Assembly (NCBI GenBank): GCA_029261035.1
Contig: JAJDCD010000025.1
Span: 62,001-126,000 of the forward strand
DNA length: 64,000 nt
Direction of reading: 5' to 3'
Source of the DNA: Candidatus Omnitrophota bacterium
Lineage (GTDB): Bacteria; Omnitrophota; Omnitrophia; Omnitrophales; JACROU01
Shown: positions 1-64,000 of the stretch, piece after piece
Numbering within the stretch: position 1 is the first letter of the stretch
How the letters are laid out: every line of letters begins with the position of its first letter
Translations under genes and position numbers: made by a program
Notes under the pieces: generated by a model
Database searches by the model: none
The model's input: the letters and a program-made list of their open reading frames with translations, nothing else
Told to the model about the DNA's origin: nothing

Positions 1-1849
<1,849 letters not shown>

Positions 1850-1856
1850 CTATCCT

Positions 1857-2591
1857 CTATCCTACTGTTGTACTTAAAATTTTCTCAACAATTTGCAAAT
1901 CTTCTTCTGTATCTACTCCGATAGAATCTTTTTCTGTTTCGATTACCTTAATAGAAATACCATTATCTAAAAAACGAAGTTGTTCTAATTTCTCGCTCTT
2001 TTCCAAGAAAGATTCTTTCAAACCAGCAAAACGGCTCATAAATTCAGCCCGGTATGCGTAAATACCTAAATGTTTCCAAAACACAACCTCAGCTCCCGCT
2101 TCTCTAAAATGCGGCAATGAAGAACGCGAGAAACAAAGAGCTTTTCCAGCTTGATCAAAAACAACTTTAACAGCATTAGGATTTAAATACTCTTGCTCAT
2201 CTGTTTTTTTTACTGCAAGTGTTGCTACTAAAAACTCAGGCTCATCTTTAAAATTCTGAACCAAGCTATCAATACTTTGAGGATCCATCAAAGGCTCATC
2301 CCCTTGTATATTGACATATATATCTGCTTTTATTTTCTGAGCTATTTCATGAATGCGCTCTGTTCCACTTTGATGATTCACAGAGGTTAATAAAGCTTCT
2401 CCTCCAAAACCTTCTACAACATCTACAATCTCTTGATCGTCACAAGCTACGATAACATCACTCAAACAACTCGCTTTTTTTACATTTTCATACACATACT
2501 GAATTAAAGGCTTGCCACAAACTTTACGTATAAGCTTTTTGGGCAATCGTGTTGAGTCCAATCGTGCAGGAATAACACCTAAAACATTCAT
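1857..2591 (-). CDS. kdsB: CMP-Kdo synthetase (3-deoxy-manno-octulosonate cytidylyltransferase)
   Basis: KdsB joins CTP and Kdo to make CMP-Kdo, the donor used by KdtA/WaaA (15573-16895). The protein opens with VLGVIPARLDSTRLPKK, the CTP-binding signature of the family, and later has IQGDEPLMDP, the metal and sugar pocket. At 244 residues it has the full family length. Its ATG overlaps the hldA stop in an ATGA of four bases (2588-2591), and pyrG follows after ten bases. This tight packing argues for one transcript for hldA, kdsB, pyrG and kdsA. Confidence 0.96.
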   Translation of the reverse strand: MNVLGVIPARLDSTRLPKKLIRKVCGKPLIQYVYENVKKASCLSDVIVACDDQEIVDVVEGFGGEALLTSVNHQSGTERIHEIAQKIKADIYVNIQGDEPLMDPQSIDSLVQNFKDEPEFLVATLAVKKTDEQEYLNPNAVKVVFDQAGKALCFSRSSLPHFREAGAEVVFWKHLGIYAYRAEFMSRFAGLKESFLEKSEKLEQLRFLDNGISIKVIETEKDSIGVDTEEDLQIVEKILSTTVG

Positions 2592-3610
2592 CCGAGCGTT
2601 TTTCCACTCTGAATCACTTGTATCAACTCATCTGGAAGACACACAGCAACACCCACTTTAGAGACAACAACACCTGCCGCCAAATTAGAAATCATAGCCG
2701 CTTCTTTCATAGTTGCTCCAACAGCTAATGCTAAAGAAAACACAGAAACAACGGTATCACCCGCTCCAGCTACATCATAAACCTCTTGGGCTGCCGCCTT
2801 CACTTGAGTTACGCTTCCATCCTTTTCAAAAAGAGCCATCCCATCTTTTCCTCTAGTTAACAAAACACCATCACACCCTAACTTGTCTAATAGCTTTTGA
2901 CCTACTTCTTCGATAGTTAAGTTTTGATTTTCGTGATCTTTAACGGCACCAATAGCTTCATGGTGATTTGGGGTAATTGCAGTAACACCTTCATAGTAAG
3001 AAAAGTGTTTTTCTTTGGGATCTACAACGATTTTCTTTTTATGCTCTTTGGCAATTCCAATTACTTCTTTAAGAAGTTCTTTGGTTATTAAACCTTTACC
3101 ATAATCCTCAATAATAACAACATCTACTTGATCTATTTTCTTTGAAACAAAATCGACAATTTGCTTTGCATCTTTTTCTAAGATAGGTGAGACATTCTCT
3201 CGATCAAATCGAACCACTTGTTGAGAATGCGCAATAATTCGTGTCTTTAATGTTGTAGGTCTTTCCTTATCATAAATAATACCGTCCGTTTGAATCCCTT
3301 CTTTTCGCATCTCTTTGGTTAACATTCTACCGTAAAGATCTCTACCCAAAACACCACAAGGATAAACTTGAGCCTTCATACACTGAATATTATGAGCTAC
3401 ATTCAAAGATCCCCCAGGCATAAAAGACTGTTCTTTAACATTAACAACTGGAACAGGTGCTTCTGGGGAGATACGGTTAACGTCACCCCAAATAAATTCA
3501 TCTAAAATGAAGTCACCAATAACCAATATTTTAGCTTTGGAGAAACTACGCACAATTTCACTAAAACGTGTACTTGTAGCCTCATCTAATGTTAATGATT
3601 TTTCTTCCAT
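2588..3610 (-). CDS. hldA: D-glycero-beta-D-manno-heptose-7-phosphate kinase (HldE kinase domain / HldA)
   Basis: This is a PfkB/ribokinase-fold sugar kinase that matches the N-terminal half of HldE (RfaE domain I), which phosphorylates heptose-7-phosphate at C1 for ADP-heptose synthesis. Visible signatures are PGGSLNVAHNI near the N-terminus and DVAGAGDT, which carries the catalytic Asp, near the C-terminus. The cytidylyltransferase-like half of bifunctional HldE is absent, so a separate HldE-C gene is expected elsewhere. The open frame extends to a GTG at 3691, but those 27 extra residues are not typical; I place the start at an ATG at 3610, preceded by GGAAAG, with an ATG at 3664 region as an alternative. 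It overlaps kdsB by four bases. Substrate is inferred from the LPS context. Confidence 0.85.
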   Translation of the reverse strand: MEEKSLTLDEATSTRFSEIVRSFSKAKILVIGDFILDEFIWGDVNRISPEAPVPVVNVKEQSFMPGGSLNVAHNIQCMKAQVYPCGVLGRDLYGRMLTKEMRKEGIQTDGIIYDKERPTTLKTRIIAHSQQVVRFDRENVSPILEKDAKQIVDFVSKKIDQVDVVIIEDYGKGLITKELLKEVIGIAKEHKKKIVVDPKEKHFSYYEGVTAITPNHHEAIGAVKDHENQNLTIEEVGQKLLDKLGCDGVLLTRGKDGMALFEKDGSVTQVKAAAQEVYDVAGAGDTVVSVFSLALAVGATMKEAAMISNLAAGVVVSKVGVAVCLPDELIQVIQSGKTLG

Positions 3611-3737
3611 TGTACTTTCCATATAAGGTTGCCCCGATTTTTGCTTCAAATTTAAACTGCCCATTATACTAGAAAACCTTGTAAAAGACACCTAAATGGC
3701 TTGATTTTGAGATGGCTTTGCTAGGATTTAGGACCCA

Positions 3738-4637
3738 TTATGCTGCTTTTCCAGCATATATGTTCTCTCTAGACTCCATAACGATATGCAAAGACCCTGC
3801 AAAAATCACTTTCATTTTAGCCATAATAGGGATTCTCTCTGGGCTTGCCGTAACCAAAACAGACCCTCTTCCCTTCATATAATCTTTATCCCCTTTTTTC
3901 ACTTTCGGCTCAATAACAAAAACCGGGGTTTTTTCTTCATTTTTCAGATTATCCTTACCTCTCACATGAAAGGTAACTTCATAGTTTTTCTGGTCAGAAT
4001 GAACTATGGTTCTAAACTGTTTTCCAATTTCAAAATCTTGATATCGATACCAATAACAAACAGAAATAATATCTCTCATATCTTCAGGCATATCGTATTC
4101 TTTAACTTGATCTTTATCTCTATCTGTAAATGTTACTTTTTTATTTTTATAATCAAAGTCATAAGTTTCATTGTAGACATGTCGCCCTTCAGATGCATTC
4201 CGAATATATCTTAAGGTATACAAATTTTCTGCATCAATATAAGTTTCATGAACATCTCTAACTTTATAAACCAAATCTACAACAGAGCTCGTTTGAGCCA
4301 ACGCTTCAACGTGATATGCTTTTCTTCCATTAATCTCAACAAGATCTTTAACCGTAATCGTTGCCTTTCCAGCCTCAACTCCCCACCAACGAATACTCAT
4401 AGTAACGCTTTCCCCAACCTCTAAAAGCCCTTTTCCATCGTCTTCTATTTTCTTAATATCATACTTTTTAGACGTTTCTTCTAAATTTTTCTTTAATTTA
4501 TCCGAAAAAATTTCTTCGGAATACAGCTCTTCAGTGCTAAGAGAAGATGCGTTCTTATGCCATCGCGGTTGAAATGAACAAGCACTTATCGTAAATATTA
4601 AAACCAACAAACAAATTGATAGTAATTTTTTTTTCAT
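3738..4637 (-). CDS. DUF3108-type lipoprotein
   Basis: The N-terminus is a type II signal peptide: lysines, a hydrophobic core and the lipobox FTISAC with Cys20, so the protein should be lipidated and sit in the periplasm on a membrane. The mature part is about 280 residues, and the stretch with GVEAGKATI followed by YHVEALAQT resembles the start of DUF3108 proteins, which are beta-rich and of unknown function. It lies one base from the stop of the GT9 gene at 4639, between heptosyltransferase genes and hldA, so a role in envelope or LPS handling is likely but inferred. The DUF3108 call rests on pattern memory rather than a search. Confidence 0.7.
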   Translation of the reverse strand: MKKKLLSICLLVLIFTISACSFQPRWHKNASSLSTEELYSEEIFSDKLKKNLEETSKKYDIKKIEDDGKGLLEVGESVTMSIRWWGVEAGKATITVKDLVEINGRKAYHVEALAQTSSVVDLVYKVRDVHETYIDAENLYTLRYIRNASEGRHVYNETYDFDYKNKKVTFTDRDKDQVKEYDMPEDMRDIISVCYWYRYQDFEIGKQFRTIVHSDQKNYEVTFHVRGKDNLKNEEKTPVFVIEPKVKKGDKDYMKGRGSVLVTASPERIPIMAKMKVIFAGSLHIVMESRENIYAGKAA

Positions 4638-4638
4638 T

Positions 4639-5766
4639 TTATTTTCTCTTTTTTGTGTTTAATTTTATTTTAGCTTTTTCTAAAAGATCTGATTTTCGAA
4701 TTTCTTCTGCAACATTATTTGGCATCAACCCTCTTAAACAATCAATCGTCTGACATTCAGAATTGTATCTAAAACTCGAATAACAAGGCTGACATTCCAA
4801 GTCTTTCCGATGGATTGTAACATCATCTAGAGTCTTAGGGAATGGGCCGTAAACCATCGGGTCTACAGGGCCATAAAAAGCTATCACAGGCGTTTTTAAT
4901 GCCTTTGATACATGGCAAATCCCACCATCATTCGTAAGGACAAAAGCAGCCTTCTTGATAAGAGCAAACGACTCTCTAAGTTTCCTCTTCCCAATCCAAT
5001 TAACTACAGAAAACTCAGGGCCTAACTCAAGAAAGTCTTCTGCCAAATCCTTTTCTCCAGGGCTTCCCAACAGTACAATTTGCTTTGTTGGTAAATCCAT
5101 TTTCAACAAACTTAAAAGCTGCACAAAGTAATTCACAGGCCAACGTTTAAATTGAGCATCTCTTCCCCAAGAATCACCCCCGCCAGGGGCCACAACAATA
5201 TAGCTATCATCACCCGAATTAAAGGCACTCTCTCTCAACACATCCACTTCATTTATTTCTCGTTCTAATACATGAAGATGCATTTCCTGAGAGGAAGCTT
5301 CTACTTCTAAAGGTTTCAATAAATCTAAATAATATTTGATCACATGCTTATTAGAATAACCTTGAGGTAACTGAAAACGATCCGATAAAAACAGCCCCCT
5401 CTTATGGTAATCAAATCCGATTCTTTTGTGAATCCCTAGAAAAAATTTAGCCAAAAATGAATATTCTCTTGAAAGAGACACATCAATAAGCGTATCAAAT
5501 TTTTCTTTTCTTAACCGCAATATCAAACTAAAAACAAATTTCAACTTTCTTAAAAAGCTTTGTTTTCGAAACCACCCTCGATCAATAGGAATAGATTCAT
5601 CCACATAAGAGTCATTCTCGAACACAGCTTCTGTCCTTGACCCTAGAAGTAAGACAATCTTCTCAACACGAGCTTCTTTCTTAAGAGCTCGAATGAGAGG
5701 AGTTAAAAAAAGACAATCTCCAATGCCGAAAGGATTAACAATAAGTATACGCTTCAAAGGCTTCAA
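4639..5766 (-). CDS. GT9 heptosyltransferase-family protein
   Basis: GT9 enzymes such as WaaC, WaaF and WaaQ transfer heptose from ADP-heptose to the growing LPS core at the inner face of the cytoplasmic membrane. The N-terminal strand and loop ILIVNPFGIGDCLFLTP and the C-terminal donor-site motif LTNDGGICHVSKAL followed by VIAFYGPVDP are diagnostic. A cysteine cluster near the C-terminus (CQPCY and CQTIDC) is shared by the neighbouring GT9 genes. The start is a TTG at 5766, 32 bases inside the upstream GT9 gene; GGAGG lies about 12 bases before it. The exact acceptor cannot be told from sequence, so I give no waa symbol. Confidence 0.9.
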   Translation of the reverse strand: MKPLKRILIVNPFGIGDCLFLTPLIRALKKEARVEKIVLLLGSRTEAVFENDSYVDESIPIDRGWFRKQSFLRKLKFVFSLILRLRKEKFDTLIDVSLSREYSFLAKFFLGIHKRIGFDYHKRGLFLSDRFQLPQGYSNKHVIKYYLDLLKPLEVEASSQEMHLHVLEREINEVDVLRESAFNSGDDSYIVVAPGGGDSWGRDAQFKRWPVNYFVQLLSLLKMDLPTKQIVLLGSPGEKDLAEDFLELGPEFSVVNWIGKRKLRESFALIKKAAFVLTNDGGICHVSKALKTPVIAFYGPVDPMVYGPFPKTLDDVTIHRKDLECQPCYSSFRYNSECQTIDCLRGLMPNNVAEEIRKSDLLEKAKIKLNTKKRK

Positions 5767-6793
5767 TGGCTTTTATAACCTCCTCAACAGTAATCGCATC
5801 TAAACATGCAAATGAATACGGGCATTCATGCGCCCAACAAATATCACAACCCACATCTTTGTGTAAAACCTTTGACTTCTCACCCAAGGGCCCCCAGCGC
5901 AACGGACTCAAACCAGCCTGATTTCGTCCAAAAATAGAGATAACCGGCGTATCCAAAGCACAAGCAATATGGACAGGTCCTGAATCGTTTGATATCAACA
6001 TCTTCGCATCTTTAATCGCACAGACAGACTCTGACAATTTTAACTTTTCTGTTAAATCAACAATATCCGACTGAACCCATTCTTTTATTTGTTTCACAAG
6101 AACATGTTCTTGATGACTTCCAATAAAAGCAATCGGAATATTTTTATTCTTAATTACATAATCCGCTAATGCCGCAAAATGACTTGGAGCCCACATCTTA
6201 GATGGACAGCTCGCTCCTGGATTAATAGCAATATACTTCTTTTCTTCTAAACCTAATTGACTTTTAATTCGATTCCACTCAACTTGAGCTCGATCTTGGA
6301 CAACCACTCTTGTATTCAACTTAGAAGGACACTGAATATCTAAAACACGAAGTAAATCAAAATTGTATTCAGCTTCATGCTTCTTGCCTTCTTGTTTTAG
6401 ATGAGGAACTACATGAGTCAGCAAACGATAATTCTTATACTTATATCCCAGACGAATTGGAATCTTTGCCAAATAAGAAACCCAATGAGAACGATTATTA
6501 GGATGAAGGTGAATCGCAATATCAAACCGTTTACGCCTTAAGTCTCTAGCAAAGCTCCACGTGCCCTTCCAGCTCTTTTGCCCTTCCTGCTTATCATAAA
6601 CAATAACTTCATCCAAAAAAGGGTTGCCCTGGATCAAATTTTGAGTCAAAGGAGAAACCATCATAGAAATCACCGCTTTAGGAAATTGAAGTCTCAAAGC
6701 TTCTATGACAGGAGTGCTTAAAACAACATCCCCAATACGGTCTGTCCGAGTCACTAAAATGCGGTTTATTTTTTCATTTACTATTTCATTCAT
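5735..6793 (-). CDS. GT9 heptosyltransferase-family protein
   Basis: A second GT9 enzyme of 352 residues. The family pattern is clear: RILVTRTDRIGDVVLSTP at the N-terminus, NPGASCPSKMWAP in the middle (phosphate-binding region of the donor site) and LISNDSGPVHIACAL followed by VISIFG in the C-terminal lobe. The N-terminal TRTDRIGDVVLSTP is close to WaaF/LpsI-type heptosyltransferases. Start is an ATG at 6793, eleven bases after the previous gene; the C-terminus overlaps the next GT9 gene by 32 bases. It is one of four adjacent stand-alone GT9 genes, suggesting a core with several heptoses or related sugars. Confidence 0.9.
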   Translation of the reverse strand: MNEIVNEKINRILVTRTDRIGDVVLSTPVIEALRLQFPKAVISMMVSPLTQNLIQGNPFLDEVIVYDKQEGQKSWKGTWSFARDLRRKRFDIAIHLHPNNRSHWVSYLAKIPIRLGYKYKNYRLLTHVVPHLKQEGKKHEAEYNFDLLRVLDIQCPSKLNTRVVVQDRAQVEWNRIKSQLGLEEKKYIAINPGASCPSKMWAPSHFAALADYVIKNKNIPIAFIGSHQEHVLVKQIKEWVQSDIVDLTEKLKLSESVCAIKDAKMLISNDSGPVHIACALDTPVISIFGRNQAGLSPLRWGPLGEKSKVLHKDVGCDICWAHECPYSFACLDAITVEEVIKAIEAFEAYTYC

Positions 6794-6804
6794 TATTCAG
6801 AACC

Positions 6805-7779
6805 TCAAACTAACAATGTTTCTATTTTTTCGTTTACTTCTTCTGCTTTTAAGTCGTCCAAACATTTCCTTCGATCAATATGACATTGAGCCATTTCACA
6901 AGGCGAACATTTTAAATCGTGACGAACAACCAAACTTCTCTCGTCTTCGTGCGCATACTTCCAAGGATTTGTTGGGCCAAAAATAGCTACCGTTTTCTTC
7001 CCAAGCTCAACAGCAATTTGCATCAATGCAGAATCATTCGATATAACAATTTCCGACACAGCAATACAAGCAGCCGCTTCCTTTAAGCTCGTACCGCCCC
7101 CTAAATCATAAACACCTTCCGGAGAATCCGATTTATCCTTTAACGAACGTGTGAGCTCCATTTCTGCATCTCCACCTAAAATAACTACAGCCAACCCTTT
7201 GCTTTGCAAGTAAGACACAACACCTAAAAAACCCTCTTCAGTCCATCTCTTTGTACTACTGTTCGCTCCAGGAACAACAACAGCATAAGACTCGCCATCT
7301 TTTAAACCTAATTTTTTCAACTCACAAAATACTTTCTCTGATTCCTGCTCACCATACAATTCAATCACCTTTCGATTAGAAAGATCCAAACCTAAAGGCT
7401 TTAAAACGGACAAATGTTTTTCTCTCACAGACTGAGATTCTTTAAACTTACGACGAAAAAGAGATGTTCGATACTTTGAACGAACCAATAAAGGAATCGC
7501 CGTATGCTTTAAATCAACAATCAAATCATAACGTGTTCGAACAATCTCTCTAACCCATTTCCATTTATCCATCAATCCCCAATTTTTTTCATAAACAAAT
7601 ATTTGATTCAAATCAGAACACCCTTGAAACAAAGCCAAAGGAGCCCTACCACAAATCATATCCACACGAGCACCAGGAAACTCCCCCCTCAAAACAGAAA
7701 GCACCGGCAACGTCAAAATACAATCCCCAATATTAGTCAAATTAACAAACAAAATTCTCTGAACCCTCTTCTTATCCAC
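6805..7779 (-). CDS. GT9 heptosyltransferase-family protein
   Basis: A third GT9 enzyme. The N-terminal RILFVNLTNIGDCILTLP and C-terminal VISNDSALMQIAVEL followed by VAIFGPTNP are family hallmarks, and a C-terminal CSPCEMAQC is again present. The open frame reaches a TTG at 7842, but a GTG at 7779 has AGGTGG seven bases upstream and begins directly before the conserved strand, so I prefer it; this gives 324 residues. It is the first gene after the hairpin-rich gap at 7780-8142, so it may be the head of its own transcript, although a downstream promoter was not clear to me. Confidence 0.87.
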   Translation of the reverse strand: MDKKRVQRILFVNLTNIGDCILTLPVLSVLRGEFPGARVDMICGRAPLALFQGCSDLNQIFVYEKNWGLMDKWKWVREIVRTRYDLIVDLKHTAIPLLVRSKYRTSLFRRKFKESQSVREKHLSVLKPLGLDLSNRKVIELYGEQESEKVFCELKKLGLKDGESYAVVVPGANSSTKRWTEEGFLGVVSYLQSKGLAVVILGGDAEMELTRSLKDKSDSPEGVYDLGGGTSLKEAAACIAVSEIVISNDSALMQIAVELGKKTVAIFGPTNPWKYAHEDERSLVVRHDLKCSPCEMAQCHIDRRKCLDDLKAEEVNEKIETLLV

Positions 7780-7935
7780 TAAATCACCACCTAATTGATA
7801 TGCTTTTAGCTTTTGACTTCGACGCCAGATGCGAATCCGCAAGCTTTATAGCGGATCCTGAATCCTAAACCAACTCCACTATCCAACGAATGCTTTTATC
7901 CCTGATAACAGTTCTTATCCATAACAATAAATCAG

Positions 7936-7962
7936 GTTTCGTTATTAATACAATAACGAAAC
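7936..7962. repeat. Perfect 11-bp inverted repeat
   Basis: Arms GTTTCGTTATT (7936-7946) and AATAACGAAAC (7952-7962) are perfectly complementary around a five-base AATAC loop. It has no T-run strong enough to be called a terminator. Confidence 0.7.
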
Positions 7963-7974
7963 ACATTAAACCAA

Positions 7975-8007
7975 GAAACAATATGGGCTCGACGCCCATC
8001 TTGTTTC
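7975..8007. repeat. Hairpin with TCGAC loop, terminator-like
   Basis: Arms 7975-7988 and 7994-8007 pair over 14 positions with one mismatch; the apex is GGGC-TCGAC-GCCC. The loop TCGAC and the closing GC pairs are the same as in the terminator at 27180-27210. Confidence 0.65.
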
Positions 8008-8043
8008 AACCCCTCACAAACCCACCAGCGTTGATAAATTTAA

Positions 8044-8122
8044 GGAAACTAAAATATTCCCGCCGCGAGTTGCGCAGGCCACAGGCCGAGCATGTCTGAG
8101 CGCCGGGAACATTTTAGTTTCC
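8044..8122. repeat. Composite hairpin with conserved 41-base core, copy A
   Basis: Outer arms 8044-8062 and 8104-8122 are complementary at 18 of 19 positions. The enclosed core, 8063-8103, starts CCGCGAGTTGCGCAGGC and ends GGCCGAGCATGTCTGAGCG, with GGCC-ACA-GGCC at the tip. Copy B at 27254-27322 has the same core at 37 of 41 positions but a different outer stem. The hairpin lies 20 bases after the stop codon of the gene at 8143, the place of a 3' end structure. Confidence 0.85.
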
Positions 8123-8142
8123 GACAACCCAATAAAAACACC

Positions 8143-9177
8143 TTATATATGAATAACCTTCTCCACCCCAACCCGCTCAACAAGAGAATCCCCAGAACCC
8201 AACCAACCTTCCCCCTCAATCCTCTCCAAAACCCCCACTGGCGTCAAATCATCCATCATCCCCGACTCCGCCTGAATAATAAGCGTATTCCCACTCCCTC
8301 GAGGCGCCGTATCCTTATAATCCGTAGGCCCAAACAAAGCAACAACATCCGTCCCCACAGCCCCAGCCATATGCATAGGACCCGTATCACAGGTAACCAC
8401 AAAACGCGCTTTCGATAAAAGAGCTCCCAACTGCCCTAAATCCGTTTCCCCCGCAAATGAAACGGGATCTGCTTTCTTCGTATGCTTAATAATACTCTCC
8501 GCTAAAACAACATCACTTTTAGACCCTATAATTACAATCGGCAATTGGTATTTCTCATAAATCAAATCTGCAAGTTCCGCAAAATAAGACGTAGACCAAC
8601 GCTTCGGCTCCCAATTGGCTCCTGAATTAAGAACAACAAAAGATTTATTTGTAGAAAAATTCTTTTCCTCTAACTTTTTTTGAATCACATCATTCTCTTC
8701 TCGAGTTGGAACAAACTCACAATAATAATTCTTAGGAATTTCCAGACCATCTGCTCTTAAAAGGTTAACAAAATAATCTGTTTGATGCGGAGGATTCTTT
8801 GGCTGCTCAATCGCATGAGTCAAAAACATTCTTCTTTGTTTAGACATATAAGCAACCCTCTCTTTAATCCCTGCAAGCACACACCAAAAAGCTCTAGTTT
8901 TAGAAGGATGCAAAATATACACTTTATCAAATTTTTCTTTTCGAAGCTGCAATATCAATGAAATTTTTTCTTTAAATCCACGGTTTAGTTTTTCATTAAA
9001 TACAATAATACGATCGACATAAGGAGTATGATCAAGCACCCACTGGCAAACAGGAGGGACAATACACACAATTTCACAATTAGGATCATTCTCTTTAATC
9101 AATTTAAAACAAGGTGTTTGCATAATCACATCACCAATCCAATTCTTCGTAAAAACTAAAACTTTTCTTCTTTTCAT
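8143..9177 (-). CDS. GT9 heptosyltransferase-family protein
   Basis: A fourth stand-alone GT9 enzyme. The N-terminal KVLVFTKNWIGDVIMQTP and the C-terminal VTCDTGPMHMAGAVG followed by VVALFGPTDY are typical of the ADP-heptose:LPS heptosyltransferase fold. NSGANWEPKRW in the middle matches the donor-binding loop. The C-terminal cysteine cluster of the other copies is missing here. I place the start at an ATG at 9177 because GGAGG lies six bases upstream; a GTG two codons earlier touches that ribosome-binding site. Its stop is followed by composite hairpin A, so it probably ends a transcript that begins further right. Confidence 0.9.
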   Translation of the reverse strand: MKRRKVLVFTKNWIGDVIMQTPCFKLIKENDPNCEIVCIVPPVCQWVLDHTPYVDRIIVFNEKLNRGFKEKISLILQLRKEKFDKVYILHPSKTRAFWCVLAGIKERVAYMSKQRRMFLTHAIEQPKNPPHQTDYFVNLLRADGLEIPKNYYCEFVPTREENDVIQKKLEEKNFSTNKSFVVLNSGANWEPKRWSTSYFAELADLIYEKYQLPIVIIGSKSDVVLAESIIKHTKKADPVSFAGETDLGQLGALLSKARFVVTCDTGPMHMAGAVGTDVVALFGPTDYKDTAPRGSGNTLIIQAESGMMDDLTPVGVLERIEGEGWLGSGDSLVERVGVEKVIHI

Positions 9178-9221
9178 TCCCACCCTCCAAATTCTATTCT
9201 TTAATCAAATTACTATTTAAG

Positions 9222-10334
9222 CTAATTGCAAAGCTCCATCACTTCTTCATAGGTTCCATTTAATTTCCCACACAACCCCTCTAAAGAAAACTGTTCTATA
9301 GCAATTCTCTGCCCTTCTTCACCCATCTGATCTCTTAAAGGTGCGTCGTCAATTAATTGACTTATTTTTTCGGCTAAGGCTTGAGGATCTCTAGGAGGCA
9401 CCAAAAACCCATTAAGCCCATCTTTAACCATCATATAAATCCCGCCTACATTCGTCACAACAACAGGTTTTTTCGAGCTCATCCCTTCTAAAATACACAA
9501 ACCAAAACCTTCCTCATAGATAGGTGGGTGGACAAAGACATCGATCAATCCCAATGGAATGTTCACATCCTCCATAGCATCTGCAAAAACAATATGTTCC
9601 GTCACCTTTAACTCTTCAGCTAATTTTAATAAAGTGGGTTTATACTTCCCTTCACCTACTAAGAAAAATTTTGCGTTTGGATTATTTTTAATCACGTAGG
9701 GTACTGCACGAATAAGATACTGATACCCTTTAACTTCTTCCATTCTTGCAATACTACCAACAACGATATCTTCATGCCTTAACCCAAAAAAATCTTTTAG
9801 TCCTTTTTTATCTTTATCAGACAAACTTTTATTGTAACTATCAACATCAATTCCATTAGGCAATAATAGAGCTTGGTTTTTAGCCACCTTAAAGGTGTTT
9901 ACCAAACTCTCTCGTACAGGTTCACTAATTGCTGTAACTCGGGCACCCCAACAAGGAAACAATCTTCTAAAAAGGTGTCTTTTGTAAATCCCATGACATG
10001 TTGTGATATAAGGAACTTTTGTAAAACGCCTTAAAAGTGCTGCCGCAACTTGCGCTACACGCGTGTGCGCATGAACAATACCAACACCTTCCTTTTTAAT
10101 AATTTCCATAAGCTGTAATACAGAAAAAAGCACTTTGGGATGTGCTGCATTTTTTGTTTTTATTGGTATCGTGTAATGAGTCACACCCTCTTTCTCAAGA
10201 CGTGCAACTAAAACACCTCCCGAACTTGCAACAACAGGCTCTTTTCCTTGTTGCTTTAACTTACAAGCAAGGTTCACAACATAAGTACTAATACCACCAA
10301 TATTCAAATGAGTGGTTAACAACAACACCTTCAT
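9222..10334 (-). CDS. GT4-family glycosyltransferase
   Basis: A GT-B fold glycosyltransferase of family 4, which usually transfers hexoses or other sugars from nucleotide donors. The N-terminal loop THLNIGGISTYVVNLA and the C-terminal EEGFGLCILEGMSSKKPVV, with the E-x7-E pattern, are diagnostic. NGIDVDSY and VGSIARMEEVKG lie between the lobes. The ATG at 10334 has AAAGGAAG five bases before it; the upstream TTG would fall before that site. It sits between a GT9 and a GT4-GT9 fusion, so the product is probably part of the LPS core or a glycan attached to it. Confidence 0.9.
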   Translation of the reverse strand: MKVLLLTTHLNIGGISTYVVNLACKLKQQGKEPVVASSGGVLVARLEKEGVTHYTIPIKTKNAAHPKVLFSVLQLMEIIKKEGVGIVHAHTRVAQVAAALLRRFTKVPYITTCHGIYKRHLFRRLFPCWGARVTAISEPVRESLVNTFKVAKNQALLLPNGIDVDSYNKSLSDKDKKGLKDFFGLRHEDIVVGSIARMEEVKGYQYLIRAVPYVIKNNPNAKFFLVGEGKYKPTLLKLAEELKVTEHIVFADAMEDVNIPLGLIDVFVHPPIYEEGFGLCILEGMSSKKPVVVTNVGGIYMMVKDGLNGFLVPPRDPQALAEKISQLIDDAPLRDQMGEEGQRIAIEQFSLEGLCGKLNGTYEEVMELCN

Positions 10335-10345
10335 AAGACTTCCTT

Positions 10346-12490
10346 TCAATGTGAGTTTTGTAATGGCTCCGTCACATGCGTTAATTTAATCTCTTCTATC
10401 GAATCCAATACTTCTTCTACTGTAATTTGTTTCATACAATCCAATTGAACTTTACTATGACAACTATTCGAATAACAAGGAGCACATTTAATCTGCTTCC
10501 AATGCACTCTGATCTTCTTTGAAGGAGGAACATGTTTCTCCGGAGAAGTCGGCCCAAAAAGAGCCACAACAGGAGTCAAAGAAGCTGCAGCGATATGTAA
10601 TGGTGCCGAATCTGGGGTCACAAGAACTCGAAACTTTTTAGTTAATGCAATCAACTCCCCCAAAGAAGTCTTTCCAACTAGATTAACAACCCCCTTAGAG
10701 TGCATTTGCAAAAACTTTTCGGCCAAATGATTCTCCTGAGCAGCCCCTATTAAAACAATACGTGCTTGATACTTTTTTTGGAGTTCTTCTGCTAAATGAA
10801 CAAACCATTCCAAAGGCCAACGCTTTGTAACCCACTTAGAGCTGGCTCCTAAAGCAAACCCTACAAGAAACGCATCCTCGGACACCCAAGATTTTTCTAA
10901 CTGCTTTCTTACTTGAAGCTCATCTCTAGAACTAGCCCATAACTCCAAACGGTCATCTAAAGTCTTTATTCCCAGCTCTTTTAAAAGCTGGAACTGATGA
11001 TCTAAAGGCGGAATTAATTTATTAAACCCCTTCGTTCCTCGATTCAATAAACGACCTCCTTTTCCTCGAATATAACCAAATCGTTCTGGAATTTGAGCTA
11101 AAAAAGCAAGGAGGTGCGTCTTAAAATTATTTTGAAAATCTATAGATAAATCAAAACTACGATTACGAATCAAATAACACAAAGCAGGAAATCGAAAACC
11201 CAAACTCCACAAACGATCTCTTTTAAAAGGAATAATTTCATCTAAATAAGGGCACCCCTGCACTACTTTTATCCATTTTTCATCGACAAGAATGCTTATA
11301 TGTGACTTAGGAAATTTTTCTTTCAACATTCTTAAACTTGGAATAACTAGAACAAGGTCTCCCAAAGCTCCTAATTTTATTACCAATATTTTTTTCTCTC
11401 TTTGTAATTTCTCATAAACTTTTATTGTTTTTTCAAACATAAGATCGAGAGAAAAGTTTTCTTCCACTTTCTTACGCAAAGCATGTGCATATTGAATACA
11501 TAAGTCTTGGTTTTCAATCATCTTCACCATAGCCTCTGACATAAGCACAGAGTTTGAGGGAGGAACAAGAAGTCCATTCACCTCATGATCCACAATCTCA
11601 CTAACACCTCCCACACGCGTCGCCACCACAGCAGTCCCAGATGCCGCAGACTCCACAATAACACGACCAAAGCCTTCCGGCGTCTTAGTTGACAGAACAA
11701 GTAAGTGCGCACGCTTCAATATCTCAGGGATATCATTGCGAGGCCCTAAAAACTGTACAACCTCTTTTAAATCTAATTCATCAACCAAATCTTTGAGATA
11801 GGCTTCTAGCTTTAGTCCCCTTTTCCCATTTGCTCCACCAACAATCCAAGCGCGTGTATGAGGGTGCTTTCGATGAACTAAATGAAAAGCTCTAATAAAA
11901 TCCGAATGCCCCTTCAAAGAAGTAATTCTGCCAATATTAACAATATTAAACTGAGACACATTGGATTGGTATTTTTCTATATTGAATTCAAAACTAGACA
12001 AATCCACTCCTCGATATATCAAATCCATACGTTCTTTTGTTACATTAAAATTTTCATGAATGTGATTACCAATAGCTTTAGAAATTACAATAACTCGTTT
12101 CCCAAATCCCATAACACGAGAAAATATATGTGTTGAATAATAACCATGACAAGTCGTTACAAACTGAACTCCCGTTTTTTTTCTCACTTTTTTACAAGCA
12201 AAATAAGCAATCCAAGCAGGTATTCGAGATCGGGCATGAACAATATCAATCTTCTCCCGAATCAACAAGTCAGCTAATTTACCGACAAGAAATAAAGAAG
12301 ATAAAGATTTCTTATGCACAGGCAAGGAAATATGATGCACCTTTGCTTTCTCTAACTGTTTAACTAAAACACCTCCATTAGAAACCACATAAGGATCATG
12401 ACCTCTCGCCTTAAGAGCTAAAGCCAAATCAATAGTTCCGCGTTCTACACCACCATGATTTAATTCTGGGAGAATTTGCAAAACTCTCAT
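10346..12490 (-). CDS. Fused GT4-GT9 glycosyltransferase
   Basis: One 714-residue frame holds two complete glycosyltransferases. Residues 1 to about 365 are GT4: LPELNHGGVERGTIDLA near the start and EGFGRVIVESAASGTAVV with the E-x7-E pattern. Residues from about 370 are GT9: ILVIKLGALGDLVLVIPS, then DSAPLHIAAASLTPVVALFG and a C-terminal cysteine set (CAPCYSNSCH). I saw no internal start with a ribosome-binding site at the junction that would make two proteins. It overlaps the acyltransferase gene by four bases (ATGA at 12487-12490) and the next GT4 follows after 11 bases. The fusion implies two successive sugar additions by one polypeptide; the sugars themselves are not deducible. Confidence 0.92.
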   Translation of the reverse strand: MRVLQILPELNHGGVERGTIDLALALKARGHDPYVVSNGGVLVKQLEKAKVHHISLPVHKKSLSSLFLVGKLADLLIREKIDIVHARSRIPAWIAYFACKKVRKKTGVQFVTTCHGYYSTHIFSRVMGFGKRVIVISKAIGNHIHENFNVTKERMDLIYRGVDLSSFEFNIEKYQSNVSQFNIVNIGRITSLKGHSDFIRAFHLVHRKHPHTRAWIVGGANGKRGLKLEAYLKDLVDELDLKEVVQFLGPRNDIPEILKRAHLLVLSTKTPEGFGRVIVESAASGTAVVATRVGGVSEIVDHEVNGLLVPPSNSVLMSEAMVKMIENQDLCIQYAHALRKKVEENFSLDLMFEKTIKVYEKLQREKKILVIKLGALGDLVLVIPSLRMLKEKFPKSHISILVDEKWIKVVQGCPYLDEIIPFKRDRLWSLGFRFPALCYLIRNRSFDLSIDFQNNFKTHLLAFLAQIPERFGYIRGKGGRLLNRGTKGFNKLIPPLDHQFQLLKELGIKTLDDRLELWASSRDELQVRKQLEKSWVSEDAFLVGFALGASSKWVTKRWPLEWFVHLAEELQKKYQARIVLIGAAQENHLAEKFLQMHSKGVVNLVGKTSLGELIALTKKFRVLVTPDSAPLHIAAASLTPVVALFGPTSPEKHVPPSKKIRVHWKQIKCAPCYSNSCHSKVQLDCMKQITVEEVLDSIEEIKLTHVTEPLQNSH

Positions 12491-14427
12491 AATAGAGCCC
12501 TCAAGCTTTCCGAAATCTTTTTCTTATCATCATAAATTAAACGTGTTCTTCGTTGATTCATCTCAACATCCAACTCTTTCTCAACATCAAAAGGATTCAC
12601 AACGCGAAGCACTCCCTGTTTCTGGAGATGTTTTTGAAAACGATAATGTTTAGAAGCTAGACCTTTTGAGTTCATTTTCAAAATCAACACATCTTTCCCG
12701 CTTGCCACTCCTTCTGAAATCATGGACACACTATCTTCTGAAACTAGGATCACATCACTTACGCCCATCATCTTCCGGGCAATTCCCTCTGGATTATCTT
12801 CATTAGCAATAACCAAAAGAGGCACCTCTGGATGTTTCTCAAATTTATCTTTAAGCACTTTTTCGTATTGCTTAGACGTTCTTCTAGAAGTGGTTATGAT
12901 CAATTTACAGTTATTCTTATGAACAAATCGATCCAAACCCTCCACAAATTGTTTGAAAAATTGTGGCGAAAAATCATACCCTTTGGTTTTACCCCCAAGA
13001 AAAACAGAAACAACCTTTTGGTGATCCAAGTTCAATTCTTGCCTCAAAAGCTCTCCATCAATTTTTAATTGTTCTGAATCCACTAAGTTAGGCGCTACCC
13101 GCGTCAACAAAACCCCTTTAGATTCTTTTACGCGATCATGTTCAGGAATTAAACTTAAATCTGGTTTCATCAAATTAAAAGGAAACGGCCGCTTCATTAA
13201 CACAATATTTTTAACTTGGAATTCCTTCTTTAAAATAAAATTAAGTGGCAAAACAGAAAAGCCACAGGAAACCACAAGGTCAGGTGCTGTTTGAACTAAC
13301 TGTTCATAAGACTCTTTTTCAAGAAAAGCTTTCAAAACATGCATTCTCCCCTGAGACCAAGGTAAAAGAATCAAAGAAAATAGTGAAAACATGCGTTTAG
13401 CCCATTTGCTTTTATAACGAATTTGAACCGTATCTAATTTAAACTCGAAACGTTCGTCCAGCTCATCCAAATCTTTAATCATTTGAGCAATAGCTCTGGA
13501 CTGAACTTCATGCCCCGGTTTTCCATCCGACAAAACTACAATGTTTTTTGTCCAATTATATTTCCATCGTTTAAAAAACCACAGCCACTGTTCTGGAAAC
13601 TGTGTAATGTATTTTTGTAAATAATCCATATACTGCTGTGTGTATTTTTCTATATCTTTTTTCACATCATCTGTTTTCACAACTTCGATTGGCTCTTCAA
13701 AATAAATTCGATGTTGAGAACCTTTTTCTCTAACAAGAAAAGAGGTTTGTATAATAGAACCCGTTCGATAAGCAATTTCAATAATCCCTTGTGGCGCTGT
13801 AGTTTTTCGACCAAAAAAACGAACAGGGACCCCCTCTTTGCCTCCAGATTGATCTCCCAAAATTCCTAAGAGCCCATTTTCTCTACTTAATGCTCTTAGA
13901 ATAGCTTTCACACCAGCTCCCTTGCGAATCATTTTAGATCCATGACATTCTCTTAACTTTGTCAAAAAATTTTCTAATCTTTTTAATTTTTGATCTTTTA
14001 CGACAACATAAATAGGAAAACCTTGAAAACACCCCCAAAGACTTAATAATTCCCAGTTCCCAAAATGTGCCGTTAGAAAAACAACCCCCTTCGTTCTTTT
14101 AGCAATGCATGCGTCATAAATTTCTCTCCGGTATTCAACAACATGTTTATCAGAATAAGCTTGATTCATTTTTGGAAAATAAAGTATTTCCACAAAATTT
14201 TGAGCCAAATTCATATAGTTTTGACGAATAATTTTCTTTAACTCTGGCCCTGAATACTGATTACCAAAAGCTATCTTAAGGTTTGCATACACTCGTTTAA
14301 ATCGAATTCCTAGCAAAGCAAGAAACCACCCGAAACAACGTGCGAAAAACAAAGATACTTTGACAGGCAAACATTGACACAAAAAAGCGGCAATTCTAAC
14401 GAGAGTATAAGCTATTAAGTCGAGCAT
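12487..14427 (-). CDS. Fused LpxL-type acyltransferase and ELM1-like domain protein
   Basis: Residues 1 to about 290 form a lipid A late acyltransferase of the LpxL/HtrB family: an N-terminal hydrophobic helix, the catalytic H-x4-E in AHFGNWELL (His121, Glu126) and the C-terminal EQWLWFFKRWK. Such enzymes add a secondary acyl chain to Kdo2-lipid A. Residues from about 296 begin VVLSDGKPGHEVQS, the opening of the ELM1-like family (formerly DUF1022; 'mitochondrial fission ELM1' in databases), a GT-B-like domain of unclear function in bacteria. GGGAGG precedes the ATG. The start lies 32 bases inside lpxK. The acyltransferase call is firm; a sugar transfer role for the second half is inference. 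Confidence 0.9.
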   Translation of the reverse strand: MLDLIAYTLVRIAAFLCQCLPVKVSLFFARCFGWFLALLGIRFKRVYANLKIAFGNQYSGPELKKIIRQNYMNLAQNFVEILYFPKMNQAYSDKHVVEYRREIYDACIAKRTKGVVFLTAHFGNWELLSLWGCFQGFPIYVVVKDQKLKRLENFLTKLRECHGSKMIRKGAGVKAILRALSRENGLLGILGDQSGGKEGVPVRFFGRKTTAPQGIIEIAYRTGSIIQTSFLVREKGSQHRIYFEEPIEVVKTDDVKKDIEKYTQQYMDYLQKYITQFPEQWLWFFKRWKYNWTKNIVVLSDGKPGHEVQSRAIAQMIKDLDELDERFEFKLDTVQIRYKSKWAKRMFSLFSLILLPWSQGRMHVLKAFLEKESYEQLVQTAPDLVVSCGFSVLPLNFILKKEFQVKNIVLMKRPFPFNLMKPDLSLIPEHDRVKESKGVLLTRVAPNLVDSEQLKIDGELLRQELNLDHQKVVSVFLGGKTKGYDFSPQFFKQFVEGLDRFVHKNNCKLIITTSRRTSKQYEKVLKDKFEKHPEVPLLVIANEDNPEGIARKMMGVSDVILVSEDSVSMISEGVASGKDVLILKMNSKGLASKHYRFQKHLQKQGVLRVVNPFDVEKELDVEMNQRRTRLIYDDKKKISESLRALL

Positions 14428-15430
14428 CCAACTTTTCCTCCCCTGAAACTATTTTTAGTTTTACAGAGACAACCACAGGATCAATCCACTTATTCCAAAT
14501 ATCCTTTTGCCTCATCCAATCCTTCTCTGTAGTAAAGACTTCTTGTATCAAACCATCATCTTTTAATTTCTTTATTTTTTTTAATTCCTGAATTGAAAAA
14601 TTATGATGATCTAAAAAATTAATTTTTTTCTCAACCCGAATACCCATACACTCTACCAATCGATAAAAGGATTCAGGAAATCCAATACCAGACACACAGG
14701 CTACGGACTGATTTAAAAATGAGCCCACTTTCAAAGATTCTTCTGAAGACGCTCTGAATAAATCCCTTAGCTCATGCTCCGCTTCAATCAAATCCGCTTC
14801 AGGCGCATAATGCTCAATCTTTTGTTTTAAAAAACTCTCATCATCCTGAGATAAAGAGCTCCTGTGCGTTAAGACAATAACATCAGCTCTGTTCAATTCG
14901 GATAAAGGCTCCCTTAAACTCCCAAGAGGAATAAGGTTATTTGTCCCAAAAGGGCAGGCTCCATTAATCAACAGAACATCAAGATCTCTCTTCAGCTGAA
15001 CATGCTGAAAACCATCATCGAGTAAAGCAATATCAAAATCTCTTCCATTCAAATAACGTGTGGCTGTCTTATGTCTATCTTTACCAACAGCAATTAAAGC
15101 TTGAGGACAAGAAGACTCCAACTCCAAAACTTCATCATGAGAATACCCTCTTGTCAGTATCATCACTTTTTTAGACTGCTCTTCTATTTTTGAAGTCAGA
15201 TACTTAATAAAAGGGGTTTTTCCCGTTCCGCCCCAAGTAATATTCCCAACACTCACAACAGGAAACGATAAGGAGTTCTTTCTCAAGATTCGATATTTAA
15301 AAGCAGCCTTTCTAATTCCTATAATCACTGAATAAAAAATACTAGCGATAGTCAGAAAAGGCACTATTATTTTATCTGTCAAAGTTTCGGCACCTGACTC
15401 TGCAATTTTTTTCACTTTAAGCTTCATCAC
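14396..15430 (-). CDS. lpxK: Tetraacyldisaccharide 4'-kinase
   Basis: LpxK phosphorylates the 4' position of the lipid A precursor at the inner membrane. The P-loop GGTGKTP (Gly67-Pro73) follows VSVGNITW, the classic LpxK context, and LDDGFQH with the catalytic Asp is in the middle. A membrane-associated helix sits at about residues 20-40. Length of 344 is normal. The first codon may be the GTG at 15430 or the ATG directly after it. It overlaps the acyltransferase fusion, and kdtA follows upstream on the same strand, so the lipid A assembly enzymes are clustered. Confidence 0.95.
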   Translation of the reverse strand: MMKLKVKKIAESGAETLTDKIIVPFLTIASIFYSVIIGIRKAAFKYRILRKNSLSFPVVSVGNITWGGTGKTPFIKYLTSKIEEQSKKVMILTRGYSHDEVLELESSCPQALIAVGKDRHKTATRYLNGRDFDIALLDDGFQHVQLKRDLDVLLINGACPFGTNNLIPLGSLREPLSELNRADVIVLTHRSSLSQDDESFLKQKIEHYAPEADLIEAEHELRDLFRASSEESLKVGSFLNQSVACVSGIGFPESFYRLVECMGIRVEKKINFLDHHNFSIQELKKIKKLKDDGLIQEVFTTEKDWMRQKDIWNKWIDPVVVSVKLKIVSGEEKLDARLNSLYSR

Positions 15431-15572
15431 AAAATTCCCAACCGTTTATCTCATTCGATACAGCTTGATTCAAATCACAACACTTTATTTAAAACCTCAT
15501 ACTTTCGCACCTAGTGTGCCCGGCCTTTAGACCTGGAACACATTAAAGTGGCAACTCAACAGCCTCAACTAC

Positions 15573-16895
15573 TTATACCTTCTCAACAAACTGAGGCTGA
15601 GACACAAACTTCTCAATCCACTCCACATGTTTCTGACTGGATCCTTGAAGGCGTTCAACAACAGCTTTTGCATTCCGACCTAATTCCATCTGACGTTTCT
15701 TATCTTTTAACAAATAACGTAATCGTGTCTCCAGCAAAGAATGGTCCGAAATCATTTGAACAGCATCATTCATCGCCAACTGTTGATAGACATCATGAAA
15801 ATTGTATACGTGAGGGCCTGTTAAAATAGGCTTTTCATAATAGGCTGGTTCAATTGGATTCTGACCTCCATGATGAATTAAACTTCCACCCACAAAAACA
15901 ATGTCTGACATGAGGTAAAGGTCTTTCAACTTTCCTATCTGGTCTACAATTAAAATATCTTCTGCACTTATAGGAGAGACTGCGCATGAAAATAACTTTG
16001 GTTTCAAACCCACTCTAGTAACTTCTTCTGAAATCACTTCTGCTCTCTCGGGATGTCTAGGCACTAACAACAGTCTCAAATTAGGAAATTCTTTCTTCAA
16101 AGACACAAAAGCTTCTAATAAAAATTTTTCTTCCTTTTCATGAGTACTTCCTGCAATCAAAATCTGATCTCCTAAAGAAAATCCAAGAGACGTCTTCATT
16201 TCATTAGAATTACTAACAGAAGAAATCCCACTGATAATTTGGTCATACTTCATATTACCCATCAGCTTCACTTTTTCTTCAGTGATAAGTTGAGCAAAAC
16301 GTTTAAAATCTAACTCGGATTGAACTAAACAAAAATTAACGGAATTGAATATAGGCTTCATTAAAAAACCAACTTTCTGATACCCCCTTAAAGAATCCTC
16401 AGACATCCTTCCATTCACTATTCCCACCACAATATTTTGTTGATGAGCAAGCTGCACAAAATTAGGCCAGATTTCTTTTTCTGCTAATAGAATTAAATCT
16501 GGTTTCAAAGCCTTCAAAACACGTCGAATTACAAAACTAAAATCTAGAGGAAAGTAAATTAAGATACAATCTAGAGACTCCGCAACTTTATAACCCGTAG
16601 GAGTTGTTGTAGATATCAAAACTAAACTTTCAGGAAACTGCTGCTTCAACTGATGAATAAAAACCTTTAAAGACAATACTTCCCCTACACTGACCGCATG
16701 AATCCAAATCAGTTTCTTGCCCTGTTTTTTGTTTTTTTGGATTCTGCTCAGAATTTCAGGTTCAAACTTACCCCAGCGTTCATTCCAATACCGATTTCCA
16801 TCCTCAGCCTGTTTAGAACGGAGCAAAAACTTAGGAAAGGAAAATAAAGCAAATACAAAAAATATAAAATCAAATAATAAAATACGTATAAACAA
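15573..16895 (-). CDS. waaA: 3-deoxy-D-manno-octulosonic acid transferase
   Basis: WaaA/KdtA (GT30) transfers Kdo from CMP-Kdo to lipid IVA. The protein has an N-terminal membrane anchor (residues 2-20), then WIHAVSVGEV with the family's essential region, AEKEIWPNF in the mid part and GGSLIHHGGQNPIEPA in the C-terminal lobe, all hallmarks of this family. The start is a TTG with AGGAG eight bases before it. It is 440 residues, normal length. Together with kdsA, kdsB and lpxK in this window it makes the Kdo-lipid A path nearly complete from Kdo-8-P on. Confidence 0.95.
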   Translation of the reverse strand: MFIRILLFDFIFFVFALFSFPKFLLRSKQAEDGNRYWNERWGKFEPEILSRIQKNKKQGKKLIWIHAVSVGEVLSLKVFIHQLKQQFPESLVLISTTTPTGYKVAESLDCILIYFPLDFSFVIRRVLKALKPDLILLAEKEIWPNFVQLAHQQNIVVGIVNGRMSEDSLRGYQKVGFLMKPIFNSVNFCLVQSELDFKRFAQLITEEKVKLMGNMKYDQIISGISSVSNSNEMKTSLGFSLGDQILIAGSTHEKEEKFLLEAFVSLKKEFPNLRLLLVPRHPERAEVISEEVTRVGLKPKLFSCAVSPISAEDILIVDQIGKLKDLYLMSDIVFVGGSLIHHGGQNPIEPAYYEKPILTGPHVYNFHDVYQQLAMNDAVQMISDHSLLETRLRYLLKDKKRQMELGRNAKAVVERLQGSSQKHVEWIEKFVSQPQFVEKV

Positions 16896-16920
16896 TATGA
16901 TTACTCCTAAATATTTTAAA

Positions 16921-17826
16921 TTAAGCCCTAGGATGCGCTTGTTCGTACGATTCTTTTAAGCGCTTGGTGGACACGTGTGTGTATATCTGAGTCGTAGATA
17001 AATTTTGATGCCCTAAAAGCTCTTGAACACTTCTCAAGTCCGCACCTCGATCTAACATATGAGTTGCAAAAGAATGCCTTAACACATGAGGGGAGATTTC
17101 TTTTGCTAGAGAAATACGTCTAGCATATTTAAGAACAATTCTACGAACACTTCTATCTGTAAGCCTCGTCTTTCCTTTATTAAGAAATAAAGCGCCTAAT
17201 TCACTTTGATCGTCTCTTTTATTAATATAGTCTTTCATTGCGTCCAAAGCTTTAGAGCCTACCGGCACCATACGTTCTTTCTTCCCTTTACCACGCACTT
17301 TGAGAACCTCGCCTAAAAAATCAACGTCCTCAATATTGAGTCCCACCAGTTCACTAACACGAATCCCGCTAGAATATAATAACTCCAGAATCGACTTGTC
17401 TCTTTTTTCTATTTTAGTGTTCTTAGAGGGCGCCTCTAATAAATTGCTTATTTCTTGCTCTTCTAAATAGATAGGAAGTTTTTTATCTTTTTTAGGGGTA
17501 GCAATATTAACTGCAGGGTTCTCTTTTACAAGGTTTTCTCTGGTTAAGAATTTAAAAAAAGAACGAAGGCTCGCTAATTTTCTCGAAATCGTACTTTTGG
17601 AAAAATCTTTCTCTGATAAAAAGGCTAAATAACGTCTGATTTCCAAATAATCAATTTTTTCAATCTCTGTATCCTTGAAAAAATTAAAAAAACTTTGAAG
17701 ATCAACAGAATAATTTGTTATGGTATGACTAGAAGCATTTTTTTCTGCTTCTAAAAATGTCATAAACCGTGAAACCAAAGTTTGATGCCTATTTTTTTGT
17801 TTAACTGTTTTCTCTTTTATACTCAT
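16921..17826 (-). CDS. xerD: Tyrosine recombinase, XerC/XerD type
   Basis: Xer recombinases resolve chromosome dimers at dif sites. The 301-residue protein has the N-terminal SAM-like core-binding domain (about 15-105) and a catalytic domain with Arg156 (SGIRVSEL), His247 and Arg250 (HVLRHSF), His273 (LLGHQN) and Tyr282 (IYTHVS). The length and lack of extra domains favour a housekeeping Xer over a phage or integron integrase. It lies 25 bases before kdtA. Whether it is XerC, XerD or the single-Xer type (XerA/XerH) cannot be settled, so the symbol is provisional. Confidence 0.88.
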   Translation of the reverse strand: MSIKEKTVKQKNRHQTLVSRFMTFLEAEKNASSHTITNYSVDLQSFFNFFKDTEIEKIDYLEIRRYLAFLSEKDFSKSTISRKLASLRSFFKFLTRENLVKENPAVNIATPKKDKKLPIYLEEQEISNLLEAPSKNTKIEKRDKSILELLYSSGIRVSELVGLNIEDVDFLGEVLKVRGKGKKERMVPVGSKALDAMKDYINKRDDQSELGALFLNKGKTRLTDRSVRRIVLKYARRISLAKEISPHVLRHSFATHMLDRGADLRSVQELLGHQNLSTTQIYTHVSTKRLKESYEQAHPRA

Positions 17827-17888
17827 AATTACTTATTCTCCCAATCTTTTTTTACTGCTCTAAACTCTAATTAAAATTCAAAGCAGGA

Positions 17889-18089
17889 CTATCCCCCACC
17901 TACAAATTGGACAATCTCTAAAACATCTTCCTCTTTAAGAAAAGTATCTGAATACAGCCCCTTCTCTATAACTTGCTTATTTATTTCACAAACAACGGCT
18001 TCTTTTTTAATGCCGTTTTCCTCTAAAAACTGTTTTAAACTGACAGAAACATCACACTCCTGCTGCTTTCCATTAACCGTTAAAAACAT
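17889..18089 (-). CDS. ThiS/MoaD-like sulfur carrier protein
   Basis: A 66-residue beta-grasp protein that resembles ThiS: FLTVNGKQQECD at the start, SLKQFLEENG, VCEINKQVI and EEDVLEIVQFVGGG at the end. The C-terminal Gly-Gly is the site that is adenylated and thiocarboxylated. ThiS gives sulfur to the thiazole of thiamine. No ThiF, ThiG or ThiH gene is near, so it stands alone here, and the biosynthetic pathway it serves is not shown by context. It has its own likely promoter (18150-18177). xerD follows after 62 bases. Confidence 0.8.
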   Translation of the reverse strand: MFLTVNGKQQECDVSVSLKQFLEENGIKKEAVVCEINKQVIEKGLYSDTFLKEEDVLEIVQFVGGG

Positions 18090-18149
18090 AACTATTCCCT
18101 CTGGATATGAATTAAGACTTCAAGATGATAGCTCATTCTTATAGGACGT

Positions 18150-18177
18150 ATTTTATCAAAATACTACAGGATGTAAA
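18150..18177 (-). promoter_or_regulatory. Likely sigma-70 promoter of the ThiS-like gene
   Basis: On the minus strand TTTACA (18172-18177) and TAAAAT (18150-18155) are separated by 16 bases, each one base off consensus. The start codon lies about 60 bases downstream. An 11-base direct repeat, TTATAGGACGT on the plus strand, flanks the promoter at 18139-18149 and 18185-18195 and could be an operator. Confidence 0.5.
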
Positions 18178-18195
18178 GTGGTAATTATAGGACGT

Positions 18196-18606
18196 TTATG
18201 CGGATTCCTGGTCTTCTGGGGGGTCTTTCTTTTTTCTCTTTCTCTTACTTTTATTTTTTTCAGGCTCTAAGCTAAAAAGATGCTCTAGATGTAGAATTTG
18301 GGAATCTTCTACCGCTTCTTCCTCAATTCTTCGAATGAGTGCACTAAAATCCTCTTCTTTCATTTCTAGGTATTCTAAACATATTGTAGTCAATAGACGG
18401 GTTATTAAATTGGACTGAATTTCCAAATCCTGAAGACGATCATTTGCTTCTGAAACTTGTTCCCAAATTTTATCAATATGTGTTTTAAGGTATTCAAGAT
18501 CCATTGGAGGCGCAGTGGCTTTACCCTTAGACACCTTCTTCGATGCTCTAGCGGAAGTTTTCTTTGGAGCTTTCTTTTTGACTATTTTTTTCGACTTTTT
18601 TTTCAT
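18196..18606 (-). CDS. Lysine-rich, partly coiled protein of unknown function
   Basis: I do not recognise a family. The first 35 residues are rich in Lys, Ala and Ser (KKKSKKIVKKKAPKK), like the tail of histone H1. Residues of the middle part (about 45-115) are predicted helical, with DRLQDLEIQSNLITRLL suggesting a coiled coil or oligomerisation helix, and the C-terminus is again basic and charged (KSKRKRKKKDPP). The ATG at 18606 has AGGTG nine bases upstream; a longer reading from 18636 adds an unlikely hydrophobic start. DNA or RNA binding is a guess from charge alone. A terminator lies upstream, so it may have its own transcript. Confidence 0.6.
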   Translation of the reverse strand: MKKKSKKIVKKKAPKKTSARASKKVSKGKATAPPMDLEYLKTHIDKIWEQVSEANDRLQDLEIQSNLITRLLTTICLEYLEMKEEDFSALIRRIEEEAVEDSQILHLEHLFSLEPEKNKSKRKRKKKDPPEDQESA

Positions 18607-18683
18607 CAATTCACACCTATAAAGAAAGAGTAACATAAAATCAATTAATTAACGAATGAACAAAAAAGCATACTAACAGGCAT

Positions 18684-18727
18684 AAAAAAGGGCAAAACAA
18701 GATCTTTGAAAAGAAATTGTCTTACCC
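18684..18727 (-). terminator. Intrinsic terminator after the RDD gene
   Basis: On the minus strand an 11-bp stem (18717-18727 with 18690-18700, two G-U pairs) is followed by six T residues (18684-18689). It begins 8 bases after the stop of the RDD gene. Confidence 0.7.
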
Positions 18728-18735
18728 TAAAAAAA

Positions 18736-19338
18736 CTATTTACTATACGTAACTCTTGTTTTGGCGTAGGCGTCTATTAAACGTTCTCCGCCCTCTGGCT
18801 GCTCTCTATCCAATAATAAGAACAGGGCTAACACAGCAACAATAGGAAGTACAAGTAAACCAGAAACAGCCGCTGGAGAAAGAAAAGCGGTAATCGTTCC
18901 GATCGTAAAAATAACAATTCCTACTAAATACCAAACTCTTCTTACTAAAAGGCTAGGAAATACAATTCGAGCAAATTCACCCACATAACCACCCACTAAA
19001 ACAATAGGTATAATTAAATGAATATTACGAATTAAAGCTTGTGCAAATGTTATTTTCCCACCCACAAGACTTACAATTTTAGCATCAGCCATCCATCGAC
19101 CTGGAGAAAAAACCAAGTCTCTAAAGATCATCCAACCTGCATTAACTAAGATCAACACCGTATTACGAACAATTTCAGGAGCAGAAAATAATGCTAATGC
19201 GGCCAAAACACCCAAAGCAAGTGGCATAATAAGTAAATCAAAAATACAAGCAAGAGCTCTTCTTCTACGTTTAATGACTTCAGGGCTACCAACAGAACTC
19301 GATGATACTTGTTCTCCACCCCCTATATTTTCTTCCAT
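18736..19338 (-). CDS. RDD-family membrane protein
   Basis: RDD proteins are small multi-spanning inner membrane proteins named for conserved Arg and Asp residues; the roles proposed include ion or small-molecule exchange. Here RRRALACIFDLLI gives the first motif and RDLVFSPGRWMADAKIV the second. About four to five hydrophobic segments lie between residues 30 and 180, the last pair after the RDD core. Start ATG has AAAGGAG before it. The gene stands between two likely transcript ends, with 146 bases to dprA. Family call is good, function unknown. Confidence 0.8.
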   Translation of the reverse strand: MEENIGGGEQVSSSSVGSPEVIKRRRRALACIFDLLIMPLALGVLAALALFSAPEIVRNTVLILVNAGWMIFRDLVFSPGRWMADAKIVSLVGGKITFAQALIRNIHLIIPIVLVGGYVGEFARIVFPSLLVRRVWYLVGIVIFTIGTITAFLSPAAVSGLLVLPIVAVLALFLLLDREQPEGGERLIDAYAKTRVTYSK

Positions 19339-19484
19339 AATAAAACTCCTTTCATATACCTCTATTACTAAAATTCATCCAAATAAAAGTTATAAAGACA
19401 GATCATTAATTACATTATCGACCAAACACCCTTCATCTTTAAGTATACACGATAAGGAGTATACATAGAATCCTTACTCAGGCA

Positions 19485-20621
19485 TCAAGAAACTTTCTCA
19501 AATAAACCGCCCCACCTTCGACTGACTTTCTTCTTCATTTCTAAGGATGTTAAAACCTTTAGAGTTTCTGTCACTGAGCATGAAAGCTCATCACTCATCG
19601 ACTGAGAGTCCTTTGGCTGCTTTAAATTATCGAGAAACAATGCTTCTTTTGGCGTCAATACCACAGGGGTTTCAATTCCAACTCGAGTAGAGTTGATTTG
19701 CACCGAATTCACATTCTCCCCTTCATTAAAATCAAGCTCATATTTATCTTTTAACTGAGGGCTTAAATCTTCAGCAATTTCTGCTGCTGAAGTTACTAAC
19801 TTAGCACCCTCTTTAATAAGCTGATTCGTTCCTAGAGAGTAAGGGCTATTAATTTGACCAGGAACAACATATACTTCACGACCTTCATCCATACCTTGAT
19901 GTGCTGTTATTAAAGACCCACTTTTTTGACCTGCTTCTACAACTAAAATACCTAAGGACAACCCTGCAATAATTCGATTTCTTTTAGGAAAATAATAAGG
20001 TCGGGGTTGTGTTCCTAAAGGAAATTCACTCACCACAGCACCTTGCTCTACAATAGACTGATAAAGAGAAGCATTTTCTTTTGGATAAATAACATCAACT
20101 CCACATCCCAAAACAGCAATTGTTCTACCCTGAACTCGAAGAGCTCCTTCGTGGCTCATCTTATCTATACCACGAGCTAAACCCGAACAAATAGTAAAAC
20201 CTCTATCTGCTAATTCAGAAGCAAATTGCAAAGCTGTTTGATGGCCATAAATGGATGCTTTTCGAGAACCCACAATCCCAATGGACTGACGATCCTCTGG
20301 AAAGAGATGTCCTTTAACATAAAGTAAAATAGGAGGATCATAGATCTCAGACAAACTTTTTGGATAACGAGGATCAACATAAGAGATTAAATGAATATTT
20401 TGTTCATGACAACGATCTAGAATAACATTTGGACGTACTTCGGAAGATGCTGCCACAATTCGGTTTGCAAGCTCTAAAGAAATATCTACATTCTGAACCA
20501 TAGTGTGCGCGTTTCGACAACGAACAATTTCCTCATAGTTACCAAAAAAATCTACGAGTTTTTGAAGTTTCTTAACACTCAAACCTTCGACAGAAGAAAG
20601 CACAATCAATTCTTTAAGCAT
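19485..20621 (-). CDS. dprA: DNA-processing protein DprA/Smf
   Basis: DprA loads RecA on incoming single-stranded DNA during transformation and is present in many bacteria not known to be competent. The Rossmann-like core shows GIVGSRKASIYG and SGLARGIDKMSHEGAL, followed by GCGVDVIYPKEN and PGQINSPYSLGTNQLI, all DprA hallmarks. An N-terminal helix-hairpin-like part and a C-terminal winged-helix segment (about 310-375) are also present. I prefer the ATG at 20621 because the conserved MLKELIVLS begins there; the frame opens at a TTG 39 bases earlier without a clear ribosome-binding site. Confidence 0.93.
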   Translation of the reverse strand: MLKELIVLSSVEGLSVKKLQKLVDFFGNYEEIVRCRNAHTMVQNVDISLELANRIVAASSEVRPNVILDRCHEQNIHLISYVDPRYPKSLSEIYDPPILLYVKGHLFPEDRQSIGIVGSRKASIYGHQTALQFASELADRGFTICSGLARGIDKMSHEGALRVQGRTIAVLGCGVDVIYPKENASLYQSIVEQGAVVSEFPLGTQPRPYYFPKRNRIIAGLSLGILVVEAGQKSGSLITAHQGMDEGREVYVVPGQINSPYSLGTNQLIKEGAKLVTSAAEIAEDLSPQLKDKYELDFNEGENVNSVQINSTRVGIETPVVLTPKEALFLDNLKQPKDSQSMSDELSCSVTETLKVLTSLEMKKKVSRRWGGLFEKVS

Positions 20622-20694
20622 GAGCCAACCCTTTATTGCTTGGCAGAAAATAGAGTCCAATTAACCGATAAAAAATTACTTCTAAGATTTCCTG

Positions 20695-20802
20695 TTACTT
20701 ATAAAAGAAAGCCCAAAGATAATCGTTAGCAGCGAACTTAAAAAAGTGCACTAAGCCAAAACCAATTAAAAGACCTAAAATAAATTTTATTTTTTTAGCC
20801 AT
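20695..20802 (-). CDS. 35-residue single-span membrane peptide
   Basis: A short frame starting MAKKIKFILGLLIGFGLVHF and ending in AFFYK. It has a positively charged start, one hydrophobic helix of about 15-18 residues and an aromatic end. GAGGAAAAATC precedes the ATG, a good ribosome-binding site at a good distance, which is the main support. It lies between aroB and dprA with 71 bases to aroB and 73 to dprA. I know no family for it. Confidence 0.45.
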   Translation of the reverse strand: MAKKIKFILGLLIGFGLVHFFKFAANDYLWAFFYK

Positions 20803-20873
20803 GATTTTTCCTCAAATAAACGAATTCTAAATATAAACTCTGAAAAATAACGCTATTTTTTCAGATAGAGGAA

Positions 20874-21968
20874 CTAAAGAACCGTTTTTAATATCTCTTC
20901 GATGAGAGATGGTGAAATCCCTTTCACAGCTGCCAATTCTCCAATAGATTGAGGAAGAATAAATTTCACTTCACCTTTCCTCACCTTCTTATCTACCAAA
21001 AAATACTTTGCAACTGCTTTAGGTTTCAACCTCATTCCTTTGAGGGATGTAGGAAGTCCTGCAGATTGGATTAAACGAAGCTGTCTATCTAACACATTGC
21101 GTTTAATAAAACCAAGACGATACGCCATCTCACATGCAGCTACCATTCCCACACTCACTGCTCTTCCATGCGTGATTTTTTCATAACCCAAAGCGGCTTC
21201 AAATGCATGACCAAATGTATGGCCATAATTTAAAATATCTCTAAAACCTTGAGTTTCATCAACGTCTGATTCTATCACAAAAACTTTAATTTTTGAAGAT
21301 TCTAAAACTATTTTTTCCAAAATCTTAATATTCCCCTTGGCGGCCTTCGAAATATTCTTCTCTAACCAAGGGTATAAAGCCCCCCCTTGAATCATTCCAT
21401 ACTTCACAACTTCTCCCAAAGAGTCAGAAATAGTCTGTTTTGATAGGGTTTTCAACAATGAAATATCCGAGAAAATAGCCTTAGGTTGATAAAAAGTACC
21501 CGCTAAATTCTTACCTGATTTTAGGTTAATTCCCGTCTTACCCCCAATTGAACTATCTACTTGAGCTAAAAGAGTAGTTGGAATCTGTATATACCCTACC
21601 CCTCTTTTATACGTCGATGCGGCAAACCCTGTCACATCTCCAACCGTTCCACCTCCAAATGCAATTACAAAAGAGGCTCTATCCAACTTACTTTTCAGCA
21701 TCGCATCATATAAACGGAACAACTCTCTCTGACTCTTGGCAACTTCCCCATCCGGTAAAATATGAAAAACAGGTTTCATTTTTGCTTTTTTAAGTACTGC
21801 TGAAATATAAGGTTTATGCTTTCTCAGAATTCGGTTCTGACTCACTACCAAAATATTCCCCTCCGCTCCTACTGATTTTAAAAATGAAGGAAGTTTTTGG
21901 GAAAGCACTCGAGATCCTATGAAAATAGGATGGGAATCTTTTCCTAAATTTACTAAAATTTTATACAT
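20874..21968 (-). CDS. aroB: 3-dehydroquinate synthase
   Basis: AroB converts DAHP to 3-dehydroquinate, the second step of the shikimate path, using NAD and a divalent metal. AFGGGTVGDVTGFAAST is the NAD and phosphate-binding hallmark; SLGEVVKYG and LNYGHTFGHAFE hold the metal ligands Glu and His. The protein is 364 residues, normal length. It follows aroK by four bases, so aroC, aroK and aroB look like one unit. Confidence 0.96.
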   Translation of the reverse strand: MYKILVNLGKDSHPIFIGSRVLSQKLPSFLKSVGAEGNILVVSQNRILRKHKPYISAVLKKAKMKPVFHILPDGEVAKSQRELFRLYDAMLKSKLDRASFVIAFGGGTVGDVTGFAASTYKRGVGYIQIPTTLLAQVDSSIGGKTGINLKSGKNLAGTFYQPKAIFSDISLLKTLSKQTISDSLGEVVKYGMIQGGALYPWLEKNISKAAKGNIKILEKIVLESSKIKVFVIESDVDETQGFRDILNYGHTFGHAFEAALGYEKITHGRAVSVGMVAACEMAYRLGFIKRNVLDRQLRLIQSAGLPTSLKGMRLKPKAVAKYFLVDKKVRKGEVKFILPQSIGELAAVKGISPSLIEEILKTVL

Positions 21969-21972
21969 AGAT

Positions 21973-22491
21973 TTAAAAACTTTCTTTTTTTAAATTAAAA
22001 TTATCACAAATTTCCTTTGCTACCGATTCTGCAGACTTACCATCTGTATCCACCTTTAAATTAAATTGATTATAAAGAAGATCTCTACTTTTCAGAATAT
22101 ATTCTAATGTTTTTTTGGGATCATCTGACTTTAATAAAGGTCGATGGGTTCGATGTTTTACTCGAGACCACAGTGTATCTGCTCCTGCTTTCAAATAAAT
22201 TACCTGTCCTGTTTGATTCATCAAATCCACATTCCCCTGCCGAAGAACAATACCACCACCCGTAGCAACAACTTGTCTCTCTCTTAAAGATACTTTCTCT
22301 AAAAGATTTGATTCCACATCTCTAAAAGCCTCTTCACCTTTTGAACTAAAGATATCCTGAATAGAGATTTTCTCTTGAGCTTCAATCTCAGTATCTAAAT
22401 CCACGAAACGATACTGGAGTAAATCAGCAAGCTCTTTTGCTGTCACAGATTTACCCGAACCCATCATTCCAACTAAATAAATATTATTCAT
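21973..22491 (-). CDS. aroK: Shikimate kinase
   Basis: This 172-residue kinase phosphorylates shikimate at O3. It has the P-loop GMMGSGKSVTAKEL, the shikimate-binding DLDTEIE and FRDVES, and ATGGGIVLR, all at the expected places. It lies between aroC (30 bases upstream on its strand) and aroB (4 bases downstream). Confidence 0.95.
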   Translation of the reverse strand: MNNIYLVGMMGSGKSVTAKELADLLQYRFVDLDTEIEAQEKISIQDIFSSKGEEAFRDVESNLLEKVSLRERQVVATGGGIVLRQGNVDLMNQTGQVIYLKAGADTLWSRVKHRTHRPLLKSDDPKKTLEYILKSRDLLYNQFNLKVDTDGKSAESVAKEICDNFNLKKESF

Positions 22492-22521
22492 GATTTGAAT
22501 ACTCTAATGAAAAATTAAACT

Positions 22522-23640
22522 TTATTGTTTAATCTGATTTAAGAAGCTTTGGTGGTTTCGCTTCATTTCATCAAGACTATCTCCACCAAATTTTTCAATA
22601 AGCGCATTTGCTATTTCGTAAGCAACCACCGCTTCACAAATAACACTACACGCAGCGATTGCGCACGTATCCGACCTCTCAAAAGCTGCTTTCTCTACTT
22701 CCTTAGAAGTCATATTAACGGACTGCAATGGCTTTCTCAGTGTCGAAATAGGTTTCTTTGTCGCTTTAACAATAATCTCTTCTCCTGTTGTCATACCCCC
22801 TTCAAAACCGCCCAAATTGTTCGTTCGTCTATAATACCCTCGATCCTCATCAAAAAGAATTTCATCATGACTTTGAGAACCTGGAATACGACCTAACTCT
22901 TCAGATAACCCAAAACCCACTTCTTTTACTGCCTGAACACTTATAATCGCCGCAGCAATACGTGCATCCAGCTTACTATGATAAGTAGCAAAAGATCCTA
23001 ATCCTGCAGGACAACCTTTAACACGAACTTCAAAACGACCCCCGTAAGTGTCGCCGTCTTTTTGAGCTTGATCAATCAAAGCAATCATTTTTTTCTCAGA
23101 CTCAGGACAAATACAATTCAGCTGAGAATCTTTCGTTCTTTTTTCTATATCTTCAAAAGAAACATTCTTCTCATCCACACAAACATTTCCTAATTCGTAA
23201 ACATACGAAGTTATTTTAATCCCAAAATGCTGCAAGAGTTGCTTAGCAATTGCTCCGACAGCAACACGAAGTGTTGTTTCACGAGCACTCGCTCTCTCGA
23301 GCACAGCTCGAATCCCTTGTTGGTACTTTAAAGCACCCATTAAATCTGCATGTCCAGGTCTTGGCCTTTCAATTTCTGGCATTTTATGAATTTTGAAATC
23401 ACTATTTTCAAGCAGAATTCCAATAGGCGTTCCCGTTGTGTGTTCTTTTAAATACCCAGAAGTTAACTGGACCATGTCTTTTTCTAGTTTCATACGACCG
23501 CCTCGGCCATAACCTTGCTGTCTTCTCCACAGCTCATGATTGATTTCATCCATATCCATAGGAACTCCACTAGGCATTCCTTCGAGTACAGAAATCATAT
23601 ATTTATTATGCGATTCTCCAGAAGTAATATAATTCAGCAT
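22522..23640 (-). CDS. aroC: Chorismate synthase
   Basis: AroC removes phosphate from EPSP to give chorismate, with reduced FMN. The signature GESHN opens the protein (residues 8-12 region); RPGHADLMGALKY and RASARETT follow, and SQSHDEI and GGMTTGEEI are in the second half. AAAGGAG precedes the ATG. The length of 372 fits the family. EPSP synthase (aroA), dehydroquinase (aroD/Q) and DAHP synthase are not in this window. Confidence 0.96.
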   Translation of the reverse strand: MLNYITSGESHNKYMISVLEGMPSGVPMDMDEINHELWRRQQGYGRGGRMKLEKDMVQLTSGYLKEHTTGTPIGILLENSDFKIHKMPEIERPRPGHADLMGALKYQQGIRAVLERASARETTLRVAVGAIAKQLLQHFGIKITSYVYELGNVCVDEKNVSFEDIEKRTKDSQLNCICPESEKKMIALIDQAQKDGDTYGGRFEVRVKGCPAGLGSFATYHSKLDARIAAAIISVQAVKEVGFGLSEELGRIPGSQSHDEILFDEDRGYYRRTNNLGGFEGGMTTGEEIIVKATKKPISTLRKPLQSVNMTSKEVEKAAFERSDTCAIAACSVICEAVVAYEIANALIEKFGGDSLDEMKRNHQSFLNQIKQ

Positions 23641-23697
23641 TCAAAACTCCTTTTCTTTCATTCTCTAAATCTATATGAAGTCAGACGTCAGAAATCT

Positions 23698-23737
23698 GAA
23701 GTCAGAAAAAACTTTTCACAATCTGTTCTCTGACTTC
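23698..23737. repeat. Inverted repeat after the prepilin peptidase gene
   Basis: GAAGTCAGA (23698-23706) and TCTGACTTC (23729-23737) are perfect 9-bp arms. More imperfect copies of the same words (CAGACGTCAGA, TCTGTCTTCCGTCTTC) surround it from 23676 to 23752, so this is a small palindromic cluster rather than a simple terminator. Confidence 0.6.
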
Positions 23738-23760
23738 TGTCTTCCGTCTTCAGTTATTTT

Positions 23761-24576
23761 TCAAAAAATCAATCGAAGTAATTCTTCTCCATAAAAAATA
23801 TTAAATAAAGCTGCAAGCCCCAAAAAAGGCCCATAAGGCACTAATTCATTTTCTTTTACATATTTTTGAAATAAAGCATAAGGCAAAGCAAAAAATGGAG
23901 CCACAAAAAAGGTCATAATTGTAAATTTAAAACCAATAAAAGCACCCACCATGGCCAGAAATTTCAAATCCCCTCCACCCATTGTCTCTTTCTTCAATAT
24001 CATATCACCAATCAGGGATGTGATCCAAATAATACCGCCTCCCACCAACAGACCTAAGAAAGAGTCTAGAAATCCTTTGAGTCTCGTAGATTCTCCTAAC
24101 AGTTCAGGAAACAAAGGTGCCATAAGTAAGCCAAAAATAGTTCCAGTCATCGTTACTTGATCTGGAATTTCCATATGCTTAAAATCTACCCAAGTCACAA
24201 TCAGTAAACTATAAATAAAAAAGGAAAGCCAAAGTAATCTAGGTGACAAACCAAAAAGCACAAAAAGACCTAATAAAATAAGTGCCGAAATGAATTCAAC
24301 AGCCCAATATTGAAACGCAATTTGTTTTTTGCACGCTCTACACTTCCCACCCAACATCAAAAAACTTAGTAATGGGATATTGTCGAACCAAGCAATCTGT
24401 TTTCTGCACTCCACACAAAAAGATCTCGATTTAAACATAGAAACTTGATTAGGAAATCGGTAGATACAAACGTTCAAAAAACTCCCAATACAAGCCCCTA
24501 AAACAAAAGAAGCTATCGCAAACAAGATAAAGAAGGACTGTCCTAAATCATATAAATACTGAAGCGTTGAATCCAA
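23761..24576 (-). CDS. Type IV prepilin peptidase / leader peptidase (A24 family)
   Basis: This integral membrane aspartic protease cleaves and N-methylates type IV pilin-like leader peptides. Two CxxC pairs (CVEC and CRAC) form the zinc site of the cytoplasmic N-terminal loop of long PilD-type enzymes. The catalytic aspartates are in VDFKHMEIPDQ and GGGDLKF (the GxGD motif). About eight hydrophobic helices are visible. Start is a TTG with GAGGTG four bases before it. Its place between aroC and aroE is not functionally explained; no pilin genes are near. Confidence 0.93.
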   Translation of the reverse strand: MDSTLQYLYDLGQSFFILFAIASFVLGACIGSFLNVCIYRFPNQVSMFKSRSFCVECRKQIAWFDNIPLLSFLMLGGKCRACKKQIAFQYWAVEFISALILLGLFVLFGLSPRLLWLSFFIYSLLIVTWVDFKHMEIPDQVTMTGTIFGLLMAPLFPELLGESTRLKGFLDSFLGLLVGGGIIWITSLIGDMILKKETMGGGDLKFLAMVGAFIGFKFTIMTFFVAPFFALPYALFQKYVKENELVPYGPFLGLAALFNIFYGEELLRLIF

Positions 24577-24585
24577 AAAACACCT

Positions 24586-25473
24586 CTATTTTGCTTTAAT
24601 GGCCTGTGTTAACGCTTTTTCCATAACACGTACAGGCGCTTTTTTACCCGTCCAAATCTCAAAACTTTTACTCCCCTGATGGAGTAACATTCCCAATCCA
24701 TTCAGAGTCTTCCACCCTTTTGTTTTTGCGATCTTTAAAAAGGGTGTCTCTGAAGGAGAGTAAATCAAATCAACAACACACTGACTCTTCTTAGCCTTTG
24801 GAAAGAATTTATTTTGAACAATGGTTTTGTCTGAAGCTTTCAAACCAAGAGAAGTTGTATTTACAATAAGATCGTTATTAGAAATTAATTCTTTCAGCGA
24901 AGTATTATTTTTTAAAGCTCCTGAAACAAATTCTACTTTTTTGAAACGCATTCCAAAATCACGGCAAAGCGTGCGCGCTTTACTAACCGTTCTATTAAGA
25001 ATTGTTATTTGCTTAACTCCAGCTTCGCAAAGACCATAGACACAAGCCCTACTAGCTCCGCCCGCTCCTAATACTAAAACCGATTTCCCCTTAGACTTCC
25101 ATTTCAAACCTTCACTCAAAGATTGCATAAAACCATAAGCATCCGTGTTATAACCCCACAGTTGTGAGTTCTTCTTTACTACGGTATTTACAGCTCCTAT
25201 AGCCTTAGCTTCTGGACTAATTCTGTCTAAATAAGGCATCACCGTTTGCTTATAAGGTACGGTTAAATTAAAACCATACAACAACAGTTGCTTCTTCTTA
25301 GACATTACTTTCTTAAAATAAGTCTCTTTGAGTTCTATCGGAACATAAAATCGAGAAAGTTTAAGGGAGTCAAACCCAGCTTGATGCATCGGAGGAGATA
25401 ACGTGTGTTTTAGAGGGAAGCCAAAAACACCATAAAGTTGAATTTTTCCTGGCGCTATGCGTTGTGGTTTCAT
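24586..25473 (-). CDS. aroE: Shikimate dehydrogenase
   Basis: AroE reduces 3-dehydroshikimate to shikimate with NADPH. FPLKHTLSPPMHQAGF binds shikimate, NLTVPYKQ holds the catalytic lysine, GAVNTVV follows, and VLGAGGASRACVYGL is the nucleotide-binding loop with NRTVSKA for NADPH preference. It is 295 residues, slightly longer than average. Nine bases separate it from the prepilin peptidase gene. Confidence 0.95.
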   Translation of the reverse strand: MKPQRIAPGKIQLYGVFGFPLKHTLSPPMHQAGFDSLKLSRFYVPIELKETYFKKVMSKKKQLLLYGFNLTVPYKQTVMPYLDRISPEAKAIGAVNTVVKKNSQLWGYNTDAYGFMQSLSEGLKWKSKGKSVLVLGAGGASRACVYGLCEAGVKQITILNRTVSKARTLCRDFGMRFKKVEFVSGALKNNTSLKELISNNDLIVNTTSLGLKASDKTIVQNKFFPKAKKSQCVVDLIYSPSETPFLKIAKTKGWKTLNGLGMLLHQGSKSFEIWTGKKAPVRVMEKALTQAIKAK

Positions 25474-25528
25474 AAAAGACCTACTTAATTGAGAGCCGTT
25501 AGCACAAAGGTGACTAGAAAAACTTTTA

Positions 25529-27076
25529 TTAAATCAATGAAGACTTAGCTGGTTTCTTAGCAATATGAGCTGCAATTTTATTCAAAGCTCTTAAATACGC
25601 CTGAACACTTGCTTCAATCACATCGGTACTGGATCCACGTCCAATAACTTCTTTACCTTGAACCTTCATCTTGACTCGAACTTCACCCAAAGCATCTTTG
25701 CCGCTGGTCACAGAATTGATGGAATAGTCCGTTAATTTAACCTTAATTCCAGTAATTTTTTCCAATGCTCGATAACAAGCATCTACAGGGCCGTCCCCTT
25801 TTGAGCTGCCCGATTTCAACTTTCCATGAACTCTCAATTTAATTTTTGCTTTGGGGGTCTCATCTGTAGCAATTCTTGTTTCCATATGAACCAATTCCCA
25901 AACTGTAGGAATATCAGAAACAACATCTTCAACTAAACGTTCGACATCTTCGTCAAAAACATACTTCTTTTTATCTGCAAGAATTTTAAACTTCTCAAAC
26001 ACACCATCCAACTCTACGTCTGTCAATTCAAAGCCCAACGTTGTCAAACGATCTCTAAACGCATGTCGTCCAGAGTGTTTCCCCAAGACCAACTCACTCC
26101 CCTTTAAACCTACAGTTTGAGGATCAATAATTTCGTACGTTTGTCTCATTTTCAACACACCATCTTGATGAATCCCGGATTCATGACTAAACGCATTTCG
26201 ACCCACAATGGCTTTATTCGGCTGAACAATCATTCCTGTTAAATGAGAAACCATCTTAGAACTTTTAATAATCTCGTCTAATTTAATATCTGTATAACAA
26301 TCCATAATATCTTTACGCGTATCAATTGCCATCACCAACTCTTCCAAGGATGCATTTCCAGCACGCTCACCAATACCATTAACAGTACACTCCACCTGAT
26401 TAGCTCCTGCTGAAACAGCCGCCAACGAATTAGCCACGGCCAACCCTAAGTCATTATGACAATGAACAGACAAAACCACTTTTTTGCCTAATTGAGGATT
26501 GTTTTTAATCAAATATTTAATTAAATCTTTAAACTCTTGCGGCACCGTGTATCCAACAGTATCTGGAATATTAATAGAAGTGGCACCTGCTTTAATTGCC
26601 GCCTTAACCATGTCTGATAAAAATTTTCTCTCCGTTCGGCAAGCATCTTCAGGAGAAAATTCGATCTGATCGAAATCTTTTCTACAATCTTTAATATATT
26701 TTGTAGTTAAATCAAATAACTCTTGTTTGGTTTTATGAAGCTTATGCTCACGATGGATTTGACTGGTCGCCAAAAAAACATGAATCCTTTTATTTTGTGC
26801 AAACTTCAAAGCCTTTTTTACAGCCTCAACATCCTTCTTTACCATACGAGCCAACCCACAAATAACAGGTTTTTTTACCTGTTTAGAGATCTTCTGAATA
26901 GCTTCAACCTCACCAGGAGAAGCTGCTGGAAAACCCGCCTCAATAACATCTACATTCAATCGCTCTAACTGAAGAGCCACCTTTAGCTTCTCAGCTGGAG
27001 TCAAAGATGCCCCAGGAGACTGCTCACCATCTCGTAACGTAGTGTCAAAAATATGTATTTTTCTCTTCTTCTTCAT
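25529..27076 (-). CDS. leuA: 2-isopropylmalate synthase
   Basis: LeuA condenses acetyl-CoA with 2-ketoisovalerate, the first step of leucine synthesis. The TIM barrel begins DTTLRDGEQSPGASL, carries the metal ligands in VHCHNDLGLAVANS and NGIGERAGNASLEE, and is followed by a linker and the C-terminal regulatory domain (about 390-515), which confers leucine feedback in the family. The presence of that domain and of SHESGIHQDG separates it from homocitrate and citramalate synthases. It stands downstream of the ilv genes across a terminator. Confidence 0.95.
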   Translation of the reverse strand: MKKKRKIHIFDTTLRDGEQSPGASLTPAEKLKVALQLERLNVDVIEAGFPAASPGEVEAIQKISKQVKKPVICGLARMVKKDVEAVKKALKFAQNKRIHVFLATSQIHREHKLHKTKQELFDLTTKYIKDCRKDFDQIEFSPEDACRTERKFLSDMVKAAIKAGATSINIPDTVGYTVPQEFKDLIKYLIKNNPQLGKKVVLSVHCHNDLGLAVANSLAAVSAGANQVECTVNGIGERAGNASLEELVMAIDTRKDIMDCYTDIKLDEIIKSSKMVSHLTGMIVQPNKAIVGRNAFSHESGIHQDGVLKMRQTYEIIDPQTVGLKGSELVLGKHSGRHAFRDRLTTLGFELTDVELDGVFEKFKILADKKKYVFDEDVERLVEDVVSDIPTVWELVHMETRIATDETPKAKIKLRVHGKLKSGSSKGDGPVDACYRALEKITGIKVKLTDYSINSVTSGKDALGEVRVKMKVQGKEVIGRGSSTDVIEASVQAYLRALNKIAAHIAKKPAKSSLI

Positions 27077-27136
27077 AAAAAACTTCTCTCTATTAAAATT
27101 TAAACTTCTTCCTATAGCATCTATTTTTAGACCACA

Positions 27137-27159
27137 GCAATATACCTAAAACATATTGC
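27137..27159. repeat. Small inverted repeat
   Basis: GCAATAT (27137-27143) and ATATTGC (27153-27159) pair around a nine-base loop. It is the first of three hairpins between leuA and ilvC. Confidence 0.5.
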
Positions 27160-27179
27160 GCGAAGCACCTCTACCAAAC

Positions 27180-27210
27180 AAAAAAGCTTAGCTCGACGCT
27201 AAGCTTTTTT
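27180..27210 (-). terminator. Intrinsic terminator with TCGAC loop, between ilvC and leuA
   Basis: A perfect 13-bp stem (27180-27192 with 27198-27210) around TCGAC ends in six A on one side and six T on the other, so it can work on both strands. The apex GC-TCGAC-GC equals that of the hairpin at 7975-8007. Confidence 0.85.
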
Positions 27211-27253
27211 ACATTACTCCTCCTACCCATAATTTAAGTTCCTAGGAGGAGGA

Positions 27254-27322
27254 AAGATTATCTTCCGCCGCGAGTTGCGCAGGCAGAAGGCCGAGCATGT
27301 CTGAGCGTCGGAAGGTAATCTT
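27254..27322. repeat. Composite hairpin with conserved 41-base core, copy B
   Basis: Outer arms 27254-27267 and 27309-27322 pair at 13 of 14 positions. The core at 27268-27308 is 37 of 41 identical to copy A (8063-8103); it starts CCGCGAGTTGCGCAGGC and ends AGGCCGAGCATGTCTGAGCG. It lies 29 bases after the ilvC stop. The outer stem sequence is unrelated to that of copy A. Confidence 0.85.
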
Positions 27323-27351
27323 GTCCGACGACGACCCTTGCTTAAATTCCC

Positions 27352-28383
27352 CTACCTCTTCCCAACACTTAAAGCACTTTGAGAACCAGAACTTGACTGA
27401 ATCCAAGGCATCATTTTTCTTAACTCATCCCCCACCTTTTCAATCAAATGGCTATCATCACGATCTCTCATTTTATTATAATTACTACGATCTGTTTTAT
27501 TCTCATTCATCCATTCTTCAGCAAACTTTCCTGATTGAATTTCAGAAAGAATATTTTTCATTTCTTTTCTTGTCTCTTCAGTAATAATTCTGCGACCACG
27601 AGAATAATCTCCGTATTCTGCAGTATCAGAAACTCGACGATGCATCCCTTTAATTCCGGAAACGAAAATAGCATCCGTAATCAATTTCAATTCATGAAGA
27701 CATTCGAAATAAGCAATTTCAGGTTGGTACCCTGCATCCACCAAAGTTTCAAATCCAGCACGAATCAATTCACTGGTACCACCACAAAGAACCGCTTGCT
27801 CACCGAACAAATCAGTTTCTGTTTCTTCTTTAAATGTAGTTTCGATCACACCCGCTCTTGTTCCACCAATACCTTTAGCATGAGCTAGTGCAAGTTGCTT
27901 CGCATTTCCTGTAAAATCTTGCTGAACCGCGATCAAACAAGGAACCCCTTTACCTTCCATATATTGAGAACGCACTAATGCACCTGGTCCTTTTGGAGCT
28001 ACTAGAAAAATATCCACATTTTCAGGAGCCTTGATATATCCAAAATGAATATTAAAACCGTGAGAAAAAATCAACCCCTTACCTTCAGATAAGTGCTGTT
28101 TAATCTCATTTTCATACACTTCTAACTGAATATGATCCTGAGTCAAAATCTGAATGTAATCCGCCTGCTCCGCTGCTTCAGCTGCAGTTACAGGTTGAAA
28201 ACCATCTTTTACTGCTTGATCAAAACTAGGGCTTGGTTGTCTTTGTCCAATAACAACATCCACACCACTATCTTTTAAATTTAAAGCTTGGCCTCTTCCT
28301 TGAATGCCATATCCAATAATTGCTACTTTTTTTCCTTTTAACAGATTCAAATCTGCATCTTGATCGTAATACATCTTAGCCAT
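27352..28383 (-). CDS. ilvC: Ketol-acid reductoisomerase
   Basis: IlvC isomerises and reduces acetolactate or acetohydroxybutyrate with NADPH and Mg2+, for valine, leucine and isoleucine. The Rossmann part has [16 protein letters not shown]; the loop after it has GQRQPSPS. The knotted C-terminal domain carries [12 protein letters not shown] and ECLHELKLI with the metal ligands. It is a 343-residue class I enzyme. AAAGGAA precedes the ATG. A terminator-like hairpin separates it from ilvH upstream. Confidence 0.95.
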
Positions 28384-28418
28384 GATACTTTTCCTTTCGG
28401 TTTTAAACTCTAAAGTCT

Positions 28419-28453
28419 AAAAAAGGGGTCACTCGATTTACGAACGACCCCTT
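28419..28453 (-). terminator. Intrinsic terminator or attenuator between ilvH and ilvC
   Basis: On the minus strand a stem AAGGGGTC / GACCCCTT (28446-28453 with 28423-28430) is followed by six T residues (28419-28424). It would stop transcripts from ilvBH before ilvC, fully or in part. Confidence 0.75.
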
Positions 28454-28494
28454 AGTCAAAATAAAAACAAGTTCTTAAAAGCTTAGCTCTCGTC

Positions 28495-29121
28495 TTACTT
28501 TTTAGCTTTCGCTACTTTTTTCTTAGCTTTAGATTTCTTTTTAACTGTTTTTTTAGCTGTCTTTTTTTTGACAACCTTTTTCTTACTCGTCTTACTTTTT
28601 GCTTTAGGGGCTTTTTTTAATTTTGAATTACTTGTCTTCTCAATATCTGAATTACGACTAATAGCTAAAAGCCCAGTTCTAACCACTTCGACCAAACCAT
28701 AAGGTTCTAGTAATTCAAGCATCGCGTCCACTTTACCTTCAGTTCCTGTGATCTCAACAGTAACAAGTCTAGCATTCACATCTACAATTTTTGCTCTAAA
28801 CGTATTAACTACTTGAATCACTTCAGAGCGAAGTGAGGCAGGTACTTTTAATTTCGCAATCACGAGTTCACGCGTGATTCGATCTTGTTCAGGCAAATCA
28901 AAAACTTTAATTACATCCACGAGTCGGTTCAATTGTTTTACAACCTGATCCAAAACACGATCATCACCGCGCGCCACAATAGTCATACGAGAAACACTAG
29001 GATCTTCCGTTTCTCCTACAGCTAAGCTATCAATATTAAAACCTCTGGCAGAAAACAAACCAGAAACAGATGCAAGAACACCAAAATGATTTTCAACTAA
29101 AACCGAGATCACATGCCTCAT
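28495..29121 (-). CDS. ilvH: Acetolactate synthase small (regulatory) subunit
   Basis: The small subunit activates IlvB and carries valine feedback. The N-terminal ACT domain begins VISVLVENHFGVLASVSGLF and continues FNIDSLAVGETEDPSVSRMT; the second domain ends near LEPYGLVEVVRTG. After about residue 165 comes a 40-residue tail built almost only of Lys, Ala, Ser, Thr and Val, unusual for this family, which normally ends near 160-175. The start at 29121 has AAAGGAG six bases before it; the frame extends upstream to 29199 but those residues overlap ilvB and are not conserved. Confidence 0.93.
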   Translation of the reverse strand: MRHVISVLVENHFGVLASVSGLFSARGFNIDSLAVGETEDPSVSRMTIVARGDDRVLDQVVKQLNRLVDVIKVFDLPEQDRITRELVIAKLKVPASLRSEVIQVVNTFRAKIVDVNARLVTVEITGTEGKVDAMLELLEPYGLVEVVRTGLLAISRNSDIEKTSNSKLKKAPKAKSKTSKKKVVKKKTAKKTVKKKSKAKKKVAKAKK

Positions 29122-29182
29122 AAAAACTCCTTTGTCAAAGCTATAAGTCCTTGGCAACAAATGCCAAAACCCTAAGCTAAAT

Positions 29183-30856
29183 TTAAGCCATCCCCTCAAT
29201 CATTTCTGAGTTGGACTTTCCTGCAGGAACCATTGGGTACACATTGTCTTCTTGTTGAACTTTAAAATGAAGAATCACAGGTCCTTTATATTCTTGAGCC
29301 TGCTTAATTATTTCAGGAACTTCATGTTTCTTTGTTGCTCTTAAACCCAAAGCACCATAAGACTCCGCTAACTTAACATAATCGGGTCCTGGGATATAAG
29401 AATAAGAATACCGTTTATCATAAAAAATCTCCTGCCATTGCCGAACCATACCCAAATAGTTATTATCCAAAATCGCAATTTTAACAGGTAGTTCATGATC
29501 CACTGCTGTGGCCAATTCCTGAATATTCATTTGGATACTACCATCTCCAGCAATACACCAAACATCTTTACCTGGCTTGGCAAAAGCAGCTCCAATCGCT
29601 GCCGGAAATCCAAATCCCATAGTCCCCAAACCACCACTCGTTACGTTTGTTCGCGGCTTCGTATAGTTCCAAAATTGAGCGGTCCACATTTGATGCTGAC
29701 CCACCTCTGTCGTAACGACAGTTCCTCGATCACAACGTTTCGTAATCTCTTCAATCACATACTGAGATTTTAACTGTTCCTTTTCTCCTTGCGTATACTT
29801 TAGAGGATGCTTTGTCTTCCATTCATTCAATTGCTTATGCCAAGGATTAATCTTTAGTTTTTTAATCTTTTTGGTCATCTCACTTAAGATTTGCTTCGCA
29901 TCCCCAATAACATAACAATCTACTTCTACGTTCTTAGAAACAGAAGACGGATCAATGTCTAAGTGAATCTTTTTTGCTTTAGTTGCAAACTCAGAAACTT
30001 TCCCAGTAACACGGTCATCGAAACGGGCTCCAACAGCAATTAAACAATCACTTTCTTGAACTGCATGATTTGCGTAATATGTTCCATGCATACCTAACAT
30101 TTTCAAAGAAAGAGTATCATCTTCAGGGTAAGCTCCTAATCCTAAAAGAGTCGTCGTAACAGGAATATTCGATTTCTTTGCAAAGTTATACAACTCTTTA
30201 GCTGCATTTGAAATAATAGCACCATGACCTACGTAAAGAACGGGCTTCTTACTTTTTTGAATAATTTCTATTGCCGCATCTACATTTTGAGGGTTCGCCG
30301 CTTTAGGTGGATTGTATCCACGAATGCTCACCTTTTTAGGATATTCAAACTCAGCAACATGCTGACTAATATCGATAGGAAAATCAATCAAAACAGGACC
30401 AGGCCTTCCCGTTTTAGCAATATAAAAAGCTTCTTTAGTAATTCTAGCAATATCTTTTACATCTTTAATTAAATAATTATGTTTTGTAATTGGACGTGTA
30501 ATGCCAATAACATCCGCTTCTTGAAAAGCATCATTGCCAATTAAATAACTACGAACTTGTCCTGTAATAGCAACCATAGGAGCCGAGTCCATAAAAGCGG
30601 TGGCAATACCTGTAACTAAATTAGTTGCTCCAGGTCCAGAAGTTGCCATAACAACACCTGGTTTCCCTGTCGTTCTACCAACTGCGTCAGCCATGTGGGA
30701 CGCACCTTGTTCATGACGCACTAAAACCAATTTGATATCCGCATCATACAAAGCATCAAACACAGGAAGAATCGCTCCTCCAGGATATCCAAATATAACG
30801 TCTACACCTTCTTTTTTAATGCACTCAACCAAAATCTGCGCACCCGTCATCTTCAT
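29183..30856 (-). CDS. ilvB: Acetolactate synthase large (catalytic) subunit
   Basis: A thiamine-diphosphate enzyme that makes acetolactate from two pyruvates, or acetohydroxybutyrate from pyruvate and 2-ketobutyrate. It shows VIFGYPGGAILPVFDAL with the catalytic Glu in RHEQGASHMADA, and the ThDP and Mg2+ site GDGSIQMNIQEL to NNYLGMVRQWQ. The ATG at 30856 has GGAGA eight bases upstream; an earlier TTG would overlap that site. With ilvH after 61 bases it forms the standard pair. Confidence 0.96.
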   Translation of the reverse strand: MKMTGAQILVECIKKEGVDVIFGYPGGAILPVFDALYDADIKLVLVRHEQGASHMADAVGRTTGKPGVVMATSGPGATNLVTGIATAFMDSAPMVAITGQVRSYLIGNDAFQEADVIGITRPITKHNYLIKDVKDIARITKEAFYIAKTGRPGPVLIDFPIDISQHVAEFEYPKKVSIRGYNPPKAANPQNVDAAIEIIQKSKKPVLYVGHGAIISNAAKELYNFAKKSNIPVTTTLLGLGAYPEDDTLSLKMLGMHGTYYANHAVQESDCLIAVGARFDDRVTGKVSEFATKAKKIHLDIDPSSVSKNVEVDCYVIGDAKQILSEMTKKIKKLKINPWHKQLNEWKTKHPLKYTQGEKEQLKSQYVIEEITKRCDRGTVVTTEVGQHQMWTAQFWNYTKPRTNVTSGGLGTMGFGFPAAIGAAFAKPGKDVWCIAGDGSIQMNIQELATAVDHELPVKIAILDNNYLGMVRQWQEIFYDKRYSYSYIPGPDYVKLAESYGALGLRATKKHEVPEIIKQAQEYKGPVILHFKVQQEDNVYPMVPAGKSNSEMIEGMA

Positions 30857-30882
30857 AACTAAATTCTCCAATCCGTAATATG

Positions 30883-30912
30883 AATAAATAAAAGTCTTTA
30901 AATTATCGTCAA
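30883..30912 (-). promoter_or_regulatory. Possible ilvB promoter
   Basis: On the minus strand TTGACG (30907-30912) and TTTATT (30883-30888) stand 18 bases apart; the first is one base off the -35 consensus, the second is weak. The ilvB start codon lies 27 bases downstream of the -10. Confidence 0.3.
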
Positions 30913-31113
30913 AAAATGTTTTCCATTAAGAAATTGTTTAACTTAGCAGAAAAGTGACACTCCTAAGGAGCCTATAAACTAGCAAGACATAAACGATGAT
31001 TATAACAATGGTGTTATCATCTGTCTATAGCTTTCAGCTATCAACCGTTAGCTATTAGCTTTAGGTAATTTAAGTCCTATAACCAAAATTTTGCGGTCTC
31101 TTTAGAGAAAAGG

Positions 31114-31201
31114 TGTCATTCCCGAATTCCTTAGTCGGGAATCCATGCTATATAAATTTGAATAAAAAAAGGATCCTCGACACAAACATTCGGGGATGAC
31201 A
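31114..31201. repeat. Bipartite palindrome with TGTCAT ends
   Basis: Left end TGTCATTCCCGA (31114-31125) and right end TCGGGGATGACA (31190-31201) are near-inverted. The left half is itself a hairpin: ATTCCCGA (31118-31125) with TCGGGAAT (31135-31142). Elements of this look are common intergenic repeats in several bacterial groups. Confidence 0.7.
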
Positions 31202-31210
31202 ATTGGGAAT

Positions 31211-31251
31211 GTCATTGCAATGCATTGGACTTTGAGCCGTGGCAATCTCAG
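31211..31251 (+). repeat. GTCATTGCGAG-family repeat, copy 1 (divergent)
   Basis: Begins GTCATTGCAATGCATTGG and ends GCCGTGGCAATCTCAG. The ends match the copies at 54191, 54537, 61486 and 62717; the first half has drifted. Confidence 0.65.
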
Positions 31252-31298
31252 ACAAATGAACCTTTTCCCTAAAAGCTAAAGGCTATAATCTAATAGAC

Positions 31299-33308
31299 TT
31301 ACTTCAGAACAACTTCCCTAGCCTTCTCTACCTTTAATTCGTCTTTAACAAGCTCCACGTAGGCACGTAAAACTTCAGCAACTGAGGTTGCTTGCGCTGC
31401 TCCTCCTCTAGGATAATGGATCTTATTTCCATCAAAAACTTCCGAAATATACCCTAAACCAGCATCCTCCAAATGTTCCAAAATAGCATCCAACTGCTTT
31501 AACATTCTTCGTTTGATGGTTTTTGTTCTTCCATAAGCTCTCAAGGATCCAAAAATATAGGCCCCCATTAACCAAGGAAAAACACACCCCTGATGATATA
31601 TTCGATCTCGCTCAAAAACATCCCCAATATAAACCCCTTTATATCTAGGATCTTCAGGCGACAAGCTTCTTAATCCATAGGGAGTTAAAAGATGTTCATC
31701 TATTTTTTTCATTACCGGTTTCCAACGGCTAGTGGAAAGTACCGGAAAAGGAAGACTAATAGAAAATACCTGATTCGGTCGAATCGTATCATCGTTTTCT
31801 TTTTCTCCTACGACATCATACAAACAAGTTTCTTTTCTATTCCAAAAACGTTCATTGAAATTTTCCTTGGTATTAAATGCAAAATCCCGATAAACACCGC
31901 TCTCTTTTTCATCTTTGAGTAAATTTGAAAAAAACTCCATAATTTTTAATGCGTTGTACCACAACGCATTTACTTCTACCGTTTTTCCATAACGACTGGT
32001 TACAGGTTCATTCCCCACAGCAGCATCCATCCATGTTAAACGTGTATGTTTATTCCCAGCTTTTAACAAAAAGTCTTGATCCATCTTAATATCATCCCGA
32101 GCCCCCTCAATGTAAAATTTGATAATCTTTTTCATGGCGGGATAAAGTTTCTTAGAAACTGTCAGATCATCCTCTGTTAATTGGTAATACTCATAGACTG
32201 CATTCACAAACCACAAAGAAGCATCCACAGAATGATAGTCGGGTGTTTCAGAATGGTCCGGGAAATAATTAGGAATCATTCCCTGACTCACATAACGCGT
32301 ATAAGCTAACAACAACTCTTTCGCCTCTTCAATCCTTCCCGTAGACAATGTTAAACCAGGTAATGCTATAAAGGTATCTCTTCCCCAATCTTCAAATCTC
32401 GGATAACCCGCAATCACACGCTTCAATCCATCTTTAGCTGTCACAATAAAACTTCTAGAATTCCTCCACAGTTGACGTATTGCAGGATTTGAAATTTCTT
32501 CAGGAATTTCATCTTGTTCTCTTCTAGCCTCTTCAACTAGTCGAATGCGTTTTAGATTTAATTCTTTTTTCTTTTTTGTCGTTGCCAACAAATACACTTC
32601 CGACTCATTCAAAAATGAATATATAAAGGAACACGGCTGAAATAAATCTTCCTCACTCTCAGAACCTCTTTCTTTTTCACCCACCAACTGTGCGTGATTA
32701 AACCACGAAAATGATTTGTCTAAAATTACTGAGTTATGATAAAAATAAATTGGCGGCAGCTCTGAGTATGGGGATAAGGAAACAACACCTACCTGTGTCT
32801 TCAACTCAGAATTTAATTCCTTATTTTCAAAACCTAAACTATGAAATTCACGATAAGCTAACTTAGGTTTTACTTCTAATCTTATTTTTTCAGGGTCTCC
32901 TGACAGTAAACGATAAGTTATGACTGTTGAGTTTTCCCCTTGAATCATAAATACATTTTTTTCTATAAGAATGTCATCGATTTGAAATATAAAAGAAGGA
33001 AAAGGAGAAAGTAAAAATTTAGATAAGTGATTGTAACCTTTTGGAAAGACTTTGTCTCGATAGACATTGGTAGATAATTCATACTTCTTAGAACCCACAA
33101 AGACAACTTCTTCCAAATGACTTAAAAGAACGAAACGCGCTCTTGGTGGCTGAGTTGCAGCAACAAGCAAACCATGATATCTACTCGTATTTGCACCAAT
33201 CAGTGTTGAGGACGCATAACCCCCAATCCCATTGGTCTCAATCCACTCTCGTTTTATCGCCCAATCAAAATCTTTGCACGCTTCTTTATCAAAAGACAAA
33301 GTATTCAT
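31299..33308 (-). CDS. Archaeal-type glycogen debranching enzyme (amylo-alpha-1,6-glucosidase)
   Basis: This 669-residue protein matches the GDE family in which an N-terminal domain opens with EWIETNGIGGYASSTLIGANTSRYHGLL and a C-terminal (alpha/alpha)6 barrel, GH133, carries the active site. YPRFEDWGRDTFIALPGL and TWMDAAVG hold the likely catalytic acids, and YHQGCVFPWLMGAY lies further on. It removes 1,6-linked glucose during glycogen breakdown in the cytoplasm. GAGGTG precedes the ATG. No other glycogen gene is near; it lies between the ilv genes and the giant gene with repeats on both sides. Confidence 0.93.
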   Translation of the reverse strand: MNTLSFDKEACKDFDWAIKREWIETNGIGGYASSTLIGANTSRYHGLLVAATQPPRARFVLLSHLEEVVFVGSKKYELSTNVYRDKVFPKGYNHLSKFLLSPFPSFIFQIDDILIEKNVFMIQGENSTVITYRLLSGDPEKIRLEVKPKLAYREFHSLGFENKELNSELKTQVGVVSLSPYSELPPIYFYHNSVILDKSFSWFNHAQLVGEKERGSESEEDLFQPCSFIYSFLNESEVYLLATTKKKKELNLKRIRLVEEARREQDEIPEEISNPAIRQLWRNSRSFIVTAKDGLKRVIAGYPRFEDWGRDTFIALPGLTLSTGRIEEAKELLLAYTRYVSQGMIPNYFPDHSETPDYHSVDASLWFVNAVYEYYQLTEDDLTVSKKLYPAMKKIIKFYIEGARDDIKMDQDFLLKAGNKHTRLTWMDAAVGNEPVTSRYGKTVEVNALWYNALKIMEFFSNLLKDEKESGVYRDFAFNTKENFNERFWNRKETCLYDVVGEKENDDTIRPNQVFSISLPFPVLSTSRWKPVMKKIDEHLLTPYGLRSLSPEDPRYKGVYIGDVFERDRIYHQGCVFPWLMGAYIFGSLRAYGRTKTIKRRMLKQLDAILEHLEDAGLGYISEVFDGNKIHYPRGGAAQATSVAEVLRAYVELVKDELKVEKAREVVLK

Positions 33309-33348
33309 AATTCACCTCTGAAGTAAGTATAACAGAGAATAGAAGTCC

Positions 33349-33431
33349 AAGATCCTTCGCTTCACTCAGGATGACAAATAAAAAATAATTTAGAAGAAAG
33401 CTTGTCATCCTGGAGTATGGGGAAGGATCTT
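33349..33431. repeat. Bipartite palindrome, AAGATCCTTC / GGATGACA family, copy 1
   Basis: Left arm 33349-33376 (AAGATCCTTC to CAGGATGACA) and right arm 33403-33431 (TGTCATCCTG to GAAGGATCTT) are inverted with an AT-rich middle of 26 bases. A second copy with arm order reversed is at 59901-59982. It sits between the giant gene's stop and the debranching enzyme start. Confidence 0.8.
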
Positions 33432-33492
33432 AAGAAATTATTGAATTTACCTTTTGTCAGAGATCTTGCAACAGACTGCTTCACTTCAACCT

Positions 33493-36400
33493 TTATGCAG
33501 CTGTGAGAAGGGCTTGATACGCTTTAAAAGCTTGTTGGAGTTTACTGATTTTTTCTCTTAAGGAATTTTTAACAAAAGTAAAAACACCTCTCTTCTTATC
33601 TTTCCGAATATTGTCACGCACAGGTTTCATTAATGGATGAGACATATCCCCTTCGCTCATTCCCAACAAGAAAGCATGCGGCAATGCATAACGATTAAAA
33701 TCTGCTAACTCAATACCTAAATCACTTAACTCATTTGAAGAAGGGGTCTCTAACCTTTGGATCAACATAAGATCAATCGCACTTAATAATTCGGACGAAC
33801 CTACAACGCTCAATCTACGATGAACCATCGCCTGAGTTATATTTACACTCACTTCTTCAAAATACTGTTTTGCCAAATTTAAGATTTGAACAAAATCTTT
33901 TCCTGTTAAATAAGATTGAAAACTATCGACTTCATCCCCTTTAAGTATAGGAATAACAAGAATTCGATCATTAATTAGCTCCCCATTTTTATCCTTCAAG
34001 AATTTTATTTTATTTTCAATCTGTTTGGCTTCTTTATTGGTTCCATAATAAAAAATTAAAGACACTGTTTTTGGATTATTCGTAAGTAATAGTGACTCCG
34101 ACTCTACATCAAAGTAATCACTTGTTTTCATAACAACAGAAAAAGTCTCTGAATTCAAATCATAGGCATTAAACACACGACTTTGAGTTTCCGAAAGCAC
34201 TCGATCAAAAGAAACAACCCTTGGAGATTCAGCATCCGCACTTTCAGCCGCAAAAGCTTTTGGATACCAAGAACTCATAACAAGTCTGTAAAGAGAGCTC
34301 TTCGCAGAAGAATAAAAGGACAAAGGTAAAATGCGTCCCGAAAATAACTGTGCCGTTTCTCTAACACGATCCACAACACCCAAACTTGCAGCAGAAACGT
34401 CTGCTAACTCAGGGTCATTGGAATAAATAAACCCTCCTCCAGAAGTACGATTTATAATATTTGCATGAAACACCGCTAAATCATGCTGATCTAACAAAGT
34501 ATGAACTTGGTTAAAAAAAACAAAATCTGATTTCCCAGACTCCAAATCACCTCTTGTTTTATACTTAAATGCCTGAACCCAAGCATTTACCTCTGGGTTA
34601 TCAAGGTCCACTGTCACAAACTGCCAAGAGTCACTGACCCCTGGTAAAAAAGAAAATGCTTTTCTGATGTTGTTTCTCATGTCCTCAAAGTCTTTCTCCA
34701 AAGGAGTTACCGTTCTAAATCCTTCATTAGGAATATATTTTTGAAACTTGTGCTTAAACCCATTCCACTGACCATAAACACCTCCATCTTTGTGTCTTAA
34801 GTCTATGAATGGGTAAATAATCTCCCCTCTTTTAAATGCTTCTAACACACGAGTGTCTCTATCTAAAATATTAAAATCTAAAGGAATCTCTTCTAAAGAC
34901 ACCCCCTCCTTTTGATACGCAGTCATCATCAAAATTAAAATACTTAAAGGTTCTTCAAATACACCTGGACCTATTAAATCGATGGTTATTTTTTTATTTT
35001 GTTCATCGCTTTCCTTTTTCTTTCTAATCAACTCTCTTAACTTTAAATAAAAACTTTCATACTGTTTATGAGTCCTAAAAAACAACCCATACCGACCCGT
35101 TCCTTCATAATCCAAAGGAAGGGTAACATCACTTTCTGGCTGAACCCAATACAAACTAAATTTTCCAAATTCTCTTTTATACTGGTCCATATCCTTAATT
35201 CCATTCAAATACATAAAGTACTCTCTAAAATCATCGTACCCACTAGCACGTGCAAAGCCTGACAAAGCCTTCAAAAAACTCTCTGAAAAGATGCGTCCCA
35301 TATCTAATTGATGTATAAATGTTGCTCTAAAAGCTAAACTAGAAAGCATATCCGAAATCAAAACTCCATCCACACTCCCTATTCTTTTCACTAGACTCTT
35401 AGACACTTGTATTTCTCCTGTTTTAAAATCCGTTTGCTGCTGTCCCAGACTAGAAGCTCTCGAACGAGCAGCATCCATCACATCAACAACATCTTTAATT
35501 GTTTCTTTTGTATGATATGGAAGCATAGACATCTTTACAGAATATGTTGGATCATCCTGAATTTTTAATAAATAATCATGCGGAGTCATTAAAATTAACT
35601 CTGAGTAACGAGCCATTGCAATTTTTCTGCTTTGCTCAGCAAATATTCGGACCATTCTGTCTTCAGTATATTCAGAGACCTGCTGTAAAAAATTAATTTG
35701 TTCTTTTAAGTAATCAACAAGCATAATTAAATTCCACAAAAAAGAAGGTGTTGTTCCAGACTCACCCCAAAGCTCCCACAAATCACTATAGGGACTATCC
35801 AGTATTTCTATAAACTTATTTTTCTCAAGCAAGTCTCTAAAAGCACGTCTAGATTCAACAGAATTAACCGCTTTAATAATTCCCGCAGATGTAAATCCTG
35901 CTTTAAATAGCACTTCTTGTTTCCTCTCCAAAATTTCTCTTCTATCTTCTTCCAAATCATTATTCAAAATATTACTATTTCTATCGTACGCATCATGAGC
36001 TCTTTCCGACAATGTAGCAACAAAATCTGTTGGAATATCAACATAAAGCAAACTTGTAACTCTAGGTAACCAACCCATTCTAACCTTTGCTTCAAAGTAT
36101 TCCTCAGCAAAAAAACTTTTCCACAAAAATTGATACACCCCTTTTAAGTCGTTTACATTTAAAAGCTCTTGCTCCTTCTCTTTATTCCACCCACTATGAT
36201 TCAATAATCCTTGAACCAAGCCTTCTACAAAGAACTCAAATCCATCATATTTCTCAAAATGATGCAAACTATCAACAGCAGAAACCGAAGATAATAAAGC
36301 GTCACTCACTTTCAGTTCTTTGCGCCTAGCACTTGTGAAAGGGTATTCATAAAGCATTCTAGAAGCAAAAAAGTCTGTCAAAACAAATCGTTGTCCTTGA

Positions 36401-39400
36401 TTTATAGTTATTAATTTTTCTGGGTTTGTTAAGGGAATACGTCCTTGAACAAATTGATATGCCAATGCCTTTCCATAACCATAAGCAGCTTGTTGCACCC
36501 ATGACTTCTCATCCTTTTTTTCTATTAATTCTCCTTCATGAGTTGCTCGAATGGAACCTGGGCTCAACCTTAAAAGATACCCTTGTTTATTCGTTTTGTG
36601 TTCAAATTGAATACTAGCAATTACCCTAACAAGAGTCTCTTTTTCATACCCTTCTAAAGTAAAAGTCCCATATTGTTGCAAAGCATCAAATTCTCTTTTA
36701 GCCTCTCCAGCCGTCAGTCCTCCTCGAATACCTCTAAAGGAATCTTCGTAATCATAACCGCCTTCTGGAGTCCCAACCCCTTTTAATTCAAGAAAAAACT
36801 CTTGGCCATTCAACGAAAAAATCAAAGGCATTCCATTCTTTAAAACAATTCCTGTCCTCCCACCTGCACGCGTACCAATTTCAGGAGGAGTTACAGACAT
36901 CAACACACTATAATCTTCCCCAATATCTTCAGAGCTCGTAACAAGAACAGCCCCTGATAAAAAGTATTCTTTTAAGTCCTCCGGAACCATTTCCCAATCT
37001 ACGGATGTTTCCATACTAACTTCATCCATCAGAGTAAATGCGAGAGGTATTTCTTCCACAGATCTCAAATCTGTCCATTGAGCCTTAAAAGTCGCTGAGT
37101 CAGCATTTACAACATTTCTAAACTCTCTCCCTTTAGAATACACTGGTTGTATTTTTCCATCTCCATCTCTTGATAACCCAACAAGAAGATCGCCTTCCTG
37201 TCTAGCACTTTCAAACCTCTCTCTAACCTCAGAATCTTCTACACTTTCAAGCTCGCTCAACTTCTCAGGCTCTGGCCAAAAATCGATTTTCTCACCACTA
37301 TTTCGCTGCCAAATAACAAGCCCTTTCTGTAGAAGCTTACTTCCAAAATCAGAAAAAAACCTCAAGCCCCCCTCAAGCTTTTGGTAAGCTTTTGTAGGAG
37401 AACCATAAAGCTCTCTCAACATATCAAGCGTATGAACCCTTCCTTGGAGTTTGGATTCTTTGCTAAAATATTCCGACATAGTTTCGAAGTGAATCTTAGC
37501 AAAACTAATGTTAGGCCTATTAAAAGCTCCTATAAGATCTTCTATATGTCTATACGTATCTTTATGCCATTTCTTAATTCTTTGCTTTAACCTACTACGT
37601 AAAGACCAATAATCATTTTGAGGCTGCACTTCTGAAACAATTAAAACAGGATTATTAGACGCATCCCTCGATACCACGACATGCATCCAACCAATAAGAC
37701 CTGGTCCCTCTGGAAAATTTTTCAAATCCACCTCTCCCAAAACACCTCTAACCTCCTCTAAATCTTTTGTGTATTTAGTACCCTTTGAATCAACCAAAAC
37801 ATACACAACCAACGTTGGCTCATAACTTTCATTAAAGAATGGGAGACGATCAATGCTTGCAGACAACTTGTATTTACCTAACTTTGAACTTTTATTAATA
37901 CTCTCTTTAACTCTCTCTAAAAACCTCCAGTTCTCCAAGTAAATTGCTAAATTTCTACTTTGATCTGAATTCTCATTATTCAAACCAAGAGAAGATGCAT
38001 CTACCTTACTCAACACTTTCTCTCGACTTGCTACAACAGGAAGGTCGCCATCAGTTATTGAAGCCTGATAACTTTGATAAATCTCTTCAAAATAACTGCT
38101 ATTAGAAAATAACTCAAAAACATCTTTCGATAATTTTGGATCAGAAAAAGAAAAATCAAAACCTAGCAAAACAACATTAATTAATTGCTGCACCCTTTCA
38201 TCAGACAATCCTAAATGAGATAAATTATTACTCATAGAGTCCCTTAAATAACCAGCAAACTGATTAGCAACATCAATATAAAATTGAACTTTTCCTTGAT
38301 AATCAATTAAATAAAACTGTAATTCTCCCTTATGATCATCAACAACCACCTCCGCATTAGGCCATCCTCCCACCTTTTGATAGAAAGAACCTATAACCTT
38401 CCCAAACTGATAAAAGGCATTATCAAGAAAACCTTCATCCCCTAACCTTTCTCTGTTAACTAAAAGCCATTCATCAAAACTAATTCCAGGAGTATAGTCT
38501 TTGATATAAACTCTAATTGGATCTTCCTTATCAAATCCAATCTGAACAAATTGAAGAGGGCGAGTTAAGTAAGGCGTCTTTTCATAATCTTTCATACTTT
38601 CTTGGTATTCCATATACGTATGAGAATCCGTAACAGCCCCATCCACACGATACATAAACTTGTCTGTAGCTGCCGTTAGATAAAAAACTTCATCTGGGCT
38701 TCTTAGCACAATAAGGTCCACCTTCTTATTGGACCCTTTAGCCTTACTTAAATCTATGAGCTCAATATCAAATTCGGAAAGTGGCTTGTCTGAACCTCTA
38801 AGTTCAAGAACATTTTCAAGTGTTCTTAATCCAGTTTTCTTATCCTTTACCAATAAAGCAGCCAAGATGCTTAAATGTGTGTCATGAATACCCTCTAACT
38901 CCTTATGAGAATCATAAACTTTAGTTTTAGCCAATATCTTTTCAACCTCTTCATCAAATTCAACCCGTTTAAAACGAAAGAATCTTCTCGTGCTCTCCTT
39001 AACTGATTCTTTAAATACAAGAGTCTCTTTTAATTGTTCAACACCCAATGATTGAGCCTCTGAAATCAAAGAGTCTTCCTGAGTAACCACACCTTCCTTT
39101 TCTTCTATAGACATAATCTGACTAAAGAAGTCTTTAACCACCCTTTCCATTTCGTTCTGTAACGCTAAATTATTTTGACTGTAGTGCTTATGCTGTGTTC
39201 CTTTCTGTAAAGTCACTACGTTTGACCCTGAATCAGACCGCACTTCTGGATCAATGATAAAACGATGAGATACATTCTTCAAACCAGAGAAGGCCAAAAC
39301 AAGATCCAGCTCTTTAGCAGAAGGATCCACTGAAAAATAAACAGAACCCACCCCACTTGGAAGGCCCTTCACTTTTAAAGAAACATGCCAATCATAACCT

Positions 39401-42400
39401 CTCTCTAAATCAAAAAGCTTAGGACCTTCATGTTCGATTTCTTCTGGTAGATTTTCTTTTTTGAACAGATCTTTAAACCTTTGAATTAAAGGAGTTGGAT
39501 CAATAGGATAAATAGATGAGAAAAAGATAGCATCCGAAGCCTCTTCTGCTTCAGACAAATCTAACTCTAAATTAATTAAAGTAACTTCTTCATCCAAAGC
39601 AGGAAAGGAAATACGTCTGCTGTCCTTATCAAAAGATAATATGGGTTTAAAGGTCTTCAGAGAATCAAAAAGTCTCGCGCTCTGAGAAGGATAAATCGGC
39701 TCTTCTGATTCATATAAAACATAATACGTATCATCCACTAATACATAAGGGTCTAAATTTTCGGAGGTCCATATACGAGAAACATTCCCTACGTAGGCTT
39801 TACCATCAGACTGTTCTCTTAAAAAACGATTTAACTCATATTCAAACAACAGTTCTTCAGTGCTAACATCGTCTCTTTTCATTAAAACATACTGCTTCCC
39901 ATCAACATCCTCAAAACTCCAATAAACATCGCTCAGTTTTTTTACCTGGACAAAACCTTCAATTCCAAATAAAGGCTCCACTCTCTGAATAAACTCCCCT
40001 TCAACACCTAAACTTCGGGCGGTGAAAAATTCTAAAACATCTCTATTGGGGTGCTTATTTTTAAATTCGTTACGACCTCTAAAGTTAACTCCTGTTCCAG
40101 TTAAATCAACCACCTCTAACTTTACTAAGTTAAGTAAAGCTTCTAAGTTTCGATTCTTCACATCTCTTATTCTAGCCAAATACAGTTCCTTCAAATTAGT
40201 TAACTTGCTAATTATCTCTAAATCACTTCCTTTTATTTGAGTCCTAGTTAGATTCAGCACTTCTAAATTTCTTAGAGCTTCTAACTGTTTTAACCCAGTT
40301 CCAGTTACCCTAGTTCCACTTAGACGAAGTTCCTTCAGATTAGTTAATTGGATTATATCCTCAAGAGCACGATCTCCAACTTCAGAGCCTATCAAAGAGA
40401 GGGTTTTTAAATTTAGTAAATTCCTTAAATAGTTTAACCCTTCATCCATTACTTGGGTTCGATCCATTATAAGGCTTTCTAAATTCGTCAACTTTCTCAA
40501 ATGTACTAACCCTTCACCCGTTACTTGCGTATCTTTTATATCAAGATTTTTCAAACTTATTAAACCACTCAAATGAGTCAGCTCTTCATTTCCAATGTCA
40601 AGTTCACTCAGATCAAGACTTCTCAAATTAGCATGTTCTTTTAAATGCCCAAGCTCTTCATTTCCAATGTCATAATAAATAAATAAAAGAAATCCTAAAT
40701 TTTTTATCCCTCTTAATTTACTTAGTGAGACATTTTCAAATGGTAAGAAACCAAGTTTGATATTTAGCATTAAAGTATCTTCTTCAAAACCTACAGCTTC
40801 TCTAAATTCACCTTGTTCATATACAGAAGGATTATTCAAATCATCTAAACGACCTTTTATATCCTCTCTCACCCGTGCTTTATATTCTTCTATCACCTGT
40901 TGACCTTTTTTCGTTTCTCTTATTCGTCGTATAGCTTGTTTATGCTGCTCATGATAACTATCTGGAAAAAGGATACCTTGAGCCCACCCTCCTTCCAACA
41001 CTCTCATCACTTCATCTTCTCTTCCAAGTCCTCCCAGCCTATGAAGAACCATCCCTCTCAACCCAAAATTTTCTGGGTATTCGTGCAACGCTCTCATCAT
41101 TTCATTTAATCCCATATCAGGGCCTATACCAAGGCTTTGCGCTTCTGTACTTTTAGGCTCATCTTCATCATCTGTTTCAACCCAAGAGATATTTCTATAA
41201 TTTACCTCTACATCTCTTCTTGCAAGATAAATTCCTCCCGCTCCTGTCCCGACAGCAACAAGCAATAAGAGTGCGGGAATAGCTATAGGCATAGAGAATA
41301 AGAAAGAAAACAAACCTAAGGTAAACATGTTGATTCCTAAAAAGACAATTCTTTCTCCTCGAGTAGAGCCTGGGGTCAAAGTGCTTTGTGGAAAATCAAA
41401 ATCTTGAACATCCTCATCTCCTAAACTAGCTCCCACAACAGCTCTTCGATCTCTTTCTCTATCATCAAGAATGCTTCTTTCTTCAAAAGACACATCTGAC
41501 ATTTCGCTTCTCAACAAATCCTGATAATTACTCACCTGATCGAACAAAAACCAATTACGTTCTGTTGGCTTTAATCTTAATTGTTGTTCAGCTTGAGCAG
41601 CTCGATATTCCTCAAGCAATTCATCGTACTCCAACAACTCACTCTCATCTCCTTCGTAACGAAGTAATGCTGCTTGAAACATTTCGAGCAAAAGTCCTAA
41701 TTTCAAGTCTAAATGCCTCAATTGCTCAATTTGATCAAAAACTTCTTTTCCCTTTTGCACAAAAAAGTTTTCTTCAAAAATATATCCACGAAGAACTTCA
41801 TAAGTTGTTTTTTTCTTTTTTATTTGAATAGGTTGCCCATCTACATCTCGTGATGCTGTAGCCACTGGCATAAGCATTCTTCTTTCTTCAGACCAAACAC
41901 CCGAATTGATTTCGCGAGACATTGCCCAAATAGCTGCAGTCCATAGAAAAGGAATCAAAGTCATCAGGATACTAAAAATAGAAAAAATAGTTGCGTTTTG
42001 AATTGCCGCATCCGGGCCAGGGCCAACAATAAATGAATGAATACCTATAGGAAGCAAAGAAAATGGCATATATTGAAATAAAAACTTCGTGAAAAAATCT
42101 TGAAAAAGTACAATTCGGTTCGCATGTCGTTCAGGGTTTTGAACAGCAGACACAAAAGAGTATAATTGAGAAGACATGGCACTATAAGCATCCCCTGCAC
42201 TTCCTCCATAGGCTCCGTGCCAAGCAAAGATTTCATCCGCCTCTTTTCTGTAAGATTTTCCTAAAGCACGAATATCTTTTATGACTTGTTTTACAGCTTC
42301 ATTCCGATCAGAAGAAAGGTTCGGATTAGAAAAAATATTCGCCACTTCACTTACTGCCACTGAGCGTTTTTGTATCGACCTCATGGATGGAAGCAGCATA

Positions 42401-45400
42401 ATAAGTGCTGTTGCAAATACATTCCTATGGGGAGGCGGAATATTCGTATTAATAGCAGCATCCCTCAGAATAAGCACCGCTTTTTTGCGGTTGCCAATGT
42501 AGCCCTCCCGTCTCATCAGTGCAACAATAACTTCCGCAGCCTGCTGCACCTGTCCTTCTGTATATAACCGCCATGCATCATCAAATTCTAAAGCAGGTTC
42601 TTGAGATCGCAATTCTTCTTTCCCCAAACTCGCTCCTTCAATTTGACGATCATCTTTTTTCTTCTTTTTCTTAAGCTTTATACTTAGCTTTTCTGGAGTT
42701 TCTGATATGTCTGGGGTTGTTGAGATGGAAAAACCCAAACTTGAAAATCGAATAGAAAGCTGATCTTTATAACTCTCTATTTGAGCTTGCATCCTTGGGC
42801 TCTCAGTTTGAAACTCATCTAGAAACTCATGAAATCCCTGTACATCTTGAATAATTCGATTTTTTAAATTAAGATTATCGAAATCATCTGCATATTTAAA
42901 AATAAGGGATGCAATTTCATTTAGTAAAATTAACCTTGAGTCTAAACTGTCCAGATATTCAAATTGACTCAATAAATATTTGCGTGACTGTTTATCGTTA
43001 AATAAAGATTTTTCTGATTCCCATATCAACCTTCTAACATGGCTTACAATGTCACGATCAGCTAATTTGTTTTGATCAAAGAGCTCCTCACGAAGCTCTC
43101 TTCTTTCTCTTATTTTATTGAATACTTTTTTAAGAGTCCCAACAATGACAATAAGAGAAACAAAAGATATCAATACATTGATATTAAAATGAGATGTGTA
43201 AAATCGATGAGGATTAACGTCGAAAAAAGAATGGTAAATGCTAACTAAAGGAATAATAGCAATCACCCAAGCAAAACTCGCCACTAATGCAAGACCTTCT
43301 ATTTCATTAAAATCCCTATTTCTATAAACTGTCAAAGGATCTTCTATTAAATGCTCTGTCTCAAAGATGAAATCGGATGTAAGATAATACTTTTGCTTAT
43401 CATCTTCTTTTCTAATTGAGTAATTAAAACGATCTGTATTCTCCTGCATCAAATAAGTCCTCAATAAACGCTTCGCATCTAACCCATATTCTGAATTTGT
43501 TAAAATTTCAGCATACTGATCAATTTCTTCTCTCGATTGAGAAATTACGCCTTTCATCCCTTCTGTTGCTAAAATAAGCTCAACATAATAACGAGCTACA
43601 CTTCTTCTCTTCTTTCTGTCTTTATAGTAATACAGATGATGACTGTGCAAATATTCAATTATTTCTCTTTGATAAATATTTTCTGCTGGCAATGGCCTAT
43701 ATTCCAAAAGCAAATCCAAAGCTTCTCCATGACGTTGTGCTTCTCTTAAAGACCGGTGTCTAACAGCCAATTTATTTGCTTCATCATCTGTTAAATCCAC
43801 ACTAACTCTTTCTTTTGGATCAGATCTGTCTGAATAATCAAACGGAAATTCATCTTTGGAAAACTGCTTACCCAAACTCGCACCTTCTAGCTGACGGTCA
43901 TCTCTTACTTTTCCAGTTTTAGAATCTTCTGCAATTGGAGGGGCGGAAATATCTCTTTGAATATCTGGAAATGGAATATCAGGAAATTGTTGAATTAAGA
44001 ATTCCCGCAGGTTTTTAGATTGGTCTTTGATGGGCTCCGACACGGAACTTATTTCTGTTAAAAATTGATAAAAGGCTACAATTTCATTATTGAGCCACTC
44101 TACCAACAATGGGTTTTCTTTTTCTTCCGAATATTTAATGACGGCTGCTGCTAATTCATTCAGCAAATAAATTTGAGCATCCGTGGTTCTCAGTTTTTCA
44201 AATTGAAGTTTAATGTATTGACGATGTTTTTCATCATTAAAGAAATAGCTGTCTGTTGTCCATAACTTCTTATTAACTGCCTTAACAATTTCTTGATCAC
44301 TCTCACCTAAAGATTCAAAAAGAATTTGGTTCTGAAGTTCTAGATAATTAAGATCTTTTCCTCTGTTTTTATCCAACATCATTCTAAAAATAGCAATTAA
44401 AGATATGATTGGAATTAAAATGGCAACTCCTCCAAGAACATAATCCGATATCTGAGAAGCCTCTAGCAAAACACGAGTGCCTAAGGTAATAAAAATTGCT
44501 GGCATTGGAACAAGTATCCAATTTTGTTTTCTGAAAATTACATTAAAAATTGAAGGGTTTCCAATTTCTTCCAAGTAAGCTTGAGGATCTAAAATCATTC
44601 TAGAAGCATGTTCTGCATCTCGTGCTGTTTTATAATAAGGCCCAGCAGGTCCTGAACCATATTGACCACCACCCCACTCAACATACTCCTTATACTTTTG
44701 GGCGCCTTGCTCATTTAGTTCTTTTGAAAGCTGTTTCAATAGATTTGAAGCTGTTTCCGCTGAAACAGCAGACGAGATTAGATCAACCATTTTGTCTTGA
44801 AGGTCCCAATCATCAAATTTAGATTCTACACCTGGCAACAATTGAATAAAAAACTTAGCTGCTTTTCTTCGAATTTGCACAGGTTGTGTTTGATCAAACA
44901 GCAATGGATAAACTAAATCAAAACTTTGTTTTCGATATTCATCATTATCGGGTAATATTCCTGGAGAACGCGCTAATAGAATATGAATCATCTTTTCATA
45001 AAAACCCAATTGAAATAAACCCTTAGCTTGAGTCAATCGATTTCTAGCATCTTCGATACCTGCTACGGATAACCTTTCATCAAAACCAAACTGCCTTTCA
45101 GTAAGTGGCGAGTTTCCCATAATAGAGCGTCGACGAGACACTTCCTCTCCAGCCGCACCAGGATCAAAATCACGCCATTTAAGCCACATCTGCTCTGTAT
45201 CTACAACTGTCAAATCCAAAGGCTCTGGATGCTTTTCATAAATCTGTCTAATTTCTTCTCGAGATACTGGAGTCTGGTAAAAACTAACATGCAATAAATT
45301 CTCCATACCTTCAATCAAACTAATGTCTACCGACTCTAAACCATCTAGATTTAAATCAATCTCTTCTTTCCATTCATTCAGAATAACTCTCTTATCCCAC

Positions 45401-47499
45401 TCCTCTTCTAGTCCATTGACTCTTAAAATTTCTCTTACCCTCTCTTTATCTTTTTCATAAGATCCTAATGATTGGGCCAAAACAGCTTCTTCGCTCAACG
45501 GTTGGGTTTGGTTTTTGTTTACAACAAAGGTAGGGCGAATAATCACAGCTTCTTGGATAGGGATTAGAATAGACTGATTTGTCAGTCCCAAGCTTATCTC
45601 TACACCTTTTTTATCAGAAGAATCTTCCAAACCTGTTTGATAATTCACAGTCAAATCTGCTTGTTTAAAAAGAACATTGGATTCCAAATAGCGACTTATA
45701 TTTTGAACTAAAACTTCTGTATTGTTTCTTAAATTTGGATTTAAAGATAATTCGCGCTCAATCAGAATATTTAAAAGATCAATCACAGCATCAACAAGCA
45801 TTTCCACTTGCCTTTTTTCATCTCCTCCTAAAAGTTGAATTTGTTTCAGATCCCCTACCATCCCAAGCACTTTTTGAATTTGGGAGGTATCAAAAATAGT
45901 TTTACTCATTCCCATAACAGACTGGTGATACTTCTCGTGACCAAACTCCGTTTGGATTTGAGGCTGAACTCCAACATAAGATATGTTTTTATCCTTAATC
46001 AATTCTGCTAATCCTTCGGAATGAAAACCTCCCGTAATTAAGATGGCTTTTTCTTGTTTCATTTGTTTCATTTGTTTTTGAAGTTGCTCAAATAAAGCTT
46101 TATTACGTTCTTCGGCTAATCGGTAGAACTCGATAGCATTCTTATAGACAGGTTTAAATGTTTTTTGATTTTCTAAAAGAGTTCCCAAATCTCTTTCTTC
46201 TTGGTTTGAGAGTTGCAGAAGACGATCCGTCAACTTACGCACATCTCCATTCAAACCTTTCCAATCAGAGTATGACAATTCAAAAGCAATCAATTTCTTA
46301 AATAAATTCAAATCCTCACTCAGCTTAATTAAAATCTGTTCATTTTCGTTCTTAGATAAAAATTCATATAAATTTCTACTTAATTGGTTCATTTCATTAA
46401 AAAACTCAGGACCTGTAATTTCGCTCTGAAGAATGAAGTGTTCTGAAAACTTTCTTAAATTTTTATACGCTGAAAGATCTATTTGAGCCTGCAAACTTGC
46501 TTCATAAATAAACTGAAAGAATTCTCGGGGAGCTTTTCCTGTCGTTTCGTAAAGTCGTGTCACCAAAGATTGGTTGATCTGATTTCGTTTTGTAATGGAC
46601 GTTAGCCCTCGAATCAGATGCTGCTTATCCCGCTCATCAAAAACTCGTTCTCTCATCAGATGAATTAGTTGTGTTACTTCCTTCTGGAGACCCTCATCAT
46701 CTAACTCTCGTTCTCTATCTTGAACACGAAGCATTCGACACAGAAAGGGATATTCTTTTTGGTTTAAGGGTGAGGTCAATTCTATATTAAGAAACTCTTC
46801 TGCTTTTTTTTCTAAATAAGAGATAAATTGAATGAGTTCGATTTGTTTATTCTGATATTGCAGAACTTTTTTATCAAATTTTAATAACTCGGGATTGTAA
46901 ATACGCGATTTTAAAATATTCAGTTCTCGGTCAAAAGAATCAAAAAAGGGTTTTGCTTCTTCTTTGGTTTGAAGGCCTTTACGGAACAAAGTGTAATCCT
47001 CTCGGTAAAGGTCTGTTTTTTCAACTCCTTCAAAAAAGATACCTTCATAATCTTTTAGCCCTTCAGATATTTCCAAAGCAAAAAGTTCTCCACCTGTAAC
47101 CTCCCCCTTCTGAGCTAAGGCGTCTGCTACCTTCATATTAATATCTGCATAAGGAAAAAAGTGATAACTACGAGGATCTAACGAAGAGGACGCTCCTTCT
47201 AAACCAATTAACTGATAATCATGTTCACGGACTAAGTAATCTAAAATACTTTGGATATTTTTCTGTGCTTCATAGTTCGCATGAGCATCTTGAATATGAA
47301 CAATCACTTTTTCGGAGTCTGCAGGAATAACTTCTTTGACTGTACCTAGTTGTTGAGGTAAGGAGAGTTGAAGAGCACTTTGAGACACACTTTTTACGTT
47401 TAGCGACAATAGCCCCTCTGGAACAGACCATGCCACTGTAGTTGTCGTAAAGCAAATAAGCACAAAACTAGCTATAAACCTCAAGTATTTAAAACCCAA
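33493..47499 (-). CDS. Giant mosaic protein of 4,668 residues with recurrent [A/G]xSLG motif
   Basis: The start is a TTG with GGGAG seven bases upstream. Residues 1-24 look like a signal peptide. Domains I can see: about 60-520 a TraB/ChaN-like (Tiki superfamily) region with HIQDAHANYEAQ, IGLEG and GGFHSEG; 820-2016 three related modules, each with two hydrophobic helices (near 995-1040, 1400-1455, 1807-1859); another helix pair at 2050-2092; nine 24-residue leucine-rich repeats at 2263-2480; kinase-like stretches near 2985-3075 and 3508-3720; and a CheR-like methyltransferase region at 4166-4365. Ten [A/G]-x-S-L-G motifs stand at 675, 1206, 1622, 2023, 2120, 2494, 2815, 3168, 4015 and 4370 and tend to fall between these blocks. 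The protein should be exported or membrane-bound. Function unknown; catalytic residues are only partly kept. The frame is open throughout, so I do not think it is a pseudogene. Confidence 0.9.
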   Translation of the reverse strand: MGFKYLRFIASFVLICFTTTTVAWSVPEGLLSLNVKSVSQSALQLSLPQQLGTVKEVIPADSEKVIVHIQDAHANYEAQKNIQSILDYLVREHDYQLIGLEGASSSLDPRSYHFFPYADINMKVADALAQKGEVTGGELFALEISEGLKDYEGIFFEGVEKTDLYREDYTLFRKGLQTKEEAKPFFDSFDRELNILKSRIYNPELLKFDKKVLQYQNKQIELIQFISYLEKKAEEFLNIELTSPLNQKEYPFLCRMLRVQDRERELDDEGLQKEVTQLIHLMRERVFDERDKQHLIRGLTSITKRNQINQSLVTRLYETTGKAPREFFQFIYEASLQAQIDLSAYKNLRKFSEHFILQSEITGPEFFNEMNQLSRNLYEFLSKNENEQILIKLSEDLNLFKKLIAFELSYSDWKGLNGDVRKLTDRLLQLSNQEERDLGTLLENQKTFKPVYKNAIEFYRLAEERNKALFEQLQKQMKQMKQEKAILITGGFHSEGLAELIKDKNISYVGVQPQIQTEFGHEKYHQSVMGMSKTIFDTSQIQKVLGMVGDLKQIQLLGGDEKRQVEMLVDAVIDLLNILIERELSLNPNLRNNTEVLVQNISRYLESNVLFKQADLTVNYQTGLEDSSDKKGVEISLGLTNQSILIPIQEAVIIRPTFVVNKNQTQPLSEEAVLAQSLGSYEKDKERVREILRVNGLEEEWDKRVILNEWKEEIDLNLDGLESVDISLIEGMENLLHVSFYQTPVSREEIRQIYEKHPEPLDLTVVDTEQMWLKWRDFDPGAAGEEVSRRRSIMGNSPLTERQFGFDERLSVAGIEDARNRLTQAKGLFQLGFYEKMIHILLARSPGILPDNDEYRKQSFDLVYPLLFDQTQPVQIRRKAAKFFIQLLPGVESKFDDWDLQDKMVDLISSAVSAETASNLLKQLSKELNEQGAQKYKEYVEWGGGQYGSGPAGPYYKTARDAEHASRMILDPQAYLEEIGNPSIFNVIFRKQNWILVPMPAIFITLGTRVLLEASQISDYVLGGVAILIPIISLIAIFRMMLDKNRGKDLNYLELQNQILFESLGESDQEIVKAVNKKLWTTDSYFFNDEKHRQYIKLQFEKLRTTDAQIYLLNELAAAVIKYSEEKENPLLVEWLNNEIVAFYQFLTEISSVSEPIKDQSKNLREFLIQQFPDIPFPDIQRDISAPPIAEDSKTGKVRDDRQLEGASLGKQFSKDEFPFDYSDRSDPKERVSVDLTDDEANKLAVRHRSLREAQRHGEALDLLLEYRPLPAENIYQREIIEYLHSHHLYYYKDRKKRRSVARYYVELILATEGMKGVISQSREEIDQYAEILTNSEYGLDAKRLLRTYLMQENTDRFNYSIRKEDDKQKYYLTSDFIFETEHLIEDPLTVYRNRDFNEIEGLALVASFAWVIAIIPLVSIYHSFFDVNPHRFYTSHFNINVLISFVSLIVIVGTLKKVFNKIRERRELREELFDQNKLADRDIVSHVRRLIWESEKSLFNDKQSRKYLLSQFEYLDSLDSRLILLNEIASLIFKYADDFDNLNLKNRIIQDVQGFHEFLDEFQTESPRMQAQIESYKDQLSIRFSSLGFSISTTPDISETPEKLSIKLKKKKKKDDRQIEGASLGKEELRSQEPALEFDDAWRLYTEGQVQQAAEVIVALMRREGYIGNRKKAVLILRDAAINTNIPPPHRNVFATALIMLLPSMRSIQKRSVAVSEVANIFSNPNLSSDRNEAVKQVIKDIRALGKSYRKEADEIFAWHGAYGGSAGDAYSAMSSQLYSFVSAVQNPERHANRIVLFQDFFTKFLFQYMPFSLLPIGIHSFIVGPGPDAAIQNATIFSIFSILMTLIPFLWTAAIWAMSREINSGVWSEERRMLMPVATASRDVDGQPIQIKKKKTTYEVLRGYIFEENFFVQKGKEVFDQIEQLRHLDLKLGLLLEMFQAALLRYEGDESELLEYDELLEEYRAAQAEQQLRLKPTERNWFLFDQVSNYQDLLRSEMSDVSFEERSILDDRERDRRAVVGASLGDEDVQDFDFPQSTLTPGSTRGERIVFLGINMFTLGLFSFLFSMPIAIPALLLLVAVGTGAGGIYLARRDVEVNYRNISWVETDDEDEPKSTEAQSLGIGPDMGLNEMMRALHEYPENFGLRGMVLHRLGGLGREDEVMRVLEGGWAQGILFPDSYHEQHKQAIRRIRETKKGQQVIEEYKARVREDIKGRLDDLNNPSVYEQGEFREAVGFEEDTLMLNIKLGFLPFENVSLSKLRGIKNLGFLLFIYYDIGNEELGHLKEHANLRSLDLSELDIGNEELTHLSGLISLKNLDIKDTQVTGEGLVHLRKLTNLESLIMDRTQVMDEGLNYLRNLLNLKTLSLIGSEVGDRALEDIIQLTNLKELRLSGTRVTGTGLKQLEALRNLEVLNLTRTQIKGSDLEIISKLTNLKELYLARIRDVKNRNLEALLNLVKLEVVDLTGTGVNFRGRNEFKNKHPNRDVLEFFTARSLGVEGEFIQRVEPLFGIEGFVQVKKLSDVYWSFEDVDGKQYVLMKRDDVSTEELLFEYELNRFLREQSDGKAYVGNVSRIWTSENLDPYVLVDDTYYVLYESEEPIYPSQSARLFDSLKTFKPILSFDKDSRRISFPALDEEVTLINLELDLSEAEEASDAIFFSSIYPIDPTPLIQRFKDLFKKENLPEEIEHEGPKLFDLERGYDWHVSLKVKGLPSGVGSVYFSVDPSAKELDLVLAFSGLKNVSHRFIIDPEVRSDSGSNVVTLQKGTQHKHYSQNNLALQNEMERVVKDFFSQIMSIEEKEGVVTQEDSLISEAQSLGVEQLKETLVFKESVKESTRRFFRFKRVEFDEEVEKILAKTKVYDSHKELEGIHDTHLSILAALLVKDKKTGLRTLENVLELRGSDKPLSEFDIELIDLSKAKGSNKKVDLIVLRSPDEVFYLTAATDKFMYRVDGAVTDSHTYMEYQESMKDYEKTPYLTRPLQFVQIGFDKEDPIRVYIKDYTPGISFDEWLLVNRERLGDEGFLDNAFYQFGKVIGSFYQKVGGWPNAEVVVDDHKGELQFYLIDYQGKVQFYIDVANQFAGYLRDSMSNNLSHLGLSDERVQQLINVVLLGFDFSFSDPKLSKDVFELFSNSSYFEEIYQSYQASITDGDLPVVASREKVLSKVDASSLGLNNENSDQSRNLAIYLENWRFLERVKESINKSSKLGKYKLSASIDRLPFFNESYEPTLVVYVLVDSKGTKYTKDLEEVRGVLGEVDLKNFPEGPGLIGWMHVVVSRDASNNPVLIVSEVQPQNDYWSLRSRLKQRIKKWHKDTYRHIEDLIGAFNRPNISFAKIHFETMSEYFSKESKLQGRVHTLDMLRELYGSPTKAYQKLEGGLRFFSDFGSKLLQKGLVIWQRNSGEKIDFWPEPEKLSELESVEDSEVRERFESARQEGDLLVGLSRDGDGKIQPVYSKGREFRNVVNADSATFKAQWTDLRSVEEIPLAFTLMDEVSMETSVDWEMVPEDLKEYFLSGAVLVTSSEDIGEDYSVLMSVTPPEIGTRAGGRTGIVLKNGMPLIFSLNGQEFFLELKGVGTPEGGYDYEDSFRGIRGGLTAGEAKREFDALQQYGTFTLEGYEKETLVRVIASIQFEHKTNKQGYLLRLSPGSIRATHEGELIEKKDEKSWVQQAAYGYGKALAYQFVQGRIPLTNPEKLITINQGQRFVLTDFFASRMLYEYPFTSARRKELKVSDALLSSVSAVDSLHHFEKYDGFEFFVEGLVQGLLNHSGWNKEKEQELLNVNDLKGVYQFLWKSFFAEEYFEAKVRMGWLPRVTSLLYVDIPTDFVATLSERAHDAYDRNSNILNNDLEEDRREILERKQEVLFKAGFTSAGIIKAVNSVESRRAFRDLLEKNKFIEILDSPYSDLWELWGESGTTPSFLWNLIMLVDYLKEQINFLQQVSEYTEDRMVRIFAEQSRKIAMARYSELILMTPHDYLLKIQDDPTYSVKMSMLPYHTKETIKDVVDVMDAARSRASSLGQQQTDFKTGEIQVSKSLVKRIGSVDGVLISDMLSSLAFRATFIHQLDMGRIFSESFLKALSGFARASGYDDFREYFMYLNGIKDMDQYKREFGKFSLYWVQPESDVTLPLDYEGTGRYGLFFRTHKQYESFYLKLRELIRKKKESDEQNKKITIDLIGPGVFEEPLSILILMMTAYQKEGVSLEEIPLDFNILDRDTRVLEAFKRGEIIYPFIDLRHKDGGVYGQWNGFKHKFQKYIPNEGFRTVTPLEKDFEDMRNNIRKAFSFLPGVSDSWQFVTVDLDNPEVNAWVQAFKYKTRGDLESGKSDFVFFNQVHTLLDQHDLAVFHANIINRTSGGGFIYSNDPELADVSAASLGVVDRVRETAQLFSGRILPLSFYSSAKSSLYRLVMSSWYPKAFAAESADAESPRVVSFDRVLSETQSRVFNAYDLNSETFSVVMKTSDYFDVESESLLLTNNPKTVSLIFYYGTNKEAKQIENKIKFLKDKNGELINDRILVIPILKGDEVDSFQSYLTGKDFVQILNLAKQYFEEVSVNITQAMVHRRLSVVGSSELLSAIDLMLIQRLETPSSNELSDLGIELADFNRYALPHAFLLGMSEGDMSHPLMKPVRDNIRKDKKRGVFTFVKNSLREKISKLQQAFKAYQALLTAA
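40060..40737 (-). repeat. Leucine-rich repeat array in the giant protein
   Basis: About nine units of 24 residues follow the pattern LxxLxLxxTxVxxxGLxxLxxLxN (residues about 2255-2480). Two adjacent units share an exact 21-base stretch (40580-40600 and 40652-40672, 72 bases apart), so duplication was recent there. Such arrays bind proteins. Confidence 0.85.
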
Positions 47500-47588
47500 T
47501 AGGACACTCCCTTTTTTAATAAGTTTAATATGTATTTAGCTTCTTTACAAGATTTATACTGCTATATATAGGGATACAACCCTATCCA

Positions 47589-47634
47589 TGTCCCAAAAGT
47601 GACAGTCACCTTGGTGACAGTCACTTTTGGGACA
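47589..47634. repeat. Long near-perfect palindrome after uvrB
   Basis: Arms 47589-47610 and 47613-47634 match at 21 of 22 positions with a TT loop; the outer part is TGTCCCAAAAGTGAC. GTGACAGTCAC inside each arm is itself palindromic. It lies ten bases after the uvrB stop and could end that transcript, but it has no T-run. Confidence 0.85.
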
Positions 47635-47643
47635 CACATTCAG

Positions 47644-49710
47644 TTATTTACGTTTTGATTTAGGGTGGTAGATTCGGTGGGTTTTGGTCTTTGGCTTAAT
47701 TGTAGACATTTGCCCGGGCTTTGATTGGGGCAGTATTTCTAAGCCGTACTCTTTCTCGAGCTCTCTAATCTGGTCTCTGTATTTAGCTGCTTTATCAAAA
47801 TCCAAAGCACTAGAGGATCGTTCCATTTTTTCTTTTAGATAAGAAAGGTAGGTTTTAATATCATGCTCTTCTTTACTTTCTCCAACTACATCTGAAACCA
47901 TATCTTCTGCTTTTCGAGTAGACGCAATACCATCATAAATTGCTTTTACAATTGATTTGGGTTCAATGTGATTATCTTCATTATATTTTTTCTGAATTTC
48001 TCTACGTCGATCTGTTTCTGTAATCGCTTTTCTCATCGAGTCCGTAATACGATCCGCGTACATAATGACACGCCCATTTAGGTTTCGAGCCGCACGACCT
48101 GCTGTCTGGATCAAGGCCACTTCACTCCGTAAAAAGCCTTCCTTATCGGCATCTAATATAGCAACCAAGGAAACTTCCGGTAAATCCAAACCTTCTCTCA
48201 GTAAATTAATCCCTATTAAACAATCAAATTTTCTTAGACGAAGGTCTTTCAAAATTTGCACACGTTCTATAGCATCAATTTCAGAATGTAAATATCGGAC
48301 TTGAACACCCATATCTTTTAAATAACGAGCTAAGTCTTCGGACATCCTTTTGGTTAAGGTCGTCACCAAAACTCTCTCATGTTTAGCTGCTCGATCTTTA
48401 ATTTCATGCATCAGGTCATCGATCTGTCCTTCCGTCTTTCGTATTTCAATTTCCGGATCAATCAAACCTGTAGGACGAATAATTTGTTCTACAACCTGAT
48501 CTTTTCTTTCCATCTCATACGGGCCTGGTGTGGCAGAAACATACAGGGTCTGTCCTACTGCCTTCTCAAATTCTTTAAAATTAAGAGGACGGTTGTCTAA
48601 GGCTGATGGCAACCTAAACCCATGATCTACCAATGTCTTTTTCCTTGCTTGGTCCCCGTTATACATACCCCGAACCTGAGGAACTGTCACGTGAGACTCA
48701 TCAATGATCAAAAGGAAATCTTTAGGGAAGTAATCGATTAAAGTATAAGGTTTAGAACCTGCTTCTCTGCGAGAAAGGTGTCTTGAGTAGTTTTCAATAC
48801 CACTGCAATAACCCACTTCTTGAAGCATTTCAAGATCGTAAAGTGTTTTCGAGTACAATCGTTTTGCTTCCAGCTCTTTTCCAGCAAGCTTCAAAGTTTT
48901 GACTTGTGATCCTAATTCATCTTCGATATCCTTCATACCTTCTTTAATTCGCTCCGAAGTCGTCACAAAGTGCTTGGCTGGATATACTGCTATTTTTTCT
49001 AGATCTTGAACAGGTTGGTTCGTATCTTTATCCAGAAGACAAATACGCTCTATCTCATCCCCAAACATTTCAATGCGAATTGGATTTTCCCCATAAGAAG
49101 GAAATAATTCTAAAATATCTCCGCGAACTCTAATATTCCCTCGTTTAAAATCAACATCGGCTCTAGAGTATTGGATAGCTATAAGTTCTTTCAACAAATC
49201 ATCTCGATCAATATGCTGTCCCTTTTCTACCTGAACCAACAATCCTTGCCAATCCTCAGGAGATCCTAAACCATAAATACAAGATACCGAAGAAACAATG
49301 ATCGCATCATCTCGAGAAAGAAGAGCGCTCGTTGCCGCTAAACGCAACCGATCCAAATCATCATTGATAGAAGCATCTTTTTCTATATAAGTATCTGTAT
49401 AAGGGATATACGCTTCTGGCTGGTAATAATCATAATAAGAAACAAAATACTCGACTGCATTTTCAGGGAAAAATTCTTTTAACTCGGAATATAACTGTGC
49501 CGCTAAAGTTTTGTTATGAGAAATAACCAGCGTTGGCTTTTGATATTGAGCAATCAAATTAGCCATCGTAAAGGTCTTACCCGAACCGGTCACACCTAAA
49601 AGAACCTGTTCTTTCATCCCCTCTTGAAACCCTCGAACCAATTTCTCAATCGCTTGAGGTTGGTCTCCTTTAGGTTTATAGGGAGAAACCAGCTTAAATG
49701 TGTCTGTCAT
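47644..49710 (-). CDS. uvrB: Excinuclease ABC subunit B
   Basis: UvrB is the damage-verifying helicase-like part of nucleotide excision repair. It has the P-loop [14 protein letters not shown], the beta-hairpin [26 protein letters not shown] (motif II), the helicase motifs around [14 protein letters not shown] and QTAGRAARN, and a C-terminal UVR domain (about 625-660) that contacts UvrC. At 688 residues it is of normal length. It is not in an obvious operon with uvrA or uvrC here. Confidence 0.97.
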
Positions 49711-49729
49711 TCATTTCTTCCTTATAAGC

Positions 49730-49796
49730 TGTCACCCTCGACTTGATCGGGGGTCCAGAAAAATGAAACTGGATTCCCGCCTCCGCGGGAATAACA
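49730..49796. repeat. Bipartite palindrome between nadC and uvrB
   Basis: Left part 49730-49758 runs TGTCACCCTCGA to GGGTCCAG; right part 49769-49796 runs CTGGATTCCCGC to GGGAATAACA with an inner GCGG stem. The two halves are approximately inverted. It belongs to the same structural class as 31114-31201. Confidence 0.7.
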
Positions 49797-49800
49797 ATGT

Positions 49801-50688
49801 TTATAGAATCTCCAATGAAAAATCAAAATTGGGAGCCGAGTGAGTGATAGCTCCAACAGAAATACGATCTACTCCTGTTTTTGAAATTTGTTTTATATTT
49901 TTGAGTGTAATTCCACCTGAAGCTTCTAGTAATGGTTCTTTTATCTTTATCTCTTTAGCTAATTGGCGAGAAATCACCACTGCTCTCTTCAGTTCATTTA
50001 TCTTAAAGTTATCTAATAAAATCATATTCGGTTTATAAGAAAATGCCCAGGGCAGTTCTTTAATAGAATCTACTTCAATCTGTAACGGAATTCTTTTATT
50101 CCGTTCCTTCATCATCTTTTGATAGATTTCAAATTCTTTATCTCCATCCAATTCACACAAAATAGTCTTATGGTTGTCCTTAATCAAATATTGATCATAC
50201 AGACCAAAACGATGAGAAAAGCCTCCACCACATTCAACCGCATATTTTTCAACATCTCTCCATAAGGGGGTTGTCTTTCTTGTGGCCAACAGCTGGCATT
50301 GTTTAGAAGCAATTTGCTTTACATAAGATTGAGTCGTTGTAGCAATACCGGATAACTTCCCTAATAAGTTCAGGGCTAAACGTTCTGCGGTTAAAATAGA
50401 ACGTGACGGACCTTCTATTTTTAGAATGACCTGTCCTTTTTTTACAAGAGACGCATCCTTCTTCAAAACCTTAACTTTTAACTTGGAATCTAAAGATTTA
50501 AATATCAGAGGAATTAATACAGAACCCGATAGAACTCCATTTTCTTTAGCTATAATCTGAGCTTTACTTTTAGAGGTCTTGGGAATAGACCACTGCGAAG
50601 TAACATCTCCAAAACCCACATCTTCTTTAAGGGCTGCGATGAGACGCTTTTTTAAAGATTGGGATATTTGTAACTTGGGTTGTTTCAT
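49801..50688 (-). CDS. nadC: Quinolinate phosphoribosyltransferase (nicotinate-nucleotide pyrophosphorylase)
   Basis: NadC turns quinolinate and PRPP into nicotinate mononucleotide in NAD synthesis. TRKTTPLWRDVEKYAV, GGGFSHRFGLYDQYLIKDNH and LLDNFKINEL carry the substrate-binding Arg, His and Lys residues, and EASGGITLKNI is the phosphate loop. Length 295 is typical. It overlaps the pseudouridine synthase gene by four bases. nadA and nadB are not in the window. Confidence 0.96.
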   Translation of the reverse strand: MKQPKLQISQSLKKRLIAALKEDVGFGDVTSQWSIPKTSKSKAQIIAKENGVLSGSVLIPLIFKSLDSKLKVKVLKKDASLVKKGQVILKIEGPSRSILTAERLALNLLGKLSGIATTTQSYVKQIASKQCQLLATRKTTPLWRDVEKYAVECGGGFSHRFGLYDQYLIKDNHKTILCELDGDKEFEIYQKMMKERNKRIPLQIEVDSIKELPWAFSYKPNMILLDNFKINELKRAVVISRQLAKEIKIKEPLLEASGGITLKNIKQISKTGVDRISVGAITHSAPNFDFSLEIL

Positions 50689-51410
50689 TTAATATGGGTT
50701 ATCTTTTTCAGTTTTTCGATTTCTTCACCTTTCAGAAAACGCCATTCTCCTGCTTTAAGCCTAGATAAACCTAAAGGTCCGATAGAATCTCTTCGTAGTT
50801 TTTTCACATCATAGCCTAAAACGCCTAGCATCCTTCTGATCTGACGGTTCTTTCCCTCCTTCAGTTCAAAATGAAGTCGAGAAGATTTGGAATCCGCATG
50901 CAGCAATTTCACACGGCAAGGAAGCGTTTTTCCCTCTTCTAAATTTATCCCCTTTTCTAAGCGGGTCAAATCTCTTGATTCAAAATAACCTTTTATTTCT
51001 ACTCGGTATTGTTTAACAACTTTATATCGAGGGTGAACCAACCGATTAGCCATATCCCCATCATTCGTTAAAAGCAAAAGACCTGTAGAGGCTTTATCTA
51101 AACGTCCCACAGGATAAAGACGACCTATTTTTTTAGGAAGACAATCCGTCAAAGTATCTTTCTTTTTCGAAGCTTTCATCGTACATTCAACGCCTTTGGG
51201 CTTATGTAAAAGAATATAAGTTGTAGCTTCCTTTTTGAGACGATTTCCATCTACTTCAATACGATCAGAACTTATATCTACTAAGGTTGGAATATGAGTA
51301 ATCACTTCCCCATTCACACTGACACGACCTTGCGTAATATACTCTTCTGAAGCTCTTCGACTCGCTATACCTGCATGAGCTAAACATTTAGCTAAACGTT
51401 CTTTGGCCAT
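50685..51410 (-). CDS. RluB/RsuA-family pseudouridine synthase
   Basis: An rRNA pseudouridine synthase with an N-terminal S4 RNA-binding domain (ERLAKCLAHAGIASRRASEEYI) and the catalytic motif VGRLDKASTGLLLLTNDG with the essential Asp. The C-terminal part (EGKNRQIRRMLGVLGYDV) is typical of RluB, RluE, RluF and RsuA. RluB, acting on 23S rRNA, is the likeliest by length (241), but the subgroup is not certain. It follows valS by four bases and overlaps nadC by four. Confidence 0.92.
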   Translation of the reverse strand: MAKERLAKCLAHAGIASRRASEEYITQGRVSVNGEVITHIPTLVDISSDRIEVDGNRLKKEATTYILLHKPKGVECTMKASKKKDTLTDCLPKKIGRLYPVGRLDKASTGLLLLTNDGDMANRLVHPRYKVVKQYRVEIKGYFESRDLTRLEKGINLEEGKTLPCRVKLLHADSKSSRLHFELKEGKNRQIRRMLGVLGYDVKKLRRDSIGPLGLSRLKAGEWRFLKGEEIEKLKKITHIK

Positions 51411-51414
51411 AATT

Positions 51415-54105
51415 TTATACCAATTCTTCTAAGGTTTTTTTTTCTTCTTGAAAAACCTTTTGCTTCTTAAGGGATTCTTGTAGTTTCTCTACTTCTTTCT
51501 CATACACTTCCTTAGGAGCATTATTTTTAAATTTATCATTCGATAATTTTTTTTCTAAAGAATGGATATAAGCATCCACATTATTCAAACTTTCATCCAC
51601 CACTTTTTTTCTTTTTGCAATATCAATATCCTGGCTTGCATCCACATAAAGAATAATCTCTTTCAAAACACCCACTTTAAACCATTTTCCTTTTTCTTTT
51701 TGAGAACTAATAAATTGAACTTCTTCTGCATTCGCTAAAAGCTTAATTTCAGAAGCCAAACCTTTCACAACACTATCCGCAGACTCTAGCTCACAAGCAA
51801 TATGAATTTTATCTCTCGGAGCTACATTGTTTTCAGCCCGAAAGTTTCTCAGAACTGTTGCAATTTCTTGCAACAACTCCACTTTTTGAATGGATTCTTC
51901 ATTAATCAAATCATGGTTCGTTTCAGGCCATTGACTTAAAGAAATAGATTCTCCTAAGTCTTTATTGCACAAAGCTTTAAGCTTCTGCCAAATTTCTTCT
52001 GACTGAAAAGGCATGATAGGATGGATTAACCTTAAACTTTTCTCAATTACATGCAACATCACTTTTTCTGTTAACTGTCGTTCTCCTTTGGAAATGAGGT
52101 CTTCTCCCTCAGAAGTTAATTTTGGTTTAACCAACTCAATATACCAATCGCAAAATGCATGCCAAAAGAAATGATATAAATCACTAGCAGCATCATTAAA
52201 ACGATATACTTCTAAAGCGAAATTCACTTTTTTAATTGTGCTGTTGAGTTCGGCTAAGATCCATTCGTCAATCAAAGTTAGATTCTTCAATTCAGATTCA
52301 GACAATTCAAAGTCCTCTAACTTTTCAGATTCTAGATTCATAAATAGAAATCGGCAAGCATTCCAAATCTTATTAGTAAAATTTCTTCCAATTTCAAACT
52401 TATCCTTACTTAGATAAGCATCTTGCCCACTCCCTGTAATCATCATCAAACTAAATCGAAGAGCGTCTGCTCCAACTTCATCAATCACGTCTAAAGGATC
52501 AATCGTATTCCCTAAAGATTTTGACATCTTAGTTCCGTCTCCGTCCCGAATCGTTCCATGAATATTAACTGTCTTAAAGGGCTCTTTACCCAAGAATTCA
52601 CAGCCAGCCATAATCATACGCGCAACCCAAAAGAAAATAATTTCTGAACCCGTAACTAAATCTGTTGTCGGATAAAAGCGCTTAAGGTCTGGAGTCTCAT
52701 CAGGCCAACCCAATGTAGAAAAAGGCCATAACCAAGAAGAAAACCAGGTATCCAAAACATCTTCATCTTGTCTTAAGTTCTTACTCTTACATTCTTGACA
52801 CTCTGTTACATCTTCTCGAGAAACATTAATATGTTCACAATCATTACAATACCAAACAGGAATACGATGTCCCCACCAAATCTGTCTAGAAATACACCAA
52901 TCCCGAATGTTTTCCATCCAGTTTAGATAAACTTTCGTCCAACGATCAGGAATAAACTGAACTCGCCCTTCTTGAACCACCTTAATTGCTTTTTCAGCCA
53001 TAGGTTTCATCTTAACAAACCATTGTTTCGAAAAATAAGGTTCTATTACGGTATCACAACGATAACAATGCCCAACGGCATGCTGATGAGGTTCTACTTT
53101 GAGAAGCAATCCTAATTCTTCCAAGTCTTTTACTATTTTCTTTCTCGCTTTAAAACGATCCAACCCTTGGTAGGCTCCACCCGCTTCATTAATAGAACCG
53201 TCTTCATTCATTACATTAATAAACTCAAGGTCATGACGTTTACCTATCTCAAAGTCGTTAGGGTCATGTGCTGGCGTTACCTTAACTACACCTGTTCCAA
53301 ACTCCTTATCGACAAAATCATCTTGAACAACAGACAACTCACGATCCACAAGAGGAAGGTTTAATTTTTGTTTTACTAAATCGGAGTAACGCTCATCGGT
53401 AGGATTAATAGCAACAGCCGTGTCCCCCAACATCGTTTCAGGACGCGTTGTAGCAACAACAACAAACTTATCTTTGCTATCTTTGATCGGATATTTAATA
53501 TGATAAAGAGAACCCTCACTATCTTTATGAGGAGCTTCTTCGTCTGAAAGAGCCGTATGGCATCGAGGACACCAGTTAATAATGTAATGTCCTTGATAGA
53601 TTAACCCTTTTTCATAAAGACGAACAAAGGTTTCTCGCACTGATCGAGACAAACCCTCATCCATCGTAAAACGTTCGCGAGTCCAATCACAAGAGGAACC
53701 TAAATGCCTTAATTGCTTCGAAATGGTAGACCCATGTTCTTCTTTCCACTTCCAGGTCTCTTCGAGAAAAGCTTCTCGCCCTAAATCATGACGTGTCTTC
53801 CCTTCCTTAGCTAACTTTCTCTCAACTACATTTTGGGTCGCAATACCCGCATGATCCATTCCAGGCATCCAAAGTGTAGGCTGTTGTTTCATACGATGCC
53901 AACGGGTTAAAATATCTTGAATGGTATTATTGAGAGCGTGACCCATATGTAAAATTCCGGTCACATTAGGCGGAGGAATAACGATAACAAAAGGGTCTAG
54001 ATCTAAATTTTCATTAGGACAGAAATAACGAGATTTTTCCCAAACTTTATACCAACGCGTTTCAACGTCTTTGGATTTATATATTTTATCGAGTTCTATT
54101 TTCAT
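51415..54105 (-). CDS. valS: Valyl-tRNA synthetase
   Basis: Class I synthetase that charges tRNA-Val and edits threonine. The HIGH motif appears as HMGH in PPPNVTGILHMGHALNN, the KMSKS motif as GTKMSKSLGNTIDP. The editing domain (about 190-330) has TTRPETMLGDTAVAI. An anticodon-binding domain and a C-terminal coiled coil (from about 830) follow. 896 residues is normal. Its editing-site and zinc-like cysteine pairs (CPRC, CNDC, CQEC) are visible. Confidence 0.97.
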   Translation of the reverse strand: MKIELDKIYKSKDVETRWYKVWEKSRYFCPNENLDLDPFVIVIPPPNVTGILHMGHALNNTIQDILTRWHRMKQQPTLWMPGMDHAGIATQNVVERKLAKEGKTRHDLGREAFLEETWKWKEEHGSTISKQLRHLGSSCDWTRERFTMDEGLSRSVRETFVRLYEKGLIYQGHYIINWCPRCHTALSDEEAPHKDSEGSLYHIKYPIKDSKDKFVVVATTRPETMLGDTAVAINPTDERYSDLVKQKLNLPLVDRELSVVQDDFVDKEFGTGVVKVTPAHDPNDFEIGKRHDLEFINVMNEDGSINEAGGAYQGLDRFKARKKIVKDLEELGLLLKVEPHQHAVGHCYRCDTVIEPYFSKQWFVKMKPMAEKAIKVVQEGRVQFIPDRWTKVYLNWMENIRDWCISRQIWWGHRIPVWYCNDCEHINVSREDVTECQECKSKNLRQDEDVLDTWFSSWLWPFSTLGWPDETPDLKRFYPTTDLVTGSEIIFFWVARMIMAGCEFLGKEPFKTVNIHGTIRDGDGTKMSKSLGNTIDPLDVIDEVGADALRFSLMMITGSGQDAYLSKDKFEIGRNFTNKIWNACRFLFMNLESEKLEDFELSESELKNLTLIDEWILAELNSTIKKVNFALEVYRFNDAASDLYHFFWHAFCDWYIELVKPKLTSEGEDLISKGERQLTEKVMLHVIEKSLRLIHPIMPFQSEEIWQKLKALCNKDLGESISLSQWPETNHDLINEESIQKVELLQEIATVLRNFRAENNVAPRDKIHIACELESADSVVKGLASEIKLLANAEEVQFISSQKEKGKWFKVGVLKEIILYVDASQDIDIAKRKKVVDESLNNVDAYIHSLEKKLSNDKFKNNAPKEVYEKEVEKLQESLKKQKVFQEEKKTLEELV

Positions 54106-54131
54106 ATTTTACTTAATAGTGAGTCAAATGT

Positions 54132-54175
54132 CTGAGATTACTTCGTCGGCATTTAATTCAACTCCTCGTAATGAC
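54132..54175 (-). repeat. GTCATTGCGAG-family repeat, copy 2
   Basis: Read on the minus strand it starts GTCATTACGAGGAG and ends GTAATCTCAG. It stands 15 bases left of copy 3, in opposite direction. Confidence 0.65.
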
Positions 54176-54190
54176 AATCTCTCTGAGTCC

Positions 54191-54231
54191 GTCATTGCGA
54201 GCATCAACAAAAGATGCGTGGCAATCTCAGG
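54191..54231 (+). repeat. GTCATTGCGAG-family repeat, copy 3
   Basis: Starts GTCATTGCGAGCATC and ends GCGTGGCAATCTCAGG. The inner GCATC / GATGC pair forms a small stem. It ends nine bases before the stop of the GIY-YIG gene. Confidence 0.8.
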
Positions 54232-54239
54232 AGTAATGG

Positions 54240-54527
54240 TTATAAAGTTTCGTAAAGATCATTAAATTCTGGATTAAACTTTTGAATTAACTCTAATTTC
54301 TTTTTTCTCGATCCTGCTTTTATTTGCTTTTCCCTCTCTATTGCAGTTCTAATATCATCTGCTACTTCAAAGTAAATTAACTTATCCAAGTTATACTTTT
54401 TAGAAAAACCATCAGTGAGCTTTTTCTTATGCTCAAAAATTCTTTTCTTAAGATCGCTGGTAACACCCGTATAGATTGTAGTGTTGTTCTTATTTGTTAA
54501 GAAGTATATATAACCTGATTCATCCAT
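54240..54527 (-). CDS. GIY-YIG nuclease family protein
   Basis: A compact 95-residue protein consisting only of the GIY-YIG fold: GYIYFLTNKNNTTIYTGVTSDL gives both motif strands (GIY as YIY, YIG as YTG), and the helix after it holds LKKRIFEHK with the conserved Arg. A Glu late in the sequence (EREKQIK) fits the metal-binding residue. This group of small stand-alone GIY-YIG proteins has no settled function. It is flanked by inverted repeats (54191-54231 and 54537-54578), which touch it within ten bases on both sides. I see no good ribosome-binding site. Confidence 0.88.
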   Translation of the reverse strand: MDESGYIYFLTNKNNTTIYTGVTSDLKKRIFEHKKKLTDGFSKKYNLDKLIYFEVADDIRTAIEREKQIKAGSRKKKLELIQKFNPEFNDLYETL

Positions 54528-54536
54528 TTTTCTATG

Positions 54537-54578
54537 CCTGAGATTGCCGCGGCCTTTTTGTCGCTACCTCGCAATGAC
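54537..54578 (-). repeat. GTCATTGCGAG-family repeat, copy 4
   Basis: On the plus strand CCTGAGATTGCCGCGG to CTCGCAATGAC, thus the reverse of copy 3. It starts nine bases upstream of the GIY-YIG start codon. Confidence 0.8.
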
Positions 54579-54602
54579 GAAAAACGAGACTGAGCCGCTT
54601 TT

Positions 54603-56168
54603 CTAAATCTTTTCACCCTTGAGCAATTTGTATTCCACAGCTTCGACAAGGGCTTGCCAGCTGGCTTCGATGATGTTTTCGGAAACACCCACTGTAGTCC
54701 AAGTTCCTTTTTCGTCTTGGAATGTGATGAACACACGCACTGTCGCACCGGTACCTTCAGCTTCATCGATGACACGCACTTTAAAATCCGTTAAATGAAT
54801 TTTTTTGATTACAGGATAAAACTTAGAAAGCGCTTTTCTCAAAGCATTATCTAATGCATTAACAGGACCATCCCCATCTGCTGCTGTATGCTCTACAGCT
54901 TTACCTATTTTCAACTTTAATGTTGCTCGACTTGTGATTTTACCTTCTTCACTTTTTTCATCATGCACATTAAATTCAACCAACTCAAAAAATTTCTTTT
55001 CTTTCCCTGTCATTTTTCGCATTAACAACTCAAAGGAAGCATCTGCTGCCTCAAATTGATAACCTTTACTTTCAAGTTCGTAGACTTTCTCTAATATTTT
55101 CTTGGTCTCTGGGGATTCTTTATCTAATCCCAAGGACATCTCTTTTGATTTGATCAACACATTAGATCGTCCTGATAATTCAGAAACTAAAAAACGTGTA
55201 TTATTACCCACACTTTTAGGAGAAATATGTTCATAGGTCTTCGAGTTCTTCATCATTGCATTGACATGAACACCCCCCTTATGAGCAAACGCAGAACGTC
55301 CAACATAGGGCTGGTTATTTTCAAAAGGCATATTGCAGATTTCTGCGATATAACGACTTAACTCTGTCAACTCTTGCATTTTTGACGCTGCAACTGTTGT
55401 AACCCCTAACTTAAAAACAAGATTAGGGATAACGCTGATTAAATTTGCATTTCCACACCGCTCTCCATAACCATTAATCGTTCCCTGAACCTGAGTCGCT
55501 CCGGCTTGAACTGCAGCGATTGAATTCGCAACACCCAAATTACAATCGTTATGACAGTGGATCCCTATTTCTGTAGACACTTGAGTTTTAACCTCAGCGA
55601 TGATTGCAGCAATTTCAGAAGGCAAGGTCCCTCCATTCGTATCACAAAGCACTAAATAACTCGCACCACCTCTTTCAGCCTCTTTCAATGTCTTGATTGC
55701 GTATTCTGAATTTTCTTTATACCCATCAAAAAAATGCTCTGCGTCATAAATCACTTCCATACGCTTGGACTTCAAATATTTAACGGAGTCGTAGATCATG
55801 CTTAAATTTTCTTTCATTGAAGTTTTAAACACTTCCTTCACATGAAAATCCCAACTCTTTCCAAAGATGGTAACCACCTCAGCTTTTGCTTCCACTAATT
55901 TAGCTAAGTTTGCATCCTCAGAAGCCTTGATATTAGGCCTTCTCGTAGAACCAAAAGCTGCAACTTTGGCCTTTTTTAACTTTAATTTTTTCACTTCTTT
56001 AAAGAAACTCATATCCTTAGGATTAGAGCCTGGCCATCCGCCCTCGATGTAATGAACCCCAAATTGATCTAATTTTTTGGCAATCTTTAGCTTGTCATCC
56101 AAAGACAAACTCATCCCCTCTCCTTGGGAACCATCTCTTAATGTTGTATCGTATATTGTTACCTTCAT
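54603..56168 (-). CDS. cimA: (R)-citramalate synthase
   Basis: CimA joins pyruvate and acetyl-CoA to citramalate, opening a route to 2-ketobutyrate and isoleucine that avoids threonine. It belongs to the LeuA superfamily: DTTLRDGSQGEGMSLS begins the barrel, GIHCHNDCNLGVANS has the HxH metal ligands and RSAFAHKGGVHVNAMMK follows. The opening HYIEGGWPGSNPKD and the 521-residue length match the long CimA type (TIGR00977 group) rather than LeuA, and a true leuA is at 25529. The C-terminal regulatory domain (from about 400) is present, so feedback control is likely. Confidence 0.9.
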   Translation of the reverse strand: MKVTIYDTTLRDGSQGEGMSLSLDDKLKIAKKLDQFGVHYIEGGWPGSNPKDMSFFKEVKKLKLKKAKVAAFGSTRRPNIKASEDANLAKLVEAKAEVVTIFGKSWDFHVKEVFKTSMKENLSMIYDSVKYLKSKRMEVIYDAEHFFDGYKENSEYAIKTLKEAERGGASYLVLCDTNGGTLPSEIAAIIAEVKTQVSTEIGIHCHNDCNLGVANSIAAVQAGATQVQGTINGYGERCGNANLISVIPNLVFKLGVTTVAASKMQELTELSRYIAEICNMPFENNQPYVGRSAFAHKGGVHVNAMMKNSKTYEHISPKSVGNNTRFLVSELSGRSNVLIKSKEMSLGLDKESPETKKILEKVYELESKGYQFEAADASFELLMRKMTGKEKKFFELVEFNVHDEKSEEGKITSRATLKLKIGKAVEHTAADGDGPVNALDNALRKALSKFYPVIKKIHLTDFKVRVIDEAEGTGATVRVFITFQDEKGTWTTVGVSENIIEASWQALVEAVEYKLLKGEKI

Positions 56169-56184
56169 AATATCCTTTGTTTAC

Positions 56185-56302
56185 TAGCGGTCAGCGTAAA
56201 GCGTTTAGCGAATAGGTTATCAAACCCTCACCCTAGGCCTCTCCCTATCAGGGAGAGGGAAATAGCTTTTCTATACGCTCCACGCTAAACGCTCTACGCT
56301 AA
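56185..56302. repeat. Nested inverted repeats between lysC and cimA
   Basis: Outer arms (56185-56213 and 56275-56302) share AGCGTTTAGCG in inverted sense. Inside, 56222-56260 has CTCTCCCT / AGGGAGAGG in the context CCCTCACC, which recurs reversed at 61372-61411. One repeat family appears to sit inside another. Confidence 0.65.
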
Positions 56303-56303
56303 T

Positions 56304-57530
56304 TTATATTACTGTTTTTCTACGACTTAAACCAAATGCACTGTGTATCGCTCGGACAGCTGCTTTTCCTTTTTTACCATCCACGACACAAGAAATTTTA
56401 ATTTCAGAGGTTGAAATCATTTCGATATTTATTTTCTTTTTTGCAAGCGTGCTAAACATTTTCGCAGCGACACCTGAATGCGATTTCATACCCACACCCA
56501 CCAAACTCACCTTTGCTATATTCTTATCCACTTCTACCCCGCTCGCCTTTACAATTTTGGCTGCTTGATGGATGACAGGAAGAGTTCTTTTCAATTCCGA
56601 TTTAAATACGGTAAATGAAATATCTGTAAAATTGGTCGTGGATTTATTTTGAATAATCATGTCCACATTCACATCACTTTTAGCGAGCTTCTCAAATACC
56701 TTAGCAGCAATCCCTGGAGTATCAGGAACTTTTAACAAAGTAATCTTAACTTCATTCTCTGTAATAGTAACTCCACTAACGAGCACTTGCTCCATTTTCT
56801 TATTCTCCTTTGTGATCAACGTTCCCGGATTATTGTTCATACTACTTCGAACCATAATCGGAACATTATATTTTTTCCCAACTTCAACTGAACGAGACTG
56901 CATTACTTTCGCGCCTAAAGACGCCATCTCGAGCATTTCTTCATAACTAATCATATCCAACTTGCGTGCATCTTTAACAATACGAGGATCTGAAGTATAA
57001 ACCCCATCCACATCTGTATAAATTTCGCATAAGGAAGCTTTTAACACATGCGCCAAAGCAACCGCTGTTAAGTCCGAACCTCCACGACCTAGAGTTGTAA
57101 TCTCATTCTTAGAGGTGCTCCCTTGAAAACCTGCTACAATAACAATCTTACCCTTTCTCAATTCTCTGCGAATACGGTCGGTATTAATATCAACAATTTT
57201 GGCTTGCCCGTGTTTTTCATTTGTTGTTATTCCAATCTGCAAACCTGTCATCGAAACAGCATCTTCACCTAGCTCATGAATCGCCATTGCCAAAAGAGCT
57301 ACAGACATCTGTTCTCCAGTCGTCAGCAACATATCCATTTCACGTTGGTTCGGAATCTTAGCGACTTGGTGGGCTAACGAATTTAATTCGTCTGTTTTTC
57401 CAGCAGGAGCAGAAACAACAACAACCACTTGATTCTTTTTACGTTTTGTACGAACAATCCGTTTGGCTACACTCTTAACTTTTTCGATGTCTCCAACAGA
57501 CGTACCACCATATTTTTGAACAATAACCAT
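56304..57530 (-). CDS. lysC: Aspartate kinase
   Basis: Aspartate kinase phosphorylates aspartate, the entry to lysine, threonine, methionine and diaminopimelate. IVQKYGGTSVGDIEKVKSVA is the N-terminal signature and FQGSTSKNEITTLGRGGSDLTAVALA the catalytic loop. Two ACT domains (about 265-408) give allosteric control by lysine or threonine. The length of 408 is that of the monofunctional Gram-positive-like type. It lies 30 bases downstream of the homoserine kinase gene, so hom, thrC, kinase and lysC probably act as one unit. Confidence 0.96.
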   Translation of the reverse strand: MVIVQKYGGTSVGDIEKVKSVAKRIVRTKRKKNQVVVVVSAPAGKTDELNSLAHQVAKIPNQREMDMLLTTGEQMSVALLAMAIHELGEDAVSMTGLQIGITTNEKHGQAKIVDINTDRIRRELRKGKIVIVAGFQGSTSKNEITTLGRGGSDLTAVALAHVLKASLCEIYTDVDGVYTSDPRIVKDARKLDMISYEEMLEMASLGAKVMQSRSVEVGKKYNVPIMVRSSMNNNPGTLITKENKKMEQVLVSGVTITENEVKITLLKVPDTPGIAAKVFEKLAKSDVNVDMIIQNKSTTNFTDISFTVFKSELKRTLPVIHQAAKIVKASGVEVDKNIAKVSLVGVGMKSHSGVAAKMFSTLAKKKINIEMISTSEIKISCVVDGKKGKAAVRAIHSAFGLSRRKTVI

Positions 57531-57560
57531 TCTATTTCCTCTACCTAATCACACAACTCA

Positions 57561-58757
57561 TTATTTTTTAAGGAGCGTCGGAAGAATCTTATATGCATCG
57601 TTAACAACCACTTCAGACTCTGCGGCTTCAGCTTCAGTAAATATATTCCCGCCAGCAGACTCTATTCCCTTACCAGCAACTACAAAAGGAACACTAGAAC
57701 GAAAATGCGTTCGTGTATTACATGAAGTTGAGTGATCCGGCATAATCAAAACACGCGTATCTGGATTCTCTTCTAAATACCGTCTTACTGGACCTACAAT
57801 CTTAGAGTCAAAATCTTCAATTGCCTCTACCTTTAGTTTTGGATTGCCTTGATGCGCTGTTTCATCCGTAGCTTCCACATGGATATAAATAAAATCTTTC
57901 TCTTTCAAACTATTTAATCCAAATTCCACTTTTCCTTCATAGTTCGTATCCACGTAACCTGTAATGTCTGGTACCGGCAAAATTTCCAACTCCGCTAAAC
58001 GTCCAATCCCACAAACCAAGTCCACTGCAGAAACGATTGATCCTTTGATTCCAAAACGAGATTCAAAAGTCTCTATCTTAGGCATTACCCCTTGCCCCCA
58101 AAGCCAAATCATATTTGCCGGATTCTCATTTAAATCCACACGAACTTGATTGATCTCATGATCTTTTAAATGAATTTTAGCTTTTTCCATAATATCTTTT
58201 AAAATATCAGAACCATTTCCTGTCGGCCAATGGTCTTCAATCGATTGATCCTGAATATCATGAGGAGGAACACATTCGGCAGATAATCCTTTAATTCCTG
58301 CAGAATCCTTGATCACTGCAATATGCCTATATTGAATACCAGGATAAAGTGTAATTTTTTCAGAATCTATTTTTCCTTTTAAAAAATCTACGAGGGTATG
58401 AGCTTCTGTCGTACTGATATGCCCAGCACTGTAATCGGCCATTTTTCCATCCGCATCGGTTACTAAGTTCATCCTAAAAGCAACTTCACCCTCATTTAAC
58501 TTAATTCCCATATTAGCGGCTTCCAAAGGAGCTCTTCCCGTATAACATTCTTTTGGGTTATAGCCCAAAATAGAAAGGTGCCCTACATCAGAACCCGGAG
58601 ACAAACCTGCAGGAATCGTATCCGCTCGACCCATTCGTCCGTTTTCGCAAAACCAAGTTAGGTTTGGCATATGACTCGATTCTAACGGGGTCTTTCCACC
58701 CAAAGCTTCGCAAGGTTCATCACTCACACCATCTGGAACTAATACAATATATTTCAT
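57561..58757 (-). CDS. Phosphoglycerate-mutase-like enzyme, probable homoserine kinase
   Basis: The protein has the alkaline-phosphatase-like fold of the archaeal-type, cofactor-independent phosphoglycerate mutase (ApgM): VLVPDGVSDEPCEALGGKTP, then SPGSDVGHLSILGYNP with the nucleophile Ser, HVEATDETAHQG and MPDHSTSCNTRTH with metal ligands. Members encoded next to hom and thrC are known in databases as 'proposed homoserine kinase' (TIGR02535), and no ordinary GHMP-type thrB is seen here. The gap from hom to thrC is filled only by this gene, so I favour homoserine kinase; glycolytic mutase activity remains the alternative. It follows thrC by 18 bases. Confidence 0.82.
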   Translation of the reverse strand: MKYIVLVPDGVSDEPCEALGGKTPLESSHMPNLTWFCENGRMGRADTIPAGLSPGSDVGHLSILGYNPKECYTGRAPLEAANMGIKLNEGEVAFRMNLVTDADGKMADYSAGHISTTEAHTLVDFLKGKIDSEKITLYPGIQYRHIAVIKDSAGIKGLSAECVPPHDIQDQSIEDHWPTGNGSDILKDIMEKAKIHLKDHEINQVRVDLNENPANMIWLWGQGVMPKIETFESRFGIKGSIVSAVDLVCGIGRLAELEILPVPDITGYVDTNYEGKVEFGLNSLKEKDFIYIHVEATDETAHQGNPKLKVEAIEDFDSKIVGPVRRYLEENPDTRVLIMPDHSTSCNTRTHFRSSVPFVVAGKGIESAGGNIFTEAEAAESEVVVNDAYKILPTLLKK

Positions 58758-58775
58758 AGTTGTTTCCTCTGTCTT

Positions 58776-59840
58776 TTATAATTTCAAATTCATAGCATCC
58801 AAAACTTTATCTTTATTAGAATCCACCGTTATCACTTCATCATCAAAACTGAGTGCAATATCAGGATCTTTTAATCCCGATCCCGTCAGAGTACAAACAA
58901 CCGTACTTCCAGGTTTAATGTAATCTCTTTTTACTAATTTAATTAAACCAGCCACAGAAGCACAAGAAGCAGGCTCTGCAAAAACACCATCTCTTTCAGC
59001 AATAAAACGATACGCCCATTTAATTTCTTCATCTGTTACCGCTTCAATTAAACCGCCTGATTCATCACGTGCATTCACAGCACCGTCCCAACTTGCTGGA
59101 TTCCCAATGCGAATCGCGGTCGCAATTGTTTCTGGATTTTCAATAATTCGATTTTCAACAATAGGAGCCGATCCTGCCGCTTGAAAACCACACATTTTAG
59201 GTAACGTTTTATTTTTACCATGCTCTTTATACTCTTTGTATCCCATCCAATAAGCCGTAATATTACCTGCATTCCCCACAGGAATTAAATGGTAATCAGG
59301 AGCCTTTCCCAACTCATCCACAATCTCAAAAGCAGCGGTCTTTTGCCCTTGAATACGATATGGGTTAATAGAGTTCACTAACTTTACAGGATGACTATCC
59401 GTAATTTCTTTCACCAAATTTAAAGCGTCATCAAAGTTGCCTTTAATCTGAATCACTTTTGCTCCGTAACGATAAGCTTGGAGCAATTTTCCTTTAGCAA
59501 TGTTACCCTCAGGGATCAACACAAAACATTTCAAGCCAGAACGAGACGCATACGCAGCTGCCGCAGCAGAAGTATTTCCTGTTGAAGCACACATAATCGC
59601 TTTATAACCTTCTTCCAAAGCTTTCGACACCGCCATCGTCATTCCACGATCTTTAAACGAACCTGTAGGATTCAAGCCTTCAAACTTATAATAGACTTTA
59701 AAATCCAAGTTAAATTCTTTAGGCAAAGCTTCAGATATAATCAACGGAGTGTTTCCTTCATTCAAAGAAACAATTGGTGTCTTATCTGTTATGGGTAAAA
59801 ACTCTGCATATCTCTCTATAATTCCAATTTTCTTAGGCAC
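58776..59840 (-). CDS. thrC: Threonine synthase
   Basis: A PLP enzyme that turns phosphohomoserine into threonine. [10 protein letters not shown] binds substrate, [15 protein letters not shown] carries the PLP lysine, [17 protein letters not shown] binds phosphate and [15 protein letters not shown] holds the cofactor ring. At 354 residues it is the short, S-adenosylmethionine-independent type. It lies between hom (168 bases upstream, with a repeat) and the homoserine kinase gene. Confidence 0.95.
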
Positions 59841-59900
59841 TCTTTTTCCTTTGTTTATAGCTATCAGCTTTTAGCCATTAGCCGGACAATCTTTTCAAAC

Positions 59901-59982
59901 TGTCTTCCTGAGTGTAACGAAGGATCTATGACAAATGAAATAATAAAATTCTTCAAGATCCTTCACTGCGTTCAGGATGACA
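59901..59982. repeat. Bipartite palindrome, AAGATCCTTC / GGATGACA family, copy 2
   Basis: Left arm TGTCTTCCTG to GAAGGATCT (59901-59927), right arm AAGATCCTTC to CAGGATGACA (59955-59982), with an AT-rich middle. Arm order is the reverse of copy 1 at 33349. Next to its left end lies a short AGCTATCAGC-type tract (59857-59883). Confidence 0.8.
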
Positions 59983-60008
59983 ATACAACTGTTCACACTT
60001 AACGAAAT

Positions 60009-61286
60009 TTAGCTTTCAATTCGGATAACTCGTGTTTTTTCGCGAATCACCGATCGGTTTGAATCAATCTTTTTTACAGCCGTTCTAATATCCGCTTCAT
60101 GTCCTTTGTACGTTAACAAAATCAAAGGCACTGTGGTCCCAGACTTTTTCTCTGTCTGGATCACATTAGAAATGCTCACGTTATGCTTTCCTAAAATTCC
60201 AGAGATATAAGAAAGCGTTCCGGGTTTATCAATCACAGAAAATCTTAAATAATAACGCGAAAGAATCGACGAAATACTTTTAACTTTAACCTGAGACTTA
60301 GAAGTTCGCGGCAAATTACTTCGAATACCCTTTGCCCAATCAATCACATCACTTAAAACAGCACTCGCAGTAGGCTCCGGCCCTGCCCCTTTTCCATAAA
60401 GAAGAACTTCCCCTACTTCATCCCCTTCAAAAAGGATTGCATTAAAAGAACCATCCACCTTCGCTAAGATATGGTTATTAGGTAATAAGGTTGGTTGTAC
60501 ACGAGCCTCAATACCATCTTTTTGTTTCTTAGCTATTGCCAATAACTTAATCGAATAACCAAATCGTTTAGCAAAATCAATATCATGTTGCGAAATATGT
60601 TTAATCCCTTCGCAATCAACACTCTTAAAAGGAATCTTCTGTTCAAAACTATATCGAGCCAAAATAGCAATCTTATGCGCTGCATCAACCCCTTCAATAT
60701 CAAAAGTAGGATCTAACTCGGCATAACCCTTTGCTTGAGCTTCCTGAAGAGCAACATCAAAATCCACGCCATGCTGACTCATTTGAGTCAAAATATAATT
60801 ACTGGTTCCATTAATAATCCCTAAGATCGAATGGATATGATTCGCAGCTAACCCCTCTCTTAAGGACTTAATTACAGGAATACCTCCACCCACGCTCGCT
60901 TCAAAGAAAATTTGACGACCTAACTTCTTCGCTTCTTTATATATAGATTCTCCCTCTTCAGCAAGGAGAGCCTTGTTCGCTGTTACCACATCTTTACCAT
61001 TACGAAAGGCTTCTAAGACAAATTTCTTCGCTAAAGCAACGCCACCCACAAGCTCAATCACCAAATCAATCGAGGGATCTTTCAATACATCCGATGGTTT
61101 TGAGGTTAACAACTTAGAGTCCAAGGACTTAAATCTCTTTTTCTTGGTATTCTTAACCAAAATCTTTGTAATATCAAAACGCACATCATAGCGTTTCTGA
61201 AAGAGACTCCTCTTACGAGAAATCACACGATATACTTCCGAACCAATCTGTCCCAATCCTAAAAGTCCAATAGAGACCCTTCTCAT
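60009..61286 (-). CDS. hom: Homoserine dehydrogenase
   Basis: Reduces aspartate semialdehyde to homoserine. The NAD(P) loop IGLLGLGQIGSEVYRVI is at the start; VTANKALLAEEG and EASVGGGIPVIKSLREGL follow, with GTSNYIL and AELDPTFDIEGVDAAHK holding the catalytic Lys and Asp. A C-terminal ACT domain (about 345-425, SVIDKPGTLSYISGIL) suggests threonine feedback. The ATG at 61286 has GGAGG five to six bases before it; the frame opens 18 bases earlier without one. Likely first gene of the threonine unit. Confidence 0.95.
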   Translation of the reverse strand: MRRVSIGLLGLGQIGSEVYRVISRKRSLFQKRYDVRFDITKILVKNTKKKRFKSLDSKLLTSKPSDVLKDPSIDLVIELVGGVALAKKFVLEAFRNGKDVVTANKALLAEEGESIYKEAKKLGRQIFFEASVGGGIPVIKSLREGLAANHIHSILGIINGTSNYILTQMSQHGVDFDVALQEAQAKGYAELDPTFDIEGVDAAHKIAILARYSFEQKIPFKSVDCEGIKHISQHDIDFAKRFGYSIKLLAIAKKQKDGIEARVQPTLLPNNHILAKVDGSFNAILFEGDEVGEVLLYGKGAGPEPTASAVLSDVIDWAKGIRSNLPRTSKSQVKVKSISSILSRYYLRFSVIDKPGTLSYISGILGKHNVSISNVIQTEKKSGTTVPLILLTYKGHEADIRTAVKKIDSNRSVIREKTRVIRIES

Positions 61287-61318
61287 AAATCCTCCAAAAG
61301 GCATAAGTTAAACACACT

Positions 61319-61347
61319 AATATACTCAAAAATAACCCTACAGTAAA
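61319..61347 (-). promoter_or_regulatory. Likely promoter of hom
   Basis: On the minus strand TTTACT (61342-61347) and TATATT (61319-61324) are 17 bases apart. The start codon lies 32 bases after the -10. Confidence 0.5.
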
Positions 61348-61371
61348 GGGGTAAAAGGTAAATTTAGGAAC

Positions 61372-61411
61372 TTTCCTCTCCCTCTCAGGGAGAGGACTCA
61401 GGTGAGGGTTT
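61372..61411. repeat. CTCTCCCT / AGGGAGAGG repeat, reversed copy
   Basis: CTCTCCCTCTCAGGGAGAGG followed by GGTGAGGGTTT, an inverted version of the element at 56222-56260. Confidence 0.65.
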
Positions 61412-61485
61412 ATAAGTTAAACAAAAAGAACAATTATAGGCTAATGGGTGAAGTGTGAAGCACTCTATACACTTGCCCATACTGT

Positions 61486-61524
61486 GTCATTGCGAGGCAT
61501 TGGTAATGAAGCCGTGGCAATCTC
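61486..61524 (+). repeat. GTCATTGCGAG-family repeat, copy 5
   Basis: Starts GTCATTGCGAGGCATTGG and ends GCCGTGGCAATCTC. It lies nine bases from the stop of the Fic gene. Confidence 0.8.
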
Positions 61525-61533
61525 TATCTCTGA

Positions 61534-62139
61534 CTATTTTTCCTTCAATATTTTCTTATGAATTTCCAGCAAAGGTTGGATATTACCTTGATCTGCTTCT
61601 TTTAATGCTGCTAGATAGGTCTTTCTAAAGGTCTTTTCGATGAACAGTTCATCCTCAGGCCATTCCAAGTAAGCTCCCAATTCACCTTTTAAGTAAAGGT
61701 TGGTAATTAATCGAGCCCACCTTCCATTCCCATTACTAAAAGGATGAATCCAAACAAGTCGGTGATGCAAAAGAGCAGAAATCTCTATAGCATCTCTACC
61801 CTTCTCAACCCAATAAGAAAAATCCTCTTCTAGCTTTTTAAGTTCCGTAGAAATCTTATAAGGTTCAACACCCACATTAAACCCTACACTTCTAACTTTC
61901 CCTGCCCAATTCCAAACATCACAAAACATATCTTTATGAACCCTCAAGAAAAAATGCATATCATATTTAACAGCTTCTTTAGAACTCAGGTTTAAATAAT
62001 ACTTCGTCAATGCTTTATTGATATTAATAAACTCAGCTTCAAACAGCTCCTCCCTTGTTGATAAATCTTGCTTTAGCCCAGAAATATCATCCAAAGGCGT
62101 CGCTCCTAATGGAGTTGATTGACTTAATTTTCTCGCCAT
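61534..62139 (-). CDS. Fic/DOC-family protein (mobile mystery protein B type)
   Basis: Fic proteins transfer AMP or other nucleotide groups to target proteins. The catalytic motif HPFSNGNGR (His132 to Arg140) is complete. The N-terminal STPLGATPLDDISGLKQDL followed by ELFEAEFINI is the opening of the family called mobile mystery protein B (TIGR02613). I saw no clear inhibitory (S/T)xxxE(G/N) helix. The start overlaps the XRE gene by 16 bases, so the two are translated together. By analogy this is a toxin-antitoxin-like pair found in mobile or strain-variable DNA; toxicity is inference. Confidence 0.88.
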   Translation of the reverse strand: MARKLSQSTPLGATPLDDISGLKQDLSTREELFEAEFININKALTKYYLNLSSKEAVKYDMHFFLRVHKDMFCDVWNWAGKVRSVGFNVGVEPYKISTELKKLEEDFSYWVEKGRDAIEISALLHHRLVWIHPFSNGNGRWARLITNLYLKGELGAYLEWPEDELFIEKTFRKTYLAALKEADQGNIQPLLEIHKKILKEK

Positions 62140-62585
62140 AAAACATCTCGATGCTTTGTCATAATTTGTTTTTTTAACTCTTCTACCTGTTCTTCAATTA
62201 AATCAGATGGAGGCTTCTGAGATTCCATAGCAGCATTCGCAACAGAAAGCTCTATAATCTCTCTCGCTTTCTCCTCCGCTTTTTTATCTATAAATGCAGC
62301 AATATCTTCTTTGGGAACAAGTTGAATTAACAGCTCACAATTCAAACCTTCTGCAATTTTTTTTAACGTAGAAAGTCTCGGATCCACAGACTCATTCTCC
62401 ACACGAGATAACATCATCTGCTCTCCATGAACTCGCTTAGCTAATTGCACCTGAGTCATTCCAAGTGCCTTTCTCATCAACTTCAACTGCCGACTCACAG
62501 CCTGCCTCAACGCAAGCCACTGCGGCAACTCCCCAACCGTATGGTACTTTCCACTAAATCGAACTAACTCTCTCTTGGTTTTCAT
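62124..62585 (-). CDS. XRE-family regulator (mobile mystery protein A type)
   Basis: A 153-residue protein with a helix-turn-helix of the XRE type: LKLMRKALGMTQVQLAKRVHG followed by LSRVENESVDPRLSTLKKIAEGLNCELLIQLVPK, the last part being characteristic of mobile mystery protein A (TIGR02612). The C-terminal helix (IEEQVEELKKQI) may touch its Fic partner. I start it at the ATG at 62585 because GAGGTGA lies seven bases before it; the frame extends ten codons further up. It probably represses its own promoter, which lies right upstream in an AT-palindromic stretch. Confidence 0.88.
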   Translation of the reverse strand: MKTKRELVRFSGKYHTVGELPQWLALRQAVSRQLKLMRKALGMTQVQLAKRVHGEQMMLSRVENESVDPRLSTLKKIAEGLNCELLIQLVPKEDIAAFIDKKAEEKAREIIELSVANAAMESQKPPSDLIEEQVEELKKQIMTKHRDVLWREN

Positions 62586-62601
62586 ATCTCTCACCTCTAT
62601 A

Positions 62602-62629
62602 TAATTATAATACATATATGATATATTTC
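62602..62629 (-). promoter_or_regulatory. Promoter of the XRE/Fic pair
   Basis: On the minus strand TTGAAA (62624-62629) and a consensus TATAAT (62602-62607) stand 16 bases apart. CATATATG and nearby AT-palindromes overlap it and could be the binding site of the XRE protein. Confidence 0.6.
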
Positions 62630-62716
62630 AATATATATTTATATATTTTAATACTTCCCATATGGGCCCGGGCCTGAATGAGGAGGGCCTGAACGAGGTG
62701 CTAAATAGAAGAAAAG

Positions 62717-62755
62717 GTCATTGAGAGGCTTTAACAAAAGAGCCGCGGCAATCTC
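62717..62755 (+). repeat. GTCATTGCGAG-family repeat, copy 6
   Basis: Starts GTCATTGAGAGGCTTT and ends GCCGCGGCAATCTC. Together with copy 5, in the same direction, it brackets the XRE/Fic pair. Confidence 0.75.
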
Positions 62756-62766
62756 GGGGAATTGGA

Positions 62767-62820
62767 TAAAGGGGACAGGCAACTTTTCTATTTGTTAAAA
62801 AAAGTAGCCTGTCCCCTTTA
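62767..62820. repeat. Palindrome overlapping the stop codon of the edge gene
   Basis: TAAAGGGGACAGGC (62767-62780) and GCCTGTCCCCTTTA (62807-62820) are perfect 14-bp arms; ACTTTT / AAAAGT extends the stem by six after one mismatch. The last three bases, 62818-62820, are the stop codon of the gene on the minus strand, so the stem begins at the stop itself. Confidence 0.85.
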
Positions 62821-64000
62821 CGCTGCCGCCGCTACAAGCTCTTCAGCTTGGAACTGGGCATACACCTTATTTAATAGGGTTGTAATGAAACTGGCCCCAA
62901 TAACCCATTCTTGACCATCAGGCTTGAAGCCGGCTTTGAGAAAAAGCTCCTCTCGAAGATCAGGGTAATTGGCTAATTGACGTAAGAGGGCTACGACCTG
63001 GACAGGATCTACTCCATTACCTGACAACACTTCTAAGTCAAGACGTACTCGATCTCCGTTACTGAAAATCATCTGGAATACATTTTCGTTTGGACTCACC
63101 CAAATACCTGGCACCTCATATTTTCTTAATGAAGCTCTAAAAATTTCTGGATTCAAAAGCTCTCGACGCACATCTTTAAGTTTAAATTGTTTTCCAGGTA
63201 ACTTATATAGAGCTTGAAGAAACTCCGGCTTACCTCTCCCCTCCCACGTTACCATCAACAAATCTTTTTTCTGCATCATGCTATTAAACTGAGATGCACT
63301 TCTTTCAGGGTCGTCCACATGACTTAAAATGATGTCATCCACGATCAGTGGAATGGGTTTATTGACTTCAGCTTCTAGCAACCCCGAAACTTCCAAAGAT
63401 AAATATTGAGTCATCACCTCTAAGGATTGATTAAAATCTATAATACGAGGATCTATGATTCGATCTACTGTATCTTCCAAAACTCCCATACGAATAAGTA
63501 AACTTTTAATAACCTCTAATGGAGAATTTGGCATAAATAAGATTTGCCCTGCAAAGGCTTGAGCAACTTGAATCATTCCTTCAACCGAAACATCTCGCGC
63601 TTTAATTTGAGTTAAAGCAGGTTCTGCTCCCAAACTCTGCGCTTCAGCTCTGAGCCATTCTTCTTCCGGACCACTCAGTTCGTTCGCCTCATCTCCAGAC
63701 TCTCGTTTCCATAATTCTGATAAAGTTTTTAACTGGTTTATAACTAAATCAAATCCTATACCTTCCTCTTTTTCTAGAATCATCAAAACCTCTTCCCCTC
63801 TTTTTGCTTTGATTAAATTTGCTCCATATTTACCCTCAATAAACCATCTTAAAAAATTATTTTGAAAATCAACTTTTTTACTAATATCCTTCTCAGCTAA
63901 CAACGTATCAAAAATAACAGAAAAAGCTTTTTCAATTCTTTCCAACTGTTTTAGTTTTTTATTTTCATCTAATACTGAAGGCATAGCTAAGAAAAGAAAA
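62818..64000 (-). CDS. 3' part of an unknown protein with the AQSLG motif
   Basis: I do not recognise a family. An ATG exists at 63984, but the frame stays open to the window edge and the bases before that ATG (a pyrimidine-rich run) hold no ribosome-binding site, so I think the gene starts outside the window. The visible 388+ residues contain a charged helical part, then AEAQSLGAEP (residues 115-119 counted from the ATG), then a globular-looking part with PIPLIVDDIILSHVDDPERS and a C-terminus ending in AAAA. The AQSLG motif is the same as in the giant protein at 33493, where AQSLG occurs three times. Probably another mosaic protein of that kind. Confidence 0.65.
   Translation of the reverse strand, partial: FLFLAMPSVLDENKKLKQLERIEKAFSVIFDTLLAEKDISKKVDFQNNFLRWFIEGKYGANLIKAKRGEEVLMILEKEEGIGFDLVINQLKTLSELWKRESGDEANELSGPEEEWLRAEAQSLGAEPALTQIKARDVSVEGMIQVAQAFAGQILFMPNSPLEVIKSLLIRMGVLEDTVDRIIDPRIIDFNQSLEVMTQYLSLEVSGLLEAEVNKPIPLIVDDIILSHVDDPERSASQFNSMMQKKDLLMVTWEGRGKPEFLQALYKLPGKQFKLKDVRRELLNPEIFRASLRKYEVPGIWVSPNENVFQMIFSNGDRVRLDLEVLSGNGVDPVQVVALLRQLANYPDLREELFLKAGFKPDGQEWVIGASFITTLLNKVYAQFQAEELVAAAA

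What the first reader, a model, noticed from the sequence alone, without database searches (positions are those of the whole stretch)
33493..47499. A short peptide motif, [A/G]-x-S-L-G, recurs ten times and punctuates the giant protein
Copies are at residues 675 (AQSLG), 1206, 1622 and 2023 (GASLG), 2120 (AQSLG), 2494 (ARSLG), 2815 (AQSLG), 3168 and 4015 (ASSLG) and 4370 (AASLG). They lie in charged linkers between recognisable blocks: after the TraB/ChaN-like part, between the three related membrane modules, before and after the leucine-rich repeats, and before and after the CheR-like part. The DNA differs: serine is coded by AGT, AGC, TCA and TCT. Moving between AGY and TCN codons needs two changes, so selection on the peptide is likelier than copying of a DNA repeat. 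With common amino-acid frequencies I would expect about two S-L-G triplets in this length, so ten with a small residue two places before is well above chance (rough estimate). Candidate meanings: protease sites that split a polyprotein, or a sorting or anchoring signal. I know no described system with this motif.
Basis: partly seen in the sequence, partly recalled or inferred. Interest (0 to 1): 0.85.

Follow-up and report, generated by a model that had tools for sequence, protein, structure and literature searches.

The report
Pentapeptide-punctuated giant secreted proteins of Omnitrophota
In this uncultured Omnitrophota bacterium, dozens of giant exported proteins are built from unrelated modules separated by the same five-residue peptide, and relatives use the same layout with a different peptide, which suggests that these mysterious giants are polyproteins cut into many smaller proteins.

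Summary
It is also far larger than this one gene. In about 860 kb sampled from the genome, 28 giant ORFs hold 150 copies against 6.3 expected; one-residue variants are not enriched. Nearly all these giants share one grammar: a hydrophobic N-terminus; usually a ~480-aa N-terminal domain of the TIKI/TraB/ChaN superfamily with its catalytic His, Glu, Arg and His invariant; then unrelated cargo modules (kinases, macro domain, NUDIX, methyltransferases, WD40, LRR) with the pentapeptide at their borders; and a C-terminal amphipathic tail ending -AA-COOH. The N-domain occurs in 143 of 285 Omnitrophota genomes. In other lineages the same architecture carries a different pentapeptide: [RK][SA]E[LVMA]R in one clade of the order, [GA]AR[LM][AS] in another class; several lineages have none detectable. 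Best explanation: a lineage-specific recognition site for an endopeptidase that splits exported polyproteins. Cleavage is inferred, not shown, and the protease is unidentified; the TIKI N-domain is a candidate without specific support. I found no description of these motifs in the papers I could search; the giant ORFs are published but described as poorly conserved.

The parts
33493..47499 (-). giant ORF, 4668 aa: signal peptide, TIKI-like N-domain, pentapeptide-punctuated modules, C-terminal tail
   Evidence: ORF; 10 motifs vs 0.26 by shuffling
47425..47499 (-). N-terminal signal peptide (residues about 1-25)
   Evidence: Hydrophobic stretch 8-26; 21 of 25 giants with a complete N-terminus have such a stretch. 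Cleavage site not predicted.
45910..47370 (-). N-domain, TIKI/TraB/ChaN superfamily (residues 44-530); invariant H73, E101, R465, H493, mostly D71
   Evidence: HMM; model pLDDT 92.9; the six best structural matches are all TIKI-superfamily entries; residues invariant in 91/91
45463..45477 (-). motif 1 AQSLG (675)
43870..43884 (-). motif 2 GASLG (1206)
42622..42636 (-). motif 3 GASLG (1622)
41419..41433 (-). motif 4 GASLG (2023)
41128..41142 (-). motif 5 AQSLG (2120)
40006..40020 (-). motif 6 ARSLG (2494)
39043..39057 (-). motif 7 AQSLG (2815)
37984..37998 (-). motif 8 ASSLG (3168)
35443..35457 (-). motif 9 ASSLG (4015)
34378..34392 (-). motif 10 AASLG (4370)
40084..40626 (-). leucine-rich repeat module (2292-2472) between motifs 5 and 6
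   Evidence: Pfam LRR_4 above cut-off, LRR_14 E 4.7e-07
33496..33573 (-). C-terminal amphipathic tail ending ..KAYQALLTAA-COOH
   Evidence: 23 of 25 complete giants end [AS]A vs 8 of 517 other proteins, Fisher 1e-31; position profile
62818..64000 (-). C-terminal part of a second giant of the same kind (1986 aa; G000:C18:124818-130778), ending ..EELVAAAA
   Evidence: N-domain 45-514 and 4 motifs
63628..63642 (-). AQSLG motif of the second giant

Best explanation
The pentapeptide is the recognition site of an endopeptidase that splits a family of Sec-exported polyproteins. Each giant carries a hydrophobic N-terminus, usually a TIKI-superfamily N-domain, a string of unrelated modules, and a C-terminal helical tail ending in two small residues. 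The pentapeptide follows the N-domain (typically 40-145 residues after it) and recurs about every 355 residues between modules. The same peptide serves about 25 otherwise unrelated giants in one genome, including some without the N-domain, so one trans-acting enzyme is more economical than self-cutting, though the N-domain (a known hydrolase/endopeptidase fold with an intact active site) is a candidate for it. Enzyme and sites drifted together, so relatives use [RK][SA]E[LVMA]R or [GA]AR[LM][AS]; positions 2 (Ser/Ala) and 4 (Leu) are shared by all three. In this genome residues before the motif follow a small-aliphatic-x-[AG] rule like signal peptidase sites, which would put the cut after the A/G; this is a guess. 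Shown: peptide, statistics, placement, shared domains and tail, lineage-specific swap. Inferred: export, cleavage, the enzyme, and release of the modules (possibly as effectors on a host or prey cell).
For: 150 copies vs 6.3 expected in 28 giants; single-residue variants (TLG, SIG, SVG, ALG, GLG, SLA, SLS, SLN) close to or below expectation. First motif 15-145 aa after the N-domain in 16 of 19 proteins; 1 of 150 copies inside the N-domain vs 15.1 expected, P 2e-6; edges of inter-giant BLAST matches lie within 5 aa of a motif 86 of 555 times vs 15.6 expected. Domains sit between motifs: receiver domain 1752-1873 between RSExR sites 1734 and 1879; HAD 1887-2095 between 1863 and 2154; kinase from 1104 after a motif at 1098; macro domain 3171-3282 and His-phosphatase 3366-3548 between 3149 and 3584; RNase_T ends 1033, motif 1045. 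Swap: RSELR 41 vs 0.07 in G020 giants; RSExR families f2, f3, f5 and f7 fall in one UvrB clade, 98/95; GARLA-type sites in all five G031 giants examined; G.SLG-type 43 vs 1.1 in f4. N-domain in 143 of 285 phylum genomes.
Against: No proteomic or biochemical proof of cutting. No protease tracks the motif: S26 single copy, C11 absent, S41 patchy, C80 no hit but the control was silent too. The N-domain occurs with an intact active site in lineages without a detectable motif (G040, G080, G184), no N-domain column separates motif classes, and the one standalone N-domain protein has no close orthologue outside its family. Codon bias at the motif is not explained by peptide selection alone. A few giants have long stretches without the motif (gap up to 2569 aa; 8 sites in a 16,199-aa ORF).
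Confidence: 0.58

Rival explanations
1. The pentapeptide is not cut. It is a short docking or anchoring motif in flexible linkers, bound by a surface, chaperone or secretion partner so that a long chain is held at many points (a coat or fibre).
For: Repeats at linkers along very long chains, with no protease found; a published proposal that the Velamenicoccus giant forms an extracellular coat (PMC10066038).
Against: Cargo includes soluble cytoplasmic-type enzymes fitted into the intervals; 107 of 123 internal segments have no predicted TM helix; extreme strictness of four positions; some motifs lie only 21-30 residues apart.
Confidence: 0.2
2. Autoproteolysis in cis: the TIKI N-domain of each giant cuts that giant's own linkers.
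For: TIKI fold, catalytic H, E, R, H invariant in 91/91, with spacing like a characterised TIKI endopeptidase (H-to-E 28 in both; R-to-H 28 vs 29); first motif just after the domain.
Against: Giants without the N-domain carry motifs, for example C16:204493, 213754 and 222674; paralogous N-domains about 25% identical would all need the same specificity; motif-less lineages share the domain and no column tracks the motif type. TIKI superfamily members also include esterases and haem binders.
Confidence: 0.17
3. A DNA-level element: the 15-bp motif is a scar or site of module duplication and exchange, and the peptide is incidental.
For: Codon bias at motif Ser and Leu (AGY 115 vs 51 expected in G000; CGY-TCC in f2; GGC-TCG-CTG-GGG in f4); modules bounded by motifs are duplicated between giants.
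Against: Third positions of Ala and Gly in G000 and of Glu and the last Arg in f2 are at background, flanking codons carry no clear excess, and f1, f4 and f8 keep the peptide with different codons; the excess is confined to giant proteins in frame.
Confidence: 0.05

Closest known systems
Giant ORFs of Omnitrophota, including the 39,678-aa protein of Ca. Velamenicoccus archaeovorus (PMC10066038)
   Same: Giant ORFs in the same phylum; Ca. Omnitrophus fodinae, discussed there, is one of the motif-bearing relatives here
   Different: Described as poorly conserved with few domains; no common N-domain, linker motif, tail or processing was found there under the terms searched. The V. archaeovorus protein itself was not examined here.
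TIKI/TraB/EreA/ChaN superfamily (ChaN, EreC, BcR135, HopBA1, Tiki, RRSP)
   Same: Fold (best six structural matches, Z 8.3-9.4) and the H, E, R, H active-site set with matching spacing
   Different: About 320-residue helical insertion between the two active-site halves; the first acidic residue is mostly Asp and not invariant; serves as N-terminal head of giant multi-module proteins
MARTX-type autoprocessed multi-effector proteins
   Same: Works like: one long exported chain carrying several unrelated enzyme modules, separated by short cleavage sites
   Different: No C80 cysteine protease domain found (control silent); N-terminal TIKI-like domain instead; dozens of paralogues per genome; the site consensus changes between lineages
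Viral polyproteins
   Same: Works like: short consensus peptides at domain borders, varying with lineage
   Different: Bacterial chromosomal genes with signal peptides; no protease identified
C-terminal sorting systems (PEP-CTERM, GlyGly-CTERM and the like)
   Same: A short conserved C-terminal signal shared by otherwise unrelated exported proteins
   Different: Tail is an amphipathic helix ending -AA-COOH with no basic end; no NCBIfam match; the pentapeptide is internal and repeated

Membership tests
TIKI/TraB/ChaN superfamily (N-domain) | TIKI fold: parallel beta core with flanking helices | tested here: met
   AF2 model pLDDT 92.9; HopBA1, EreC, BcR135 and ChaN fill the top six matches, Z 8.3-9.4, next unrelated 6.6. 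Z is middling, so the active-site match is needed too.
TIKI/TraB/ChaN superfamily (N-domain) | Catalytic His, Glu, Arg, His set in order and spacing | tested here: met
   H73, E101, R465, H493 invariant in 91/91; spacings 28 and 28 vs 28 and 29 in RRSP numbering from PMC6254334
TIKI/TraB/ChaN superfamily (N-domain) | Second acidic residue (Glu two before the first His) | tested here: inconclusive
   Mostly Asp71, sometimes Thr, Ser or Asn
TIKI/TraB/ChaN superfamily (N-domain) | Profile match to a curated family | tested here: inconclusive
   Weak only: ChaN PF04187 E 0.0053 in 1 of 16; TraB TIGR00261 E 1.9e-6 for the standalone copy, below its cut-off
TIKI/TraB/ChaN superfamily (N-domain) | Endopeptidase activity | not testable with these tools
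   Needs biochemistry; members of the superfamily differ in activity
MARTX / C80 autoprocessing proteins | C80 cysteine protease domain | tested here: inconclusive
   0 of 19 genomes, but the controls were silent too
Polyprotein | Proteolytic release of modules | not testable with these tools
   No proteomic data in hand
Polyprotein | Consensus peptide at module borders, absent inside domains | tested here: met
   domain positions
Clan CD Arg-specific processing (C11) | C11 peptidase in the genome | tested here: not met
   0 of 19 genomes, controls ring in 4

The most novel reading that the evidence does not exclude
Much of the giant-ORF repertoire of Omnitrophota (and some Elusimicrobiota and Auribacterota) is one superfamily of exported polyproteins with a common TIKI-type head and a C-terminal sorting tail. 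A dedicated processing enzyme whose specificity drifts between lineages cuts them at short pentapeptides into many small proteins, probably a host- or prey-directed arsenal. It would be a bacterial polyprotein system with no described counterpart.
Probability: 0.45. Interest if true: 0.95.

Novelty: categorically new. Interest (0 to 1): 0.9.

Why it matters
The giant ORFs of Omnitrophota are among the largest bacterial proteins and are published as poorly conserved and hard to assess (PMC10066038). A common head domain, a common tail and a lineage-specific punctuation peptide give them a shared grammar, let each be divided into testable modules, and predict exact neo-termini that existing proteomes (for example Velamenicoccus co-cultures) could confirm or reject. 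If cut, 'giant protein' is the wrong description: these would be operon-like polyproteins, with a new processing enzyme and a new export or sorting tail to find.

Tried and rejected
1) Chance: shuffles and one-residue variants exclude it. 2) Internal translation start in RSE[LVM]R ([LVM] as NTG start with AGGAG upstream): Ser is TCN, not AGY, and NTG is not constant. 3) Dedicated extra signal peptidase: S26 is essentially single copy throughout the order. 4) C11, S41 and C80 proteases as the cutter: absent, patchy, and inconclusive. 5) Standalone N-domain protein C16:405715 as a conserved trans-acting enzyme: no close orthologue outside the family. 6) Motif-class-specific columns in the N-domain: none. 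7) Even TM number between motifs as a topology test: most segments have no TM, so uninformative. 8) Genome-wide DNA pattern counts across the phylum: the reversed-pattern control depends on GC/CpG content, so only the G000 excess is clear. 9) Foldseek alone found no significant PDB match; VIA-align did. 10) Two apparent 24,618- and 35,113-aa ORFs were runs of N. 11) Profile search of PDB sequences with the N-domain: nothing relevant. 12) De novo search for a punctuation motif in G080, G184, G040, G061, G083, G125: nothing clearly above shuffles apart from HExxH in G184 cargo; only one or two giants were read for some of these. 13) The C-terminal domain of the window giant is shared with only one other sampled giant; a different one is shared by several.

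Full report
Observation. The ORF at 33493-47499 (-) encodes 4668 aa. The ten [AG]-x-S-L-G copies are at the stated residues with the stated Ser codons. Shuffling gives 0.26 copies (maximum 4 of 2000 runs) and 2.4 SLG triplets against 13.

The pattern is genome-wide but confined to one class of protein. The window is G000:C18:62001-126000 of a 2.70-Mb genome. Among relatives of the same order is Ca. Omnitrophus fodinae. I read about 860 kb: most of two large contigs (C16, C18), plus stretches chosen because they held motif hits, so the sample is not random. It holds 28 giant ORFs (1,176-7,483 aa) with 150 motifs against 6.3 expected; the other 593 ORFs hold 25 against 11.3. Replacing one residue (TLG, SIG, SVG, SMG, ALG, GLG, SLA, SLS, SLN) brings counts to about expectation, and [^AG].SLG shows almost no excess (48 vs 38.2). 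The logo adds V/S/A/I/T two places before the A/G (125 of 150, background 0.32) and S/A/Q/N/K at the free position.

A common N-terminal domain. All-against-all comparison showed that giants with unrelated cargo share residues of about 45-530. An iterated profile found this domain in 21 sampled proteins, one of them standing alone (497 aa, no motif); most motif-bearing giants without it either start with a short hydrophobic N-terminus and a motif at residue 60-83, or are cut by a contig end. A search of 285 Omnitrophota genomes found it in 143, including all of the same order, heading ORFs of up to about 13,000 aa (ORF lengths listed by such searches can include runs of N). It also occurs in records titled Elusimicrobia and Ca. 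Auribacter.

What the domain is. A 60-sequence alignment gave a confident model (pLDDT 92.9, pTM 0.88). Foldseek gave nothing significant, but realignment by VIA-align put only TIKI-superfamily entries in the first six places: HopBA1, EreC (two), BcR135 (two), ChaN, Z 8.3-9.4, next unrelated match 6.6. HopBA1, BcR135 and ChaN are structures that the RRSP paper names as TIKI relatives, and EreC belongs to the Ere family that it compares with (PMC6254334). The catalytic set described there (His-3902, Glu-3930, Arg-4001, His-4030) maps by order and spacing onto H73, E101, R465, H493, invariant in 91 of 91 domains. The other acidic residue is mostly Asp71. NCBIfam TraB matches the standalone copy at E 1.9e-6, below its cut-off. 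Fold and active site say hydrolase; they do not say endopeptidase.

The motif marks borders. 1 of 150 copies is inside the N-domain against 15.1 expected (P 2e-6). The first motif after the domain comes within 15-145 residues in 16 of 19 proteins. Median spacing is 355 residues. Of 555 edges of BLAST matches between giants outside the N-domain, 86 are within 5 residues of a motif against 15.6 expected. That test is partly circular, since a conserved motif can extend an alignment up to itself. Independent domain calls agree: LRR 2292-2472 between 2120 and 2494; macro 3171-3282 and His-phosphatase 3366-3548 between 3149 and 3584; kinase from 1104 after a motif at 1098; RNase_T ending 1033 before 1045; receiver 1752-1873 between RSExR sites at 1734 and 1879, and HAD 1887-2095 between 1863 and 2154. 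I saw no Pfam best stretch that contained a motif. Homologous modules in same-family genomes begin at the motif on both sides, for example C16:271465 residue 753 with L115 residue 978.

Other lineages use other peptides. De novo counts in N-domain giants of relatives showed R-S-E-[LVM]-R: 41 RSELR against 0.07 expected in G020, with the same in G050, G009, G064, G072 and G048; a looser R[SA]E[VA]R in G062 (f7) and [RK][SA]ELR in G035 (f5). [AG]xSLG recurs in f1 (G028, G042), f4 (G026, 43 vs 1.1, mostly G) and f8 (O. fodinae). On a UvrB tree all RSExR families (f2, f3, f5, f7) form one clade (98/95) and the AxSLG families lie outside it in an unresolved part with f6. G031, of another class, has [GA]AR[LM][AS] in all five giants examined. 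Aligned, all three have Ser/Ala as a main choice at position 2 and Leu at position 4. No shared peptide was found in G040, G080 or G184 and several others, some represented by only one or two giants. N-domain columns do not separate the classes.

A C-terminal tail. 23 of 25 complete giants in G000 end [AS]A against 8 of 517 other proteins (Fisher 1e-31), after an amphipathic pattern with Leu at -22, -18 and -15, aromatic or His at -11, Ala at -9 and Ile/Leu/Val at -5. The same ending is common in complete N-domain ORFs of other families of the phylum and occurs in Ca. Auribacter (L137); G184 has -[SA][LV] instead. NCBIfam has no match for the tail.

DNA or peptide? In G000 motif Ser is AGY in 115 of 140 against 51 expected and Leu leans to TTR, while Ala and Gly third positions are at background. 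In f2 the first Arg and Ser lean to CGY-TCC while Glu and the last Arg are at background. f4 leans to GGC-TCG-CTG-GGG. Flanks show no such excess, and f1, f4 and f8 keep the peptide with different codons. Selection on the peptide is the main factor; shared descent of copies, strongest in f4, is likely as well. The Leu bias in G000 is not explained.

Mechanism. The best reading is a processing site in exported polyproteins, with a trans-acting enzyme favoured because one strict peptide serves about 25 paralogues with very different N-domains and some with none. I looked for the enzyme among S26, S41, C11 and C80 without success. The N-domain remains a candidate by fold and active site only. Nothing here shows cleavage. 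The cargo (kinases, macro, NUDIX, methyltransferases, phosphatases, receiver, nuclease-like and beta-propeller modules) fits release into another cell's cytoplasm, in keeping with the symbiotic or predatory lifestyle proposed for the phylum (PMC10066038), but that step is inference.

Prior knowledge. The papers found treat Omnitrophota giants as poorly conserved, with few domains, or count them (PMC11573180). Searches for the motifs returned nothing related. The AEM 2022 paper on V. archaeovorus was not available, and only open-licence papers were searched.

Noticed in passing
33496-33573 (C-terminus of the giant) and the sampled giants of G000: Shared C-terminal amphipathic tail ending -AA-COOH; G184 giants end -[SA][LV]-COOH instead.
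   Followed up: partly
G000 motif sites; L091-L108; L196-L197: Codon bias at the motif: Ser AGY and Leu TTR in G000, CGY-TCC in f2, GGC-TCG-CTG-GGG in f4, beyond background usage; the Leu bias is unexplained.
   Followed up: partly
62818-64000: The window's right edge holds the end of a second giant of the same kind (1986 aa) with four motifs.
   Followed up: yes
G000:C26 (L280-L282): An N-domain-headed ORF of 16,199 aa, not built of N runs, with only 8 motifs.
   Followed up: partly
L283-L292: Apparent 35,113- and 24,618-aa ORFs are mostly runs of N; lengths quoted by ORF searches in such genomes should be checked.
   Followed up: yes
G184 giants (L210-L219; M48 in L213 at residues 921-1000): Several giants without a punctuation peptide carry HExxH metallopeptidase-like motifs, one a Pfam M48 match.
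   Followed up: partly
C16:6826 giant (L051), residue 302: The only motif copy inside an N-domain (AESLG), probably chance.
   Followed up: no
L137, L159, L181, L183: The N-domain occurs outside Omnitrophota, in records titled Ca. Auribacter and Elusimicrobia.
   Followed up: no
L208 (G229 giant): A different repeat, SGAAP with TD.SG, 12-14 times in a 3,966-aa N-domain ORF; may be a simple repeat.
   Followed up: no
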